Assembly (NCBI GenBank): GCA_963169695.1
Contig: CAUJDS010000063.1
Span: forward strand, 1 to 64,000
Direction: 5' to 3'
DNA: 64,000 bases
Source: Bdellovibrionota bacterium
GTDB taxonomy: Bacteria; Bdellovibrionota; UBA1018; CAUJDS01
How positions within the stretch are numbered: the stretch's first letter is position 1; the number at the start of each line of letters is the position of its first letter. The notes below the pieces were generated by a model. The model was not told the DNA's origin, did not search any database, and was given only the letters and a program-made list of their open reading frames with translations. A program made the translations under genes and the position numbers. Positions 1 through 64,000 of the stretch are shown here, in pieces.

Positions 1-46
1 CTTTCCGATCGGTAATTAACCCAAGTATCTTGAAAAAAGCCTCCGT

Positions 47-149
47 TAGGTGCCCGTCACCTTTTTGGCCCGTGGCGCGACACGATCTGCCGCTTGGGCA
101 GCCTCCAATTTTATGACGCGCCACGGGCCAAAAAGGTGACGGGCACCTA
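47..149. repeat. Perfect 33-bp inverted repeat (long hairpin)
   Basis: Positions 47-79 are the exact reverse complement of 117-149, with a 37-nt spacer; two more pairs follow just inside the arms (81-82 with 114-115). Each arm contains GGTGCCCGTCACC followed by a run of T, GGCCCG and GGCGCG. A related single arm lies at 20126-20171, so this looks like a dispersed repeat family rather than a terminator: the arms are too long and no U-tract follows. It stands upstream of the first operon. Origin is inferred; similar palindromes in other bacteria are spread by RAYT-type transposases. Confidence 0.85.
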
Positions 150-204
150 TAGAACTCATGATCCTCCGAGGTTTGGCCGAGGAGAGACGCAGGTAGTACC
201 AGCT

Positions 205-1914
205 ATGAAGTTAAATGACTCATTGCGTCTATTCGCAGCTCTTTTTCTGGCCCTTTTGGGGTTGCTGAAGCCTCTCGCGGTTCGAGGCAGCGACGCGGCT
301 CCCTCCCTCTACTACGATCCCATCAATGACCGCTATTTTACGGCCGGACAGGTTCAGGTTCCGTTTCAGCCCGCCGGTCGCATGTACCAAAAGACGCCCT
401 TGTCCTTTCGAATCAATGGCGGCGAATATCAAACTTTCACCGGCAAGCTCGATCTCTCGAATGAAGGGCTCTTCGTCGTTGATTTTCGGGCGCCGGATCC
501 AGTCTTGAAGTGGTCTCCCGTACAGACGATCCGCATCTTCGTCGACAACTCTCCTCCCAAGACCTCGTACGCCTTTGAAGGCCCTCACTTTGAACGAGAC
601 GGAACACACTACATCCAGCCAACCACGCAGATCCTGCTAGAGGCCCAAGACGCTTACTCCGGTGTCAATGCTACCTATTGGAAGTTCGGAGATAAAATTC
701 AACGCTTTCCACAAAAAGTGAAATTCGAAAAAGAAGGCAAGTATCACTTTGAATTTAGGTCCCTCGACCAAGTCAAGAACACAGAGTCTTGGAAGTCGAT
801 CGACTTTGTGGTCGATGCCACTGCTCCTATCACTAAGCCGGTAGTCCAAGGCGATTCTTCACTCAAAGGAAAAGAGCTTTACCTCTCTGCCGGAAGTCTC
901 GTTGCACTCGAGTACCAAGAAAAAGGCGCAGGTATCGACAAAATTGAATACCAAATCGACAAGCTCCCGATTGCGGCGTACCACCAGCCACTTGCTATCA
1001 CTCAGGCTAAAACCGAAATTCGTTTCCGCGCCATCGATGCCATCGGCAATACCGAATCCTGGAAATCATTTACTGTCTACATGGACAATAAGGCGCCTCT
1101 CCTTAGCTTGAAACGTGAGGGACACCATGTGCTCCGAAAAGGCCTGATCTTTGCTCAACCGGGTTTCTCTATTATTCCGGAAGCTCGGGATGACGAAAGC
1201 GGCATTGAAGGCATTTACCTCAAGTCACAGAATGAGGACAAGTGGATCAAGACCAGCAAGTCAAAACTTGAGTACCAGAAACCTGGACAATACGAAGTCG
1301 CTGTCCGTGTAGCAGACAAAGTAGGCAATGTAACAGAATCCGAATCTCTCACCATCGTGATCGATCATCAGGCTCCGGATACTCAATTGCGTGCATCCTC
1401 CGAACTCAAAAAAACCGACCGAGGCTTCCTTGCCTCGATTCCCAACATTATTCACCTTGAATGCGAAGAAAGTGGCGTCGGTGTGCTTCGAACTGAGTAC
1501 AGCTTTGATGGAAGAAATTACGTAGCATTTACGAATGACCTCGACCTTTCAAAATGGAAGACACCTAGCAGGACGCTCTACTACCGATCCATTGATCGCC
1601 TCGGCAATAGTGAAGCCCCCAAGAAAATGACTATCTGGATTGAAAGCACTATTCCTCAAGCTGACCTTTATGTTGAAGCCAAATCCTACAGCAATGTCCC
1701 GCTCTCGAAAGTCATGAATCAAGGAGAGAGCCTTTCCGACACAGAAGAGACCCCAAATGCCGTGCCTTCTTCAATTCCATCCATCGAGCACGCTCAGCCA
1801 GTCCGAGAAGTACCCAAGGTCCGTGCCCCAGCCTCCAATCTCATCAAGAAGAGCACCGAAAAATCGAATAAAACCTCCAAAAAGAAAACCAAGAAAGGAA
1901 AGCGATCCCGATGA
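205..1914 (+). CDS. Exported protein with repeated Ig-like/OmpL47-type modules
   Basis: A 569-residue exported protein. The ATG at 205 is chosen because it gives a clear signal peptide (MKLND, then a hydrophobic run, cleavage near VRGSDA); the frame stays open upstream into the inverted repeat, which is unlikely to be coding. The mature part holds four or five imperfect repeats of about 95 residues. Each carries a D-x-x-P-P/A-P start, an acidic A-x-D-x-x-S-G-V/I turn, an aromatic-rich strand and an R-x-x-D-x-x-G/K-N-x-E-S-W-K end. This pattern is typical of OmpL47-type beta-sandwich modules. The C-terminal 60 residues are rich in Lys, Ser and Pro. It is first in an operon with FHA-AgmX and TolQ/TolR homologues, so a periplasmic or surface part of that machine is likely. 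Exact role unknown. Confidence 0.75.
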   Translation: MKLNDSLRLFAALFLALLGLLKPLAVRGSDAAPSLYYDPINDRYFTAGQVQVPFQPAGRMYQKTPLSFRINGGEYQTFTGKLDLSNEGLFVVDFRAPDPVLKWSPVQTIRIFVDNSPPKTSYAFEGPHFERDGTHYIQPTTQILLEAQDAYSGVNATYWKFGDKIQRFPQKVKFEKEGKYHFEFRSLDQVKNTESWKSIDFVVDATAPITKPVVQGDSSLKGKELYLSAGSLVALEYQEKGAGIDKIEYQIDKLPIAAYHQPLAITQAKTEIRFRAIDAIGNTESWKSFTVYMDNKAPLLSLKREGHHVLRKGLIFAQPGFSIIPEARDDESGIEGIYLKSQNEDKWIKTSKSKLEYQKPGQYEVAVRVADKVGNVTESESLTIVIDHQAPDTQLRASSELKKTDRGFLASIPNIIHLECEESGVGVLRTEYSFDGRNYVAFTNDLDLSKWKTPSRTLYYRSIDRLGNSEAPKKMTIWIESTIPQADLYVEAKSYSNVPLSKVMNQGESLSDTEETPNAVPSSIPSIEHAQPVREVPKVRAPASNLIKKSTEKSNKTSKKKTKKGKRSR

Positions 1915-2216
1915 ACTCGCGAGTTCTCTCTACCTTTAAAGTAGTATTGCTCAGTATTCTATTTTTCTTGGGATTGGTCATGTCCCTCGAGGCATCGGCA
2001 GATGCTCCGAAGGTCAAAACGGTAGTCAAATTCAAAAACCACACTCAAGTCGACCTATCTGGAGAAACCGTCCAAGGAAAAATACGTGCGCCGGAGATCT
2101 TCTACATCTTTCAAAGAAAACGCCATGGTCGCCATCACGTAGCACGTCCTCCAGCTACACTTGATCATCACGAGACCATTGCAATGGACCAACTGAAGCG
2201 TGAGGTTCAACCATGA
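1911..2216 (+). CDS. Small exported basic protein of the gliding-type operon
   Basis: A 101-residue protein that starts at the ATG overlapping the stop of the previous gene (ATGA) and ends overlapping the next start. The N-terminus is a signal peptide or anchor (VVLLSILFFLGLVMSLEASA). The rest is short, basic and histidine-rich near the end (KRHGRHH) with no recognised domain. Translational coupling on both sides argues that it is a real part of the operon. Small proteins in this position occur in Bdellovibrio and Myxococcus gliding-type clusters, but I cannot assign a function from sequence. Confidence 0.7.
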   Translation: MNSRVLSTFKVVLLSILFFLGLVMSLEASADAPKVKTVVKFKNHTQVDLSGETVQGKIRAPEIFYIFQRKRHGRHHVARPPATLDHHETIAMDQLKREVQP

Positions 2217-4030
2217 GTTTGCCCGATCTTCGCTCCAAATCAGAGCCTAAGCACGGCGTCTTTGTCAAAGACCCCGTTACGCGTCAAGAAACGCTGCTTG
2301 GCCACTTTGATTCTGAAGGCGTGATCGGAAAATCAGCAGAATCAGACATCCTACTTAAAGACCTGCGCTGCGACTCGCTTCATGCATGGATTCAACCTCA
2401 TGCGACCGAGCGCGGCACTTACACACTCGTTGATCTCGGCAGTCACTTCGGAACTTTCTACAAGAAGAAGCGAATACAAGAAGCCGAAGTAAGGCAAGGC
2501 GATATTTTTCAGATTGGGACGCAGTGGCTCGTGATTCGAGAGACACTTCTTACCGCAGAGGATATCCAAAGCATTCAGATCGATCGTTCAAAAAAGAATG
2601 CTAATCTAACCTCAAAAGAAACCGCCTTAGACTTAGCAAGTGACCAGCGCCTCTTGCAGGTCACTCTTTTTTGGGGCGACCAAGTATTGGAAATGCGCAC
2701 GTTTTATCCCGGCACCGACGTAACCCTCGGCAACACCATGGATTCTACTTTCCAGGTGACTCTCGCCGATCAGCAGAAATCAAGAAAAACATTTCGAATC
2801 GCTCAGTACAAATCCGACGAACTCCTGCTTAAAATTCCACGCGAAGCTAACGGACTAATCTGGAAAGGTCCGCAACCTACTTCGATTGATAAAATGCGAC
2901 ACCTTGACAGCAAGAACAAAGACTTTGGAATGGTAGAAATTTCGCTTAAAAACACCGAACGAGCCGATATTCATATCGGCGAATTGATGATGTCTTTTCG
3001 ATTCGTTCCTCCCACTCGTAGTATTCCGTTTCAGTGGCCACGGCTAGAAAAGCACCTCGTCATTGCACTGGGAATTCTCTTTCTTTTCTATGGTTCACTC
3101 TTCACTTACATCACCACCTCCCAACCAAATGAAGAAGAAGCGGTAAAGACGTTAAAGGATGTACCAAAGCAGCTCAAAAGAATCCTCTACGACGCCGGAA
3201 TTGAACAAGGATTGAAGAAACAACAGGCTGCCATCGGAGAACTAGTGAGCCAACTCGAAGGTGGACGTGCAAGAGGCGAAGAAGGAAAAGTCTCAGCGTC
3301 GAGGTCCGAAGAAAAGGTTGAAGTTCAAAAGCCGGTGGAAAAAGTCGACACCAAAAAACCAAGCAAATCCGCTCCTAAAACACAACTCAAGCGTTCTAAC
3401 CAGGCAACTCGCAAGGCGGAGCTAAGTGAGCCTGCTTTGGATTTGGATGCTGCATTCTCAGCCTCACCTTCTTCCAAGAAGTCTGTCAGTCAAACCGCTC
3501 ACCTCGTAGGCAAGCGTGAAAACGGCAACGCGGCAGCTGCCATCACGGGTGGCAACTTTGCCAGAGGCAGTAAGGGAATTGGTGGAGGCGGCGGCGGGAC
3601 CAGCGTCGGCATCGGAGAACTGAAGGGATACTCTACAGGCGGTGGGCTTGGGACCGGCGACTACGGACTATCTCCATCGAAGGGCCGTGAGATTCGAGTC
3701 CCTGATTCTGAGGAGATCGTTATCCTAGGGGGCCTCGATCCCGACGTCATTGCTTCTATCATCAAACGGTATCTTCCACAGATTCAGCACTGCTATGAGC
3801 AACAACTCGCACTCAATCCCACGCTCAAGGGCAAAGTGACCGTAGCATTCACCATCGGTGGTACCGGAAGTGTAAGCAAAGCGAGTATCGCGGATACTAC
3901 ACTCAGAAACAAAGCAGCCGAGAGCTGCATTACAAAAAAAATCATGAATTGGAAATTTCCAAAACCAAGGGGCGGCGGGACCGTAGGGGTCAAATATCCG
4001 TTCTTACTCATGTCGAGTAGTGCAAAATGA
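2213..4030 (+). CDS. FHA domain and AgmX/PglI (TonB-like) C-terminal domain protein
   Basis: A 605-residue single-pass membrane protein. Residues about 15-110 form a forkhead-associated fold (GKSAESDILL, HAWI, DLGSHFGTF), expected to bind phosphothreonine in the cytoplasm. One membrane helix lies near residues 282-302 (VIALGILFLFYGSLFTYI). Then follow a Lys/Glu-rich segment, a Gly-rich linker (GIGGGGGGTSVGIG) and a C-terminal AgmX/PglI domain of TonB type (YLPQIQHCYEQ, GKVTVAFTIGGTGSV, W-K-F-P) in the periplasm. This layout matches GltG/GltJ-type proteins of Myxococcus gliding machinery. The TolQ/TolR genes directly downstream would supply proton-motive energy, so a role in force transduction or envelope transport is inferred. 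Overlaps its upstream neighbour by four bases. Confidence 0.85.
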   Translation: MSLPDLRSKSEPKHGVFVKDPVTRQETLLGHFDSEGVIGKSAESDILLKDLRCDSLHAWIQPHATERGTYTLVDLGSHFGTFYKKKRIQEAEVRQGDIFQIGTQWLVIRETLLTAEDIQSIQIDRSKKNANLTSKETALDLASDQRLLQVTLFWGDQVLEMRTFYPGTDVTLGNTMDSTFQVTLADQQKSRKTFRIAQYKSDELLLKIPREANGLIWKGPQPTSIDKMRHLDSKNKDFGMVEISLKNTERADIHIGELMMSFRFVPPTRSIPFQWPRLEKHLVIALGILFLFYGSLFTYITTSQPNEEEAVKTLKDVPKQLKRILYDAGIEQGLKKQQAAIGELVSQLEGGRARGEEGKVSASRSEEKVEVQKPVEKVDTKKPSKSAPKTQLKRSNQATRKAELSEPALDLDAAFSASPSSKKSVSQTAHLVGKRENGNAAAAITGGNFARGSKGIGGGGGGTSVGIGELKGYSTGGGLGTGDYGLSPSKGREIRVPDSEEIVILGGLDPDVIASIIKRYLPQIQHCYEQQLALNPTLKGKVTVAFTIGGTGSVSKASIADTTLRNKAAESCITKKIMNWKFPKPRGGGTVGVKYPFLLMSSSAK

Positions 4031-4046
4031 ATCAAAGGGGGTCCTT

Positions 4047-4766
4047 ATGAATAACCAATCACTTTTTATCGTGAAGTTCTTTCAAGACGGAGGATGGCAT
4101 ATGTATCCCATCGCCGTCATGCTGGTACTAGCGTCCATCGTCATCGTAGAGCGCTTGTATATGTTGATGTTTGTCTACTCTGCCAATTCCGCCGGACTGA
4201 TGCAGAAGGTTCAGCGACTGATCCTCGATAACAATATCGATGAGGCAGTCAAGCTGGCAAGTAGCAAGAAGAATGCAGTAATCTACCAGGTCTTCAAGGC
4301 AGCATTAATGAATGCGGATCGACCTTTTGAGGAAATTCAAGACCACGTTGAAGTGGCGACTTTGGGCGTAGTACCAAAGCTCCAGAACCGCATGCCTTAC
4401 CTCTTTACTTTTGCCAACGTGGCAACGCTCATGGGACTCTTGGGTACCATTGCAGGCTTGATTGAGACCTTTCAAGCAGTAGGTGCTGTCGAAGCCTCAC
4501 AAAAGCAAGTCCTGCTATCAGCGGGTATTTCTACGGCATTGAACGCTACGGCATTTGGATTGGTTGTTGCGATTCCTTGTATGCTCGTTTACGGATTTCT
4601 ATCCAATCGAATCAATTCGATGGTGGACGAGATTGACCACTACTCGGCAAGGCTGCTTGTTCTCCTAAGAACCGGAAGCAGCTACTTTGATAAATTCTCT
4701 TCAGACAACGGCTCTTCAACCGAGCAATTGCCTCAGAAGGCTAAGGATCGAAAGCATGCTGCGTAA
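4047..4766 (+). CDS. MotA/TolQ/ExbB proton channel family protein (AglR-like)
   Basis: A 239-residue inner-membrane protein. The ATG at 4047 is preferred over 4020 because AAAGGGGG lies just upstream and the protein then begins like TolQ/ExbB. A membrane helix lies near residues 20-40 (MYPIAVMLVLASIVIVERLY). Two more near 130-155 and 170-200 carry the family pattern LLGTIAGLIETFQAV and ISTALNATAFGLVVAIPCM. It forms the five-fold stator around a pair of TolR/ExbD helices and conducts protons. The following two genes encode those partners, as in the Myxococcus aglRQS motor operon. Confidence 0.9.
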   Translation: MNNQSLFIVKFFQDGGWHMYPIAVMLVLASIVIVERLYMLMFVYSANSAGLMQKVQRLILDNNIDEAVKLASSKKNAVIYQVFKAALMNADRPFEEIQDHVEVATLGVVPKLQNRMPYLFTFANVATLMGLLGTIAGLIETFQAVGAVEASQKQVLLSAGISTALNATAFGLVVAIPCMLVYGFLSNRINSMVDEIDHYSARLLVLLRTGSSYFDKFSSDNGSSTEQLPQKAKDRKHAA

Positions 4767-5367
4767 GGATACTCGTCGAAAAAAACACCGCATACCCCTA
4801 GCGGAAATCAACGTCGTATCTTTGATGGACATTCTTACGACGCTTTTGTTTTTTTTGATACTATCAGCCAACTTTGTGGAGTTTGGAGCGGTTCAAGCTA
4901 AGAGCTCTTCACCGGAGGTTTCGACACAGTCGGATCCAAAGCCGGTTTTTGCGCTTGATATTACTTTGAAGTCACCTACTTCAGCGAGGATCTACTTGGG
5001 ACCTATTGCGAAACTGAAGTTCCAAAAGAGCGACCAGCTCAATGGATTGATCCAAAGACAATTCAAAGGCAATGAACGGTTGGGTTACCTTTCCACCATT
5101 GAAGGAAGGTCGACCAAAGAAATGATAGCCAAGTTGCAAGGGCTTTTGATTCCCATCAAGCAAAGCTTTCCGCATGAGACCAAAGCGGTACTCTCACTGG
5201 CCGACCCGTTGGTTTATGAAGATTGGATCCAAGTCATGAACGGCATTCAATCAATGGGTGATGAAGGAAAAGCCTTTCCACTGACCAACGCTCTCGGCAA
5301 AACTGAGAAAACCGTCGTACTCTTCCCTACGGTTTTGGTCTCTGAAATGGGGAGGTTCGAAAGATAA
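4756..5367 (+). CDS. ExbD/TolR family protein (AglQ-like)
   Basis: A 203-residue protein starting at the ATG inside the end of the TolQ homologue, with AAGGA seven bases upstream. After a basic cytoplasmic stretch, one membrane helix (VVSLMDILTTLLFFLILSA) carries the aspartate that takes up protons in ExbD/TolR/MotB proteins. The rest is a periplasmic domain with predicted TolR-like alternation. It sits between the TolQ homologue and a second ExbD/TolR gene. Two TolR partners for one TolQ is the arrangement of the Myxococcus AglRQS gliding motor; other ExbBDD systems share it, so the substrate is open. Confidence 0.88.
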   Translation: MLRKDTRRKKHRIPLAEINVVSLMDILTTLLFFLILSANFVEFGAVQAKSSSPEVSTQSDPKPVFALDITLKSPTSARIYLGPIAKLKFQKSDQLNGLIQRQFKGNERLGYLSTIEGRSTKEMIAKLQGLLIPIKQSFPHETKAVLSLADPLVYEDWIQVMNGIQSMGDEGKAFPLTNALGKTEKTVVLFPTVLVSEMGRFER

Positions 5368-5368
5368 A

Positions 5369-5878
5369 ATGGCGATTGCAAGAAAACGTAGGCATCGCGA
5401 AACTGGTGATATGTCACTGAACGTCACGTCGCTTATGGACGTATTGACGGTTTTGCTTTTCTTCCTGATCAAGAGCTTTTCGGTCACTTCTACTTCACTC
5501 TTGGTACCTGAGGGCCTTGCACTGCCGCACCTCGATCAAGCAGCAGGTGCCGAAGAAGCACTCGTCGTTTCCTTAAGCAAAACAGACCTTCGCGTCGGCG
5601 AAAGGCGTCTCGCTAAATTAAATTCTGGATCCTATTCTCCTTCTGACGTAGCTGGAGATGGAAGTACCATCCTTCCTCTTAAACACGCACTAGACAAAGA
5701 GATCAAAAAGCGCAATGCACTTTTTGAAGGTACGGATTCCAGCCGCATTCCTCCGGCCAAGATTCTCCTTCAAGTCGACAAGCGCCTTCCCTTTGCGACG
5801 GTCAAACTTCTCCTTCATACAGCGTCGCAAGCCGGATACAGCGACTACCAGTTTGCGGTAATGAAGACCCTGGAGTAA
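5369..5878 (+). CDS. ExbD/TolR family protein (AglS-like)
   Basis: A 169-residue second ExbD/TolR homologue, starting one base after the previous stop. The basic N-terminus is followed by a membrane helix with the conserved aspartate (VTSLMDVLTVLLFFLI). The periplasmic part ends with the usual D-K-R-L-P-F-A-T-V-K-x-L-L strand of the TolR fold. It is the last gene of the operon; the next 65 bases hold no gene, and the HNH element border begins at 5945. Function as a proton-driven motor subunit with the two preceding proteins follows from family and order. Confidence 0.88.
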   Translation: MAIARKRRHRETGDMSLNVTSLMDVLTVLLFFLIKSFSVTSTSLLVPEGLALPHLDQAAGAEEALVVSLSKTDLRVGERRLAKLNSGSYSPSDVAGDGSTILPLKHALDKEIKKRNALFEGTDSSRIPPAKILLQVDKRLPFATVKLLLHTASQAGYSDYQFAVMKTLE

Positions 5879-5944
5879 TCCGTAGGACGAATAATCAATC
5901 TCGATAGGGCTTGTTCAATAAGCATCAATCCAGAGTTAGTGCAA

Positions 5945-6021
5945 CCCCAGCAAGGCGGGTTTGAAGCAAGGAAGCCCATACGGGATGACAGGAAGAAGAC
6001 TCAGCGAGGGGGGGGGTCGCC
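5945..6021 (+). repeat. Border repeat, left end of HNH element copy 1
   Basis: Holds CCCCAGCAAGGCGGGTTTGA at 5945-5964, then GGATGACAGG and TCAGCGAGG with a long G run. It matches the reversed sequence at 7419-7494 and the forward sequence at 20187-20260, with a more divergent middle. Confidence 0.7.
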
Positions 6022-6066
6022 TAAGAAAGGCTCCTACGAGTACAAGTGCGCAGCGATCATTAAAAC

Positions 6067-7026
6067 TCACCCGCTACTTTGATAATGTTCCAATCGATGA
6101 TGGGCGCTGCAAAGCAAAGTAAGATTCTCTAACCTATTGGTTCCACCCTTTGCTACTGGAAGCTTGTGATGAAAGTGTAAGAACCTTTCTTTGTCACATC
6201 GAAGCTGGGTCCTAGGGTCTTGATAGGTGCACTGATGTGCATTCTTGATAATCACTTCGTGTTTGATGCCGGCTGGGATGGGGATTCGGCCTTTCGTTTG
6301 AATCTTGGTTATAGGCTTATCTATAGGCCTAAGATTCAATTCAGAATTTCTAGCAGCTGCGTCAAATTCTCGTACTGTACGACGGGATTGTTCTACCGAC
6401 TCGGGAGCTTTGCTTTTTCGAACTTCATGACGCTTGGCTTTTTCTTTTGGGTCTTTGTGCTGAAGGTAAAACTCTACGACTTGTTCCAAGGTCTCTGCTA
6501 AACCCACCCACTTCTTTTGCGACTCAGAGACTCGGTCTTGGGCCCGGCGGATTTTTTCCATGACTTCTTTTGGCAGGCACAAAGCAAGCGCAGCCTGCGT
6601 AGCATTGATCACCCGAGCACGCTCTTCGATGCTTGGAATCTTGGGGCATTCCTTGGCGAGCGCTTCTTGGAGCTTCTCTCTTGGCATGGCTTGCGCAAGT
6701 GCAATGAACTTCTGAGAATTTTCTTTCGTCAAATGGGGAGCGATCTGCCTGGCTTTACTCAGAGGAAGCACTCCCATTTGTACTGCGTGCTTTAGCTCTG
6801 GTACGGCTTTGGACTTATGAACAATGGTAACAAGGTTCCAGCTGACATCTCGAGAGAGACCAAGTGCCTTTTGCGAATACTCAGTCAGGCTTGCATAGCC
6901 TTGCTTAAGATAGACCTTCTTGGCGTCAATCTTCACAAGGATTTCTAAAAGTGCTTTCTCGCAGGCAAGGTATTGCCTAGAGAGTTTCAAAGCTTGATCG
7001 TGGAGAGAACAAAGCAGCTGTGACAT
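6067..7026 (-). CDS. HNH endonuclease domain protein, copy 1
   Basis: A 319-residue protein. Residues 1-200 are helical and charged with a repeated-helix look (SLTEYSQKALGLSRDVSWNL; KARQIAPHLTKENSQKF), likely for DNA binding or dimerisation. Residues 205-245 form a basic variable linker. Residues 250-319 form a zinc-containing HNH nuclease fold: C-T-Y-Q-D-P near a second C, then FHHKLPVAKGGTNRLENLTL and L-C-S-A-H-H-R-L-E-H. The gene lies inside an element with inverted borders, and a close homologue sits inverted at 20716-21663. The two proteins are nearly identical up to the linker and differ by substitutions and a short length change there. No toxin or immunity partner is adjacent. Substrate unknown; homing or a repeat-borne nuclease is the best guess. 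Confidence 0.85.
   Translation of the reverse strand: MSQLLCSLHDQALKLSRQYLACEKALLEILVKIDAKKVYLKQGYASLTEYSQKALGLSRDVSWNLVTIVHKSKAVPELKHAVQMGVLPLSKARQIAPHLTKENSQKFIALAQAMPREKLQEALAKECPKIPSIEERARVINATQAALALCLPKEVMEKIRRAQDRVSESQKKWVGLAETLEQVVEFYLQHKDPKEKAKRHEVRKSKAPESVEQSRRTVREFDAAARNSELNLRPIDKPITKIQTKGRIPIPAGIKHEVIIKNAHQCTYQDPRTQLRCDKERFLHFHHKLPVAKGGTNRLENLTLLCSAHHRLEHYQSSG
6370..6382. promoter_or_regulatory. Palindrome TCGTACTGTACGA inside the HNH gene, copy 1
   Basis: A perfect 13-base palindrome around a central T, lying in the linker-coding part of the HNH gene. The surrounding 22 bases (CAAATTC before, CG and G-rich after) resemble those around the palindrome at 7339-7349 in the gene's upstream region. 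Possible recognition or operator site. Confidence 0.5.
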
Positions 7027-7159
7027 TGGAGAGTTCCTTTCGACGAATAGGAACTTACCACGGGTTTGACGGCGCGATTTTTATCGCTACTTTAGACGCT
7101 AATGCGTTTCATTCTTAAAATAAAGATCCTCCCCATAAAATGAACATTTCCCGCTCTGA

Positions 7160-7225
7160 ATGAAAGCGGGAAGCCTTAGCATCGTGATAAAAGAATTTGA
7201 GCAATTTTCGAAAAGAAACAAATGA
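7160..7225 (+). CDS. Possible 21-residue divergent peptide of the HNH element
   Basis: A short frame divergent from the HNH gene: M-K-A-G-S-L-S-I-V-I-K-E-F-E-Q-F-S-K-R-N-K. The same N-terminus (MKAGGLSIVIKKVEQFSK) opens a 65-residue frame on the minus strand at 20582-20385 in copy 2, so the coding pattern is partly kept. No Shine-Dalgarno sequence is evident. It may be a real small protein, a decayed gene, or just conserved DNA. Confidence 0.25.
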   Translation: MKAGSLSIVIKEFEQFSKRNK

Positions 7226-7338
7226 AACTAATTTTCAAGGCGCCAAGAAGAAAATCACCTGTATTTCATTTTGCACTCACAGCGAAGTCACAATCGGAAA
7301 AGCTAACTATGCTGCAGGCTTTCTGTGTATCAAATTCC

Positions 7339-7349
7339 CGTACAGTACG
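7339..7349. promoter_or_regulatory. Palindrome CGTACAGTACG upstream of HNH copy 1
   Basis: Eleven-base perfect palindrome about 310 bases upstream of the HNH start. The equivalent place in copy 2 (20355-20371) has a longer perfect version, CATCGTACTGTACGATG. The same core also occurs inside both HNH genes. Conservation in two copies at two sites each suggests a protein-binding site. Confidence 0.5.
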
Positions 7350-7418
7350 ACGAGGCGGTACCTTTCAGTTCCTAGTGCTAATTCGCTAGTATACATATTA
7401 TAAATGTATTTAATCAAG

Positions 7419-7494
7419 GCACCCCCCGCCCCCCTCGCTGTTCCCCCCTGTCATCCATCGCTCACTTCCGGGAATCAAACCCGCCTTGCTGGGG
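7419..7494 (-). repeat. Border repeat, right end of HNH element copy 1
   Basis: Reverse complement of the border motif: TCAAACCCGCCTTGCTGGGG at 7475-7494, preceded by CTGTCATCC and CCCCTCGCTG. It faces the border at 5945-6021 and is the better match to the copy 2 border at 20187-20260. Confidence 0.7.
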
Positions 7495-7835
7495 CTGGTT
7501 TGTTTCGGGTGATACCTTCCGCAAACTTCGAGGACTTTCTCCATGAAGCATTATTTTCAACGTTCATTACGGAGACCTGGCCAAAATTGTCACCCTGGCC
7601 AAGGGATAGGCATGAATGAGAGAGCGGACAAATGCTTCGCCACTTTGTCCCTGTCGCACACTGACCATGAGGCTGACACCCCCGACTACAATCTACGGTA
7701 AGTACGAGCGTTTTTGGCGTAAGCCTCCTAAGCAATACTGCCCAAAATCTCAACAAGATATCGAGGATTAGCTTCATTATTTCAATAGCTTAAGCATGCC
7801 TCTTGCATGGTTAGGTAGTGGGGATACAGGGGTTT
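7495..7835. other. Non-coding stretch before the lipoprotein operon
   Basis: No convincing gene. It holds a short duplicated CTGGCCAA near 7580-7603 and a 7-bp perfect hairpin (GGACAAA at 7626-7632 with TTTGTCC at 7644-7650). It must contain the promoter of the following lipoprotein genes, but I cannot place a clear -35/-10 pair. Confidence 0.5.
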
Positions 7836-8888
7836 ATGATCATCCAATTTCGCGCATTACGATCCACTGCCTTGCTTACCGGATTGGTATTGGCCGTGGG
7901 CGGCTGCCTGGGATCCGAAAGCCTCAAAAAGAAAAGCGCCGACGCCAGTCTCACCAGCGGTGCAACCTCCGCCCAGGTTCTTAATTATGGCGCTGGGACT
8001 CGGTCCGCAAAAATCGTTTTCAGAATAACTGATGCCAACAGCTCACAGAACTACGGAAGCTTCGATTCTGCTCAGGCGACCAATCCAACACCCAATGAAT
8101 TTGGAGAAGGTGTTCCTGTTGCTCGATACTATGGCATCGATGATACGCTTATCGGACCTACCGTACCCTTTATACGATCAGCTGAGGTTCGAATCTCAGG
8201 CCCAGGAAATACCGCTGCACAGCGACCCGGTTGCGCGCGCTTTACTCCCTTTGATGCCACTGGATATCAGTGTGGGCCTACTGCGCCTGCTACGCCAAGC
8301 ACTTGCTCGGGACCAGCTGGATACTACGCTGTGAATGAGGCGGAATGTTCTGCGACCTCGACCACCACTGCACGAGGATCAGGCGCACCAACGGATGGCG
8401 TTGGCGTTTTTATCGAGTTGGATCGTAGTGCAATGGGAAGTTTCGAAAACCTCAAGATCACACTGCAATACAATGCTGCTGCACCCGTAACAGCAGGAAG
8501 TGGATTGGATCCGGCTCTCTGCTTTGCTGGTCCCAATCAAAATGTCGATCCCACCAATCCTAATTGTTCGCCACTAAGTTGGCAGGCTTACTTACGAAGC
8601 AGCCTGGATCCTAGTGAATCTCCACACGCCTTCCTCAATCTCTTTCCGCCGGTCAGTCAGGTAGTCGAAAACGACCGCATCCGTAGCGCTGTACAGACTC
8701 GAGACATCATCGTTCCACTCGCTGCCTATCCCGAAGCAAAGTACCTCTTTCTTACTCGTACCGATGCCAATGCTGGCTTGGCTGCTCAGTGTATGGTCCT
8801 CAATCAGACCGTGCCTCTGCCTTATGGCAATCTCTCTGCCCTTTGCCACGGAGTCGTATTGATGAGCGCCATCCTAGAGAGGTTCTAG
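7836..8888 (+). CDS. Lipoprotein, member 1 of a four-gene series
   Basis: A 350-residue predicted lipoprotein. The ATG at 7836 follows an AGGGG stretch and gives a compact signal peptide ending in a lipobox (VLAVGGC); an in-frame ATG six codons upstream is less well placed. After the lipidated Cys come a short Lys/Ser stretch and S-L-T-S-G-A-T-S-A-Q, a motif echoed in the other members. The body is rich in Pro, Thr, Ser and Gly with scattered Cys (CGPTAPATPSTC; AECSATSTTT), fitting an extracellular or outer-membrane beta-rich fold. No known domain. The stop overlaps the GTG of the next gene, so the two are translationally coupled. Confidence 0.75.
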   Translation: MIIQFRALRSTALLTGLVLAVGGCLGSESLKKKSADASLTSGATSAQVLNYGAGTRSAKIVFRITDANSSQNYGSFDSAQATNPTPNEFGEGVPVARYYGIDDTLIGPTVPFIRSAEVRISGPGNTAAQRPGCARFTPFDATGYQCGPTAPATPSTCSGPAGYYAVNEAECSATSTTTARGSGAPTDGVGVFIELDRSAMGSFENLKITLQYNAAAPVTAGSGLDPALCFAGPNQNVDPTNPNCSPLSWQAYLRSSLDPSESPHAFLNLFPPVSQVVENDRIRSAVQTRDIIVPLAAYPEAKYLFLTRTDANAGLAAQCMVLNQTVPLPYGNLSALCHGVVLMSAILERF

Positions 8889-9907
8889 TGGCGGCGACAA
8901 CTAAACTAAACCAAAGCAATCGCCTTCTCTTCTTGATGCTGATCTATTCGGGCTGTAGTGGGACTTTTCCTGCACCAAAAAACAATAACCTCTCACAAGG
9001 CTCATCCACTTCATCTAGTGCTGACAAAGTCGCTTCACGCAAGTTTAAATCCGCCATGGTCTACTTCAAACAAAGTGACTTCTACTCCTTAGAATCTCCC
9101 AATGCCAGTCAATGCGCAGGGAATGCCAAGGTGTTTCGAGATCCTCGTCACTCACTTGCTGAAGGAATCGCCGCTCCTTTTGCAGCTTCAAGTAGTGTCG
9201 CCGGGGAAACTCTCCGTCCTGCATTTTTAGTCAGCGTATCCGTCGATCTCACAGATACTACCGAAGAATCATCCGTGGGTGTGTATCGCTATCCCGCCAA
9301 CGCCTGCGCGAACAAAGGTGGAAGCTACCCGGGCCCAAGCCTTTGTGCGTACTTCGATACGGATGCCAATCGTGTCCTCACTGGTCAAAAGGGCGCGGCC
9401 TTAGGCACAGGATACTATTCAATGAATCACCTCAATTGCGATGGCGCGGGTCCTGTTTTGGCCTACCCCAACTATTACGCGGGTGGTGTGGACATTGATC
9501 TCGATCGCACCGAAATGGCTTCGAATGCTCAAATGCTTTTGACCATGAACTGGTTTCCGATGGACTTTGCCAATCCGCGACCACTTGTCACTGGATCGAC
9601 TGCGCCGGCCTCTCGCTCGCCAGATGAGGTGGCGGAGTTTCAGATTCACCTCGTTGAAACGGAGGAGACTCTCGATTCGTTGCAAAGGATTTTTCAACCA
9701 CGCTACTTCTCAAGCTTCCTCAATTCCGCTCGCTTTCCTATTCGGGCAAAGTCCTACGCACTCCTCTCTCGAGCAAAAGCGCAGATGACTGATCAACAAG
9801 TGCTCCTCAACTTTGGTGGCACAACCTCCAATCGAATTCGCATTGAGCGCATCAAAGGAGACGCCATCCTTGGCTCCATTCGACTAGACCTTCTCGAAGG
9901 GCGTTAG
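8888..9907 (+). CDS. Lipoprotein, member 2 of a four-gene series
   Basis: A 339-residue predicted lipoprotein starting at a GTG that shares its G with the previous TAG (TAGTG), with GAGAGG upstream. The frame is open further upstream, but only this start gives a signal peptide with lipobox (LMLIYSGC). The mature start is Ser/Thr/Gln-rich (SQGSSTSSSADK). Later segments resemble member 1: conserved Cys in repeated C-x-n-C patterns, GTGYYSMNHLNC beside AGYYAVNEAEC, and VDIDLDRTEMAS beside VFIELDRSAMGS. The two genes are therefore probably old paralogues. Function unknown; outer-membrane or surface location inferred from the lipid anchor. Confidence 0.75.
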   Translation: MAATTKLNQSNRLLFLMLIYSGCSGTFPAPKNNNLSQGSSTSSSADKVASRKFKSAMVYFKQSDFYSLESPNASQCAGNAKVFRDPRHSLAEGIAAPFAASSSVAGETLRPAFLVSVSVDLTDTTEESSVGVYRYPANACANKGGSYPGPSLCAYFDTDANRVLTGQKGAALGTGYYSMNHLNCDGAGPVLAYPNYYAGGVDIDLDRTEMASNAQMLLTMNWFPMDFANPRPLVTGSTAPASRSPDEVAEFQIHLVETEETLDSLQRIFQPRYFSSFLNSARFPIRAKSYALLSRAKAQMTDQQVLLNFGGTTSNRIRIERIKGDAILGSIRLDLLEGR

Positions 9908-10076
9908 CCCCTCGGTCCTCTCCGACACAGCGACCAAGCTTGTCACCTGTGGAAAGCCTAAACGGTTTTGAAGGAATCACAAAAGAAAGCTCTTGCAACC
10001 CTTTGGATTTCTTACCGAATTACTTCAAACTTCACGCACGTTCCTTGCATCTCTCTCCTATGGGGATATCAGGGAA

Positions 10077-11861
10077 ATGCTGGGGAATCGCTTCAATCAG
10101 AACTTCATCCAAGTGCTTACGGCAGTAGCCCTGCTTTGCTCATTGGGTGCGTGCACGGGCAATCGACTGAACCTCAAACAGAAGTCGACGTCTAGCCTGG
10201 TCACTGGCGGATCGTCGAGTACTTTTGCGATTCGACTCAATGCCGTCGTGCCACAAGCCTCCAATCCATCGGGAAATTTTTCGCTCGCAGGAGATTCTAG
10301 CATTGGCCAATATTGTTACGCAGTAGGTGGAACGCCTGGAGTATCGGGCACCGGCGTAAGTACCTGCCAGTGCGACTATCAGTTTACCGTAGGAACCACT
10401 TCACAACAGAGAAATGCCAATACCGTAAGCTATAGCAATAACGAAATTGTTTGCTCGTATTCAAGCGTCATTCCCTCGCAAGCTAATCAAGTGGCAGTGA
10501 AAATTGTGGCTTCGGCTGCTGGCGCATCGTCGAACACCCTCACCGTCAATTTGAACGGAACGGGGAGCAATCTCTTTCTAGACCTTACTAATCCTGAGAG
10601 CTTCCGCAAAGTACAAATGTACCAAGCCAGAAAGCTCTTTGAAGATATCCTACATCCGTACTGCGATGATGCAGACAACTGCCCTATCGATCCGATTCAG
10701 ACCGAGAACTACCTGCTTTCTTTTCCCGTAATTTTTTATTCGACCAACCTAGGTAAGACCCTGCTGAACTACGGCAATTATTCTGGAGAAAATCCCGAAA
10801 CCGCGCCAACGCATTGGTCATTAGGCTATTCTAGAAACCAAGCCAAAGTTTCTTTCTGGCAAAATCACAAAATCTATTCACGAGGTTCAAGTACGCAAGG
10901 CTCTTCTTCCGAAGGGTACCTCATGTATGATGCTTTTGGACGCAGTAAGAATACTCGCATCGACTTTGAACTCGCACGAGGCCAAACCGGTGTCTTTCAA
11001 TACGAAGTCACGCTGCCGGAGTCTCCTGCCAATTTGAACATTATGGGATATGCAGCAGCGCCTATTACGGATGCTGCCGGGCGACTTCAATGCCCCGAAG
11101 CTACTGGAAATATCCCTATCGGAAAGCATTGGGTCCTTATCAACTTATTCAAGTCGACTAGTTCTTTCGATACCGTTTATGCATGGAGACCAGCTTACCT
11201 TCAGCAAGGACCTACCACTCACACCAAGATTGCATGCAACCCAGGTGTAGTGACCGGAAGCAGTGCTACTTCACAACCGGACACCTACGTAAGTTGCGAT
11301 GGCGGAAGAAATCTCGATACCGCGACAAGCACCGCAGGTGAATTCACTGGATCAGCATTGACCACTCAACGCGCCTTCTACCTCTCTAGCGCCAGCATTG
11401 CCAATCCAGCTGCTTGTTTTTCTGTTTCACCGGGAGCCAATGCTACCTTCGGAATGCAACGCCTTGATGGCTATCAAAATTCCACGACAGGAAACGCAAG
11501 CTTTAGTGTGCTTATGCACCCTTGGCAGCTGAGTCCTACGAACTCTTCTTCGCAAACAGGTCAAGAGAACCAGATCAATGGCAGCATCATCACAAAGACG
11601 ACAACACATAGTAAGGGATCTTACACAGGCTCTAACAAAGACAATATTATGGTGGTCTACCCGACGGGACTAACCAACGCAGAATACGAGTCCAGAAAAG
11701 ATGAATTTACACCCCTACGCTACAAGAACCGATTGGCTTGTGATGTCGGATCAGCAACCAATCCCGAAACCGGATGTCCAACCTCAGGAGCTGCCATTAT
11801 TAGTTACAACCTCGATGATGAAGCCCAACAATACCCTTTATGCGCGGTTCAGGAGGACTAA
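10077..11861 (+). CDS. Lipoprotein, member 3 of a four-gene series
   Basis: A 594-residue predicted lipoprotein. The ATG at 10077 is preferred since AGGGA lies just before it and the signal peptide then ends in a lipobox (LCSLGAC). The frame is open upstream to 9993 without a leader-like sequence. After the Cys comes STSSLVTGGSSSTFAIRLNA, resembling the mature starts of members 1 and 4, then a Cys-paired module (C-Y-A, S-T-C-Q-C-D-Y-Q-F, I-V-C-S-Y). The remainder is beta-rich with many Asn, Ser and Thr. The last residues contain two Cys (GCPTSG; PLCAV). Function unknown. Confidence 0.75.
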   Translation: MLGNRFNQNFIQVLTAVALLCSLGACTGNRLNLKQKSTSSLVTGGSSSTFAIRLNAVVPQASNPSGNFSLAGDSSIGQYCYAVGGTPGVSGTGVSTCQCDYQFTVGTTSQQRNANTVSYSNNEIVCSYSSVIPSQANQVAVKIVASAAGASSNTLTVNLNGTGSNLFLDLTNPESFRKVQMYQARKLFEDILHPYCDDADNCPIDPIQTENYLLSFPVIFYSTNLGKTLLNYGNYSGENPETAPTHWSLGYSRNQAKVSFWQNHKIYSRGSSTQGSSSEGYLMYDAFGRSKNTRIDFELARGQTGVFQYEVTLPESPANLNIMGYAAAPITDAAGRLQCPEATGNIPIGKHWVLINLFKSTSSFDTVYAWRPAYLQQGPTTHTKIACNPGVVTGSSATSQPDTYVSCDGGRNLDTATSTAGEFTGSALTTQRAFYLSSASIANPAACFSVSPGANATFGMQRLDGYQNSTTGNASFSVLMHPWQLSPTNSSSQTGQENQINGSIITKTTTHSKGSYTGSNKDNIMVVYPTGLTNAEYESRKDEFTPLRYKNRLACDVGSATNPETGCPTSGAAIISYNLDDEAQQYPLCAVQED

Positions 11862-11866
11862 ACGTG

Positions 11867-14425
11867 ATGACACCAAAGTCTTTCAGTATCAAAATATTCT
11901 CAACGCTCTTCTGCTTAGGATTGCTCGCTTCGTGTAGCAATGGTGTTATTCGACCAAAATCTAGCCTTTCTACTTCTGGCGGTACGGCTAGCCAACTCAA
12001 TGTCAATGCGACCCTTATTTCTGCGGAAGAGGCCAGCAACCAACTGAGCGTGACACTGCGCTTTGATTCTAGCATCACCAAGACCCTGCAACCCATCCCT
12101 CAGTATTGTACAGTTACAGGCTCGGGCGAAACCAATCCACGGCCTTGTACCTGCCAAATTGAACGACGTGTGATTAGCCCCAATGGCGGCAATCCCTACC
12201 TCTTCGACAAAGTCGATACGACAACACTGACATCAGTAGGATCCTACGAGCTCGCTTGCGGACTTCCAACCGACTACGCCCAAATTCCTACTGGCACCGT
12301 CGTCAAATTCAGCGTACTCCCGGCGCAAGGCAATTCATCTGGACTCTCCACCAATGTCTTCGAAAGAGTCAAAGGCGCTACGTCTTCGGGTGGCACGGCA
12401 GACTACACGACCAGCGCTGGAATTCGCTTCAATGATATTTTGAATTTTGTTTGCTTTGAAAGACAGACGGTGCTTCCAAGCCTGCTCAATAAGGTAGACA
12501 CCTTTAGCGGTGACCCCGGAGGGGGAACTCGGAATAATATTCCTCTCGCCACACAATTCTGCTCAAAAACAAATGATAGCTCGGGTATCGGAACCTGCCC
12601 CAGTCCATCTGGAGCCCAAAACTCCGCGCAGTCCGGTTATTTTCACTTCCTTGTCCGTAATAAAGCAGGTGGAGCCCTAGGAATCACCAATAACAATAGT
12701 CGTTACTACTGCCCCCAAGTGGACGAGGGCTTACCTAAGCGGGGCGACTTCGCCAATGGTCCTAATTTCTATCCTCTGAGGTCAGACTTCTCGCTTGCTC
12801 AAACTTGGAGTACCCAATTCCCCATCGGTATCGAAGCGCCATCAGCCCTCTATGATGGAAGCCAAGCAACCGCTCCCACTCGTTGCAAAGGCCCTGATGG
12901 ATCTGACCCAGAAGCCTTGCCTACTCCCGATCCAGGTCAGATTTCTACACAGTGCAAAGGCTACGCGGCCCCAGTGCAATCCAACGGCCGCTGTGGCTAT
13001 TTCATGGATCAAAATAATTCCGTACGGCTGATGACACACTTGCGCCAGTATGTACGACTGGGCCCATTGCACATGGATGCCGACGGTCGTTTTGCCAAGA
13101 GTGGAGCCCGAGCCGTCGAAGTACTCTATGTGCCGGATCGAGTTGTTGAGAATCCCAATGCTGATCCGCTCAATCCCTTTACGATGCTGGGGCCCCTTCC
13201 TTGCGAAGAAGCGGTGCTAGATCATAAAGGCGTTACCAAGAAACGACCTGTCGCTCTCGTCGATGCTGGAAGCAATTTGCGCTCGGGACCCAATTTTCCA
13301 CGGGGAATGGGAGTGCCGGTCTATATGTCTCGTGCGGGCTCCTTTGTCGCAATCAACAAATATACTGCGGCCAATCCGACTAACACCCAATACAATACGG
13401 GATTTGAAGGCAAGAATATGGACGGAATCTTCTTTCCCAATCACGATAGCAAGGCCGATCTCTCTTGCTCCGCAATCCTGCCACGCGTGGCTTATAATTC
13501 CTATCTCGCTCCAAGCGGTATGGCGCTATTTACCACCAATCACAGTGCCCGCAATCCGATTGCTGTTCAACCGGGAGACAATTCAACGAGTCCCGCCTAC
13601 CCAATCTACACCGACGAAGTCTACCTTCGTCCGATCGAAAAGGGCGAGCGTACGAAGTGGGTGCTCAATCCTGATTTTCAGGCCTGTGCTCCTGCCCCCA
13701 AAGACGGTGTGCATGATGCTTTCTTACACTTCGTCAAGAAACCCAATGGCGCAACTGCCTATTGTGTGTCGGACTACCCTACCAGGATGACGGACCTGGA
13801 TCGCTTTGACCGCTACCTGGACGGAACCCTTTCGGGAAGATTCAAGAACTTCACTTCTCCAGTCGTCAAGAATGTCCGAAATCCTACCTCCACCTGCAAC
13901 GCCACTCCCATCTCGAACTTAGGGAGCATAGCAGGTACCTACCCTGCAGCCGGTCAGGACGCCAACGACTACATCGGATGGGCACATCACGATCAAAGTA
14001 GCAAAGTTGATCACGACGGAGCCAATTTCATTGGTGCGGACAAAACCTGCGACCAAACTCTTACACAAAGTACCAACTCCGACCTCAAAGCCATTCCCCT
14101 CCAAGCGGAGCCGCATGACATCGAAGAGGCCCTTTGGAATGACGAGCAGTATGAGTGCAAAATCACCTACGATGCCGCGGGCGGAAAGTCCTGGAAGCAA
14201 TACCAAGGGGGACAAACACCTTCTTCGGGTTGTTGCGGTGTGGACGAAAGCGGAGCACTTATTCTTAAGGACCAGTTTCAATCAGGAGTCGGCACGGGCG
14301 TTCCTAACGCTGCGGATATCGCAAATCGTAAGAACTCGACCAGCTATCGCAGTGTAGAAAGATACACAGCTGGCGCACGTCCAGATCCCGTGACTGGCAA
14401 AATCTGCGGTAAAATTACTTACTAA
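11867..14425 (+). CDS. Large lipoprotein, member 4 of a four-gene series
   Basis: An 852-residue predicted lipoprotein, following member 3 closely with AGGAGG at 11851-11856. The start is ATG 11867 or GTG 11864. The lipobox is GLLASC. The mature start contains SSLSTSGGTASQLNVNATL, matching the S-S-L-x-T-G-G pattern of member 3. Next is a module with C-T-V-T-G-S-G and P-R-P-C-T-C-Q-I-E, the counterpart of CQCDYQF in member 3. The long body has about 20 Cys, several near Gly-Tyr or Pro, and ends CCGVDES and KICGKITY. No enzyme motif seen. It converges on a Cys-rich secreted protein 10 bases downstream. Confidence 0.75.
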   Translation: MTPKSFSIKIFSTLFCLGLLASCSNGVIRPKSSLSTSGGTASQLNVNATLISAEEASNQLSVTLRFDSSITKTLQPIPQYCTVTGSGETNPRPCTCQIERRVISPNGGNPYLFDKVDTTTLTSVGSYELACGLPTDYAQIPTGTVVKFSVLPAQGNSSGLSTNVFERVKGATSSGGTADYTTSAGIRFNDILNFVCFERQTVLPSLLNKVDTFSGDPGGGTRNNIPLATQFCSKTNDSSGIGTCPSPSGAQNSAQSGYFHFLVRNKAGGALGITNNNSRYYCPQVDEGLPKRGDFANGPNFYPLRSDFSLAQTWSTQFPIGIEAPSALYDGSQATAPTRCKGPDGSDPEALPTPDPGQISTQCKGYAAPVQSNGRCGYFMDQNNSVRLMTHLRQYVRLGPLHMDADGRFAKSGARAVEVLYVPDRVVENPNADPLNPFTMLGPLPCEEAVLDHKGVTKKRPVALVDAGSNLRSGPNFPRGMGVPVYMSRAGSFVAINKYTAANPTNTQYNTGFEGKNMDGIFFPNHDSKADLSCSAILPRVAYNSYLAPSGMALFTTNHSARNPIAVQPGDNSTSPAYPIYTDEVYLRPIEKGERTKWVLNPDFQACAPAPKDGVHDAFLHFVKKPNGATAYCVSDYPTRMTDLDRFDRYLDGTLSGRFKNFTSPVVKNVRNPTSTCNATPISNLGSIAGTYPAAGQDANDYIGWAHHDQSSKVDHDGANFIGADKTCDQTLTQSTNSDLKAIPLQAEPHDIEEALWNDEQYECKITYDAAGGKSWKQYQGGQTPSSGCCGVDESGALILKDQFQSGVGTGVPNAADIANRKNSTSYRSVERYTAGARPDPVTGKICGKITY

Positions 14426-14434
14426 GAAGTCGCC

Positions 14435-14911
14435 CTAGCGACAAAAGCAGTTGGGTTGCTTGTTCTTCACCATAGACTCTTCGATGGTCATAAAGCCTGC
14501 GTGATAAATACTACAATAGCTCACCGACTTGCCTTCGCATCGGTCCGAGCACTGAAACCGCGTCCCCATACTTGAAGCTTGCGATGAATTGATCGAAAAC
14601 CCACAACGCGTGGGCTCGTTGAATTCTGCTGTGCAACCTGATCCGCGCGACTCACAATACTCCACGCAGGCACGCTTGGCGGACTTACGAATCGTCTGCA
14701 AGAAATCGGCAACATCCGATTCTACGTCTTTCTCTGCGCAGCACTTCCACATCACTCCCTGAACTTTGACAGAGTCCGAACACTTGCCATTGAGGGTTTT
14801 GGCGCCAATGACTCGCGTTTCCGGCCCAAAAGCACAGAACTTAAAACTATCCGCTCCCCACGCTGCGTGACTGAGGCCAATCACCATTCCAAAAATCATG
14901 AAGTTTTTCAT
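14435..14911 (-). CDS. Small secreted cysteine-rich protein
   Basis: A 158-residue protein with a signal peptide (cleavage near AAWGADS). The mature part has 13 Cys, including CVEYCESRGSGC, QCSDRC and the C-terminal NCFCR, so it is probably held by disulfides outside the cytoplasm. No known family. It is translationally coupled (overlap of four bases) to the exported protein gene upstream on the same strand and converges with the lipoprotein series, whose members are also Cys-rich. Confidence 0.6.
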   Translation of the reverse strand: MKNFMIFGMVIGLSHAAWGADSFKFCAFGPETRVIGAKTLNGKCSDSVKVQGVMWKCCAEKDVESDVADFLQTIRKSAKRACVEYCESRGSGCTAEFNEPTRCGFSINSSQASSMGTRFQCSDRCEGKSVSYCSIYHAGFMTIEESMVKNKQPNCFCR

Positions 14912-16020
14912 TTGAGAACCTCCTTCAGTTTTTTTCTAAATTCTTCAAAAATCCCGTGCAGCCTCACATCGGGACTGAGGTAGGTAAATCCAACTTGCCC
15001 CGTGGTCAATTGCGTTCCACGCATTTCGGACAAGAAGCTTGGGTCCAGTACTTTTTCGGGATTCCACTTCTTAATTGCTTCAGAAGTTTGGCCGTTAGAA
15101 AAGCGACTGTCCTCCGGAACCATCTCATAGGCATGGATGAGACTTTTGTAAAACTCTTGCAGCTTTCGGATCGCCTCGACTCGATCTTTCCTCACTAAGA
15201 GGGCTTCATAGGCATCGCTTTCGATCAGGGTACGATACGCGTCCACTTTCTTTTTTCGAAGGACCGCAGCCTCACTCGACTTCTTCCAAACTTCCCAACT
15301 CCACTCGCTTGCAACTCCAGCGGCATAGAATATTCCCAGCGGAACTCGCTCGAGGGTTTCCACCATGACCAAGAGGGTTTGGTTGGTGATGGGATTGGAG
15401 AGCCTTCGATACACCCTAGGCCCTTTTCGAATCGTCAAGACTTCGTAAGGTTCTATCCATCCTGCCAGCTTCCATTGACCACGATGTCGCCCCACCCTTC
15501 CATCCGAATCCAAGAATAAAATTCCATCCTGCTCCAAGCGAGGGTCCCACCCAGCACGAGGATGCGCGTCGATAAACCAACCCTTGTGCTCCGTAAAAAG
15601 ATTTTCTACATGCCCGCTGGTGACCATCGACGTGCAGACCTCAAGGCTGATCCGTTCCTTCAGTGCTCCCAGGCTCCGATCGCCTTCTGCCGCTTTGGCG
15701 TCGGCCTCGAGTCCTGGTGCCCAGATCGAAACTGCTGGATCTTCCAAGAGAAATCGTACGATTTGCGACTCCTTGAGTGATTGCTCCATGGAGTAAACAC
15801 GTGAACGCTTTGCCTCGCCCACGGTGATTCCCAAATGGGGCGGTCTGCCTCCGATGGCCTTGTCGCAGACAGCTCGAGGCAGCTCCCGATTGAGCCGCAC
15901 AAAATCTTCCAGATTGCCTGAGCTCTGAGCCATCGCATCTCGGCCAATGATTAGCGCCAATCCAATGACGCCCCTTCTCAACCACCCATCCATACGGTAG
16001 TAATGGTACCATGATTTCAT
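14908..16020 (-). CDS. Exported protein of unknown function
   Basis: A 370-residue protein. The N-terminus has a signal peptide (RRGVIGLALIIGRDAMA). An internal ATG at 15993 would give a shorter leader and avoid the 10-base overlap with the divergent pseudouridine synthase gene, so the true start is uncertain. The mature part is of mixed helical type with charged stretches, a single Cys pair (VCDK; LEVCTS) and no recognised motif. It forms a two-gene operon with the Cys-rich protein downstream. Confidence 0.6.
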   Translation of the reverse strand: MKSWYHYYRMDGWLRRGVIGLALIIGRDAMAQSSGNLEDFVRLNRELPRAVCDKAIGGRPPHLGITVGEAKRSRVYSMEQSLKESQIVRFLLEDPAVSIWAPGLEADAKAAEGDRSLGALKERISLEVCTSMVTSGHVENLFTEHKGWFIDAHPRAGWDPRLEQDGILFLDSDGRVGRHRGQWKLAGWIEPYEVLTIRKGPRVYRRLSNPITNQTLLVMVETLERVPLGIFYAAGVASEWSWEVWKKSSEAAVLRKKKVDAYRTLIESDAYEALLVRKDRVEAIRKLQEFYKSLIHAYEMVPEDSRFSNGQTSEAIKKWNPEKVLDPSFLSEMRGTQLTTGQVGFTYLSPDVRLHGIFEEFRKKLKEVLK

Positions 16021-16973
16021 TAACGATCGGAGTCGAGATCACTGCAGAATCCTCCGCCCTACGGGCGGACGAGGTTTTGACGCAGGAGATCCGGCAGCGA
16101 TTCCTTCCTAGCTTTTCCAGAAACCGCGCCAAACAATGGATCGCAACCAAGTCCATCACCTATCGCGAGAAGCCCGGCGCTCCTTTGAAGGCCCTGGCTC
16201 CTAGCCTGCGACTCCGCGGCCCCTTCGTGGAAATTCGGATTGAAGGACTCGATGCTACCGACCTTGCCCCCGCGCGTGCACACGCCTCGATGCAAGGATC
16301 CTTCCTCCCTGTGATTTATCAAGATGACCAATTGCTCGTACTCAATAAGAGCCATGGCATTCCGTCGCAGCCCCTTTCTCCTCTCGAGACAGAAACCGCT
16401 GTTGGCAGTGCTATTGCCCTCCTCCCCGAACTTTCAAAAACATTTATGAACTCCTTAGAACCCGGATTGGTGCATCGACTCGATGTGGATACCAGCGGCG
16501 TGCTCTGCTTTGCGAAGGACGAAAAGACGCTCGACTTTCTTCAGCGCCACTGGAATCGTTCTGCCATTCCGCGCGTTCGAAAATGGTACCGCGCCATCGT
16601 GCATTCTACCAAGCGTGTCCGCACCCAGCGCATCGATCACGCCATCGAACGCAATCCCAAGAGCACCAAACGGATGCAAGTGAGTCGCAAGAAGACTGCC
16701 CTCACCGCCCGAACTTATATTCGAGCAGCCAATCCTCTTGGGAAGGGCCTGTGGGATTTGACGATTGAAATCGAAACGGGAGTTCAGCATCAAATCCGTT
16801 GCCACCTGGCCCATATTCATTCACCTATCCTGGGAGATGATTTGTATCGCGGCAAAAAATCCTCACGCCTCTGGCTTCACGCGTGGCGCGCCGAAATTCC
16901 AAAGCCACAATCTAAGAAGACCCGAATGGTCGAAGCCCCGCTACCTGCTGATTGGCCGGTTGCGCAGAGCTAG
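16011..16973 (+). CDS. RluA-family RNA pseudouridine synthase
   Basis: A 320-residue enzyme that isomerises uridine to pseudouridine in rRNA or tRNA. Residues about 20-75 resemble an S4-type RNA-binding lead ([17 protein letters not shown]). The catalytic domain follows, with [13 protein letters not shown] near residues 156-168; the second Asp is the catalytic nucleophile. Later family landmarks are [24 protein letters not shown] and GDDLY-R. Which uridine is modified cannot be told. The start lies inside the 5' end of the opposite-strand gene. The stop shares the tetramer CTAG with that of nrdJ. Confidence 0.9.
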
Positions 16974-19918
16974 CTGCACCCCATGCTATTGCCGCAATTC
17001 ATGCACTTGTAGCAAGCGGCGTTGCGAACGGTTGTATGCCCGCACTGATCGCAAGGCGGCGCATCCCCCATCATCTCCGAAAGCTGAGAAGCTATGGCCA
17101 ATTCCATTTGAGGCTCGATGCCTTCGACCGGTCCACCACTCGCAAGGTTTTCTGCCGTATTTTTGGGGTAAACGCGCTCAACCGCACCCTTGTCTGCAGT
17201 TAGATCCGCCGTTGGATCTGGTTTGATCTGAAGGAAGTCGGTTCGCCCGAGGTACTCCATACCCAAGACCCGAAAAATATAATCCACGATGGAAGTCGCC
17301 ATCTTGACATTGGGATGTCCCGCGACCATTCCCGAAGGTTCAAACCGCGTGAACGTAAATTTATCTACAAATTCTCGCAACGGAACTCCGTATTGCAATC
17401 CCAAGCTGACCGAAATCGCGAAGCAATTCATCATCGCGCGATAAGCAGCACCTTCTTTGTGCATATCAATAAAAATCTCACCCAGACTTCCATCTTCGTA
17501 TTCACCCGTTCTGAGATAAACCTTGTGACCTGCTACAGTTGCTTCTTGCGTAAAACCTTTTCTGCGCTGCGGAAGGCGTCTTCGGACCGGAGAAAGTGGG
17601 GCGAAGAGACTGGCCTCTTCTTTTTTCTTATCTGCCTTTGAGTTCAACGGCTGCGAACTCTTGCAGCCGTCTCGATAGAGCGCAACGGCTTTTAGGCCCA
17701 GCTTCCAAGACTCGGTATAAATCTGTTCGACCTCTTCTACGGTCGTTTCATTAGGGAGATTCACCGTTTTTGAAATCGCTCCCGAAAGAAACGGCTGCAC
17801 GGCTGCCATCATTCGGACATGGCCCATCGGAGCAATGAAGCGTTTGCCTTTCTCTCCGCAAGGATTAGCGCAATCAAAGATAGGCAAGTGTTCGACCTTG
17901 AGATGAGGTGCGCCCTCTACCGTCATCGTCTCTGTCAAATAATCGGTAATCTCTCTCACCTCTTGAGCGTTGTATCCCAAGCGTTCGAGCGCGCGGGGCA
18001 CGGATTGATTAGCAATCTTGAAATGTCCACCGCCTGCTAATTTCTTAAACTTAACGAGCGCAAAGTCTGGCTCCACTCCCGTCGTGTCACAATCCATCAA
18101 GAGACCGATCGTGCCCGTTGGGGCAAGGACTGTTACCTGCGCATTTCGAAATCCAAATGCTGCGCCTTGGGTACAGGCAGCATCCCAATCTTCTTGGGCT
18201 GCTTGAACAAGCGCATCCGGCAACCCCTTGCCAGATCCCTGCGCGTTGGCTTCGCGATGCATTTCCATCACTCCCAACATGCTTGATCGATTGGGCGCAT
18301 AGCCTTCGAAGGGTCCGATCTTTTCGGCCATCTCCGCACTGACGCGATAGGCTTGCCCGCACATCAGGGAGGTGATCTTTCCGGCCCATGCACGTCCTTC
18401 TTCACTGTCGTAGGGAATGCCGTTCAACATCAACAATGTGCCGAGGTTGGCATAACCTAGGCCCAATGGCCGATAGGCGTGAGAGTTTTTTGCAATCTCG
18501 GGAGTTGGGTAACTCGACAATCCCACCAGCAGCTCTTGCGCGATAATAAAGGTTCGACACGCACTCCGAAACCGTTCGACCTCAAGCTCACCCGCCTCGT
18601 TCATAAATTTTACGAGATTGAGCGAAGCAAGGTTGCAAGCTGTATTGTCCAAAAACATATATTCCGAGCAGGGATTGGAAGCTCGAATTCCATCAGTGGC
18701 TTTGCAGGTATGCCAACGATTGATCGTTGAATCAAACTGCACACCTGGATCGGCACATTCCCACGCGGCTTGCGCCACTTCCTTCCACATCCAACGCGAA
18801 GCATGGGTGTCAATGACATCGCCGGTAGTGCGAGCACGGGTTGACCAGGTTTGGTCTTTTTCTACCGCTTCCATAAAAGCATCGGTCACGCGGATGGAGT
18901 TGTTAGAATTCTGTCCACTCACCGTACGGTACGCCTCACCATTGAAGTCCGCCGGATATCCCGCTTCGATCAACGCACGGACCTTTTTTTCTTCTCGGCT
19001 CTTCCAATGGATGAAGTCCATGATCTCAGGGTGATCCATATCCAGACAAACCATCTTGGCTGCTCGACGAGTCACTCCGCCTGATTTGGTTGCACCCGCA
19101 CCTTTGTCAAAAACTTCCAAAAAACTCATCAATCCTGACGAAGTCCCACCGCCAGAAATTTTTTCTTGCCGCCCTCGTAGCGTAGAAAAATTAGTGCCCG
19201 TCCCCGAACCATACTTAAACAATCGCGCCTCGGATTGCAGCAATCCAAAAATCGACATCAAGTCATCATCTACCGCCTGAATAAAGCAAGCCGAGCACTG
19301 GGGATGTTCGTAGGCGTTGGTCGTCTCTTCCGACCTTTTCTTCTCAGGATGGTAGTGAAAATTTCCGCCGCGACCTTCGATGCCGTACTCATGCCAAAGC
19401 CCCAGGTTGAACCAAACAGGACTATTGAAGGCTCCCATCTGATGAATCAGCAAGTACGAAAGCTCTCGCTCAAACTGCTGCGCATCTTTTGCATCGAAGT
19501 AGCCTTCGCGCTCGCCGACACTTGCAAGTGTGCGTGCAATACGACGTACCGTTTGCTTGACGGAGGTCTCATGCCCCGTCTTGGGCACTCCCGTTTTGCG
19601 CAAGTATTTGGAAAGCAGAATATCCACGGCAAGCTGAGACCAAGCTTCTGGGACTTCGACTCCCTTCATTTCAAAAACCACGGTCCCATCCGCACCCTTA
19701 ATCACGGAATCCGCCATACGATAAGTCAGGGATTCGAGGGGGTCCTTGCCATCCGTCACAAACACCGCCTCAACTGGCAAAGCAGCGCCCTTGCGACGCT
19801 CAGTCTTACCCGAGATCGGCATAAGGTTGAGCTGCTTGGCCGCTCGGCTTGGCTTAGCAGCCTTCGCGGATTTCTTGGGGGCCTTTCGGATCGTCAAACT
19901 TTCCTCGATTTTTTCCAT
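16970..19918 (-). CDS. nrdJ: Vitamin B12-dependent (class II) ribonucleotide reductase
   Basis: A 982-residue adenosylcobalamin-dependent reductase that makes deoxyribonucleotides with or without oxygen. The basic N-terminal 40 residues precede the catalytic barrel. Family landmarks include [45 protein letters not shown] with active-site Cys, and [20 protein letters not shown]. The C-terminal third holds an insertion linked to nuclear-localised-like DUF segments of long NrdJ proteins. The very end is a Cys zinc ribbon ([14 protein letters not shown]) thought to serve in re-reduction. No nrdAB or nrdDG was seen in the window. No clear Shine-Dalgarno precedes the ATG; an inverted repeat lies immediately upstream (19921-19962). 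Confidence 0.95.
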
Positions 19919-19920
19919 AA

Positions 19921-19962
19921 GGGGACTAGGCTACCGCCAATTGCGTAAGTGATCCAGTCCCC
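19921..19962. promoter_or_regulatory. Inverted repeat directly before the nrdJ start codon
   Basis: GGGGACT at 19921-19927 pairs with AGTCCCC at 19956-19962, leaving a 28-nt loop, two bases upstream of the nrdJ ATG on the minus strand. In the mRNA this hairpin would end against the start codon where a ribosome-binding site is expected. It does not look like a full cobalamin riboswitch, as I see no B12-box. Confidence 0.4.
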
Positions 19963-20125
19963 GACCCCGTCTGATCGGAAAAAAACAGGCTAAACCTAAT
20001 AGACGGTGCGCGTTAGCGCGCTGAGCGGACACAAAGATCTGATTCCTTATGTCTCCCGCGTCATAAACCAAAACTCCGGGACACCCGAGAAGCCTACTGG
20101 ATGCGTGTGAAAACAAAAAAGCGCC

Positions 20126-20171
20126 AAGAAACGTGTCGCACACCTTTCTCCCTTTTTGGCCCGAGGCGCGT
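20126..20171 (+). repeat. Dispersed repeat related to the 47-149 inverted repeat
   Basis: GTGTCGCACACC, a T-rich run, CTTTTTGGCCCG and GGCGCGTCA match one arm of the inverted repeat at 47-79 with a few changes. It lies just outside the border of HNH element copy 2. The rest of 19963-20186 holds no gene. Confidence 0.55.
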
Positions 20172-20186
20172 CAAAGCGAGACCAAG

Positions 20187-20260
20187 CCCCGGCAAGGCGG
20201 GTTTGATTCTTGGAAGTGAGCGATGGATGACAGGGGGGGAACAGCGAGGGGGCGGTGCCC
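20187..20260 (+). repeat. Border repeat of HNH element copy 2
   Basis: CCCCGGCAAGGCGGGTTTGA at 20187-20206, then GGAAGTGAGCGATGGATGACAG and CAGCGAGGGGGCGGTGCC. Near-identical to the reverse complement of 7419-7494. Confidence 0.7.
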
Positions 20261-20354
20261 GGAGGTAGGTACCTAATTACATAATATAAATGTATTTTAC
20301 AGTTGCCTGTTAGCCAATCAAAACGTTTCCCTTATTCGTGCGCGCGAACTGGAT

Positions 20355-20371
20355 CATCGTACTGTACGATG
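20355..20371. promoter_or_regulatory. 17-base palindrome upstream of HNH copy 2
   Basis: CATCGTACTGTACGATG is perfectly symmetric around a central T. It is in the place equivalent to 7339-7349 of copy 1 and shares the GTAC-N-GTAC core. The longer perfect symmetry in this copy supports a binding site rather than chance. Confidence 0.5.
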
Positions 20372-20715
20372 AAGGCTTGCTACCCTAGATGCCTGAAGTG
20401 AAGCTGAGGCGACCACGACGAGAGAAAAGGGCAAGCTTACCGTACCGATTGTGACTTGGTTGTGAGTGCAAAATAAAATGCAGTCTATTTTTTTCTTGGC
20501 GCATTGAAAAGCAGTTTCCTCTTTTACTCTTCGAGAATTGCTCGACCTTTTTTATCACGATGCTAAGGCCTCCGGCTTTCATTCAGAGCTGAGCATTTTC
20601 ATTTCATGGGGTGGATCTTAATTTTAAGTATGAAACGCATGAGCAGCTAAAGCAGCGAGAATAATCGCGCCGTCAAACCCGTGGTAAGTTCCTCCTCGTT
20701 GAAAGGAACTCTCCT

Positions 20716-21663
20716 ATGTCACACTTACTTTGCTCTCTCCACGATCAAGCCTTGAAACTCTCAAGACAGTACCTTGCTTGCGAGAAAGAACTTTTAGAAA
20801 TCCTTGTAAAGATTGACGCCAAGAAAGTCTATCTTGAACAAGGCTATGCAAGCCTGACTGAGTATTCGCAAAAGGCTCTTGGTCTTTCTCGAGATGTCAG
20901 CTGGAACCTTGTTACTATTGTTCATAAATCCAAAGCCGTACCAGAGCTTAAGCACGCGGTGCAAATGGGAGTAATTCCTCTCAGTAAAGCCAGGCAGATC
21001 GCCCCCCATTTGACGAAAGAGAATTCTCAGAAGTTTATCGCACTTGCTCAGGCCATGCCAAGAGAGAAGCTCCAAGAGGCGCTCGCCAAAGAATGCCCCA
21101 TGATTCCAAGCGTGGAAGAGCGTGCCCGGGTGATCAATGCTACGCAGGCTGAGCTTTCCTTGTGTCTGCCAAAAGAAGTCATGGAAAAAATCCGCCGAGC
21201 CCAAGACCGAGTGTCGGAGTCGCAGAAGAAGTGGGTGGGCTTAGCAGAGACATTGGAGCAAGTTGTGGAATTTTACCTTCAACACAAAGACCCAAAAGAA
21301 AAAGCCAAGCGCCATGAAGTTCGAAAGATCAGAGCAACTGTGAAGGCAGCCCAACCCCGTCGTACAGTACGAGAATTTAACGCGGCCGAGAAAAAGCTTG
21401 AATGGGGTTCAAAATCCTTGCCAATAGTCCAGACCAAGGACCGAGTCCCAATCCCTGCAGAGATTAAACATGAGGTCGTTAACAAAAACGCTCATCGGTG
21501 TACCTATCAAGATCCTAGGACCCAGCTTCGATGTGAGAAGGAAAGATTCTTACACTTTCATCACAAGCTTCCGGTAGCAATGGGTGGAACCAATGCGCTA
21601 GAAAATCTTACTTTGCTTTGTAGCGCCCATCATCGATTGGAGCATTATCAAAGTAGCGGGTGA
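20716..21663 (+). CDS. HNH endonuclease domain protein, copy 2
   Basis: A 315-residue homologue of the protein at 6067-7026, preceded by GAAAGGAACTCTCCT. Residues 1-200 are nearly identical to copy 1; the linker at 205-242 differs and is four residues shorter. The HNH part again has C-T-Y-Q-D-P, FHHKLPVAMGGTNALENLTL and L-C-S-A-H-H-R-L-E-H, so the nuclease centre is intact. Changes concentrated in the linker and silent changes elsewhere suggest that both copies have been kept functional. The palindrome TCGTACAGTACGA lies in its linker-coding part at 21360-21372. Confidence 0.85.
   Translation: MSHLLCSLHDQALKLSRQYLACEKELLEILVKIDAKKVYLEQGYASLTEYSQKALGLSRDVSWNLVTIVHKSKAVPELKHAVQMGVIPLSKARQIAPHLTKENSQKFIALAQAMPREKLQEALAKECPMIPSVEERARVINATQAELSLCLPKEVMEKIRRAQDRVSESQKKWVGLAETLEQVVEFYLQHKDPKEKAKRHEVRKIRATVKAAQPRRTVREFNAAEKKLEWGSKSLPIVQTKDRVPIPAEIKHEVVNKNAHRCTYQDPRTQLRCEKERFLHFHHKLPVAMGGTNALENLTLLCSAHHRLEHYQSSG
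21360..21372. promoter_or_regulatory. Palindrome TCGTACAGTACGA inside the HNH gene, copy 2
   Basis: Same 13-base palindrome and same place as 6370-6382 in copy 1, encoding R-R-T-V-R-E of the linker. It is kept although the codons around it have changed between the copies. Confidence 0.5.
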
Positions 21664-21827
21664 GATTTTGATGATCGCTGCGCACTTGTACTCGTAGGCG
21701 CCTTTCTAAGGCGACCCCCCTCAACAATCGCTACGGAGCCCCACGGTAAATCCGCTCTTACTGCCATTTAACGCATAAGACCAAAATATCAAACCATCCC
21801 AGTGAAATCATGATAGTGGATTGCGCT

Positions 21828-22907
21828 ATGCCTCATTGTAAAAGTCGATTCAAGTACGTGGTCCTATTGGGCTTTAGCTTCCTCCTTCTGGCTGCCTCAC
21901 CCAGTGGCGATCCAAAAGGCCCCCGCCCTCCCCAATTAATCCGTGTTGGTACTAGCCAACAGAGTTGTGATCAGGCTTTCTTGTTGGGGTCCGCCAAGCA
22001 GCTAATCGATCAACCCCCCAAATCTGGGCGAGGCATGGTCTGGTGGGGTGGAATAAAAGACCTCGCTCAAATCCTCCAAAAGCCTCTTGGTGGAGAGGCC
22101 CAATCCGCCCTTGCCGTATCCGAGCTCACTCAATTTGCTGATTACTTCAAGAATGACCCGCTCATGGGCGGGCTAGTCTCCTTCCTTAAGGACAAGTCTG
22201 AAAGCCTCTCTGTCGCCTTCTGTCTGACAGGCCCCACCTGTGAACTCAAGGATGATACCCTCGCCATTTCGGTATCGAATACAGCCGACTGGGAATTTTA
22301 TTTTTCGGGTGAACCCGGCAGTGATGCGACGAGACAGGGGCAGTTCTCTCTCCCCGAAAATACGAAACTAACCGAAAAAGTTGCTCAACTTGTTTTCTTC
22401 AACTACGCCAGACTGGCGAAAAAAACTCCGCAAGAAGCGGCCTCCATCATTGCTTCAGAAGTCCTGAAGCTTTCGGATATCGACTTCTTCAATCGGTGGG
22501 TTCGTGCAAATAAAACACTCATAGATCGTGGCCAAAGCCCAGACGGGTTGTTTTTGAAGTGGGCCACTTACCAAGCTTCTAAAGATAGTAAGGCCGATGT
22601 AAATGCCGCCTTCTTGAGAGTTTTTTTTGAATCTCGCGACGCTCATGTATTAAATCTTATCCGTGACTATGAGCTTACCCGATACGGTTCAAAGTTGGGA
22701 ATTGAACAAGTCAGTGTAATAGATCACTATTATCAGAACCTGTTTCTTAGTGAACTGTCGATGCTTCTTGGCAAGGACCTAGCAATGAGCACTGTTAAAG
22801 CACTGGGGCTCACTCCCAATAATCTTTGGGAGCATGTACTCGCCTGGGATACAGAAATGAAGGCTACAATCCGACTCGTCGAAGACGGCGATCCTCGCAG
22901 AAATTAG
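21828..22907 (+). CDS. Exported protein of unknown function
   Basis: A predicted secreted or anchored protein of 359 residues from the ATG at 21828 (an in-frame ATG at 21810 would add six residues). The N-terminal hydrophobic stretch (YVVLLGFSFLLLAASPSG) reads as a signal peptide. The body is helical, with three Cys early in the mature protein and no motif that I recognise. It follows HNH element copy 2 and converges on the flavoprotein gene with a seven-base gap. Confidence 0.6.
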   Translation: MPHCKSRFKYVVLLGFSFLLLAASPSGDPKGPRPPQLIRVGTSQQSCDQAFLLGSAKQLIDQPPKSGRGMVWWGGIKDLAQILQKPLGGEAQSALAVSELTQFADYFKNDPLMGGLVSFLKDKSESLSVAFCLTGPTCELKDDTLAISVSNTADWEFYFSGEPGSDATRQGQFSLPENTKLTEKVAQLVFFNYARLAKKTPQEAASIIASEVLKLSDIDFFNRWVRANKTLIDRGQSPDGLFLKWATYQASKDSKADVNAAFLRVFFESRDAHVLNLIRDYELTRYGSKLGIEQVSVIDHYYQNLFLSELSMLLGKDLAMSTVKALGLTPNNLWEHVLAWDTEMKATIRLVEDGDPRRN

Positions 22908-22914
22908 CAATCCC

Positions 22915-24093
22915 TCACACCACTTGTCCAGCGCACCAGCCTGACGACCATGCCCACTGAAAGTTGTAACCCCCGAGCCAGCCAGTGACATCAACGACTT
23001 CACCGATAAAGTAGAGCCCTGGCACTTTCTTTGACTCCATCGTCTTAGAAGACAGCTCCACGGTATCGACTCCCCCTCGCGTAACTTCGGCTTTGGAATA
23101 GCCCACGGTACCTTGCGGCTGTAGCTTCCAGGAGTGCAGTCGGTCGCAGAACTTCTTTAGTTCCTTCTCCGAAACAGAAATCAATGGCTCAGTAGATTCA
23201 AAGTACTTTGAACAAAGCCATTCTGCGACTCGTGCTGGAATCAAATCGCTCAAAATATTTTTGACTTGCATGCGACTGCCTTGCGCCTTCTTCTCCCGAA
23301 ACCACTCAAATAAATGCTGATCTGGGCTGAGATTGATCTCGATCATGCTACCCGGGCGCCAATGAAGCGACGCTTGCAATGCGACGGGGCCGCTCAATCC
23401 ACGGTGAGTAAACAAAAGCGCCTCCCGAAACAAGGAGCCCCGGCAGCTCACTTCACAGTCCACCGCCACCCCTGCAAGCTGAGCGAGGTCGGCATCCTGT
23501 GGACCCAGCACGAATCCATCCAAAGCAGGCGCTCTTTCGACAAGTTTCAATCCAAATTGCTTGGCAATTTCGTAACCAATCCCCGTGGCTCCCAATTTTG
23601 GCAGAGACAACCCACCCGTTGCTACGACGAGCGATTCTGCCTCAAGGACCTCCGCTTCCGTATCGACCTGGAATACTCCGTGATGTTTCTTCACTCCTTT
23701 GACTTTGCACCCGGTCCGAATCTGAACGCCTGCGCTTTGGCAGTCCTCCTTAAGCATTTCGACAATACGCTTGGCAGAATCATCACAAAAAAGCTGACCC
23801 AAGGTTTTTTCATGGTACGGGATTTTGTGAGATTCTACTCTTTGAATGAAGTCTTGAGGCGTGAAACGCGCGAAGGCCGATTTGCAAAAATGCTCATTCT
23901 CCGAAACGTAATTTTTCGGCGCAACGCTCAGGTTGGTAAAGTTGCAACGGCCACCACCCGAGATAAGGATCTTACCACCCACCTTCTCTGAGTGATCAAC
24001 AACAATGACACTTCTCCCGCGCCTTCCTGCTTCGATGCCACACATCAATCCAGCACCACCAGCGCCGAGAATCACAACGTCATTGGAAGCCAT
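22915..24093 (-). CDS. HI0933-family FAD/NAD(P)-dependent oxidoreductase
   Basis: A 392-residue flavoprotein. The ATG at 24093 overlaps the upstream gene's stop (TAATG) and has GAGGG upstream, so it is preferred over longer starts. It opens with the dinucleotide-binding fold VILGAGGAGLMCGIEAGRRG. The family motif KILISGGGRCNFTN, a second GG doublet (VVATGGLSLPKLGATGIGYE) and the C-terminal GEVVDVTGWLGGYNFQWAW-SSG follow, as in the HI0933/YhiN group. Family members are soluble; the substrate is not established. It is translationally coupled to the AAA-DUF4143 gene upstream, which may be a later insertion into its leader. Confidence 0.9.
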   Translation of the reverse strand: MASNDVVILGAGGAGLMCGIEAGRRGRSVIVVDHSEKVGGKILISGGGRCNFTNLSVAPKNYVSENEHFCKSAFARFTPQDFIQRVESHKIPYHEKTLGQLFCDDSAKRIVEMLKEDCQSAGVQIRTGCKVKGVKKHHGVFQVDTEAEVLEAESLVVATGGLSLPKLGATGIGYEIAKQFGLKLVERAPALDGFVLGPQDADLAQLAGVAVDCEVSCRGSLFREALLFTHRGLSGPVALQASLHWRPGSMIEINLSPDQHLFEWFREKKAQGSRMQVKNILSDLIPARVAEWLCSKYFESTEPLISVSEKELKKFCDRLHSWKLQPQGTVGYSKAEVTRGGVDTVELSSKTMESKKVPGLYFIGEVVDVTGWLGGYNFQWAWSSGWCAGQVV

Positions 24094-25220
24094 TACCATT
24101 TTCCCTCGTGGATGCGATTCAAATACTCTTTCCATGGCAAGATCCAAACTCCGTTATCAAGCTTCCTTGGAGTAGTTTCGAGTCCTACCAACCATTTATT
24201 TTTAAGCTTCACCTCTTCTCCGAACTTAAGGAGACCCTTTGCATCCTGACTGTGAATGGCGCCGGTTTTGAACTCCACAGCCGTGTGCGAGTCTATGATC
24301 AAATCCACTTCGTACCCGCTGGCGGATCTCCAATAGGTCAGTTTATCTATTTTTCGACCATATTCTTTAGCCGCAATAGTCTCCAAAACCATCAGTTGTT
24401 CAAAGGCCTTGCCATACTCAGGCGTTTTACGAGAAAGCTCTCGACCGAGAAGGGTGTTGGGCAATCCACAATCAAAAAAATAAAACTTAGGTGCCAAAAT
24501 TGCCCTACGCTTTCTTACTTTGATATATGGGTCTAGGTAGTACCCGATCAGTGTATCGACCAAAATCTGAAAATACTCTTTGATGGTCTTCTGAGCAACA
24601 CCGCAGTCCCTCGCTATGGTCGAGAAAGAAAGCAATTCTCCATTGCTCAGTGCGGACAATTCCAAAAACCTTGAAAACGCCGGCAAGTTTCGCACATGCC
24701 CTTCCGACTGAATTTCTTCTCGAAGGTACTCTCCACAGTAGTCCTTGAGATCCAATTTGGGATTCTTTGACAGGACAATGGACGGGAGACAGCCATATTG
24801 CAGCCTTTCCTCTAAATTGAATTTAGGAATTTCTGAGGCGACCAATGGAAAGAGATGGCGCGTCCTCAATCTACCAGCAAGGTTGGTCACACCTTCTTTG
24901 CGGAGCTTCCTAGCGCTAGATCCGGATAATATAAATCGCGACTTCGTGTTTTCGATCATCCAATGCACTTCACGAATCAACTCTGGAATCAGCTGGATCT
25001 CATCTACGACAATGACTTGCCTTTCTTTCGTGGCGCCATACCTCTCTCGGAGCAGCGCTGGTCGGGAGCGGTAGTCAAAAAAGACATCGGTCTTAAGCAA
25101 ATCCACCCAGTGAGCATCACCAAAGTTCTCCTTTAGGTAAGTACTCTTCCCAACTCTCCGAGGCCCCAAAAGGAGGATGCTTTTATCGGGCTCCAGCTGC
25201 AGCTTTCTATCTATAAACAT
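24093..25220 (-). CDS. AAA ATPase with DUF4143 domain, first copy
   Basis: A 375-residue ATPase. Walker A is LLGPRRVGKST near residues 17-27 and Walker B is VIVVDEIQLIPEL near 88-100; sensor-like S-G-S-S-A-R-K-L follows. The C-terminal half is DUF4143, with a winged-helix-like stretch (SFSTIARDCGVAQKTIKEYF) and a nuclease-like end (YWRSASGYEVDLII and VEFKTG). The D-x-n-E-x-K triad resembles PD-(D/E)XK enzymes. Such genes are common, frequently transferred and of poorly known function. Only distantly like the second copy at 27679-28833. A promoter-like TATAAT lies seven bases before the ATG. Confidence 0.88.
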   Translation of the reverse strand: MFIDRKLQLEPDKSILLLGPRRVGKSTYLKENFGDAHWVDLLKTDVFFDYRSRPALLRERYGATKERQVIVVDEIQLIPELIREVHWMIENTKSRFILSGSSARKLRKEGVTNLAGRLRTRHLFPLVASEIPKFNLEERLQYGCLPSIVLSKNPKLDLKDYCGEYLREEIQSEGHVRNLPAFSRFLELSALSNGELLSFSTIARDCGVAQKTIKEYFQILVDTLIGYYLDPYIKVRKRRAILAPKFYFFDCGLPNTLLGRELSRKTPEYGKAFEQLMVLETIAAKEYGRKIDKLTYWRSASGYEVDLIIDSHTAVEFKTGAIHSQDAKGLLKFGEEVKLKNKWLVGLETTPRKLDNGVWILPWKEYLNRIHEGKW

Positions 25221-25226
25221 AAAGTC

Positions 25227-25254
25227 ATTATATCATGATAAATTGACCTGCAAA
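25227..25254 (-). promoter_or_regulatory. Promoter candidate for the first AAA-DUF4143 gene
   Basis: On the minus strand TATAAT (25232-25227) is followed by GACTTT and the ATG. TTTGCA stands 16 bases upstream as a weak -35. Transcription from it would begin about at the ATG, so the mRNA may be leaderless; no Shine-Dalgarno is visible. The flanking TATCATGATA is symmetric. Confidence 0.4.
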
Positions 25255-25319
25255 GTAATTACTGCCATCGTCTAAAAATAGCCATAACCAATCGAAATGA
25301 CGCGCTTTTGGCCGTGCGA

Positions 25320-26468
25320 CTACGGTGCCTCGCTTCTCTGAATCCTGAGGATTTCGCTTTTGACAGTGACCACTCTTTGCGCAACTTTAGTGCGGAAAGC
25401 ATTGAGGTCGTCTGCAAAGGGCGTATCAAAATCATCTGGCAACTCCGCGTCCGCGAAGTAGTGCTCCATTTGCTTAAGGAGTCTTCGCCGCTGGAATGCC
25501 TTTTTCCCTAAAGGGGCGTAGATCGGTACTTGGAGAAGGGACACTAATTCAATAGTACCGTGAAGGTATTGATGAGGTGAGGCGCCGCCTCCTAGTAACT
25601 CACGATAAGAATACTTCAATCCCTTCGGATCAAAAGCTAAGTACCCCATCACGTTGCCATTGCCCGCGTCCAATAGATCGGCTTGCCTGGCATAAACTTT
25701 GCTCATCACTTCTTGAAAAAATTCGAAGTCCCCATCCTTCCAATTTTCACTGCTGTTCATCCAACTTTCAAAGTCAAAAAGAGCCTGGGTGATTCGACGA
25801 GAGTGTTTCACAGCCTCCTCGTACAAAAAAATAGCGCCAGAATGATAAGACATATCATGAATTGCCAAACCAGAATTTCTATCAAAGGGTAAACGCGCCC
25901 GAAGCGACCACCTTTCGCAATAGCCCCGGGGATCTCCATCGACCAACTCCTTTGCATCATAGAAATGAACTGGAATATTCAGTTCAGCAGGAGTTAAGCG
26001 ATTGAATCGCTCGATTCCGAAATTCATTTCGTCCATGAGGGGGCCAGCAATAAACTGCTTCGAAACCATCTCATATCCAAAAAATCCCCACGCATCTAAG
26101 CCGAGCAAGTAGCCCATCCAACGCGGATCACCTTGTGGCGCCTGCCTCCCGAGAAGATGGGAGGAAGGCCATGGCTCACGCGCCAACCGCTGCATCAGGA
26201 GCCTTCGGCTGTTAGGATAGGTACCTTCGATGATCGCCACTGGGAAAATCGTTTGCGGCATCCCGAAAAGCTGATAGCGCAGTTTTCGGCCCTTAGGTGC
26301 CTCTCGGTGACTCGGCCCGGTCTGCCAAAAAACCTCACTCAAGCACCGAATCCTAGAATCTGCCGTATCAGCGAGCGCCGCTGTAGGAACAAAAAGAACT
26401 GAGGCTACTGCCCCGATAAGGATGCCAAGGTAGGAATTGCGTACCATTTGAGATTGAATACCTGCCAT
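25320..26468 (-). CDS. Exported protein of unknown function
   Basis: A 382-residue protein with a signal peptide (YLGILIGAVASVLFVPTAALA, cleavage near ALADT). The start may be 26468 or the in-frame ATG at 26444. The mature part has few Cys and several aromatic-rich segments (WMGYLLGLDAWGFFGYEM; HFYDAKELVDGDPRGYCERW; HDMSYHSGAIFLYEE). No known domain recognised. It lies divergently from the threonine aldolase gene with 93 bases between the starts. Confidence 0.6.
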   Translation of the reverse strand: MAGIQSQMVRNSYLGILIGAVASVLFVPTAALADTADSRIRCLSEVFWQTGPSHREAPKGRKLRYQLFGMPQTIFPVAIIEGTYPNSRRLLMQRLAREPWPSSHLLGRQAPQGDPRWMGYLLGLDAWGFFGYEMVSKQFIAGPLMDEMNFGIERFNRLTPAELNIPVHFYDAKELVDGDPRGYCERWSLRARLPFDRNSGLAIHDMSYHSGAIFLYEEAVKHSRRITQALFDFESWMNSSENWKDGDFEFFQEVMSKVYARQADLLDAGNGNVMGYLAFDPKGLKYSYRELLGGGASPHQYLHGTIELVSLLQVPIYAPLGKKAFQRRRLLKQMEHYFADAELPDDFDTPFADDLNAFRTKVAQRVVTVKSEILRIQRSEAP

Positions 26469-26561
26469 TTTCTGTAAGGAATTTCAATCCTCAAAAAAGC
26501 GCCCATTTTTTCATTCCTAGGTGACGTATGATACCGCAAAGCTAGAGAGGTGCCTCTAACT

Positions 26562-27599
26562 ATGACTTCCTTCGCAAGCGACAACTATGCTGGTGTTCAT
26601 CCCAAGATCCTCGATGCACTCGTGCGAGCTTCCACTGGCCATATCAAGTCCTATGGTGGCGATTCGGAGTACACCGCTCGTGCCGAAGCCCAATTCAAAA
26701 GGCACTTCGGCCCAGCATGCGAAGTCTTCTTTGTCTTCAACGGTACTGCAGCCAATGTCTTGTCCTTGGCCTCCATCACGCAGAGTTTCAATGCTATCCT
26801 ATGTTCGGAATATGCTCATATCCATATGGATGAGTGTGGGGCGCCCGAAAAATTCACGGGATGTAAATTGATCACCCTCCCCAGCAAGGACGGCAAGATC
26901 ACACCCGCAGGCCTTCAGGCCGCAATCAAACGCGTCGGTGACCAGCACTTTGTGCAAATGAAGGCCGTGTCGATTTCTCAAACGACCGAATACGGAACCG
27001 TCTATCAACCCCAAGAAGTTGCTGCGATCGCGGAATGCGCCCATCGAAACAACCTCCTCCTCCATATGGACGGCGCTCGAATCAGCAATGCCGCTGCGAG
27101 CCTCGGTTGCTCTTTTCGGGAGTTTACGACCGACGCCGGTGTCGATGTTTTGTCTTTTGGCGGCACCAAGATTGGAATGATGCTGGGTGAAGCCGTGGTC
27201 TTTTTACAACCAGAATTGAGTCGCGACTTTCTCTATCGCCGCAAACAGAGCATGCAGCTGGCCTCCAAGATGCGATTTCTTTCCGTTCAGTTCGAAACCC
27301 TCTTAGAAGCTGACTTATGGAAGGAATCCGCCACTCACGCCAATCAAATGGCCAAGCTACTCAAGGAACGGCTCAACGGAATCCCTGGTGTCAAAATCAC
27401 TCAACCCGTCCAGGCCAACGCCGTCTTTGCCCAGATCCCTCGAGAAATCGTGACTGCCCTGCAGAGTCAATTTGCGTTTTACCTTTGGGATGAGGCCACT
27501 TGCGAAGCGCGATGGATGACAGCCTTCGACACCCGAGCGGAAGATATCGAGAGGTTTGCGGAGGAAGTTCGGAATTTGGTCAAAGCTATCAGCGCATAA
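26562..27599 (+). CDS. ltaE: Low-specificity L-threonine aldolase
   Basis: A 345-residue PLP enzyme of the beta-eliminating lyase family that cleaves threonine or allo-threonine to glycine and acetaldehyde. The ATG at 26562 has GAGAGGTG upstream. Landmarks are SDNYAGVHPKIL at the start, GGDSEYTARAE, VFNGTAANVLSL, HMDECGAPE, LHMDGARISNAAASL with the Asp that binds the pyridine nitrogen, and S-F-G-G-T-K-I-G with the PLP-binding Lys near residue 206. Length and motif order are normal. Stands alone between an exported protein and the second AAA-DUF4143 ATPase. Confidence 0.92.
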   Translation: MTSFASDNYAGVHPKILDALVRASTGHIKSYGGDSEYTARAEAQFKRHFGPACEVFFVFNGTAANVLSLASITQSFNAILCSEYAHIHMDECGAPEKFTGCKLITLPSKDGKITPAGLQAAIKRVGDQHFVQMKAVSISQTTEYGTVYQPQEVAAIAECAHRNNLLLHMDGARISNAAASLGCSFREFTTDAGVDVLSFGGTKIGMMLGEAVVFLQPELSRDFLYRRKQSMQLASKMRFLSVQFETLLEADLWKESATHANQMAKLLKERLNGIPGVKITQPVQANAVFAQIPREIVTALQSQFAFYLWDEATCEARWMTAFDTRAEDIERFAEEVRNLVKAISA

Positions 27600-27678
27600 A
27601 TATTTATTATTAAAGGCTTTTTTGTATTATATGAAATTTAGGATATAGCCTCTCAATTTTCATGATACCCTCATCCCT

Positions 27679-28833
27679 ATGAAAAGAAGACTCGAATTGG
27701 AGCGAATCCATAGCGGTTTTTTAGTGCATCCGTGCGTTGCGCTGCTCGGACCTCGACAGGCTGGAAAAACAACCTTAGCAAGAGACTTTGCCTCCCAAAA
27801 AAAGCCCAGCGAAGTTCACCTATTTGACCTTGAAGACCCAACGGATCTGGCAAAATTTCTTGATCCCAAACTACTTCTGAGTCCCCTAAAGGGGCTTGTT
27901 GTAATTGATGAAATTCAACGCCAGCCAGACCTCTTTCCACTCCTTCGAGTACTGTTGGATCGACGCCCACTCCCAGCAAAATTTCTTATTCTCGGCTCCG
28001 CATCTCCCGATTTAATCCGACAGTCCTCCGAGTCACTTGCCGGAAGAATTGAATACCTCGAGCTTTGTCCGTTTCATCTCGATGAGACGGGAAATGAAAC
28101 CCAGCTTTGGATTCGTGGGGGTTTTCCGCCGTCCTTCCTCTCACCAACGGATGCTATGAGCCTGCAGTGGAGAAAGTCTTACGTTAGAAACTATCTCGAA
28201 AGAGACATACCTCAGCTTGGAATTAGAATTCCGGCTGAAACACTTCGTCGATTCTGGATGATGCTCTCTCACAATCATGGCCAGATCTTCAATGCATCCG
28301 AGTTGGGGCGGTCACTCAACAGTACCGGAAAGACGATGCAGAGTTACCTTGATATTTTAACCGGCACTTTCATGGTGCGACGCTTAGCTCCTTGGCATCA
28401 GAACACAGGAAAAAGAGAGGTCAAATCTCCAAAGATATTTATCCGTGATTCTGGAATTTTTCACTTCTTGCAGAACATAGAGTCTCATGCCGACCTTTTA
28501 GGTCATCCAAAACTAGGTGCTTCATGGGAGGGCTACGCAATGGAACAGGTTCTCAGCGTGTTGCACTTAGGTCCGGAAGAAACATTTTTTTGGGCCGTAC
28601 ACAGCCAAGCAGAATTGGATCTTTTCGTGTTTCGAAGTGGAAAGAGACACGGCTTTGAATTCAAATACTCAAGTATGCCAAAGAAAACGCACTCCATGAA
28701 TGTAGCAAGCAAGGAGTTAAAGCTCGATAAATTGACTGTGATTTTTCCAGGAGAAGGAACCGTCCCGCTTGATGAAACAACTGAAGCTATCGGACTGTCC
28801 ACTTGGTGCAAATCTCAAGGCAATGATCCCTAG
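27679..28833 (+). CDS. AAA ATPase with DUF4143 domain, second copy
   Basis: A 384-residue ATPase with Walker A LLGPRQAGKTT (residues about 23-33), Walker B LVVIDEIQRQPDL and sensor-like ILGSASPDLIRQ. Its DUF4143 part includes SYVRNYLERDIPQLG, FNASELGRSLNSTGKTMQSY and the nuclease-like E-L-D-L-F-V-F and F-E-F-K-Y end. It belongs to the same broad family as 24093-25220 but is of a different subfamily. The leader (27600-27678) is strongly AT-rich. Ends three bases before the convergent spoVR stop. Confidence 0.88.
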   Translation: MKRRLELERIHSGFLVHPCVALLGPRQAGKTTLARDFASQKKPSEVHLFDLEDPTDLAKFLDPKLLLSPLKGLVVIDEIQRQPDLFPLLRVLLDRRPLPAKFLILGSASPDLIRQSSESLAGRIEYLELCPFHLDETGNETQLWIRGGFPPSFLSPTDAMSLQWRKSYVRNYLERDIPQLGIRIPAETLRRFWMMLSHNHGQIFNASELGRSLNSTGKTMQSYLDILTGTFMVRRLAPWHQNTGKREVKSPKIFIRDSGIFHFLQNIESHADLLGHPKLGASWEGYAMEQVLSVLHLGPEETFFWAVHSQAELDLFVFRSGKRHGFEFKYSSMPKKTHSMNVASKELKLDKLTVIFPGEGTVPLDETTEAIGLSTWCKSQGNDP

Positions 28834-28836
28834 CCT

Positions 28837-30324
28837 TCAGATCGCCTTCTCTGAAAACTCGCCCTTCGAGTAGACCAGGAGCTTCTTTTGGTTTTCGATT
28901 TCGGTTTGAAGGTTGACGGGGCGGCCCCAAATCTTAGAAACCGACGCGAGCGTCTCTTTGGCCCAACGAAGATCCAGGTCTACGCCTTGGTGGTGGTGCC
29001 ATAATAATAACTCACCACGATTTTCAAAATTACCATCCGTTACCATAATAAAGGGCTGTCCCATATTGGTGAGCTGCCCTAAGAGCTTTTCTTTGACCTT
29101 CTTGAAATCGCGCTCCGCGATTTCAAACTGATTGGTCCTACGATTGAATTCATAAGTATACAGCTTGAAGCGTTCGACAAATTCTGGGGTGATGTAATTG
29201 TCAATAAAAGTAATGTCATTGTCGACACGTCGGATCTGAAAAATCTTTTCGCGACCCTTACCTAGCTTTTTATCCCATCGAACCTTCTCTTCATTGTCTT
29301 GGCATTCCTCAAATTCTTTGCCGAAAGCACCACGATTCCAACGATCTTCGATGTCTCGAAATAACTCGATTCCGATTTTATAGGGATTGACCCGACCTGG
29401 TTGCATCACCAAGGTGCCCGCGTGATTGTGCGCAAAGTCGATGATCTCAGAATCTCTCAGCGCCTTCTGAGTCATAATCTTAGAATGCCAGTACGAAGCC
29501 CAGCCTTCGTTCATGATCTTGGTTTGTCTCTGCGGAACAAAATAGTAAGCTTCCTCACGGACAATGCTTAAGACGTCGCTTTGCCAAGACTCCAATGGGG
29601 CGTACTGCAGAAGAAACTGAAGCACGTCTTTTTGTGGCTCGGGTGGGATTTTCTTGGATTCTTTTCTTTTCTCATCGAAGCGCTTTTTCTGCTCATCCAG
29701 GAATTCTTTGGGATTAATAAAGGATTCCATATAGGGTCGATCGACGCGAATTTTCCCTACCTGTGCTTCTTGCTGCTGTTCGGTCTCAAGCTTTTTCTGA
29801 TCCACTCCTTTTTCTTGAAAAGGAAGGTGCGGATCAATAAGGTTTTCGATACTCAGACACTGGTCAATAAAACTCTCTACTACCTCTTGACCGTATTCAT
29901 CCATGTAACGCCGAATGCGAACGGAATGATTGGCCATGGAGTCTAACATTTTTCGATTGGTGCGAGAAAACCAGAAATTATTTTTAAAGAAATCAACATG
30001 CCCATAGACGTGGGCCATTACCATCTTTTGATCCACCAGTGGGTTGGACTTCAGAAGATAAGCATAGGAGGGATTGGTGTTGATCACCATTTCGTAAATC
30101 TTTTGCAGGCCCCACTCGTAGCCCTTACTCAATTGATCGTAGCTCATGCCGAATCGCCAATGCGGATACCGCACAGGAAACCCCTCTAGCGCCGCCAGGG
30201 AGTTCATTTCGTCGTAATCGACCATCTCGAAGATCACATCAAAAAAATCCAACCCAAAGTCAGCAGCGTACTTTCGGATCGCATCGCGAGCTTCTCTTAA
30301 TTCGTCAGGAAGTGAGGTGTCCAA
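28837..30324 (-). CDS. spoVR: SpoVR family protein
   Basis: A 495-residue protein of the SpoVR/YcgB family. Landmarks are [20 protein letters not shown] near residues 105-124, [47 protein letters not shown], and the C-terminal [22 protein letters not shown]. The His pattern hints at a metal site. It is the last gene of the prkA-yeaH-spoVR operon and directly abuts the yeaH stop. In enterobacteria the three genes act in nitrogen-starvation and stress responses; in Bacillus the homologues are linked to sporulation. No sporulation is implied here. Confidence 0.95.
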   Translation of the reverse strand: [495 protein letters not shown]

Positions 30325-31434
30325 TTATTTGCCTTTCCCAAGGAAATCTTTGATCGATCCCAGTATCCCCTCTTTATTTTCTATTTTTGAGAGGATCACA
30401 CGCTCATGGTCTTTGCCGTAAGTCTCTAATAGGTCCTTAAAAAACTGACCCGATCCATAGCGACTCTCCACTTGTCCATAGCAGAAGACGTTGCTCGTCG
30501 GGAGAAGGGACTTATTCAAAATATCAAGGCAAAGCCGCGTATCTTCTCCGGACCAATTGTCTCCGTCCGAGAAATGAAAGGGATAGATATTCCAATCCGC
30601 TGGTGCATAGTCCATTTGGATCATTTTTTCGCAAAGCTTGTAGGCGGAGCTAATCAGCGTACCACCCGATTCTCGCGTCTTAAAAAACGTATCCTCATCC
30701 ACTTCTCTCGCTGTCGCATCGTGAATGATGTAGCGGGTTTCGATGCCTTTGTACTGCGACCTAAGCCAGGTATCGATCCAGAAAGCCTCGGTCCGAACAA
30801 TTTCTTTTTGTTCGTCGCCCATCGAGCCCGACACGTCCATCATATAGATAATGACTGCACTATTCTCTTGTCGGACGTCACTCTTCCATGATCGGTACTT
30901 TCGATCTTTGCGAGTTGGAATAATAATCGGATTGTCCGCATCATAAGTTCCAGTCGCAATTTGCCGCTTCAGCGCCTCTTTGTAGGTACGCCGAAAATGC
31001 TTCAGCGACTCAGGTCCATTGCTCGCAATTCCAGTGTAGCGATCGGTCTGAGAGCGAATGGTCTTTGAACCACGAGGTTCAATCTTTGGAAGCTCCAGTT
31101 GCTCGCCCAGAATTTCTGCTAGCTCTTCTAGCGTAAGATCCACCTCGAGCGAGTGCTGACCCTCTTGCTCTCCGGCTTTTCCTTCACCTTCCTGAGGATC
31201 TCCCGCACCAACAGGATCACCGGCCTTACCATTGCCATGCCCCACCCCGCCCTGTTGCTTTTGTCCAAATCGAAATTGTGGAATCTCGATCTGCGGCATT
31301 GGGACGCTGACATGATTCTTGCCCTTGCGTGCAATCAATTCGCCATGGGTCACGTACTTCTTGAGATCTTCCTTGATCTTCCCTTTGACGATATTGCGAA
31401 ATCGCGAGTGATCTTGCTTTACGCCGTGAATCAC
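30325..31434 (-). CDS. yeaH: DUF444 family protein (YeaH/YhbH)
   Basis: A 369-residue protein. Residues 60-110 are Gly-rich and charged. The rest has a von Willebrand A-like fold with the metal-ion site [17 protein letters not shown] near residues 205-222, and later [14 protein letters not shown] and [14 protein letters not shown]. It sits between prkA (two bases upstream) and spoVR, the usual order. Known partner of the PrkA kinase by genomic linkage. Confidence 0.93.
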
Positions 31435-31436
31435 GC

Positions 31437-33533
31437 TTAATGAGCCTTCTTTACGTCACCGCGAGCATAGATGCTTGCCACAAAGTTCAAAGCATCTGTA
31501 GCGCAGATGTCACAATAACCGTAGTTCTTAATCAATCGAGACTTCACAACGTCGATCTTCTCTTGGGTGTTTTTATCCACCACATTCGACACTAAGGTCG
31601 TCAACTTGATCGTGTCCTTTTGATCTTCAAACAACTTCAACTCGAGTGCTTTGTGAAGCCGTTCGTTGGTTTTGTAATCAAACTGCTTGCCATCAATGGC
31701 AAGCGCGCCGATGTAGTTCATGATCTCGCGTCGGAAGTCATCCTTACGACTCTCCGGCACCTCGATCTTGTCTTCAATCGACCGCATCAATCGCTCATCC
31801 GGCTCCTCGTATTGACCCGTATAACGATTTCGAACTTTCTCACGCTGCGTGTAGGCTTTGACGTTATCGATATAATTAGAGCAAAGTTTCTGAATGGCGT
31901 CCTCGTCCGCTGAAATGGCTCGCTGAACATCGTTCTTCACCATGTCCTCGTACTCTTGCTTCACAATCGCAAGCATTTCCTTGTAATCACGACGCTTATC
32001 TTCGGAAGCGATCAAAGCATGATGCTTGAGTCCACTGTCCAATTCATTCAATACCATGAAAGGATTTACGCACCCAATGTCGCCACTCTTGACGAGGGCA
32101 TTGGAGATCTTGTCCTGAATATAGCGAGGACTAATGCCATCGAGCCCTTCGCGTACCGCTTCTTTACGCAACTCCTTGACGTTGTCTTCGGTGTAGCCCG
32201 TCAGTGTCTTTCCGTCATAGAGCTTCAATTTCTGTAGCAAAGCCAAATTGGCTTTCTTGGGTTGCTCCAAACGAGTCAAGATTGCCCACATCGCTGCCAC
32301 ATCCACGGTATAAGGGGCGATATGAATTCCTTTTACGGAATTGGGATTGAAGTCCTTGCGATAGATACGCACTTCCTCTTTGAGCTTCGTAATGTACGGC
32401 ACATCGATCTTAACCGTTCGGTCTCGAAGCGCTTCCATAAATTCATTGGACTGCAGCTTTCGAAACTCAGGCTCATTGGTGTGACCAATGATCACTTCAT
32501 CGATATCCGTCTGCGCAAATTTCTTCGGCTTGATCTTATGCTCTTGCGAAGCGCCAAGGAGGTCGTACAAGAAGGCCACATCCAGCTTCAACACCTCGAT
32601 AAACTCAACCACACCTCGATTAGCGATATTGAACTCACCATCGAAGTTGAAAGCACGAGGGTCAGAATCTGAACCGAATTCAGCTATTTTTCTGTAATTG
32701 ATATCCCCGGTCAATTCAGTCGAGTCTTGATTTTTCTCATCCTTCGGTTGAAACGTGCCAATGCCGATTCGGTCTTTTTCAGAAAGGATCAGGCGCTGTA
32801 CTCGAATATGATCCATTACCTTGGACCAATCACCATCGTATAATTTCATCAACTCGCGTTGGACATAACGACAAGACGGATCCAAATCGCCACGAACATC
32901 GACCTTGTAACCTTTGTTGCCTTTATTGATCTCAGCAAGAAACTTGGGACGCATTCCATCTGGAATCAATCGAAGTGGCTCTTCGTGCATAGGGCAAGGC
33001 ATTTCTGAGCGATTTCCGAGAATATCACGCGCCTTATTATCGGGATCGACCCACTTAAAGGTGTACATCGCGCCATCTTCTACTCGCGAGTACTGCTCAA
33101 TTCCTTTTTTTAATAGGCGTGCGATGGTGGACTTGGCAGAACCCACAGGACCATGAAGCAAGAGTACGCGTTTCTCTGTTCCATAACCAAGGGCTGCGGA
33201 CTTCAAGAAGTTCATCAACCGCATCAAGGAGATATCGAGTCCAAAGACGGCATCTTTTCCGTTATCAATGGGGTCTTCGAAGAATTTGAAGCGCGTAATT
33301 TGTTTTTTATACTCTGTGTAATTTTCGGTGCCGTACTTCATCACCATGTCGTAGCAACGCTGAAATGCGTTTCGTGCTACGCGTGGATCTTGCTTGACGA
33401 TATCGAGGTACTCCCAGAAGGAACCTTCCCAATTGAGGTGTTTGAACTCCTCCTGATTTTCTTTTCCGCCAAGGAACTGAGTCCAATCTTTTTTTTCGGT
33501 CGTCGAGGTTTTCGTGGTCATCGCTACTCCCAT
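31437..33533 (-). CDS. prkA: PrkA family serine protein kinase
   Basis: A 698-residue protein with the PrkA AAA-like N-terminal domain: Walker [14 protein letters not shown] near residues 127-139, [27 protein letters not shown], and [15 protein letters not shown]. The C-terminal kinase-like part (ARGDVKKAH end) is also normal in length. PrkA phosphorylates serines and in some species has been described as an AAA+ protease. First gene of its operon, with 60 bases to the divergent pmbA-like gene, so the promoters share that gap. Confidence 0.94.
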
Positions 33534-33593
33534 TCTTCAGCTCTTATTTTACCTTTACAATCGAATGGATGTAAAGGTACGCTTCCAATAAGA

Positions 33594-34943
33594 ATGGATG
33601 CGTCAAGCTCGCCAGATTCTTGGCTGGATTATGCGGTCCGCAAGATTCGAAGTCGTTGCTCCGATCGCTTTGAGATTTATTTCGAGACCAGGCGTGGTCT
33701 ACAAATCGATGCGCGTAACCAAAAAATTGACAGCTTTTTAAGGTCTGAAGATCAAGGAATTGCCTTTCGAATCCTAAGAAAAGGAAGGATTGGATTCAGC
33801 TTCAGCACTCAGCTATCTCATTCGTCTATTGATCAAGCCATCGAGTCTGCCATTCAAGTCGGCACTCACCTTCCAGAAGATCGCTATGCCTCTCTTTTTC
33901 ATTTTAATACCGCCGTCTATCCAGAAATAATGCAGAGGGACAAAAAAGGGCTCGAGCGCGGCGTCGACGAAAAGACCAAACTAGCTCTCACCCTCGAGCA
34001 AGCTTGTCGCGACGCAGACCCTCGCGTGACAACGGTTCGAAGTGCAAGCTATCGCGAATCCGAAATGGCCATAACCCTGGTCGATGACTCGGGTGAGCGC
34101 ATCCAATACGATGCAACGCGGTTTTCACTCTCAACGGTTTGCAAAGCAGAGTCCAAGGGTGAAGCCCAGACAGGATATGACTTTGCTTTTTCGTGGGACC
34201 TTTCGGACCTGGAGCCAATGAGTGTTGGAAAAGGCGCCGCCGCAGATGCCACTCTATTATTGAATGCGACGGGACCTCAGACCAAGTCGGTACCAGTAGT
34301 GCTCACCAATCGCGTGATGGGTCAAATGATGGATCTCTTGGCTCCCAGTTTTTCTGCGGAGAACATCGACAAGAAAAAGAGCATGTTGGTGGACCGCAAG
34401 GGCCAAAGGATAGCTTCTGAAGCCCTGACATTAATGGATGACGGCCTCTATCCAGGGGGGTATTCGAGCGTGCCTTTTGACGCGGAGGGAATTCCTTCTC
34501 AGAAAACCACACTCATCGACCACGGACATTTTGAGTCTGCGCTCTATGACATCAGTGCCGCCGCCAAAGCAGGTTGCGAGCCTACGTCTAGCTCCAGTCG
34601 ATCGCTGCAATCAGCGCCACACTTGGATCACTCCAATCTCTATATTGAACCCGGAAAAAAGAGCATGGCGGAACTGATGAGTCCCATTGAAGATGGCATC
34701 CTCATCACTCACCTTATGGGCCTTCATACGGCCAATGCCATTACGGGTGATTTCTCTTTGGGCGCCAATGGCGTGAGGATTCAAAAAGGAAAGCTTGCGG
34801 AGCCCGTCCGTGGATTTGCCATCGCAGGAAACCTCCTTACCCTCCTTCAGCGCGTCACTGAATTCGGTAGCGATCTGCGATTCTTTGGATCTACAGGCGC
34901 GCCATCCGCCTTTATTTCTGAGCTCTCCATCGGGGGCCGCTAA
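33594..34943 (+). CDS. pmbA: TldD/PmbA family metalloprotease-like protein
   Basis: A 449-residue protein. The frame is open far upstream inside prkA on the other strand, but the ATG at 33594 gives the normal PmbA length and start (SWLDYAVRKI, then FEIYFETRRGLQI). Landmarks are LRSEDQGIAFRIL, a central VVLTNRVMGQMMDLLAPSFSAE and the conserved end FSLGANGVRIQKGKLAEPV, I-A-G-N-L, G-S-D-L-R-F-F-G-S-T. TldD-PmbA pairs process small peptides in some bacteria. The TldD partner with its HExxxH motif is not in the window. Stop overlaps the next start (TAATG). Confidence 0.88.
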   Translation: MDASSSPDSWLDYAVRKIRSRCSDRFEIYFETRRGLQIDARNQKIDSFLRSEDQGIAFRILRKGRIGFSFSTQLSHSSIDQAIESAIQVGTHLPEDRYASLFHFNTAVYPEIMQRDKKGLERGVDEKTKLALTLEQACRDADPRVTTVRSASYRESEMAITLVDDSGERIQYDATRFSLSTVCKAESKGEAQTGYDFAFSWDLSDLEPMSVGKGAAADATLLLNATGPQTKSVPVVLTNRVMGQMMDLLAPSFSAENIDKKKSMLVDRKGQRIASEALTLMDDGLYPGGYSSVPFDAEGIPSQKTTLIDHGHFESALYDISAAAKAGCEPTSSSSRSLQSAPHLDHSNLYIEPGKKSMAELMSPIEDGILITHLMGLHTANAITGDFSLGANGVRIQKGKLAEPVRGFAIAGNLLTLLQRVTEFGSDLRFFGSTGAPSAFISELSIGGR

Positions 34944-35686
34944 TGGAATTTAAGGTAGGGTTTCGAACAGATATCGGCATGCGCCGACAGCAGAATCAGG
35001 ACAACGGCGTTTACAAAACGGACCTCGGTCTATTTATGGTTGCTGACGGAATGGGCGGCCACAAGGGTGGAGAAACAGCAAGCCAGATCGTAGTCGACAC
35101 CGTTCCGCGTGCCATAGAATCATCCATGAAAAACACCCGCGATTGGAATCCCACTGCCGCAATCATTCAGGCAATCTACCAATCCAATGAAGTTATTTTT
35201 CAGCGATCACAGCGCGACAAGAACCTTACCGGGATGGGGACGACCACTACCGCGCTTCTTTTTAAAAATGAACTCCTCACCGTTGGTCATGTTGGCGATA
35301 GTCGTTGCTATTTTTTTCAACGAGGAGCTTGCTGGCAAATTACGCGTGATCATTCCTTGGTAGAAGAAAAACTGCGTGCAGGGCTTATCACTCGCGAGCA
35401 ACTGCGTACCGATCAAATGAAAAATGTCATTACGCGCTCGGTTGGATTTGAGCCGGATCTTGAAGTAGACACTTATGAAATGAGTGTGTCTAAGGGCGAT
35501 GTCTTCATGCTCTGCTCAGACGGGCTTTCGGGCATGGTGGAAAATGAAGAAATTCAGACCATCATCGAAAAAAATTGCTTTGAAGATCATATGATTCAGG
35601 CGGCTGCTGACGGACTTGTTCAGGCTGCTAACAATAATGGTGGTGACGATAATATCACGGTGATCGTTATCCAGGTAGGGAGTTAG
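34943..35686 (+). CDS. PP2C-family serine/threonine phosphatase
   Basis: A 247-residue soluble phosphatase with the standard metal-binding motifs: RRQQNQDNG, VADGMGGHKGGE, GDSRCYFF, CSDGLSGM and G-G-D-D-N-I-T-V. It removes phosphate from Ser/Thr residues. An FHA protein in the 2.2 kb operon suggests that Thr phosphorylation is used in this organism, but no Hanks-type kinase is seen in this window. Coupled to the pmbA-like gene and six bases from the M23 peptidase gene. Confidence 0.94.
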   Translation: MEFKVGFRTDIGMRRQQNQDNGVYKTDLGLFMVADGMGGHKGGETASQIVVDTVPRAIESSMKNTRDWNPTAAIIQAIYQSNEVIFQRSQRDKNLTGMGTTTTALLFKNELLTVGHVGDSRCYFFQRGACWQITRDHSLVEEKLRAGLITREQLRTDQMKNVITRSVGFEPDLEVDTYEMSVSKGDVFMLCSDGLSGMVENEEIQTIIEKNCFEDHMIQAAADGLVQAANNNGGDDNITVIVIQVGS

Positions 35687-35692
35687 AAGTTC

Positions 35693-36685
35693 ATGGCCAA
35701 TCGTTTTTTTACGGTTCTTGTTATTCCAGAGAAGACTTCCAAAATTCGCCGATGGGTTGTTCCAAGTTGGATTATGAAAGCTGGGATTGTCGTGGGCTTA
35801 TTCTTGGCAATCCTCGGTGCGATGATGTTCCTCGACTACTGGTACGTCATGAATCAAATCAACGTCAACAATGACCTCAAAGTTGAAAATCGACGCCTCC
35901 GCCAGCAGGTTCAAATCTATAAGAATAAAATGCAAACCATTGAAGGCACGATGGATCGCATTCGAACCTTCACGACTCGTCTAAAGGTCATCACCAATAT
36001 TGAAGACCGTGAGAGCCTTGTTCAAAAGCTGGATCAAAAATTACCAGACTCGGCGTCCAACGTGGGCACACCTGCCAATGCCAAATCCGAGGCTGGAAAT
36101 GAACAGGTGGATTTGGACCTCACGCATTTTTATGAAACGGCAAACCAGAAAGACCCGGAGTACTTGAGGCTTCAGCGAGAACACGGCGAGCTGGAAGAGA
36201 TGTTTCGGGACTCTAATATGAATACGCTCTTGGTCGAGCAAGAGTTGCAAGACCTCTACGAGCTCCTCGTGGACCAAAAAGCGTTTCTATCAGCGCTTCC
36301 CACCATTCGGCCCGCCATTGGCTACTTCACATCCGGATTCGGTGTCCGCAAGTCACCCTACGGAGCCGGGGTCAAAATGCATGAGGGCCTCGACATTGCC
36401 AACCACATTGGGACGGTCATCCGCACAACGGCGACGGGAGTCGTCAAATTTGCCGGCCAAAAGCCAGGATACGGCAAGACGGTGATCATCGATCACGGCT
36501 ACGGGCTCGAAACCTGGTACGGCCACGCTAAGCAGCTTTTTGTAAAAAAAGGCGAGCAGGTATCGCGAGGCCAGCGCATTTCGGCTATCGGCAATAGCGG
36601 CTGGTCAACCGGACCCCACGTCCACTATGAAGTCAGAGTCCATGGGATTCCCGTGGATCCGCTCTCCTACATTCTGGAAGACTAG
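35693..36685 (+). CDS. Membrane-anchored M23 family peptidase
   Basis: A 330-residue protein. One membrane helix lies near residues 24-48 (IMKAGIVVGLFLAILGAMMFLDYWYV), followed by a coiled coil (NNDLKVENRRLRQQVQIYKN) and a spacer. The M23 domain spans about residues 205-325: GFGVRKSPYGAGVKMHEGLD holds the first zinc His and Asp, and HVHYEVRV the last His pair. It is expected to cut peptidoglycan peptides in the periplasm. It ends P-L-S-Y-I-L-E-D; the same eight residues plus stop reappear in decayed form at 38128-38172, after the fic gene. Confidence 0.93.
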   Translation: MANRFFTVLVIPEKTSKIRRWVVPSWIMKAGIVVGLFLAILGAMMFLDYWYVMNQINVNNDLKVENRRLRQQVQIYKNKMQTIEGTMDRIRTFTTRLKVITNIEDRESLVQKLDQKLPDSASNVGTPANAKSEAGNEQVDLDLTHFYETANQKDPEYLRLQREHGELEEMFRDSNMNTLLVEQELQDLYELLVDQKAFLSALPTIRPAIGYFTSGFGVRKSPYGAGVKMHEGLDIANHIGTVIRTTATGVVKFAGQKPGYGKTVIIDHGYGLETWYGHAKQLFVKKGEQVSRGQRISAIGNSGWSTGPHVHYEVRVHGIPVDPLSYILED

Positions 36686-36830
36686 TCCCTATGACTGCGT
36701 CATTGATCCAAGCCTAAAAGGCACCTAGGCGGATCAGGCAAGGTTAACTATGGGCTTTCATAATTAACTTTTTATCATTAAGATTAAATAAGAAAAAATC
36801 GAGACAAAATCCGTCTAGGATCGAATTTCT

Positions 36831-38108
36831 ATGAAAAGGGACGAGCTAGCTCCTGCTCTCAAAGCACTCTATACAAAGGGTCGCCCGTGTGGAGTAGAAA
36901 AGTGTAAGAAAAAGGGCTTCGAAAACCTATGGTTTGTTGTACCCCCTTCTCCACCGGACAAGCTTCCTCCGGCTATGCCTGCCGGTAGCATTGCCAAAGC
37001 CCTGCGTGCACTAGAGCAGATGCCTAAGTTCAGCGAATCCAGCGACCTCGATAAAATCGTTTCATTTCTTTTTTTGCGTCGTGAAGCAGTGCAGTCTTCT
37101 CGAATGGAGGGAACGTGGTCGACCGTAGACCATGTCCTTACTCCCGGTTCAGTCTACGACAACGAAGAAGGCGCCTCCGAGCGAGCCTCCGTCCTCGGAT
37201 ATGCACGAGCTTTGGAAAAAGAGTTTAAGAGTGCTTTTGAGCGCGGAGTGGAAGTCTTCACGCCAGCGTTAGTCAGTAGGCTTCATCTGGAAGTCATGAG
37301 TAAGGATCTTGGGTATCAAGGCAGACCTGGGGAGATACGCAGGCCTGGAAGGGCAGGCTCTATCGTATTTATTGGCGGACTGAGACGAAAAGAAGAGTCT
37401 ATTTACAACCCTGTTCTCCCAAAGCATGTAGCTCGGTGCCTTAGGGAAATCCTCGCCTGGATGTCAAGAAAGGCGGTCATCGAGATGGGAGATGCTGGAA
37501 TGGGCTTACCCCTTCCAGTCCGAATGGCCATCGGGCACTCACATTTTGAGGCCGTACATCCATTCTCAGATGGCAATGGCCGAGTCGGCCGAATGCTTTT
37601 GGCGATCCAAATGGTCTGTCACCGCAGCCTGCCGCTTTATCTTTCTGGATACATGGAAGCCGAGAAGCGAGACTATATTCTTGCCCTACAAAACGCACAG
37701 AAAAAGCTCAAGTACGGCTTGATTGTTGAGTTCATTTGCGCTGCAATTGAGGCTTCTTTTCGTGAGGCAAGCGAAACGAAGACCGCGATCCTTCAGCTAC
37801 CTGAACAGTGGGCCCGGCGTGGTGAGTTTAGGGATGGATCGGCGGCAAAACGCGCGCTGCACGTTCTATTGAACCATCCCATCTTCACTACGAAGGATTT
37901 AATGCGCTTGCTGAAAGTCAGTTCTCCGGCGGCCAATCGCGCGGTTACGCAGCTTGTTCACTCAAAGATTGCTCGGGAGCGCACAGGCCATGGACGCAAT
38001 CGAGTCTTCGCAGCAGAGGAGGTTATTGAGCTGCTTTCTCGACGATTTGGCGATGGTCCGAGTGAGGCCCTTCAAAGGGCTAGGGACTTGTTGAAACTCA
38101 ATCGATAG
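36831..38108 (+). CDS. Fic family protein with N-terminal inhibitory motif and C-terminal winged helix
   Basis: A 425-residue Fic protein that would transfer AMP (or another nucleotide part) to target proteins. The Fic core has HPFSDGNGRVGRML near residues 243-256, matching the canonical HxFx(D/E)GNGRxxR with the catalytic His. A self-inhibitory (S/T)xxxE(G/N) motif is seen near residues 89-95 (SSRMEG), so it is a class II Fic regulated in cis. The last 80 residues form a winged-helix domain (FTTKDLMRLLKVSSPAANRAV), common in this type. The 145-base leader is AT-rich. It is flanked by the M23 gene and by a copy of that gene's end, suggesting insertion between M23 and secA. Confidence 0.9.
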   Translation: MKRDELAPALKALYTKGRPCGVEKCKKKGFENLWFVVPPSPPDKLPPAMPAGSIAKALRALEQMPKFSESSDLDKIVSFLFLRREAVQSSRMEGTWSTVDHVLTPGSVYDNEEGASERASVLGYARALEKEFKSAFERGVEVFTPALVSRLHLEVMSKDLGYQGRPGEIRRPGRAGSIVFIGGLRRKEESIYNPVLPKHVARCLREILAWMSRKAVIEMGDAGMGLPLPVRMAIGHSHFEAVHPFSDGNGRVGRMLLAIQMVCHRSLPLYLSGYMEAEKRDYILALQNAQKKLKYGLIVEFICAAIEASFREASETKTAILQLPEQWARRGEFRDGSAAKRALHVLLNHPIFTTKDLMRLLKVSSPAANRAVTQLVHSKIARERTGHGRNRVFAAEEVIELLSRRFGDGPSEALQRARDLLKLNR

Positions 38109-38127
38109 GCTGCTTGTTGGGACTAGA

Positions 38128-38172
38128 CCCATTGGTCTGGTAGGTCCGCTCAGCTATATTCTGGAAGATTGA
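38128..38172 (+). pseudogene. Remnant of an M23 peptidase gene 3' end
   Basis: Reads P-I-G-L-V-G-P-L-S-Y-I-L-E-D-stop, ending like the intact M23 protein at 36685. In the last nine codons every DNA difference is silent: TCC/AGC for Ser, TAC/TAT, GAC/GAT and stop TAG/TGA. This pattern fits an old diverged gene copy whose front part has been lost, not chance. Confidence 0.6.
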
Positions 38173-38249
38173 ACGTGACATCGATTCACCAGATAGCTAA
38201 ACTGAAAAAATCTCGATAACAAACTTATTTAGTAGGTCTTTTAGAATCC

Positions 38250-41006
38250 ATGCTGGGACTTGATCAACTCGCGAAGAAACTATTCGGAACTCAAAACGAA
38301 CGAGAACTCAAACGCATTCAACCGCTCGTCGTTCGGACCAATGAACTCGAAGACTCCATGAAGGCCTTAAGCGATGCTCAGCTTCAGGGCAAGACGACGG
38401 AATTTAAAGAACGAGTGGCGCGAGGCGAACACTTGGATCAACTCCTGCCAGAAGCATTTGCGGTAGTACGCGAAGCCGCCTTTCGTGTTTTGAAAATGCG
38501 GCACTACGATGTGCAGCTGATCGGTGGCGCAACCCTACACAGCGGCCGCATCGCAGAAATGAAAACGGGAGAAGGAAAGACCCTCGTCTGTACCCTCCCC
38601 GCCTACCTCAATGCCCTCGCCGGAAAAGGCGTTCATGTCATTACGGTAAACGACTACCTCGCACGTCGTGACACAGAATGGATGGGTCGCGTGTACCGTT
38701 ACCTCGGACTTTCGGTAGGAACCATCGTCCACGGATTGTCCGATCGCCAGCGCAAAGAGAACTACGGTTGCGACATCACCTACGGAACCAATAACGAGTA
38801 CGGATTTGATTACCTTCGCGACAATATGAAGTTTCGGCTCGAGGATTATGTTCAACGCGAGTTGAGCTATGCCATCATCGACGAAGTGGACTCTATTTTG
38901 ATCGACGAGGCGCGGACACCGCTCATTATCAGTGGTCCCGCTGAAGATTCTACTGACCTCTATTACAAGATCGACAAACAAATCACAGCAAGTGGTGGAC
39001 TCACTCCTGAGACCGACTACACCATCGACGAAAAATCCAAGACAGCCTCACTCACCGAATCCGGCGTAGATAAAATGGAAAAGCGCCTCGGAGTTGGCAA
39101 CCTTTACGATCCCCAACATATTGAAGTTCTCCACCACGTCAACCAAGCACTTCGCGCTCACGTCTTATACAAGCGAGATGTGGACTACGTGGTTCGAGAC
39201 GATGAAGTCATGATTGTGGATGAATTCACGGGACGGATGATGCCAGGCAGGCGCTGGTCGGATGGCCTTCATCAAGCCATTGAAGCCAAAGAAGACGTCA
39301 CCATTGAAAACGAGAACCAAACACTCGCTACGATTACATTTCAGAATTATTTTCGAATGTACAAAAAACTCAGCGGCATGACCGGCACCGCGGACACAGA
39401 AGCCAATGAGTTCAAACAGATTTACAACTTAGATGTCACCGTCATCCCCACCAATAGCACCATGGTCCGCAAGGATCAGGCAGACCTTGTTTACAAGGCT
39501 GACACGTCTAAGTACCAAGCTATTGTCAAAGAGATTGAGCGCGTTCACGAAAAAGGTCAGCCCATATTGGTTGGTACGATTTCGGTAGAGAAATCTGAGC
39601 TTATTTCCAGTCACCTCAAACAAAAAGGCATTCGCCACCACGTCCTCAATGCTAAGCAACACGATCGAGAAGCTGAGATCGTGGCACAGGCAGGCCGTAA
39701 GAAGTCCGTCACCATCGCCACCAATATGGCAGGACGAGGAACGGACATCGTTCTGGGCGGAAATCCAGACTCCCTTGCTCGATCGGAAGTGGGTGCCGAC
39801 GCAACTCCTGAGGCCTACGAAGAAACTCTCAAAAAATGGAATGCGGCATGCAACCAAGAAAAGCAGGAAGTCCTTGCAGCAGGCGGACTCTTTATTCTCG
39901 GTACCGAACGGCATGAATCCCGCCGTATCGACAATCAACTTCGCGGACGATCAGGTCGACAGGGCGATCCCGGAGAAAGTCGATTCTACCTTTCACTCGA
40001 CGACGACCTCATGCGAATTTTTGGTGGATCCAATATCAAGAAATTCATGGAGGACGACCTCCCGATTGAACACCGCTGGATCACTCGCGCGATCGAGAAC
40101 GCTCAGCGCAAGGTAGAGGCGCACAATTACGATATTCGAAAGCACCTCCTCAAATACGATGACGTCATGAACGAACAGCGCAAAGTCATCTACGGCATGC
40201 GCAAAGAAGTCCTCGGAAGCGAGAGCCTTCGAGAGATGATTTTCTCCATGGTGGACGAACTTGCCACCGTAGTGGCCTTTGATTTTTTTCCAAATGGCAA
40301 ACTTCCGCGGGGCAATGGTCACCAAGGCCTCAATATGAAGGAACTCAATGACGCGATTGAAGTGACGTTTCAGATCCGATCGCCGATCACAGAGAATGAA
40401 ATTGATCCTTTTACAGGCGACGGCCTAAAGGCACTTATTGTACGCAAGGCTGAAGCCGCGTATCAGGCCAAAGAATCTCAATACGGACCCGAACTCGTCC
40501 GCCAAGTAGAAAAGATGATTCTACTTTCCACCATCGACTCGCTCTGGAAAGACCACCTCCTTGCTATGGACCAACTTCGCGACGGAATTGGATTGCGTGG
40601 CTACGGACAAAAAGATCCACTGATGGAGTACAAAAAAGAGGGATTTCGATTCTTCGAAATGATGATGCATCAAATTACCGGGGACGTCGTACGCAAAGCC
40701 TTTGCCGTGCAGATGGCCAGCGACGATCCTTCGTTTGAAGATTTTGAAATGGAACAACCTCGCCAGATGCAAATGAACGTCAGCGCAGATGGCGAACTCA
40801 TTGCGCCTACTCCCAAGACAGATCTGCCGGCAGCGGAGCTTCCGCAATCAGCAGCCCCTATCCGAGCAGGTGGTCCAGCAATGGGACCACTCGGCCCCTT
40901 GACTCCCATTGCCAAGCCCGTCATTAGCGGAGAGCCAAAAACTGGACGCAATGACCTCTGTCCCTGCGGCAGTGGCAAAAAATATAAGAAATGCCACGGT
41001 CGATAG
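38250..41006 (+). CDS. secA: Preprotein translocase ATPase SecA
   Basis: A 918-residue SecA, the motor that pushes unfolded preproteins through SecYEG. Seen in order: Walker [11 protein letters not shown] near residue 105, [70 protein letters not shown], the helical scaffold ([17 protein letters not shown]), and the C-terminal SEC-C zinc motif [17 protein letters not shown] for SecB and ribosome contact. Length is typical. Preceded by 141 bases that include the M23 remnant and an AT-rich promoter region. Confidence 0.98.
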
Positions 41007-41023
41007 GTTATTCTTAAATAAGA

Positions 41024-41881
41024 ATGACTGAGGAAAACGGGACTCCGTCCTTTGGAAATGATGATGGACTTTGGAATGCGGAGGGCGCACAGGGCCCTTC
41101 CTTTGATGCTCCTCCGAGCGACGAGACACCTCCACAACCCATTGAATCTCACGAAGAACTTTCGAAACTTTTCGAGAATTCCGCCAGCTTTAATCCTCCA
41201 ATAAATACCGAATCCGAGCCTTCCATTGAGGACACCCTTCGCCCGAACGACTTTTCCTCTCCCGCCGAACCGTCCTCACCCGCTTATGTGCCCGCGGCAG
41301 AACCGTTTAACCTTACCTTGACTGGCAAACTACAAAGCTACGAGCAAGAAAAGCTTGTCAGTATTCTCGCCAGCGAAAACTTAGGAATTCGAGAAACGGA
41401 CCTTCAACCGCAATTTGACTCAGGCAAGATTCTTATCCCCCAAATCAGCGAATACGTTGGAGTGATGATTGTCCAAGCCCTACGGGATGCCGCCGTAATA
41501 ATGCGACTCATGCCCAGCGATGAGCCTTCAGCGCCAGAACCCACGATTCAATTGCGAAGCTGGCTACCTGAGTCCGAAAATTCCGCTTTGCACATCCCCT
41601 TGGTGCCAGGAATAGAACTACCGGGAATTCCGCTTCAAAGCATCGAAACCCTCGATGGAGTTAGCTCTAGCATTCGACTCCAGTCTTTTCATGCTGAAGT
41701 GGAAGACTCCGAGGAGTACCGACTCGCAGTAGAATCTTTGCAGCGCAATTTACGTTTTAAGGCAAGGCGACTGGGAGCTGATGCTGTCGTTCATTTTAAG
41801 ACCCAGCTCACGCAACTGAGAGACCCCGATCAGTACTGGTTGACTGCTATGGGGACCGCAGTGAAGAAGAAAGCATTTTAG
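41024..41881 (+). CDS. Protein with acidic N-terminus and YbjQ-like C-terminal end
   Basis: A 285-residue protein 17 bases after secA, probably cotranscribed. Residues 1-95 are acidic and Pro/Ser/Glu-rich, likely unfolded. The middle (LTGKLQSYEQEKLVSIL) has alternating strands and helices. The C-terminal 75 residues resemble YbjQ/DUF74 proteins (SIETLDGVSSSIRL and the RRLGADAVVHFKTQL segment), which form pentamers. Resemblance is by eye only. Function unknown; soluble, no signal peptide. Confidence 0.55.
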   Translation: MTEENGTPSFGNDDGLWNAEGAQGPSFDAPPSDETPPQPIESHEELSKLFENSASFNPPINTESEPSIEDTLRPNDFSSPAEPSSPAYVPAAEPFNLTLTGKLQSYEQEKLVSILASENLGIRETDLQPQFDSGKILIPQISEYVGVMIVQALRDAAVIMRLMPSDEPSAPEPTIQLRSWLPESENSALHIPLVPGIELPGIPLQSIETLDGVSSSIRLQSFHAEVEDSEEYRLAVESLQRNLRFKARRLGADAVVHFKTQLTQLRDPDQYWLTAMGTAVKKKAF

Positions 41882-41893
41882 CTTTTATTTCGG

Positions 41894-43587
41894 TCAATAG
41901 AGCTGGCGATAAGCGTTCCAGTACGCAGTATGAAACGCGGAAGGCCGATAGGATGACCATTCTGCGTGGCCTACTGAAGGTGGGGCCGGAAACCATCCCT
42001 CTTTTGGTGCAGTGCCTGGAGAATTGGTCAACCCAAAGAATGCCAAAAGCTGTAGGTACGGATTGGTATAGGGAGTGACTACCGCCGCAGGTGGAATCAT
42101 AAAGCGATCGACGTAATCAAAAAATGCTGGATGATTCCATGCTTGAATCGAACTAACCGAAGGAGCACTCACGCTCATCATTCTTGCACTCAGTGCCAAA
42201 GCACCCCACACCACCCCTGTGCAACACAAGCGATAGCTCTCCCAATTGACCGAATCTCGAGCCGGAGTCTCTTCGTGATTAAATCCCCACTCCGGCATAC
42301 CCTCGTGCATCGCAGAATAACCACCGAGGCCTCCATTGAATACTCCCGAGCTGGTTTGAGTTACATAAAAAGTTTGGCCAATTTCTCCAAAAGATCCAGG
42401 ATCAGGAAACTGTGTTCTTACTGAGAGCATCGTCGCATCGTTGAGCATCGCTGCCGCAAAAATAATCAAAGGCAAGCGACCGCTACCCTGGCCGCCATTA
42501 GCTTGCTGTCGGTTTCCAGCTCGATAGTTTCCGTAGAAATCAATTCCTGCCTGTACCATACGGACAACAAGCGGACGTTTTTGAACTTGGGTAAAATTGG
42601 TATTGGCCAAGCGCAACCATCGCCTACAACTGCCGCGATGGTCTGACCATAGCCGGGCATATCGCGCCAAGGATGCCCGTAGCGAGCTCCCCAATTGGTG
42701 AAGTGGTCCAACCAAACATACTGAAAGCGATCTGCTGCCGATTGGAGCGTTGGCGGATTGGCTCCAGGCGGAACGGCAACATTCTGCAAAATCCCATAAT
42801 GAAGGTCTTGCTCAGTATACGGCATAACCTTATCCGTACCGGCGTACGCAGGCCGAAAGGATCGAAATCCTTCAGCCTGATTTTTCAGCAACGTGGCCTG
42901 CTGTGTGGTCACCACGGTTAGTACCGCCGCTGACTCCAGCGCCGTTTGTTCGCCGCCGGTGCCACTGATTGGAATCAAATCCACAACAGCTTTGCTAAGA
43001 ATAACCGAAGAATCAGGCGCAACGAGGAGAGGTTGCGAACCACTGATTTGCAATCCAACGTTGTGGGCATCTGAATAGCCCGCATCAAAAGTAAACTCTC
43101 CATTTGGATAGATCCTACCTAGACAGGAGGTGTAACCCTGCCGCTCAACTCCCCCTACTACCCGAGGATTGATCATGACTCCGTGTACCCGGCGCTGAAC
43201 GATCGAAAATATCGGAGTATAGTTTGGAGCTGGACCCGTTCCTGTCTGACAACTAGTAGGATTGGTTTGTGAAGCGGGGGTCTTTGCAGAAATCGATACT
43301 GGTCCTTCAACCCACCAATCGCCATTGGCATATTGACCAGCCAGGACTGGAGATGCAAAAGTCACAGAAAAGCCTCGGCCCATATCTACGCTAGAAACCA
43401 TTGTTCCATTGACGAACGTGGTACCACCGCTACCGCCACCGCTACCACCACCACCTGGATCTCTGGGATCCGGATCTTCGATCACGGGATCAGTGGACGG
43501 CACTATGGAAGCGGTCCTTGTTGGAGCGCAAGACACCAGGCCAAAGGCTATTAGGATAGGCAACATTATGAGTTTAAACTTTCCCAA
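41894..43587 (-). pseudogene. Lipoprotein gene interrupted by a one-base frameshift
   Basis: Two overlapping frames together make one lipoprotein. The 5' part starts at 43587 with a lipobox (FGLVSC) and a Gly-rich linker (GGGGSGGGSGG), and runs to about 42615 (GYGQTIAAVVGDGC). There the sense continues in the other frame as L-A-N-T-N-F-T-Q-V-Q-K-R-P-L and a long C-terminal part ending AYWNAYRQLY at 41894. One extra base near 42610-42618 would restore a single 564-residue protein. Either a sequencing error or a recent mutation. Family unknown; the C-terminal part has repeated aromatic and Asn-rich segments. Lies upstream of nothing on its strand. Confidence 0.7.
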
Positions 43588-43683
43588 ACAATACCCCGTG
43601 TACTCATTCTATATCGAAGTAAATAGAGAATCGAGATGTGTCACGGGAGACACAGGTGAACAGCCAGAAAAGGGGTTAATGTG

Positions 43684-44811
43684 CTAGTCAGCCTTTAAAA
43701 AAGCCACCATTTCATCTTCATGGGCCTGGATGTCTGCGTACCCCATATCCATCAACTTCTGACAGAATTCTCCGTCAAACATCAGGTAGCTAATAAGATC
43801 TTCGGTTTGGCGACGACTTCCCAATCCCTTAAGGAGGTAACGAATAAGAAGAGGCAATCGACTGACATAATCTCGTGTCAGATGAGCCATATCTGCAGAC
43901 GGATAAATCTCAAATACCTTTACTGGACGAACAGGAAGCTTACTCGCAGCTTCAGGACCGACACTTTCCAACATGGAATTAATGCGCTTCACACGCTCGA
44001 GGTCCGTGTCAATCGAATCTAAAAGCATCGCATTCAATACGACGTTCAACACACGACCGATACTTGGAATCGACCTGGACACATCCTGTGGTACCGATCC
44101 TGCTTTGGCACGCACGCCAATAATAAATAATTTATCAGCTCCCAAATGTATCGCCGGACTCAAGGGGGTATTGTTGCGTAAATTTCCATCACCAAAATAA
44201 CGCCCACGATACTCCCCCGGCGGAAAAAGAAGTGGGATCGCGCATGAAGCCAGAATCAACTCCGAGGTCACTTCCCCTACTTCACTCTTTCTGCGATAGC
44301 GCGACCAAGGAGTAAAAGGCTTTTCTGAATGGACAAACGTTATCGAAGTCGCCGTGCTGTAATCCGTTGTCGATATAGCAATGTAGTCCAGAACTCCTGC
44401 CTTGAGATTTTTCTTAATTCGCTCGGCATCCATGTGTTTTTTCAAAAATGTTTGAAGTGGACTTGTATCTAAGAGTGCCTGCGCTGTTGCATGGCGATGA
44501 ATCCCGCCCAAACCCAAACTCCAAAGCCACCGAAATGCGTTTCGGAAGACGGAGGCGATGTCCGTGCGATAGACATTTTCGACGCGAAGACCCCGCCAAA
44601 GCCGTTCCATTTCCAAAACCGCTTCTTGTGGCCGATCCGCATTGGCACACCAGAACCCCGCATTCACCGACCCCGCGCTGATGCCGGATACGACGGGTAT
44701 CTCGACCGGAATACCGTGCTTGGTATAGATCTCGATGAGCCCCTTCATGACCCCCGCTTGATAAGCCCCGCGCGCGCCACCACCTGAAAGAACCAGTCCC
44801 AATCGCCCCAT
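43684..44811 (-). CDS. Patatin-like phospholipase
   Basis: A 375-residue serine lipase of the patatin/RssA group. The ATG at 44811 gives the usual start L-G-L-V-L-S-G-G-G-A-R-G-A-Y, the oxyanion loop. The nucleophile is in SGISAGSVNAGF near residues 44-55, and the catalytic Asp in YFGDGNLRNNTPLSP near 190. The C-terminal 170 residues are helical and specific to longer bacterial forms. No signal peptide, so cytoplasmic or exported by a secretion system. The start at 44847 (GTG) would add 12 residues and is less likely. Confidence 0.9.
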   Translation of the reverse strand: MGRLGLVLSGGGARGAYQAGVMKGLIEIYTKHGIPVEIPVVSGISAGSVNAGFWCANADRPQEAVLEMERLWRGLRVENVYRTDIASVFRNAFRWLWSLGLGGIHRHATAQALLDTSPLQTFLKKHMDAERIKKNLKAGVLDYIAISTTDYSTATSITFVHSEKPFTPWSRYRRKSEVGEVTSELILASCAIPLLFPPGEYRGRYFGDGNLRNNTPLSPAIHLGADKLFIIGVRAKAGSVPQDVSRSIPSIGRVLNVVLNAMLLDSIDTDLERVKRINSMLESVGPEAASKLPVRPVKVFEIYPSADMAHLTRDYVSRLPLLIRYLLKGLGSRRQTEDLISYLMFDGEFCQKLMDMGYADIQAHEDEMVAFLKAD

Positions 44812-44883
44812 CGCTATTTTGCACCCCTCATTGGCTAAGCTTATCACGGAGTTGGAGAACTCAAGATTCTAGCTCCCTGCGCC

Positions 44884-44912
44884 TTGCGTTATCACCGCGT
44901 ATTCCCTATAAC
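44884..44912 (+). promoter_or_regulatory. Promoter of ssrA
   Basis: TTGCGT at 44884-44889, a 17-base spacer and TATAAC at 44907-44912, ending nine bases before the mature tmRNA 5' end at 44922. Good sigma-70 fit. Confidence 0.65.
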
Positions 44913-44921
44913 CAAGAAGCT

Positions 44922-45272
44922 GGGGACGAAACGGCTTCGACAGAGGTCTTGAAGTTCTGGATGCATGCCGAGGATGCCATTAGGCCTCGTAAAAAAAGTG
45001 GCTCGTATAACTGCAAACGAAGAACTTGCACTAGCTGCCTAAACGGTTCAGCTACGCTTACTCTGACCTCGCTCGCGGGTGGGAGCTAAGCGACATTTAG
45101 TGAGCTAGCAGAGGGACTCTCGCAGGCGGTCCCTTTGTTAAAAAATGGTCTGCGGAGGATATCGGAAGTTTGTCTCTGTGCGACCGGTATCATCTTTAGT
45201 CAGAGACTACGCATGTAGAGTTTGGCGATGGATGACTTTTGGACGTGGGTTCGACTCCCACCGTCTCCACCA
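44922..45272 (+). ncRNA. ssrA: tmRNA (transfer-messenger RNA)
   Basis: A 351-base RNA that rescues stalled ribosomes. The 5' end GGGGACG pairs with CGTCTCC at the 3' end to form the acceptor stem, followed by ACCA. The T arm is GTGGG-TTCGACT-CCCAC and the 5' part has the tRNA-like GGCTTCGAC. The tag frame at 45001-45042 reads A-R-I-T-A-N-E-E-L-A-L-A-A-stop, ending in the ALAA signal recognised by ClpXP. The gene is intact, and a tyrosine recombinase follows 130 bases downstream, so the 3' end may be an attachment site. Confidence 0.95.
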
Positions 45273-45306
45273 TTTAGTTAGTAATATCATACACTTAGGT
45301 ATGTTC

Positions 45307-45345
45307 ACCCCGGTCCTGAGGGACCCTCTGGGCCGGGGTTATTTT
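45307..45345 (+). terminator. Rho-independent terminator after ssrA
   Basis: ACCCCGG at 45307-45313 pairs with CCGGGGT at 45333-45339, with an internally paired loop, followed by TATTTTA. Correctly placed 35 bases after the tmRNA. Confidence 0.75.
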
Positions 45346-45402
45346 AGATGATTGGCGGCGCGGAGTTTAGCTTCAGTTCCTCTTAACCGAAGAGAGGAAT
45401 GT

Positions 45403-46581
45403 ATGGCTTTACAGGTAAAACCACGAATTCATAAGGACGGCAGGGTCTATCGGCTCGCGGTGGTCATTGATCACGGCAATGATAAGAAGACCAAGAAAGC
45501 CAATCGGGAATACATCTACCCGAAGGTCGCCGAATATCACACTTACGGCTTTGATCCGATGTGGTCGCTGCCGGAAGCTCGTGCGCGACTCAAACAAGTT
45601 CAAGCTCAAGACAAGGTCGAGAGAATTAATAATCGACGAGCGAAGGCTCAAGTTCGCCTCCGTGAAAGAAAACTTGTCGACTCCGCTTACCTTCCCGAAA
45701 AGCTGTGCCGAGAATTTGAAGTTTTTCTCTCTCGCAAAATTGGTTTCGGCGACGGTCGCTTGCCCAGCCGAATTGATTCTCACTGGCTCGGCGCTCAGAA
45801 AATGATTTGCGAAGTTCAAACTGAACCCAAGGATTACGAAGAGTACTCCGAGCGATTTTATCAATACGTGATTAAGCATCAATACAGCCCGAGCTATCTT
45901 CAAAAAATGTTGAGGATCGTAAACTATTGGGGCTACTTCGTTTGTAAACATCAAAAGCAGGCCTTTCTTCCGGTGCGCTGGCCGCAAGGAATTTGGAAAG
46001 AGCGAATCGCAGATGCCTATTTTGATCAGCGACCTCACGGGCTTGAATCTGCACCACTCTTGCCGAACGAGCTGGAAAAAGCTCACAGTCGTCTTCTGAC
46101 TCCGGCATACAACTGGCTTTTTATCTCGGTGTGGTTGGGTCTTCGCCCTAGTGAGATCGACGCACTAACTGATAAAAAGAAAATGAAGAACTGGAGAATC
46201 GAAAAAGATAAACAAGGAATCACAATCCTGCGGGTTTACCAACCAAAGCTTGTATCTATTGAACGAGAAAAACGCTGGAAAGGTATCCCGATTCTTTTTG
46301 ACCAACAGGTTCAAGCTTTAGAATTTATTAAATCTGGCGAATTCAAGCGACCTCTAACCAAGACTATTCACTTACACATCAGTGAACGACACAACAACTA
46401 CGGTGGTCGCAAAGGCTTCATGGATTTGATGTTGAGTCTCGGTCAGAAGTTCGAGAATGTTTCCGTCTGGCTTGGTCACACGACACTGGATCGTTCGCTT
46501 CGTAATTATAAGAACAAACAAATCGTCAACTACGACATACCCGTTAAGTCGGGCAAACCTCACCTTAAACGGGTGAAGTAA
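45403..46581 (+). CDS. Tyrosine recombinase/phage-type integrase
   Basis: A 392-residue integrase. The ATG at 45403 has GAGAGG upstream; longer starts run into the terminator. The N-terminal 100 residues are basic (arm-type binding). A SAM-like core-binding domain lies around residues 120-200. The catalytic part has box I Arg in WLGLRPSEIDAL and the end S-V-W-L-G-H-T-T-L-D-R-S-L-R-N-Y with the nucleophilic Tyr near residue 369. The middle H-x-x-R box is weak (HNNYGGRKGF). Directly follows ssrA, a classic integration site, so it is probably the integrase of the island on its right. Confidence 0.88.
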   Translation: MALQVKPRIHKDGRVYRLAVVIDHGNDKKTKKANREYIYPKVAEYHTYGFDPMWSLPEARARLKQVQAQDKVERINNRRAKAQVRLRERKLVDSAYLPEKLCREFEVFLSRKIGFGDGRLPSRIDSHWLGAQKMICEVQTEPKDYEEYSERFYQYVIKHQYSPSYLQKMLRIVNYWGYFVCKHQKQAFLPVRWPQGIWKERIADAYFDQRPHGLESAPLLPNELEKAHSRLLTPAYNWLFISVWLGLRPSEIDALTDKKKMKNWRIEKDKQGITILRVYQPKLVSIEREKRWKGIPILFDQQVQALEFIKSGEFKRPLTKTIHLHISERHNNYGGRKGFMDLMLSLGQKFENVSVWLGHTTLDRSLRNYKNKQIVNYDIPVKSGKPHLKRVK

Positions 46582-46646
46582 GTTGTTGCGGAGCAACCTG
46601 CGACATTCGAGTTGATCTTTCGAAACACTTCGGGCTGATCGTGATC

Positions 46647-47171
46647 ATGAAGATTGCGATCAATGACATTTTTATCGAGCGACTTATTCGGGATTTTCGT
46701 TATGAGATAAGGGCCGATGGTACGGTGTGGACTACTGTTTGCCGGACTGGGAAGCAAAGCCTAACGGGTCAATGGCGGCAATCAGCCTTTGTGGTATCGG
46801 AATCAGGCCATCTTTCAATTAAGTACCAGCGCAAGCACTTGTGCATTCATAGAGTGATTTATCGGAAGTTTCACGGGCCACTCCGTGAAGACTATGCGGT
46901 CAATCACATTGACGGGAACAAACGAAACAATACTCCGCCGAACCTTGAACTCATCACTCATTCGGAAAATATGCTTCACTGTTGGCGGGTACTCGGTCAT
47001 ATCCCGATGAAGCCTCGAAAGAAAATTGATCAAGCCACAGCGGAACAAATGCGAATCGAATATATAGCTGGTGCAACTAACCGTGAGCTGCGGACAAAAT
47101 ATGGACTGGCCAAAGCGACCGTCAGTTACATTGTTAATGGTCGCACCTGGAAAACGAGTCCCCCCAACTAA
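46647..47171 (+). CDS. HNH endonuclease of phage/homing type
   Basis: A 174-residue protein (an ATG two codons upstream is also possible). The centre has the HNH core: LCIHRVIYRKFHG, then NHIDGNKRNNTPPNLELITHSENM. The C-terminus has a helix-turn-helix-like DNA-binding end (TNRELRTKYGLAKATVSYIVNGRTWK). Such genes are freestanding homing-like nucleases common in phages and islands. Different family from the two HNH copies at 6 and 20.7 kb. Stop overlaps the convergent next gene by four bases. Confidence 0.85.
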   Translation: MKIAINDIFIERLIRDFRYEIRADGTVWTTVCRTGKQSLTGQWRQSAFVVSESGHLSIKYQRKHLCIHRVIYRKFHGPLREDYAVNHIDGNKRNNTPPNLELITHSENMLHCWRVLGHIPMKPRKKIDQATAEQMRIEYIAGATNRELRTKYGLAKATVSYIVNGRTWKTSPPN

Positions 47172-48025
47172 AACCTTTTGAATCGACGTTGCGGCGAACG
47201 GTTTAAATAAAATAAATACTTTTGGCTCGGGTTTGCAGGAATCGCTATCTGCCTCTGTCTCATAGGTTGCCTAATCGAAAGACCTTGGCCTTGAGGGCGA
47301 GCAATTTGCTGCTCCGGATTTTCGTAGGCAAACACTATGTCGGTAAGAACCTTCATCAACTCAGAAAAGGTCTGTCCATTCTGAGTCAACAGTCCGTTAT
47401 GAAGTTCAATAAAATTCTGGCGAGAAAAAGGTCCGATATAGTGTGCTGCCTTTAATGTTTTCGGCATAAGACACCATAGAGGAAACTCAAATCCGAAATC
47501 AAAAAACACGGGACCACTGCACGCAGACCACTCTTTTAGGAGCGAGCACTCATCAAGAACGGATGGAATCCGAGCGAGGTTAATGCCTTGGACTATCGGT
47601 TTTGCGTTTTTCAAGAATAGATGGAATCGTGACAAATCATTTTTTCTCTTCAATCCATCGACTACCCACACCAAATTATTGCCATAAAATTTATTTCGAG
47701 CCTGTCGTTCTTCTGGATTTAAGGACGAGTGTTGGAACTCGAGGATATAATCCGCTTTAGTTTTCACGTCCGCGATATGCCATTCGCCATCGTCTGCTCT
47801 GTGGCGGATCTCTTGCCACTCGGTAGGAAAATGGTTCTTCCAAGAGCGATGCCACTCCGTTTCGTTCTCCCACCAGTGGTCGCATTCGCAATTCACCTTG
47901 TGACGCCAATGCTTCACCTTTTTAATCCCGCATACCGGGATCATCGGCTTTTCACAACCAACGCATAGGCCGGTTAGTTCCTTCTCGGCCTCTTTCTTTT
48001 CGCCGTCTACAAGCGCAAATCTCAT
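47168..48025 (-). CDS. CoiA-like competence protein
   Basis: A 285-residue protein. The N-terminus has a Cys pair (CVGCEKPM) and C-E-C-D-H-W-W near a His-rich stretch (KHWRHK), suggesting a zinc site. The core E-W-H-R-S-W-K-N, D-V-K-T-K-A-D-Y-I-L-E-F-Q-H-S-S, R-Q-A-R-N-K-F-Y fits the CoiA nuclease-like family: D then E-x-Q, with R and Y to follow. CoiA was first found in Gram-positive competence, but many island members act in unknown ways. Divergent from the CGNR gene, with an operator-like site between. Confidence 0.7.
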   Translation of the reverse strand: MRFALVDGEKKEAEKELTGLCVGCEKPMIPVCGIKKVKHWRHKVNCECDHWWENETEWHRSWKNHFPTEWQEIRHRADDGEWHIADVKTKADYILEFQHSSLNPEERQARNKFYGNNLVWVVDGLKRKNDLSRFHLFLKNAKPIVQGINLARIPSVLDECSLLKEWSACSGPVFFDFGFEFPLWCLMPKTLKAAHYIGPFSRQNFIELHNGLLTQNGQTFSELMKVLTDIVFAYENPEQQIARPQGQGLSIRQPMRQRQIAIPANPSQKYLFYLNRSPQRRFKRF

Positions 48026-48040
48026 TCCTCACCCCTTCTG

Positions 48041-48069
48041 TTGAAAAATCTATTTTTTTGATGTAACAC
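48041..48069 (+). promoter_or_regulatory. Promoter of the CGNR gene
   Basis: TTGAAA at 48041-48046, a 17-base spacer and TAACAC at 48064-48069. The -10 element lies inside the first half-site of the adjacent inverted repeat. Confidence 0.5.
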
Positions 48070-48127
48070 TTTATCTCATTAAAAGCGTTACGCCTTCAAG
48101 GGGGTGAATTTTTGAAAAAAGCGTTAC
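48063..48127. promoter_or_regulatory. Operator-like cluster of three GTAACnCTTT half-sites
   Basis: GTAACACTTT (48063-48072) faces AAAGCGTTAC (48082-48091) as an inverted repeat with nine bases between. A second direct copy of AAAGCGTTAC is at 48118-48127, over the first codons of the CGNR gene. Nine of ten positions pair between the inverted arms. A regulator binding here would cover the -10 element and the start codon. Autoregulation by the CGNR protein is a guess. Confidence 0.55.
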
Positions 48128-48639
48128 AGGAGGAGAAAGAGCCTTTTTTACTTTATAGGAAGGGCGAACTTATTGGCTGGGGCGACAATGACGTCAAAAA
48201 CTTGATCGAGGCTGCGAATGCAGCTGTCATAAACGAAGAAACAAAAACTCGAAAACTCACCTACGATGAGTATGTCAAAATCATCATTCACGATTGGTTT
48301 GAGATTTTCGTGAATGATGGAATAACCGAAAAAGCCATCAAACACCTAAATGCGCGAATCCAGCATATTCGTTTCCATCATGTTTTAAAGTATTCAGAAA
48401 AAGGTCTGCCTTATTGGCGATACATTGCGGATTCACAATCTGTGATGAGCGATCCGGAGCTTCAATCGGCCTACGGCATCACTCATCTATTGTCGATTGG
48501 GGCACTTAAAGACTTAAAGCGTTGTGGATTAAAGGAATGCCAGAAGTTCTTCATTGGCAGATCCAACGTTAGATGGTGTTCAAAATCTTGCGGCTCTCTC
48601 CATCGGGTCCGGCTGAAGCGAAAACGAGATAAAGAATGA
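48112..48639 (+). CDS. CGNR zinc-finger domain protein
   Basis: A 175-residue protein. The start is TTG at 48112, with AAGGGGGTGA upstream. The C-terminal 40 residues form a CGNR-type zinc finger: L-K-R-C-G-L-K-E-C-Q-K-F-F, then R-W-C-S-K-S-C-G-S, ending in a basic R-L-K-R-K-R. The first 120 residues are alpha/beta and resemble the stress-sensor part of CGNR (ABATE) regulators only weakly. Probably a transcription factor. Its promoter region carries a clear inverted repeat. Confidence 0.75.
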   Translation: MKKALQEEKEPFLLYRKGELIGWGDNDVKNLIEAANAAVINEETKTRKLTYDEYVKIIIHDWFEIFVNDGITEKAIKHLNARIQHIRFHHVLKYSEKGLPYWRYIADSQSVMSDPELQSAYGITHLLSIGALKDLKRCGLKECQKFFIGRSNVRWCSKSCGSLHRVRLKRKRDKE

Positions 48640-48691
48640 AACTGATTGATCGGCTGCTTTCAGCTACATCAGACCCAATTAAGATCTGATT

Positions 48692-49027
48692 TTATGCTGC
48701 TTTCGATTTCAGAGCATTCAAAAAATCAGCTGCGGTCTCGAATATGATGAGTTCAAAACTGCAATCACGACATAAATTTTCAACAGTACTTACCATGAGG
48801 TGACCAGAAAGGTTGAATATCACGAGTCTTCGCATTCCTACAGCCCGTTTGATGAGTTCTTCTATAAATACCAACCCACCAAGATCCCAATCTACGCTGA
48901 CCGTGTTAAAGCTCTCGCCTGATAAACGGCCTACCGCTCCATGTCGATTTTCCTCGAAAAGAGAGTCAGTTATATTAATTCGTTTTTGAAAATAACTGAG
49001 ATCGTTTGCAGCAAGTAGTGATCGCAT
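48692..49027 (-). CDS. Small protein, possibly STAS-like
   Basis: A 111-residue protein with a strong ribosome site (GAGGAGG, seven bases before the ATG). The sequence RRLVIFNLSGHLMVSTVENLCRD and the end FELIIFETAADFLNALK recall the strand-helix pattern of STAS anti-sigma antagonists, but the phosphorylated Ser motif is not clear. No neighbour supports a sigma-regulation role. Unrecognised with confidence. Confidence 0.5.
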   Translation of the reverse strand: MRSLLAANDLSYFQKRINITDSLFEENRHGAVGRLSGESFNTVSVDWDLGGLVFIEELIKRAVGMRRLVIFNLSGHLMVSTVENLCRDCSFELIIFETAADFLNALKSKAA

Positions 49028-49522
49028 AGTTGTTCCTCCTCATAGCTCTTAGAGCCAGCCCATCTCTTATCGACAAAAAAATGATCAAGGTTTAGTTCAT
49101 CTCTGATCTGCATCTGCGTTATATCCAACGTCAGTTTTATGAATTCTCGGCAACAGGCGCCTGTGGCACGTTTTGGACGAGGCACTGGAGGACCTCGGCC
49201 CATGCGCCGGGTAGCCCGACCAGGGCCAGGCCAGAGCAAAAGGTTTAGCACCTCTTTTTGAGATTTAATTTATTCAGCATCTTAATGGATACCGTTATCG
49301 TCAGGGATTTGTGATTAACATTGCTCAGCCGGGTTTCCTTTTCCACCTTGATAAAAGTACACTTCAGAGGTCATATAGTTCACTTCTGTATCTCGCGGGC
49401 ATGTGTTGATGTAATGGCAGCAGGTCTATATCTAAACACCTGAAAATAGAGCATCGAGGCAAGTAGAAGACACGATGTTAAAACTGGAACGAAGAAACCT
49501 GCGTCCTAATTCAAAAAATGAT
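49028..49522. other. 495-base gap with a GC-rich patch
   Basis: No supported gene. Positions about 49155-49240 are markedly richer in G and C than the surrounding AT-rich DNA; the rest has scattered stops in all frames. It may contain debris of a past insertion. Confidence 0.4.
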
Positions 49523-49882
49523 TTACTTTTTGACATCCACCAGATACCGACAAAAACATTTATTGCACGTTAAGCGCAGATTTTCATCCAATAAAAATTC
49601 GCTTTTAAAAACCTGTTTACATTCAATACAAGGACAAGGCTCTACAAAATGCAAACGATAGACAATCGCATAAGCTTTAACTCCAAGCACAACTGACAAA
49701 ATTAAAAATAGTGGCACCAAAAAGAAATGCAGCACCGGAATAAATACCGCTGCAAGTCCCAATAGAAAAAATGACCCAAACTTTCGCATTGAAATCTTAA
49801 ATCGTTCTAACGACGACAATTTAATCAACCGCGCTTCGGGCAGCATAAACTTAGACTGATCGCTGGATAATATTATTTTCAT
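49523..49882 (-). CDS. Small membrane protein with zinc-ribbon-like Cys pairs
   Basis: A 119-residue protein from the ATG at 49882, just after the ClC gene's stop; a longer start at 49933 would overlap that gene. Residues about 35-75 form one or two membrane helices (FFLLGLAAVFIPVLHFFLVP). The C-terminus has C-P-C-I-E-C-K and, 20 residues later, C-N-K-C-F-C, a likely zinc ribbon. Role unknown; probably cotranscribed with the ClC channel gene. Confidence 0.55.
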   Translation of the reverse strand: MKIILSSDQSKFMLPEARLIKLSSLERFKISMRKFGSFFLLGLAAVFIPVLHFFLVPLFLILSVVLGVKAYAIVYRLHFVEPCPCIECKQVFKSEFLLDENLRLTCNKCFCRYLVDVKK

Positions 49883-49883
49883 T

Positions 49884-51641
49884 CTAAGTTTTACCCAATT
49901 TAAAAAAGCACTCACGCTTTTGTTCAAGTTCATGGTGATTTAAATGCGATTTCAAAAGATCACTGCGTGTAACAATACCCAGTATCTTTCCGGATTCAGA
50001 TTTAGAAACCACGGGTAATCGTCCAATTCCAAGGGCTGCCATTTTTTCGGCGGCTTCACGACAGGATTGGTGAGGTTGGATTGTAATCATATTTTCATTC
50101 GCTATATCTTCGGCCGTATCAACTGCGTTCGCTTTATCTTGTAATTTATATCCCAGCACATCCGAGGCGGTAATCATTCCAACCAGATTTCCCGCTTGAT
50201 CCACGACGGGATAACCCCGATATTTTTTATTTCCTGTAAAATAATCGGCAACAATTCTTTCGACCGGATAGGCGGCCGGTATTGTTTGCACCGGTTTTGT
50301 CATCACCTCGGCCACACTGACAACTTCAAGTGGATCAACGTTGTACTCGCGAAAAATATCGTACCCACGACGCGCCACTTTTTCGGTTAAGATAGATCGG
50401 CGCATAATCCAAACTGTGATCGCATACGATGCGATTGACGCAATCAGCAGCGGCAGTAAAACATCTGAATCTTTTGTCAGTTCAAGACAAAAGATAATAG
50501 CTGTAAATGGCGATCGCATCATGCCACCCATGATGGCGCCCATTCCAATTAACGCCCAAACGCCTGTCGGTAAATCGCCTGGTAACACTGGACCTAATAA
50601 CGAGCCAAGCGCGCAGCCAAAAATTAAAAGTGGTGCTAGCACACCGCCAGACGTTCCCGACGCCAGCGCAACAATCCAGATTAAGCCCTTCACTGCAAAT
50701 AAAATCAGTAAATTTGATGGTGGAATTTGTCCATTTAACAGATCACCAATTACATCATACCCGACACCCAGCGCACGCGGCTGGAAGTAACCGCCTATTC
50801 CCACAATCAATCCGCCCAAGGCTGGCCACCACATCCAATGAATGGGAAGTTTGGCAAACATATCTTCTAACATATAAAGTGTTTTACTAAGTCCTGCAGA
50901 AAATACTCCAGTAGCCACACCTAAACCTGCGGCCGCAATTAAAGCTAAATCACTAAATACGCCGTGATGCTCAAGTGTAAATATGGGTCCCGCACCCAGT
51001 AAATGCACACGCACTAAAGCCGCACAAGAACTTGCAATCGCCACCGGAATCAAACTGCGTGGTTTCCATTCGAATAATAGTAATTCAACAGCTAAAAAAA
51101 CCGCAGCAATTGGAGTCGCAAACACCGCCGACATTCCCGCAGCCGCGCCGGCCACCAACAAACATTTTCTTTCTGCTGAGGTCAGATGAAAAAATTGCGC
51201 TAGTAACGAGCCCACCGCTCCGCCTGTCATAATGATGGGACCTTCGGCGCCAAACGGACCGCCAGAGCCAATCGAAATCGCTGACGAAAAAGGTTTTAAA
51301 ATCGCAACCTTAGGCTGCATAATACTTTTGCCGAATAAAATCGCCTCAAGCGCTTCGGGAATTCCGTGACCACGAATTTTTTCAGAACCAAAACGTGCCA
51401 TAAGGCCGATAATTAATCCGCCAACAACCGGAACAAAAATAAATAAAATTCCCCAGTGTTCCATCGATGGTGCTTTTGAAACCAAAGAAAATTCACCGTA
51501 ATAAAAAAGATTGGTAAATAAGGCGATCAGCATCAAAAGTGCTTTTGCGACAAAGGCCGCAATAAAACCAATCACCATGGCGATCGCACTTAAAAGTAAT
51601 ATTCTGGAATTCCTAGAAAAGTCTCCGCGCTGATGTTTCAT
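49884..51641 (-). CDS. ClC-type chloride channel/exchanger with CBS domains
   Basis: A 585-residue membrane protein with AAGGA before the ATG. The ClC core shows GSGGPFGAEGPI, including the gating Glu used by H+/Cl- exchangers, and a later GTSGGVLAPLLIFG corresponding to the third anion-site loop. The C-terminal 130 residues contain two CBS domains (VAEVMTKPVQTIPA and PHQSCREAAEKMAALGIGRL), which sense nucleotides. Codon use and base composition are more AT-rich than in the neighbouring respiratory genes, so it may have a separate origin. Confidence 0.92.
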   Translation of the reverse strand: MKHQRGDFSRNSRILLLSAIAMVIGFIAAFVAKALLMLIALFTNLFYYGEFSLVSKAPSMEHWGILFIFVPVVGGLIIGLMARFGSEKIRGHGIPEALEAILFGKSIMQPKVAILKPFSSAISIGSGGPFGAEGPIIMTGGAVGSLLAQFFHLTSAERKCLLVAGAAAGMSAVFATPIAAVFLAVELLLFEWKPRSLIPVAIASSCAALVRVHLLGAGPIFTLEHHGVFSDLALIAAAGLGVATGVFSAGLSKTLYMLEDMFAKLPIHWMWWPALGGLIVGIGGYFQPRALGVGYDVIGDLLNGQIPPSNLLILFAVKGLIWIVALASGTSGGVLAPLLIFGCALGSLLGPVLPGDLPTGVWALIGMGAIMGGMMRSPFTAIIFCLELTKDSDVLLPLLIASIASYAITVWIMRRSILTEKVARRGYDIFREYNVDPLEVVSVAEVMTKPVQTIPAAYPVERIVADYFTGNKKYRGYPVVDQAGNLVGMITASDVLGYKLQDKANAVDTAEDIANENMITIQPHQSCREAAEKMAALGIGRLPVVSKSESGKILGIVTRSDLLKSHLNHHELEQKRECFFKLGKT

Positions 51642-51837
51642 TTTTGTTCCTTCACAGAATTATTTGCGTCACCCGATCTGTGAATACTGCCTGAACCACC
51701 AGGAAAGAAAATACGCGCCGTTTCGACGCGGCGCGCACTCCACACTGATGTCAGTTTCATTTCCGTTCGTTATTGCATTGATCGATTACTCGCCAAGCGA
51801 GGTCGCTGATTTAGTGGGGCTCATATTTATACGACCT

Positions 51838-51849
51838 TAGAGTTTGGCG
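51838..51849 (+). repeat. 12-base match to the ssrA 3' part
   Basis: TAGAGTTTGGCG is identical to 45216-45227 inside ssrA; four further bases upstream (TACG, four mismatches between) also agree. Possibly a remnant of a recombination event; short enough that chance is not excluded. The rest of 51642-51853 is without gene and holds a GC-rich inverted sequence near 51715-51745. Confidence 0.3.
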
Positions 51850-51853
51850 CGGG

Positions 51854-52231
51854 TCAGAGTTCGTTCCGCGTGGAAATGAAAATGGAGACAATCAAAAGCA
51901 AAGCTGTAACTAAGTATTTAATCCATAAGTCGTTCACCCTTGACCAAAGGAATACTACAGAAAGAATAATCATGGAAATTGCGAGAACCTTGGTGGGCCT
52001 CGCAATGGATCGGTTTTTTTCCCAATCTTTGAGTGCCTTGCCAAAAAGCGGCTGACGATAGATCCATGCGTGAGCCCTTTCAGAACTTTTAAGGAAGCAC
52101 CAAGCAGCAAGTAACAAAAAGGGTGTTGTCGGAAGCAGTGGTAAAAATACGCCGAGGGTTCCTAATCCAACAGATAAAATCCCAAGACTAAATAGGCAGA
52201 GTCTGATAACTCGGTTTTTAGCAACAGCCAT
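51854..52231 (-). CDS. ybaN: DUF454 (YbaN) family inner-membrane protein
   Basis: A 125-residue protein with two hydrophobic zones. The start is of family type: L-G-T-L-G-V-F-L-P-L-L-P-T-T-P-F-L-L-L-A-A-W-C-F, then S-S-E-R-A-H-A-W and the L-K-D-W-E segment. Last gene of the leftward respiratory operon, overlapping the FmdE-like gene by 14 bases. Family function is unknown; it is often found beside haem or respiratory genes. Confidence 0.85.
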   Translation of the reverse strand: MAVAKNRVIRLCLFSLGILSVGLGTLGVFLPLLPTTPFLLLAAWCFLKSSERAHAWIYRQPLFGKALKDWEKNRSIARPTKVLAISMIILSVVFLWSRVNDLWIKYLVTALLLIVSIFISTRNEL

Positions 52232-52838
52232 TCGGTCCAGTTAGTTCACGCGAAATTTGCGCGATCTCATCCGAGACCTTCAGAACGCTACGATGATTAT
52301 CCAAAATGGCACAGATTTCTACTCGCCACTTTTCGGGGAATGCTAATTTGCAATCAAGCTTCCCTAAGAAGTCACTCGGATCGTACTCGACGAGAACACT
52401 ATTGCCTGTTGAAACTCTACGGAAACGGACTGCTGTGGGGCCAATCTCCGAATGCCCGTAAGAAAGCAGGTCCTTACGTTTGAAATTTCCTTTCAGCCCA
52501 GGAAATCCTGACGAAGCCCATGCGCCAGTGATAAAGCTAATTACATTTGAGCGCGGGCCGGTTGCTCGTTCGTCAAGATTTGAACCAAACTCCACTTCAA
52601 GATCGCCTCGCTCACAGACTTTTGTTTCAGGAAAGAGTCGCTCTATCGCGGCCTCCGCCGTAAGAAATGCTCCTGTTATCGCGTGGCACGCGTGACCAGA
52701 CATTCGGTAGCAATCCAATAATGAAATTTCAAAACTATGCATGCTAGGTTCGGCATGCAGGAATTCGGCGAATGGTTCGTGAATGCGAATCTTACGAAGT
52801 TCCGCTATCTGTTCTAATGTCTTGGTCTCTTGATTCAT
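52218..52838 (-). CDS. FmdE-like domain protein
   Basis: A 206-residue protein, start supported by AGGAGAG. Residues about 45-65 (RMSGHACHAITGAFLTAEAA) match the FmdE G-H-x-C-x-x-x-x-x-G pattern, where the His and Cys bind metal. The C-terminal end is T-G-P-N-G-C-C. FmdE proteins were named from formylmethanofuran dehydrogenase operons, but such a pathway is not implied here. Similar genes accompany denitrification and NO-response clusters. Overlaps the haemoglobin gene by 39 bases, so it is tightly cotranscribed. Confidence 0.65.
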   Translation of the reverse strand: MNQETKTLEQIAELRKIRIHEPFAEFLHAEPSMHSFEISLLDCYRMSGHACHAITGAFLTAEAAIERLFPETKVCERGDLEVEFGSNLDERATGPRSNVISFITGAWASSGFPGLKGNFKRKDLLSYGHSEIGPTAVRFRRVSTGNSVLVEYDPSDFLGKLDCKLAFPEKWRVEICAILDNHRSVLKVSDEIAQISRELTGPNGCC

Positions 52839-53256
52839 ATTCTCTCCTAAAAAGTTCGTTCTTCATGGATAAGCCCTCACCCATTCGTTCAGAAACCAAC
52901 TTCCAGAGTGTGGCTTGTTCAGGTGTTAGATGTGTTTGAAGGGTTTCGTGAAAAATAGAAAGCCATCTTGTTAGAAGCTCACGATTAAATCCGGCGAAGA
53001 AATGTTTTAATACTGGATTGTAGTGATTGAAGAGATATGGCTTTCCCCCGAACCGAACCCACCAGAAGTGCGTGAGTCTTTGAATATGCTCGGGCCAATC
53101 ACCAACCGATCTAAAGGGCACCTGAAGGACGGGATCGAGCTGAATACGAGTATAGAAATCATCGATGACATTAAAGATATCTCTGTGCCTGAAGGGCACA
53201 CCGTTAACACTGATAAGTTCGTTTTCAGCAGGGTAGTCTTGCGCTTTCATTTTCAT
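52792..53256 (-). CDS. Group III truncated haemoglobin
   Basis: A 154-residue globin; the ATG at 53256 overlaps the stop of the cytochrome gene. Family features: F-Y-T-R-I-Q-L-D-P-V-L near residue 32, W-P-E-H-I-Q-R-L-T-H-F-W-W, Y-N-P-V-L-K-H-F-F-A-G-F and L-L-T-R-W-L-S-I-F-H-E-T-L. Truncated globins of group III bind O2 and NO and occur in cells facing nitrosative stress. Fits the NO-related operons here as an NO scavenger or sensor; catalytic partners unknown. Confidence 0.85.
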   Translation of the reverse strand: MKMKAQDYPAENELISVNGVPFRHRDIFNVIDDFYTRIQLDPVLQVPFRSVGDWPEHIQRLTHFWWVRFGGKPYLFNHYNPVLKHFFAGFNRELLTRWLSIFHETLQTHLTPEQATLWKLVSERMGEGLSMKNELFRREYESRDQDIRTDSGTS

Positions 53257-53882
53257 TCCCACTTTTGCGCATTAAGTTCCGCTTCGCCACCCCAAGATGT
53301 CGTTCTCGACTTTGTTTCGTCTTTCACTTTATTCACTAAATCTACGGTCACGAGGTCCGATTTATTTCCGAAAGAATTCCGAACGTAGGTAGCCACCGCT
53401 GCTATGTCTTCAGGTTTTAGTTGGTCTTTAAACGGTGGCATCACGCCTTGGAACTTTTGTCCCTTAACGTTGATTTCGCCTTGAAGTCCATGAAGAACAA
53501 TGGCGATCACCCGCTTAGGGGAGCCATTTACCCATTCAGATTCTGCTAACGGCGGGAATGCTCCGGGAATCCCGGCACCCGTTGCTTGATGGCAGGCCTG
53601 ACAAGTTGTAGTGAAAACCTGTTTTCCTTTTTCCATTAAAGCCGGAAGATTGTTTGCGTCCGTGCCCGCAGGACCTGTGTCACTGGCGGCGGCGAGGCCT
53701 GAAGGCTTTGTGCGGCTGTCCCCTGGAGTCATCGATGTATTGTCTGTTCGCAGAGCCAGATAAGTCGCCCCAAAACCTACAAAGAGAGCGATCAATACCA
53801 GCGGGACATTTATGAATTTTAAGGACGAACCTTCGTGCGGATCGCTTTTCTCATTTTCAAGTCGGTCTTCTTTAAAAGTCAT
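53253..53882 (-). CDS. Membrane-anchored monohaem cytochrome c
   Basis: A 209-residue protein with one N-terminal helix near residues 25-45 (FINVPLVLIALFVGFGATYLA) and one haem-binding motif C-Q-A-C-H near residue 95. The Met ligand is probably in Q-G-V-M-P-P-F. The whole haem domain is clearly related to the C-terminal domain of NirK in this window, sharing G-I-P-x-A-F-P-P-L-A and V-R-N-S-F-G-N-K. It stands where cbb3 operons have the dihaem CcoP, with no second CxxCH. Electron carrier or CcoP substitute for the oxidase is inferred. Confidence 0.88.
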   Translation of the reverse strand: MTFKEDRLENEKSDPHEGSSLKFINVPLVLIALFVGFGATYLALRTDNTSMTPGDSRTKPSGLAAASDTGPAGTDANNLPALMEKGKQVFTTTCQACHQATGAGIPGAFPPLAESEWVNGSPKRVIAIVLHGLQGEINVKGQKFQGVMPPFKDQLKPEDIAAVATYVRNSFGNKSDLVTVDLVNKVKDETKSRTTSWGGEAELNAQKWE

Positions 53883-54472
53883 TTTGTAGCCTCCGATGCT
53901 TTCACGGGATCGCGGTCGCGCTTTAAACTCATAAGGTAGGAAACAAGATTCTCCGCCTCTTCACTCGGAATAATCCACTGGTCAGTTTTGCCTGGAATAC
54001 GAATAGCGCCTGGTTTAGGAGATTCAGATGAAGTTGCGACTTCGTAGAAAAAAGGAAAGCCGGGCATAATGCTCCAGCTCACGAGAAGCCTTGGATTATA
54101 AAAATGCAAGTGGTGCCAATCTCTACTGGGTTGTCTCGAGCCGATATTGGAGAGGTCTGGCCCCGTACGCATTGTTCCTAGCAAGTGGGGTTTGTCATAG
54201 ATGTAATCCGAAGGAAGACTTGCGCGGCCCCAACCGAAAGCTTTATCGGCGCCCGCAACGGGATCTCGCACCTGTTGAGAGTGACAGTAGAGGCATCCGT
54301 TATCGATATAGGTTTTTCGGCCCTTTAATTCATTTTCTGTGTAAGGACTTTGCGCGCTCACTGCATCTTTATTGATTTCGGAAACCTGTAAACGAGGAAC
54401 GAGAATGAAAAGGAAAATGGACAAGGTGATTGTACTCGTTCCGCCAAGAACAAAAATATATGCCTTATTCAT
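53879..54472 (-). CDS. ccoO: cbb3-type oxidase monohaem subunit (CcoO/FixO-like)
   Basis: A 197-residue membrane-anchored cytochrome. The N-terminal helix (YIFVLGGTSTITLSIFLFIL) is followed by the family signature G-R-K-T-Y-I-D-N-G-C-L-Y-C-H-S-Q-Q-V-R-D with one haem c. Further family features are F-G-W-G-R-A, L-L-G-T-M-R-T-G-P-D-L-S-N-I-G and the H-x-F-Y-N-P-R-L-L-V-S-W-S-I-M-P segment. It passes electrons to CcoN. Coupled by four-base overlaps to both neighbours. Confidence 0.9.
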   Translation of the reverse strand: MNKAYIFVLGGTSTITLSIFLFILVPRLQVSEINKDAVSAQSPYTENELKGRKTYIDNGCLYCHSQQVRDPVAGADKAFGWGRASLPSDYIYDKPHLLGTMRTGPDLSNIGSRQPSRDWHHLHFYNPRLLVSWSIMPGFPFFYEVATSSESPKPGAIRIPGKTDQWIIPSEEAENLVSYLMSLKRDRDPVKASEATK

Positions 54473-56004
54473 TTGATCACCGCTTCTTTCTCGGGCCGCA
54501 AAATACTGAAAACATTATAAAGCATCAGGCAATGAGATAAGAGCATCAATGTTCCCCCGAAACTGCGAACCACGAGATAGGGCATCGTGAGCCTGACCGA
54601 TTGCTCGAAACTGCCGTTCACATTTTGAAGTTCCTTACCTTGAAGCCAGCCGCCATATCCGAGTCCGACGGCATAAATGATGATGCCCGTTGCTGCCACC
54701 CAAAAATGGAGATTCAAAAGTCGCGGGTGCTTGAAATTTCGACCGACGAGTCTTGGGAGCGCATAGTAGATACCACCAAACAGCACCATCGTTGTGAATC
54801 CATAAAGACCCAGATGGGCATGCGAAACAGTCCAGTGGGTGAAATGAGTTGTGTAATTAAATGTTCTTAATGAATGGAGAGACCCTTGAAGTGAACTCAC
54901 CGTGTAGGACATTGCTCCGAATACGATAAATCGTAACACGACTGACTCATTCAAAACATGAAAGTGCCTGTAAGCTGAAACGTGGTGATTAATTGCGGTT
55001 GTGATTACCGGGATTGCCATTCCGACGCTCATCACAACCGATAGATTCCCAAGCCAAGTCGGGATCGGGCCACCGAGCAAGTGGTGCATCCCAACTTGAG
55101 AATAGAAAAGCGCAAGCCCCCAGAATCCAAAAAGCGAGAGTTGATACGATGCAATTGGATGTCCGATAATTTTCGGCAGCAAGTAGTAAACGATTCCAAG
55201 TCCAAGCGGAGTCACCCAAAGGCCGAGTACATTATGTGCGAACCACCAATTTGCGATGGCTTGCTCGACACCCGAGTGAAGAAAGTGGGAGTTTGCGATA
55301 ATAAAGAGCACGGGAAACCAAATCAATGCGGCAATAATATACCACATGGATACGTACAGGTGCTCCTCTTTGCTCAAATAGATAGTTCGAAAAAGAGGAA
55401 TAGCAACCATCGCACCAGCAAGTGCCAGAAGAATTTTAAAGGGCCACCAAAACTCTAGCCATTCAAGGCCGTCGTTCAACCCGAACAGAAGACCAACGCA
55501 TCCGAGAATCACTCCGATGTTCCAGATAACTCCAGCGGCAAAAAGAGTTTTGACGTTCTGTAGTGGAACTTTCGTCATTCTCGGCACGAGCCACATCGCA
55601 ACCCCAAGAGCTGCGGGCGAGAGCCACCCATACGCGATGATATTGAGATGAAGGGGTCGCAGCTTTCCAAAGGTGAGAAGTGCTTCTGACCCGAGAAATT
55701 CAGGCGCGTGAAATTTGAAAGAAACAAGAAGTCCAAAGATAGATCCGAGGACAAGCCAAAGGACAGAAGAAACCATAAACAACAAAATCGGGATTTTGGC
55801 GGATTGATCGAGTGTTTTCCACTGATCACTCATTCTGCTTTTGGCGTCTAGTTCCGAATGCCCAACTTCATTTTTCCCGAAGATTGACTTCGCGGCAGAG
55901 GCTGGGACCAGGACCTGCTTTTGAATGAGCGCTACAACGAACGCTAGCATTCCAAGGACGGAAATTGAGAAGGTTAAGATTAAGAAAACCACTTTTGCAT
56001 CCAC
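54469..56004 (-). CDS. ccoN: cbb3-type haem-copper oxidase catalytic subunit (CcoN-like)
   Basis: A 511-residue, 12-helix membrane protein. The GTG at 56004 is chosen: AAGGGCGG precedes it and it leaves a promoter region, whereas the longest frame would run into the divergent gene. The CuB ligands are in WWFAHNVLG and Y-S-Q-V-G-M-H-H; the Tyr six residues before the His pair is the one cross-linked in cbb3 oxidases. Haem ligands are in the H-F-T-H-W-T-V-S-H-A-H-L-G-L-Y-G-F segment. The NorB Glu pattern is absent and the helix before it reads L-Q-G where many CcoN have F-E-G. O2 reduction is the likely reaction; NO reduction cannot be excluded. Confidence 0.88.
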   Translation of the reverse strand: MDAKVVFLILTFSISVLGMLAFVVALIQKQVLVPASAAKSIFGKNEVGHSELDAKSRMSDQWKTLDQSAKIPILLFMVSSVLWLVLGSIFGLLVSFKFHAPEFLGSEALLTFGKLRPLHLNIIAYGWLSPAALGVAMWLVPRMTKVPLQNVKTLFAAGVIWNIGVILGCVGLLFGLNDGLEWLEFWWPFKILLALAGAMVAIPLFRTIYLSKEEHLYVSMWYIIAALIWFPVLFIIANSHFLHSGVEQAIANWWFAHNVLGLWVTPLGLGIVYYLLPKIIGHPIASYQLSLFGFWGLALFYSQVGMHHLLGGPIPTWLGNLSVVMSVGMAIPVITTAINHHVSAYRHFHVLNESVVLRFIVFGAMSYTVSSLQGSLHSLRTFNYTTHFTHWTVSHAHLGLYGFTTMVLFGGIYYALPRLVGRNFKHPRLLNLHFWVAATGIIIYAVGLGYGGWLQGKELQNVNGSFEQSVRLTMPYLVVRSFGGTLMLLSHCLMLYNVFSILRPEKEAVIK

Positions 56005-56047
56005 GGTGCCGCCCTTAGACAAAGGTCCTCTGCATAAAGCCTTTGTG

Positions 56048-56053
56048 ATTATA
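56048..56053 (-). promoter_or_regulatory. -10 element candidate of the ccoN operon
   Basis: Reads TATAAT on the minus strand, 44 bases before the ccoN GTG. The palindrome at 56059-56083 begins five bases upstream of it, where a bound repressor would block polymerase. Confidence 0.45.
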
Positions 56054-56058
56054 TTTGT

Positions 56059-56083
56059 AATGTTGTATTTAACATGCAACATT
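56059..56083. promoter_or_regulatory. 25-base palindrome of NsrR-site type in the divergent promoter
   Basis: Half-site AATGTTGTAT faces ATGCAACATT across a TTAAC-type centre; 10 of 12 pairs match around the middle base. Spacing and the ATG-x-x-(T-rich)-x-x-CAT look recall the 11-1-11 NsrR site of enterobacteria. It lies between the ccoN and ccoI-like genes, and an NsrR-like gene is in the rightward operon. Joint control of both operons by NO is inferred. Confidence 0.6.
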
Positions 56084-56117
56084 AACAAGATAGTGTCAAC
56101 TAGCTCGGAAGGAAAAA

Positions 56118-58268
56118 GTGGCCGCTGAAGCACCCCAACAACTTATCTATTTCGTATCGGGTATGTGGTGTTCGACCTGCGCGAAGACCATCCGCGAATC
56201 AGTGTCGCAGATTGAGGGTGTCGGTTCAGCGGATTTGAATTATTCCAGCAAGCTTTTATTAGTGCGGCCCAATCCGACTATGGAAGATAGCCGGGCTCTC
56301 GATCAATCCATTCAGACCAAAGTCGCGCGCACCGGTTTTGGCATAAAAAAGCAATCGGAAGGCTGGATTTTAAATTTCCACGAAAGCCTCAAGCGTGAGT
56401 CAAACCGCAAAATTCCATGGACGCTTATTAGCCTTGTTTGGTTTTTGGCGATGTGGTCTTCGATGCTCGCCTTTGCTGGTTACCTGGGCGGTGATCTTTC
56501 TCAGAGAGAATTATATTTTCTGGCCGCCGCCTCATCGGCGTTTGGCCTACCAGCCATACTGTTGGGCATCATCCCGTTCGGAAAGTCCGGTCTTCGTGCA
56601 CTTTGGTTTAGCAGACTTCTTACTTTAGATTTTTTTATTTTTTTCGGTGGGCTGTCGGCATTTGCGGTGTCATTGATCGCTCTTTTTTCTCGCTCAAACG
56701 CGACCTATGCCGATTCGGCTTCAATGATTATCGCAATTTTACTGCTTACAAAAAAAATTGAAAACACCATCACGACATCGCTCACTTCAAACATTCTTTT
56801 TCAGCTACACCCCAAAAAGAAAACGGTGGAGGTCTATAAAAAAGGCCAGTGGGTTTTGGCCGAAGTTTCGCAGGTTAAAAAAGGCGATACGGTGCGAATT
56901 TTAGCGCAAGAGACAATTCCTTTCGATGGGGTTGTCGAAAGCGAGTGCGGCGAAATTAATAATCATCTTATGAGTGGAGAAGCTCACGTTATTTATCTGA
57001 AAAATGGCGATCATGTTTTTGCGGGTGCCATTGCACAAAGCGAATTTAAACTGTCAGTCGTCTCTCCTCAGGGACATCGAAAGATTGACACTTGGGCCGA
57101 AGCGGCACTTCTTTCGGAAAATAGTAAGTCAAAGTATAGTAAGCTCTTTGCAAAAATTGAGAGCAGTCTTGTGATATTTGCTTTTTGTGGTGCTCTATTT
57201 ATTGCGGGAGTCCGTGCATTTATGGGTGCCGATGTGCAAGCCGTAATAGAATCATTTTTCGTCGGTATATTGATTTTTTGTCCCTGTCTTTTTGCAAGCA
57301 TCATTCCGTTAATGAAACAGATGGTTCATTTGGCGCTTCTGAAGCGCGGAATTATGCTTTCCAGAGCTGATGCGCTCTTAGACCTTTCTCGAATTAAAAA
57401 ATTCTATTTCGATAAAACGGGCACACTTGAAGCTGTTGAGACCATTTTCGTTTCATTAAACGAAGAGGGCGAAGCTGTGCTGCCCTATCTGAATGCCCTT
57501 GCAAGTAAGACTAAGCACGCCATTATGCGCGGCTTTAAGATCACCGGAGGACTTAGATCGATTGAGAAGGTTACAGAATATCCGGGAAAAGGGCTGGAGG
57601 CCGAAGCGAGCGATGGTACAAAAATCGCGATTGGTCGAGCCAGCTTTCTAGCGGAGATGGGAGTAGATGTCTCTGGCGACTCTCCATATCCTTTTGTGTC
57701 GATTGATCAAGTGGTTGTAGGTCATCTTTTTGTAAAAAGCATTTATGATTCAAATTCGCACCAGCTTCTAAAAAGGTTGCTAGCTCTGGGACCCGATACA
57801 CGGATTGAAATTCTGTCTGGCGATTCAAGGACGGATGCTGGACGACAATTCACCGATTTGGATGCGAGAATCGCTTACTCGGGGAACCTCACTCCTGAGG
57901 AAAAGGCAGAAAAAATTTGCCAGCCCTCTGCATTTGTCGGAGATGGACTCAATGATACATTGGCGCTCGCAAAAGCCAGCACTAGTTTTAGACTCGGCCA
58001 TCGAGTTCTCGGATTTGCGCCTGTTGATTTTCACCTTCAATCACCTGACGTGAATTTGGTTCTGGTTGCAATTCAGTATTCTAAAAAATATCGAAGGATT
58101 TTGATCCAGACAGCAGGTGCTGCGTTTGTTTATAATGTTCTCGCATTTACTCTCGCGGGCCTCGGGAAATTCAGTCCGTTGGGTGCGGTACTATCTATGC
58201 TCGCAAGCTTTTCGATCATGCTCTTAAGTGTTTCCCGTCTGCTGAAGATTCAAGAGGTCAGAAAATGA
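56118..58268 (+). CDS. ccoI: Copper-transporting P1B-type ATPase (CcoI/FixI-like)
   Basis: A 716-residue copper pump with a GTG start, GGAAGGA upstream. The N-terminal metal domain has G-M-W-C-S-T-C-A-K-T. The transmembrane Cu site is C-P-C (ILIFCPCLFASIIPL). The phosphorylation loop is F-D-K-T-G-T-L near residue 430, with S-G-E in the actuator domain and G-D-G-L-N-D in the hinge. The usual HP pair of P1B ATPases reads K-H-A. CcoI feeds copper to cbb3 oxidase; the place opposite ccoN and upstream of azurin and nirK fits copper supply to all of these. Overlaps nnrS by four bases. Confidence 0.88.
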   Translation: MAAEAPQQLIYFVSGMWCSTCAKTIRESVSQIEGVGSADLNYSSKLLLVRPNPTMEDSRALDQSIQTKVARTGFGIKKQSEGWILNFHESLKRESNRKIPWTLISLVWFLAMWSSMLAFAGYLGGDLSQRELYFLAAASSAFGLPAILLGIIPFGKSGLRALWFSRLLTLDFFIFFGGLSAFAVSLIALFSRSNATYADSASMIIAILLLTKKIENTITTSLTSNILFQLHPKKKTVEVYKKGQWVLAEVSQVKKGDTVRILAQETIPFDGVVESECGEINNHLMSGEAHVIYLKNGDHVFAGAIAQSEFKLSVVSPQGHRKIDTWAEAALLSENSKSKYSKLFAKIESSLVIFAFCGALFIAGVRAFMGADVQAVIESFFVGILIFCPCLFASIIPLMKQMVHLALLKRGIMLSRADALLDLSRIKKFYFDKTGTLEAVETIFVSLNEEGEAVLPYLNALASKTKHAIMRGFKITGGLRSIEKVTEYPGKGLEAEASDGTKIAIGRASFLAEMGVDVSGDSPYPFVSIDQVVVGHLFVKSIYDSNSHQLLKRLLALGPDTRIEILSGDSRTDAGRQFTDLDARIAYSGNLTPEEKAEKICQPSAFVGDGLNDTLALAKASTSFRLGHRVLGFAPVDFHLQSPDVNLVLVAIQYSKKYRRILIQTAGAAFVYNVLAFTLAGLGKFSPLGAVLSMLASFSIMLLSVSRLLKIQEVRK

Positions 58269-59386
58269 AAAAGCTTGCGCCGTATCAAATTTTTTTCCCA
58301 CTAGGTTTATTAAACGCCTTGCTTGCCGTTGGCGTCTGGTTTGTCCAAAACCTGGGCTGGTTTGAAAGCCCTGCCATTCTGATCCATTCCAAACTTATCG
58401 TTGGAGGATTTCTTTGGAGCTTTATTGTAGGCTTCTTAATGACGGCAGTCCCTCGCATGACCGGCACTTCGAGTGCGAATAACTTTGAATACATTTTTTC
58501 TACTGCCTTGCTTCTCGGACAGACGGTCTTTTCCTGGCAGATAGACGCAAGACTTTTTTACGGGAATCAAGCGCTGTTGATTTTCTTTTTGATTATATAT
58601 GGTGGCCGAAGAGTTCTCAAATTGACTAAGCCGATACCTATTTTTTTCTCTCACGTCGGCATAGCCATGGTTCTCGCTTTATTGGGAACCTATTATCACT
58701 TTATCGGCAATTCGCTGATGGGGATTCATCTTTACCACGTTGGAACCGTTCTGCTTTTAGTATTGGGAATTGGAACCCGATTTTTCTCGTTCCTTTCTGG
58801 ACTGCCTTCAGCTTTCGAGAATGTAAATTCAACCTGGCCACAAATAATGTTCCATGGCTCCGGAATTTCAATGGGAGCACTCCTCTACTTAGCTGGTCGC
58901 GGAGTAACAGTTTCCTATCTCGGCCTGACATTACTATCGCTCGTATATCTTTTTAAAATTTGGCAAATTCAGCGTCCCTCCAATCGCCCATCACCTTTGA
59001 AGTATGGTGTACGTATTGTAGCGGCGATGATTCCCGTTAGCTTCTTTTTAACCTGGCTTCAGCCGCAGATGTTTATCACTTGGTTTCATCTTCTTTTTAT
59101 TGGCTGCTTTGCCTTGATCACTTTTGCGGTCGCCACCCGCGTGACATTGGCCCATGGATCTTACTCGACCGATCTTGAGATGAAATCTCCTGCTCTTTGG
59201 TATCTCGTTGTATTTTTGGTCTTGGGGATAATCTCAAGGGTTTCTTACGGCTTCGCCGGAGGTTTATGGAAAATAAGTCTTCTCCATTTAGCGGCAACTT
59301 TTTGGGTGCTTGCAGTCGGAAGCTGGGCTTGGACATTTTTGCCAAGAATCTTTAAGCCCGGACCTCAAGCTAAACCTTCTTGTTAA
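58265..59386 (+). CDS. nnrS: NnrS family membrane protein
   Basis: A 373-residue protein with about 11-12 membrane helices. It opens with the family pattern P-Y-Q-I-F-F-P-L-G-L and H-S-K-L-I-V-G-G-F-L-W-S-F-I-V-G-F-L-M-T-A-V-P-R, with H-L-Y-H-V-G-T-V-L and T-R-V-T-L-A-H-G later. NnrS is a haem- and copper-containing protein that protects cells during NO exposure. Sits between the copper ATPase and the NsrR-like regulator in the same operon. Confidence 0.88.
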   Translation: MKKLAPYQIFFPLGLLNALLAVGVWFVQNLGWFESPAILIHSKLIVGGFLWSFIVGFLMTAVPRMTGTSSANNFEYIFSTALLLGQTVFSWQIDARLFYGNQALLIFFLIIYGGRRVLKLTKPIPIFFSHVGIAMVLALLGTYYHFIGNSLMGIHLYHVGTVLLLVLGIGTRFFSFLSGLPSAFENVNSTWPQIMFHGSGISMGALLYLAGRGVTVSYLGLTLLSLVYLFKIWQIQRPSNRPSPLKYGVRIVAAMIPVSFFLTWLQPQMFITWFHLLFIGCFALITFAVATRVTLAHGSYSTDLEMKSPALWYLVVFLVLGIISRVSYGFAGGLWKISLLHLAATFWVLAVGSWAWTFLPRIFKPGPQAKPSC

Positions 59387-59398
59387 AGGAAGTGGAAG

Positions 59399-59839
59399 AT
59401 GCGTCTAACAGATCATACTGACTATTCGCTGCGAGTCCTGATTTATCTGAATGAACATAGGAGATTGGTTACCTTGAATGAGCTTTCAGAGAAAGTTGGA
59501 GTTTCAAAGAATAACTTGATCAAAGTTTCGAATCAGATGGCCAAACTCAACTTCATTGAAACGAGTCGAGGAAGATTCGGGGGCCTAATTATCAGGGAAG
59601 AAACGGGTCGGCGAAGTCTTAAGGAAATTATAACGAGGACGGAGCCGTCGTTTTATATTGCCGAATGCTTCTCTGGCCAGAGATGTGATTGTATTTATCA
59701 AACCCGATGTTCACTGAAGCTAAGTCTGACTGATGCGCTGCGCGCGTTTCTAGATTCATTAGCTCAGAAGACTCTTAATGATGTGACACCGAATTCAAAT
59801 AAAAGTAATATTAACAATAATATGAAAGGATTTATATGA
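59399..59839 (+). CDS. nsrR: Rrf2-family NO-sensing repressor (NsrR-like)
   Basis: A 146-residue regulator. The winged helix has the NsrR start M-R-L-T-D-H-T-D-Y-S-L-R-V-L-I-Y-L and G-V-S-K-N-N-L-I-K-V. The sensing loop C-F-S-G-Q-R-C-D-C-I-Y-Q-T-R-C has four Cys, of which three at NsrR-like spacing (C-x5-C and then C) would hold an iron-sulfur cluster. GGAAG lies before the ATG. The last 20 residues are Asn/Ser/Lys-rich and overlap the azurin start. Likely represses its own operon and ccoN through the palindrome at 56059-56083. Confidence 0.9.
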   Translation: MRLTDHTDYSLRVLIYLNEHRRLVTLNELSEKVGVSKNNLIKVSNQMAKLNFIETSRGRFGGLIIREETGRRSLKEIITRTEPSFYIAECFSGQRCDCIYQTRCSLKLSLTDALRAFLDSLAQKTLNDVTPNSNKSNINNNMKGFI

Positions 59840-60273
59840 AATCAAAAACGAACAAACTAACCGCTCCAATCGCAATGGCATTTGTCGCTCTTCTTATGGG
59901 ATCTGCTGCAAACGCGGCGACATTAAAAATATCTCCAAAGGGTGAACAACTTTTATTCGACCAGTCATCATTCACAGTAAAGGCTGGCGAGAAAGTTAAG
60001 CTCACTTTTAATAATACCTCAGGGATGCAGCATAACTGGGTGTTAACAGCGCCAGGGACAGCTGACAAAGTCGCACAAGAAAGCATCACCGCCGGAGCCG
60101 CAAAAGGCTGGCTAGCGCTTAGCCCCAATGTTTTAGCCCACACTAAACTCGTGGACCCTAAAAAAAGCGATACGATTGAGTTTGTAGCACCGACGAAACC
60201 TGGAGATTACCCATTCATTTGCAGTTTCCCGGGACATGCAATGACGATGAAGGGCACCTTAACTGTAAAATAA
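59836..60273 (+). CDS. Azurin-like blue copper protein
   Basis: A 145-residue periplasmic cupredoxin. The signal peptide cleaves near N-A-A-T. Copper ligands are visible: His in G-M-Q-H-N-W-V-L, then C in F-I-C-S-F-P-G-H, the His four to five residues on, and the Met in A-M-T-M-K-G. AAAGGATTT lies before the ATG. It would carry electrons to NirK, whose gene follows in 34 bases. Confidence 0.9.
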   Translation: MKSKTNKLTAPIAMAFVALLMGSAANAATLKISPKGEQLLFDQSSFTVKAGEKVKLTFNNTSGMQHNWVLTAPGTADKVAQESITAGAAKGWLALSPNVLAHTKLVDPKKSDTIEFVAPTKPGDYPFICSFPGHAMTMKGTLTVK

Positions 60274-60307
60274 ATCTCTACGGCATAGTTAGAGGGAGAG
60301 TTTGCGA

Positions 60308-61777
60308 ATGAAAAAGCCATTATTTTTTATATCTGTTTCGGCAGCTGTTGTTCTAGCGAGCGTTGCTCTGGTTTCTTGTTTTGATAGGAACACCGGAGAT
60401 AAGTGGGAATCTACTTCATCTAAGATTGCAACTGATGACGTCGATATAGATAAGCTTCCCAAGGAATCCTTTGCGCTGCTCCCTCCGCCACAAGTTCCGC
60501 CTCCGATTACAAGAAAATCTCCAGCGCGCGTCGCTATCGAAGTTGAGGTTCGAGAGGTTGTGAAAAGACTTTCCGACGGCGTTGATTATACTTTCTGGAC
60601 GTTTGGAGGAACCGTACCTGGTCCGATGCTAAGAATCCGCGAGGGTGATTATGTTGATTTTACATTGGCCAATCATCCTTCTAACAAACTGCCACACAAT
60701 ATTGATTTGCACGCAGTAACCGGTCAAGGCGGTGGTGCTGAGGGTTCCTTCACAGCACCTGGGCACAAATCAACTTTTTCGTTCAGAGCTTTAAATGCAG
60801 GTCTCTATGTTTATCACTGTGCGACTGCCCCAGTGGGTATGCATGTTGGTAACGGAATGTATGGTTTGATTCTTGTCGAGCCAAAGGAAGGCCTTCCAAA
60901 AGTAGACCGTGAATACTACGTTGTTCAGGGCGAATTCTATACCAAGGGAAAATTTGGTGAGCGTGGGTTGCAGTCGTTTGATATGGAAAAAGCAATTCGT
61001 GAGCAACCCGAATATATCGTTTTCAATGGCTCAGTTGGAGCTATTGCAGGAGAACAATCGCTAAAAGCAGACATCGGTCAAACCGTTCGTCTTTTCGTTG
61101 GGAACGGTGGACCTGGTCTCATTTCTTCTTTTCATGTCATAGGCGAAATTTTCGATCACGTTTATCAAGAGGGCGGTATTCTCGTTAGTCAAAAAAACGT
61201 TCAGACGACCATTGTACCTGCGGGTGGTGCGGTCATCGTCGATTTTAAGGTGGACGGCCCTGGCAATCTGATTTTGGTCGATCATTCATTATTCCGCGCT
61301 TTCAACAAAGGCGCGATTGGAATGCTAAAAATTGAAGGTGAACACAACCCACGAGTGTATACGGGAAAAACGGTCGACGCTATTTACCTTCCAGAAGGAC
61401 AAGCGATTCAACCCATCTCAATGGAGCAGAGAAAGGCTCCTGCCCCAACAAATTTTGAAGAGCGCATGAAGGCCGGAGCAATTGTTTTTAAAACAAACTG
61501 CGCGGCTTGCCACCAAGAAAATGGTCAGGGCATTCCGAATGCGTTCCCGCCTTTAGCGAATTCCGATTTTTTAATGGCAGATAAAAAACGCTCTATTAAA
61601 ATTGTGAAACATGGGCTTGAAGGCTCCGTGACCGTTAACGGTAAGACCTTTAATAGCGTCATGCCCGCCTTAGGTCTCTCGGATGATGATGTTGCCAGCG
61701 TACTTACATTTGTACGCAATAGTTTTGGCAATAAAGGCGACGCAGTTACGGTAGATGAAGTGAAAAGTGTAAAATGA
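60308..61777 (+). CDS. nirK: Copper nitrite reductase fused to cytochrome c, lipid-anchored
   Basis: A 489-residue protein that reduces nitrite to NO. ATG at 60308 with GAGGGAGAG upstream. The lipobox is V-A-L-V-S-C. Two cupredoxin domains follow (residues about 60-370). Type 1 copper: Y-H-C-A-T-A-P-V-G-M-H-V-G-N-G-M with Cys, His and Met. Type 2: N-I-D-L-H-A (catalytic Asp and His), the His before the Cys, and D-H-S near residue 327; catalytic H in S-F-H-V-I-G-E. The C-terminal 110 residues form a cytochrome c domain (C-A-A-C-H). Such three-domain NirK are known. The haem domain matches the cytochrome at 53253-53882. Confidence 0.95.
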   Translation: MKKPLFFISVSAAVVLASVALVSCFDRNTGDKWESTSSKIATDDVDIDKLPKESFALLPPPQVPPPITRKSPARVAIEVEVREVVKRLSDGVDYTFWTFGGTVPGPMLRIREGDYVDFTLANHPSNKLPHNIDLHAVTGQGGGAEGSFTAPGHKSTFSFRALNAGLYVYHCATAPVGMHVGNGMYGLILVEPKEGLPKVDREYYVVQGEFYTKGKFGERGLQSFDMEKAIREQPEYIVFNGSVGAIAGEQSLKADIGQTVRLFVGNGGPGLISSFHVIGEIFDHVYQEGGILVSQKNVQTTIVPAGGAVIVDFKVDGPGNLILVDHSLFRAFNKGAIGMLKIEGEHNPRVYTGKTVDAIYLPEGQAIQPISMEQRKAPAPTNFEERMKAGAIVFKTNCAACHQENGQGIPNAFPPLANSDFLMADKKRSIKIVKHGLEGSVTVNGKTFNSVMPALGLSDDDVASVLTFVRNSFGNKGDAVTVDEVKSVK

Positions 61778-62511
61778 AAAGTGTGACCTTCCTCTTACTT
61801 TTGATCTTCTCACCGATTGTTTTCGGTAAGGAAGTCAAATTGCAAGAGGCGGTCTACGTTCCAGTTTTTCGAGACCCTGGTGAACTAGATATTAAAGTTG
61901 GACCGCTTCTGATTGATGAAACTCCAGTTACGAATCAAGAATTTCTTAAGTTCGTAAAAGCTCATCCTAATTTTAGCAGATCGAAAATATCTAAGCTCTT
62001 TGCCGATAGCGGTTACCTTTCCCGCTGGACTAGCGACACGACATTTGCAAAGTCAGAAGCCGATTTTCCAGTCACGCACGTTTCGTGGTTTGCGGCCCGC
62101 CACTACTGTGCGGCTCACGGAAAACGTCTTCCCACGATAGCTGAGTGGGAAGTGGCGAGTGATGCGCAGAACCCAAAAATCGAGTCCGAGATCCTTGAAT
62201 GGTATTCAAACTCCAGTTCAAAGCTTCAAGGTGTGGGGAAAAAGGCCGGGAATAAATTCGGCGTAAAGGATGCGAATGGACTTATTTGGGAATGGGTAGA
62301 CAATTTTTCTGAAGCTATCATGTCCGGCGATTCTCGCGGTGGTTCTTCGACAGATTCTCTTTTTTGCGGCGGTGCTGCCTTGAAAGCGAAGGACCCAAGG
62401 CTTTACGCGACATTTATGAGATTTGCATTTCGAAGCAGTCTGACCGCCAAATACAATTCTGCAAATCTTGGATTTCGGTGTGTAAAGGAAATTACGGGAG
62501 GACCCAAATGA
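61774..62511 (+). CDS. nirV: NirV-like formylglycine-generating (SUMF1) domain protein
   Basis: A 245-residue protein with a signal peptide (cleavage near V-F-G-K-E). The SUMF1/FGE-sulfatase domain shows E-T-P-V-T-N-Q-E-F-L-K-F-V, F-P-V-T-H-V-S-W-F-A-A-R-H-Y-C, R-L-P-T-I-A-E-W-E and the closing L-G-F-R-C-V. nirV follows nirK in Rhodobacter and relatives; its role in NirK maturation is unproven. Overlaps nirK and the Sco gene by four bases each. Confidence 0.85.
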   Translation: MKSVTFLLLLIFSPIVFGKEVKLQEAVYVPVFRDPGELDIKVGPLLIDETPVTNQEFLKFVKAHPNFSRSKISKLFADSGYLSRWTSDTTFAKSEADFPVTHVSWFAARHYCAAHGKRLPTIAEWEVASDAQNPKIESEILEWYSNSSSKLQGVGKKAGNKFGVKDANGLIWEWVDNFSEAIMSGDSRGGSSTDSLFCGGAALKAKDPRLYATFMRFAFRSSLTAKYNSANLGFRCVKEITGGPK

Positions 62512-63086
62512 AATTAGTTTTTTTTCTCACCTTACTTTTTTCTCAGTTGTCAGCCGCACATGATGGGCACGGGCCAGACCTAAAGGCTACCGCGCCATTG
62601 CCGGGTGCTTCAATTTTTCAGCTGGAATCAGAATGGAAGAATCAAAGGGGCGAAAGCGTCAAACTGGCCAGTCTTCGAGGAAGCCCTCGCCTTGTGGTTA
62701 TGTTATTCACGAGATGTGATACTGCATGCCCCCTCATAGTTGAGGATCTAAAAGAAATCGCTAAGGATGTAGATGCAAAACGAACAACCAAAATTGATGT
62801 GTCGATTTTTTCATTGGATTCATTCAGAGAAACTCCGGCGTCACTTTCGGCTTTCTCCTTAAAAAGAAAATTACCTTCGCATTGGGGCTTATTCACATCG
62901 AACGCAGATGCCGTAGCTGAACTCGCGGCTTCTTTGGGCGTTCGATATAAGCGTCTTCCAAGCGGAGACTTTATCCATTCTAACATCATCTATTTTTTAA
63001 ACAGTAACGGTGAAGTTGTTGCGCAAAAAGAAGGAATAAAGTCATCTCGAGGTGAGTTCATCAAGAAAATAGGAACGAATCTATAA
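62508..63086 (+). CDS. SCO1/SenC-family copper chaperone
   Basis: A 192-residue thioredoxin-fold protein with a signal peptide (cleavage near L-S-A-A-H-D). Copper ligands: C-D-T-A-C-P-L (C-x3-C-P) near residue 72 and the His in D-F-I-H-S-N-I-I-Y-F. SCO proteins deliver copper to oxidases and related enzymes in the periplasm. Here the clients may be NirK or the cbb3-like oxidase. The ATG at 62508 overlaps nirV. Confidence 0.92.
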   Translation: MKLVFFLTLLFSQLSAAHDGHGPDLKATAPLPGASIFQLESEWKNQRGESVKLASLRGSPRLVVMLFTRCDTACPLIVEDLKEIAKDVDAKRTTKIDVSIFSLDSFRETPASLSAFSLKRKLPSHWGLFTSNADAVAELAASLGVRYKRLPSGDFIHSNIIYFLNSNGEVVAQKEGIKSSRGEFIKKIGTNL

Positions 63087-63112
63087 GAGGTCGAAAGCAA
63101 AGGAGCGTCCAA

Positions 63113-64000
63113 ATGTCACTATCAATTGAAAGCCCTTCTCAATCCAAAATACGAGAGGCGCAATTTCAATTCGGACGTCTCATGCGCGAAATCAACCAAA
63201 AGATAATGGCTGGTGACGAATTCAAAAGCATTCTCAATTTTCTCTTTAATACACTCGACACAATTATTCCCTATGATCGGATTGGAATTGCTTTAGTGGA
63301 GGATGGCCAACTTTGTGCAAAATGGATGAATTCAAAGTTGCCAGGTGGCAACTTAGGTCCTGGATATTGCGGCCCTCTCGCTGGAAGTAGCTTAAAGCAA
63401 ATTTTAGAGACCGGTCAGCCAAGAATTATTAATGACCTTGTTCAATATGGGGGGCAAAAGCCTGAATCGGAATCTACGAGGCTTGCGCTCAAAGATGGTA
63501 TTAAATCCAGCCTTACCTGTCCAGTTTACTCAGATGGAGCGCCAGTCGGTGTAGTGTTCTTTTCAAGCGGAAAACCTGACACATATAAGTCCGAACATAT
63601 TGAAACGTATCTCGAGATAGCCGATGAACTCTCGTTTGTAATTAATCAAGATCGTATTCGGCAAGAGGCGGTCCACGGCAGATCAAGTCAGAACGTTCGG
63701 ATGCTCTTACACGATCTCAAGTCTCCATTGGGAGTCATTCAGGGCTTTCTTCAGATTGCACAAGATGAATCTTGGTATGAAACGTTGGACCAAGATGCCA
63801 AGAAAATTTTCGAGACTTTACAGAGGAATGCATTTCACATGCATAATCTTCTGAATGAGTTGGCGGAACTGAATCATCTCAATTTTCATGGAATCAAGGC
63901 GGACGAGTGCGAGGTCTCCTTAATAGAGTTCCTTTCCGAGATCGCCACAGCTGCACAAGATTTAGCATCTAAAAAATCAATTACGTTCAAATTGGAGTGC
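63113..64000 (+). CDS. GAF-domain sensor histidine kinase (partial, cut by window end)
   Basis: At least 296 residues, open to the end of the window. AAGGAGC precedes the ATG. Residues about 40-185 form a GAF domain (I-I-P-Y-D-R-I-G-I-A-L-V-E-D-G, then S-S-L-T-C-P-V-Y-S-D-G-A-P-V-G-V-V-F-F). The HisKA phosphoacceptor is in L-L-H-D-L-K-S-P-L-G-V-I-Q-G-F near residue 203. No membrane segment. It is 26 bases after the Sco gene and probably in the same operon; its response regulator would lie beyond the window. Confidence 0.88.
   Translation, partial: MSLSIESPSQSKIREAQFQFGRLMREINQKIMAGDEFKSILNFLFNTLDTIIPYDRIGIALVEDGQLCAKWMNSKLPGGNLGPGYCGPLAGSSLKQILETGQPRIINDLVQYGGQKPESESTRLALKDGIKSSLTCPVYSDGAPVGVVFFSSGKPDTYKSEHIETYLEIADELSFVINQDRIRQEAVHGRSSQNVRMLLHDLKSPLGVIQGFLQIAQDESWYETLDQDAKKIFETLQRNAFHMHNLLNELAELNHLNFHGIKADECEVSLIEFLSEIATAAQDLASKKSITFKLEC

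Follow-up and report, generated by a model that had tools for sequence, protein, structure and literature searches.

In a stretch of 64,000 nucleotides of DNA (the window) from a member of the Bdellovibrionota related to the predatory Bdellovibrio, an intact M23 peptidase gene is followed by a fic gene and then, just ahead of secA, by a second and bodiless copy of the last codons of that same peptidase gene. The explanation I consider probable is an allele replacement, in which the second copy (27-33 nt) would be a remnant of the resident M23 3' end that has stayed in position, while fic would have come with a divergent donor M23. The window genome is a draft of 2.79 Mb in 82 contigs whose nearest named relatives are metagenome-assembled Bdellovibrionota, and the features concerned are as follows.

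34943..35686, + strand: PP2C-type protein phosphatase gene (Pfam PP2C_2, 2e-17), a conserved upstream neighbour that is also near M23 in relatives
35693..36685, + strand: M23 peptidase gene, intact, 330 aa, with the tail HGIPVDPLSYILED before its stop (Pfam Peptidase_M23, 3e-31)
36659..36685, + strand: copy 1, the live last nine M23 codons, PLSYILED-stop (sequence comparison, repeat finder)
36686..36830, + strand: M23-fic spacer (37% GC) containing an imperfect hairpin (sequence scan)
36831..38108, + strand: fic, 425 aa, Fic_N plus Fic (Pfam, PADLOC, motifs)
38140..38172, + strand: copy 2 (VGPLSYILED-stop), probably the original M23 end in displaced form, without body or start codon (sequence comparison, shuffles)
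38173..38249, + strand: 77-nt spacer before secA, within the range of the M23-secA spacers of relatives (comparison with relatives)
38250..41006, + strand: secA (Pfam SecA domains)

Between the two repeats lie only a 145-nt leader and fic, with no recombinase or integrase gene; no terminator-like site was found in the leader (36686..36830), nor any repeat of it elsewhere in the genome, and the spacer before secA contains a weak promoter-like site at 38175-38203. The first-pass annotation had reported that the last nine M23 codons recur at 38146-38172 with synonymous changes throughout, and this is confirmed: the live end (36659-36685) reads CCG CTC TCC TAC ATT CTG GAA GAC TAG, the displaced copy reads CCG CTC AGC TAT ATT CTG GAA GAT TGA, and 21 of the 27 bases are identical, the six differences all being silent and including both a serine box switch (TCC/AGC) and the change of stop codon from TAG to TGA. 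Its wording "only silent changes" is right for these nine codons and ceases to be so in the two codons upstream, where GTG/GTA is silent and GAT/GGT replaces Asp by Gly (VD to VG).

The repeat is real, although in the whole-genome DNA search the two ends, which are mutual best non-self matches, reach only an E value of about 0.2, the stretch being very short. The repeat finder lists the pair (D3) as 29 nt at 83%, and a chance match was rejected by shuffling, since the local DNA alignment scores 118, where 500 shuffles gave 103 at best, and the tail matches in 9 of 9 residues where the best of 2000 dinucleotide-type shuffles of the 1564-nt spacer reached 6 of 9; it is from the reading frame that the significance comes. 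Longer homology upstream of VGPLSYILED was rejected (68% of shuffles align as well as the gapped, anchored extension), as was any likeness between the spacers behind the two ends (16% as good). In the open frame of copy 2, which starts at the stop codon at 38092, there is no ATG, GTG or TTG to serve as a start.

Strong M23 matches were found in 51 of 58 related genomes, and in 30 genomes of the same order (26 plus G006, G042, G049 and G054) M23, usually with the tail VDPLSYILEN, is directly followed by secA at a distance of 9 to 128 nt, these empty sites all belonging to distant relatives. The stop of copy 2 lies 77 nt from secA, which reproduces the relatives' arrangement minus the gene body, and the copy therefore occupies the place of the old M23 end, supporting fic as the newcomer at this junction. 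Only 1 of about 35 same-order junctions carries fic, so that the condition named in the first-pass annotation as refuting its reading, fic always being present there, is false; the fic subfamily is sporadic and scattered, occurring in 22 of 369 genomes from the phylum, and at the other fic loci examined the retrieved flanks contained neither M23 nor secA. The proposal that copy 2 is the displaced end of the original gene is upheld by these comparisons. As a separate observation, the M23 before secA in G042 (C292, L219) matches in two adjoining pieces, residues 2-201 and 249-330, and looks internally deleted or frameshifted.

In four same-order genomes besides the window genome, other inserts lie between M23 and secA or immediately after M23, and the inserts differ among all five: a 304-aa gene in G051, two similar secreted proteins in G009, a 163-aa gene in G037 (after which the contig ends) and, in G026, an insert of 9.8 kb holding about ten genes. 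In the last of these, the final 137 nt of M23 appear again 2.9 kb downstream, 86% identical over a core of 116 nt; by hand count some 8 of the codon changes are replacing and some 8 silent, and the second His of HxH has become Asn. This second end arose independently of the window case. An extra M23 end accompanies two of the five inserts (window genome and G026). The earlier annotation had named relatives with the spacer and no trace of an M23 copy as evidence against its reading, and this applies in part: G051 and G009 have no M23 remnant, with other inserts in place, and G026 has its independent second end. A generalization that I find distinctly doubtful is that single genes without a recombinase repeatedly land, in this group, at the M23 3' end beside secA, each carrying or capturing an M23 end of its own, and so accumulate there while M23 and secA stay unbroken. 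The repeats at this junction include three direct-repeat pairs (137, 206 and 42 nt) around the M23-secA inserts of G026 (C8:68000-87900, L189, and L190), with more direct repeats in the following 19 kb and inverted repeats not detected in the same scan, and, in G037 (L034 3838-3885), two tandem near-copies of about 15 nt after the M23 LEN-stop region, followed by the 163-aa ORF and not by secA. A general excess of short-range direct over inverted repeats was considered and set aside, the 11 to 0 in relatives coming mostly from G026 and the 23 to 12 in the window genome being unclear and mostly internal or paralogous.

How the two ends came to differ was approached by simulating one live and one dead copy of the M23 end up to the observed number of differences, in a simple model and on a short stretch that had been chosen by its similarity. 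Under self-duplication followed by decay, the 8 changes in 33 nt replaced no more than one codon in 0.2% of runs, and within the last nine codons (27 nt) they replaced none in 0.06%; the silent-only pattern is therefore unlikely to come from self-duplication, and most likely each end still belonged to a working gene during the divergence, the two being alleles of separate lineages. The closest relative compared, G037 (63% in M23), ends with AGC, TAT and TGA as copy 2 does, unlike the live end, suggesting a native origin for the displaced copy and a foreign one for the live M23 end, although some diagnostic G037 bases (GTG, and the C of AAC) agree with the live copy. Along the gene, M23 identity to relatives shows no clear mosaic, all values lying at 64-74% in the peptidase domain with no same-genus genome among these relatives.

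Donor, direction of transfer and recombination route I infer as follows. DNA from a related bacterium would have brought in a divergent M23 allele upstream of fic, to be joined on one side by homologous recombination in or upstream of the resident M23 and on the other by an illegitimate join near a shared TCCGCTC, some 11 codons short of the resident stop, and the product would be a complete M23 (donor or hybrid), fic, the orphaned tip of the old M23, and secA.

Other histories would leave a similar arrangement. If fic had been inserted into the host's own M23 end with a long target duplication of about 30-50 nt, the outer copy decaying afterwards, one would expect just such a lone gene without a recombinase between direct repeats, and such duplication has a precedent (Nobusato et al. 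2000, as cited in PMC1643837 and PMC3031569), while the three direct-repeat pairs at the same junction in G026 and a G045 fic lying between copies of a 38-nt direct repeat speak in the same direction; I nonetheless rate it unlikely, because a freely drifting dead copy should gain replacement changes, the observed pattern being about 0.2% likely or less, and because the 412 kb sampled of the window genome contained no other clear target-duplication case. Integrative elements regenerate the ends of their target genes, with silent changes, and inserts recur at this junction in the window genome, G026, G051, G009 and G037, both of which would suit a recombinase-driven element that targets the M23 3' end and carries a replacement end, its integrase having been lost or acting from elsewhere. 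This I regard as improbable, given that the fic segment has no recombinase and that Pfam detects no such domain in nine scanned ORFs of the G026 insert or in the ORF of the G051 insert, that the G051 and G009 inserts left no M23 remnant, and that the fic orthologues do not share the M23-end target. The first-pass remark that fic arrived "as integrative elements do" is accordingly unproven, since there is neither an integrase nor, elsewhere in the genome, any att-like repetition, and a divergent allele taking the gene's place would account for the silent pattern at least as well.

Silent divergence would also fit two genes that were both once functional, so that copy 2 might be the tip of a tandem M23 paralogue that lost its body, much as the first-pass annotation had offered an "old paralogue"; I consider this very improbable, for no tandem M23 pair was seen in about 90 junctions and the other M23 genes of the window genome, all on other contigs, do not exceed about 42% identity in the peptidase domain. 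Finally, the kept frame and stop might mean that copy 2 was retained for some role, perhaps in translational coupling or as a secA leader, but it has no start codon of its own, the relatives' spacers of 9 to 128 nt reveal no conserved coupling, an Rfam search returned nothing significant, and I attach next to no credence to it. Allele replacement is thus the reading that I carry forward.

Further repeats were seen around genes other than M23. A unit of about 1.5 kb, present at 5942-7497 and about 20700-21700 of the window, has inverted repeats of ~74 nt (CCCCAGCAAGGCGGGTTTGA...) on either side of a gene for an HNH endonuclease (319 aa; minus strand, 6067-7026). At least six related copies of this gene (87-100% aa) occur in about 410 kb of the window genome (L202 twice, L203 and L210), several of them flanked by these inverted repeats as well, and the unit looks mobile. 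Short dispersed repeats such as GGTACGGACTTACTTATGGGAC occur in direct and inverted copies on C8 and C32 of the same genome (L198, L207). In the Halobacteriovorax marinus isolate G101 (C1:1360000-1401000; L186, L168, L187), at least 20 repeats of about 139 nt in the same orientation have one or few genes between them on either strand, including a fic, with no integrase identified, and the arrangement resembles a gene-cassette array. The 38-nt direct repeats around the G045 fic orthologue (L145) lie at 6067-6104 and 7649-7685 and are the only two significant-score copies in that genome, GTTAAC-rich dispersed repeats surround another fic orthologue in G115 (C44, L169; four copies in 9 kb), and G032 (C115, L146 4520-5014) has, along with an intact copy elsewhere, what is probably a pseudogene of the same fic subfamily, 164 aa long. 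The proposition that this subfamily is generally flanked by target duplications was rejected: flanking repeats accompany 3 of 386 ORFs, all of them fic, and with the H. marinus case discounted as an array unit, the fic of G045 remains as one flanked by a direct repeat.

The Fic protein is a probable defence or toxin gene product. Its catalytic motif HPFSDGNGRVGR at residue 243 fits HPFxDGNGRxxR, and SSRMEG at residue 89 fits the N-terminal inhibitory-helix motif (S/T)xxxE(G/N) of class II. These motifs, the combination of Fic_N plus Fic and a match to the PADLOC SoFic profile (3e-60) are shared with Sofic, a class II Fic AMP-transferase (PMC12249575; PDB 3eqx, 7cb8) of a group reported to be anti-phage, whereas the window protein, at 75 bits, falls far short of the NCBIfam equivalog cut-off of 550 bits and has downstream no small antitoxin-like gene that I could see, only the M23 remnant. 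A defence role here may be inferred from these similarities. Phage and plasmid collections contained only distant Fic proteins, below 60% identity.

The locus would then be the trace of a probable defence or toxin gene entering a housekeeping operon with both neighbours undisrupted, and it supplies a cheap search rule for integrase-free gene gains, namely to scan for stray gene ends whose distance to the following gene is the ancestral one. Some integrative elements rebuild the 3' end of the gene that they target, and here likewise the target end is restored and the old end displaced to the far side; unlike them, the fic segment is only 1.5 kb, has no integrase and shows no att sites. Long target duplication, as the papers citing Nobusato et al. 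(2000) describe it for Helicobacter pylori restriction-modification genes, similarly places a single selfish or defence-type gene without a recombinase between direct repeats of the target, as the direct repeats flanking the fic segment do, but the M23 repeat is short (27-33 nt sure) and its divergence silent, pointing to two alleles rather than one target. The closest parallel in form is homology-facilitated illegitimate recombination: for the displaced immunity genes of Vibrio cholerae T6SS effector-immunity arrays, homologous recombination on one side and an illegitimate join have been proposed (PMC5361080), and there, as in Rhs C-terminal displacement, a foreign gene is anchored on one side and the old 3' part is orphaned downstream. 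At the M23-fic locus a foreign segment occupies a conserved junction from which it is absent in 30 same-order genomes, and a resident remnant (38140-38172) persists beyond the join; what differs is that the anchoring gene would be one for a housekeeping peptidase, that fic alone makes up the cargo, that only about 11 codons are left of the old end, and that no donor with M23 then fic was found. The case is explained without new machinery, by a mechanism already known in principle.
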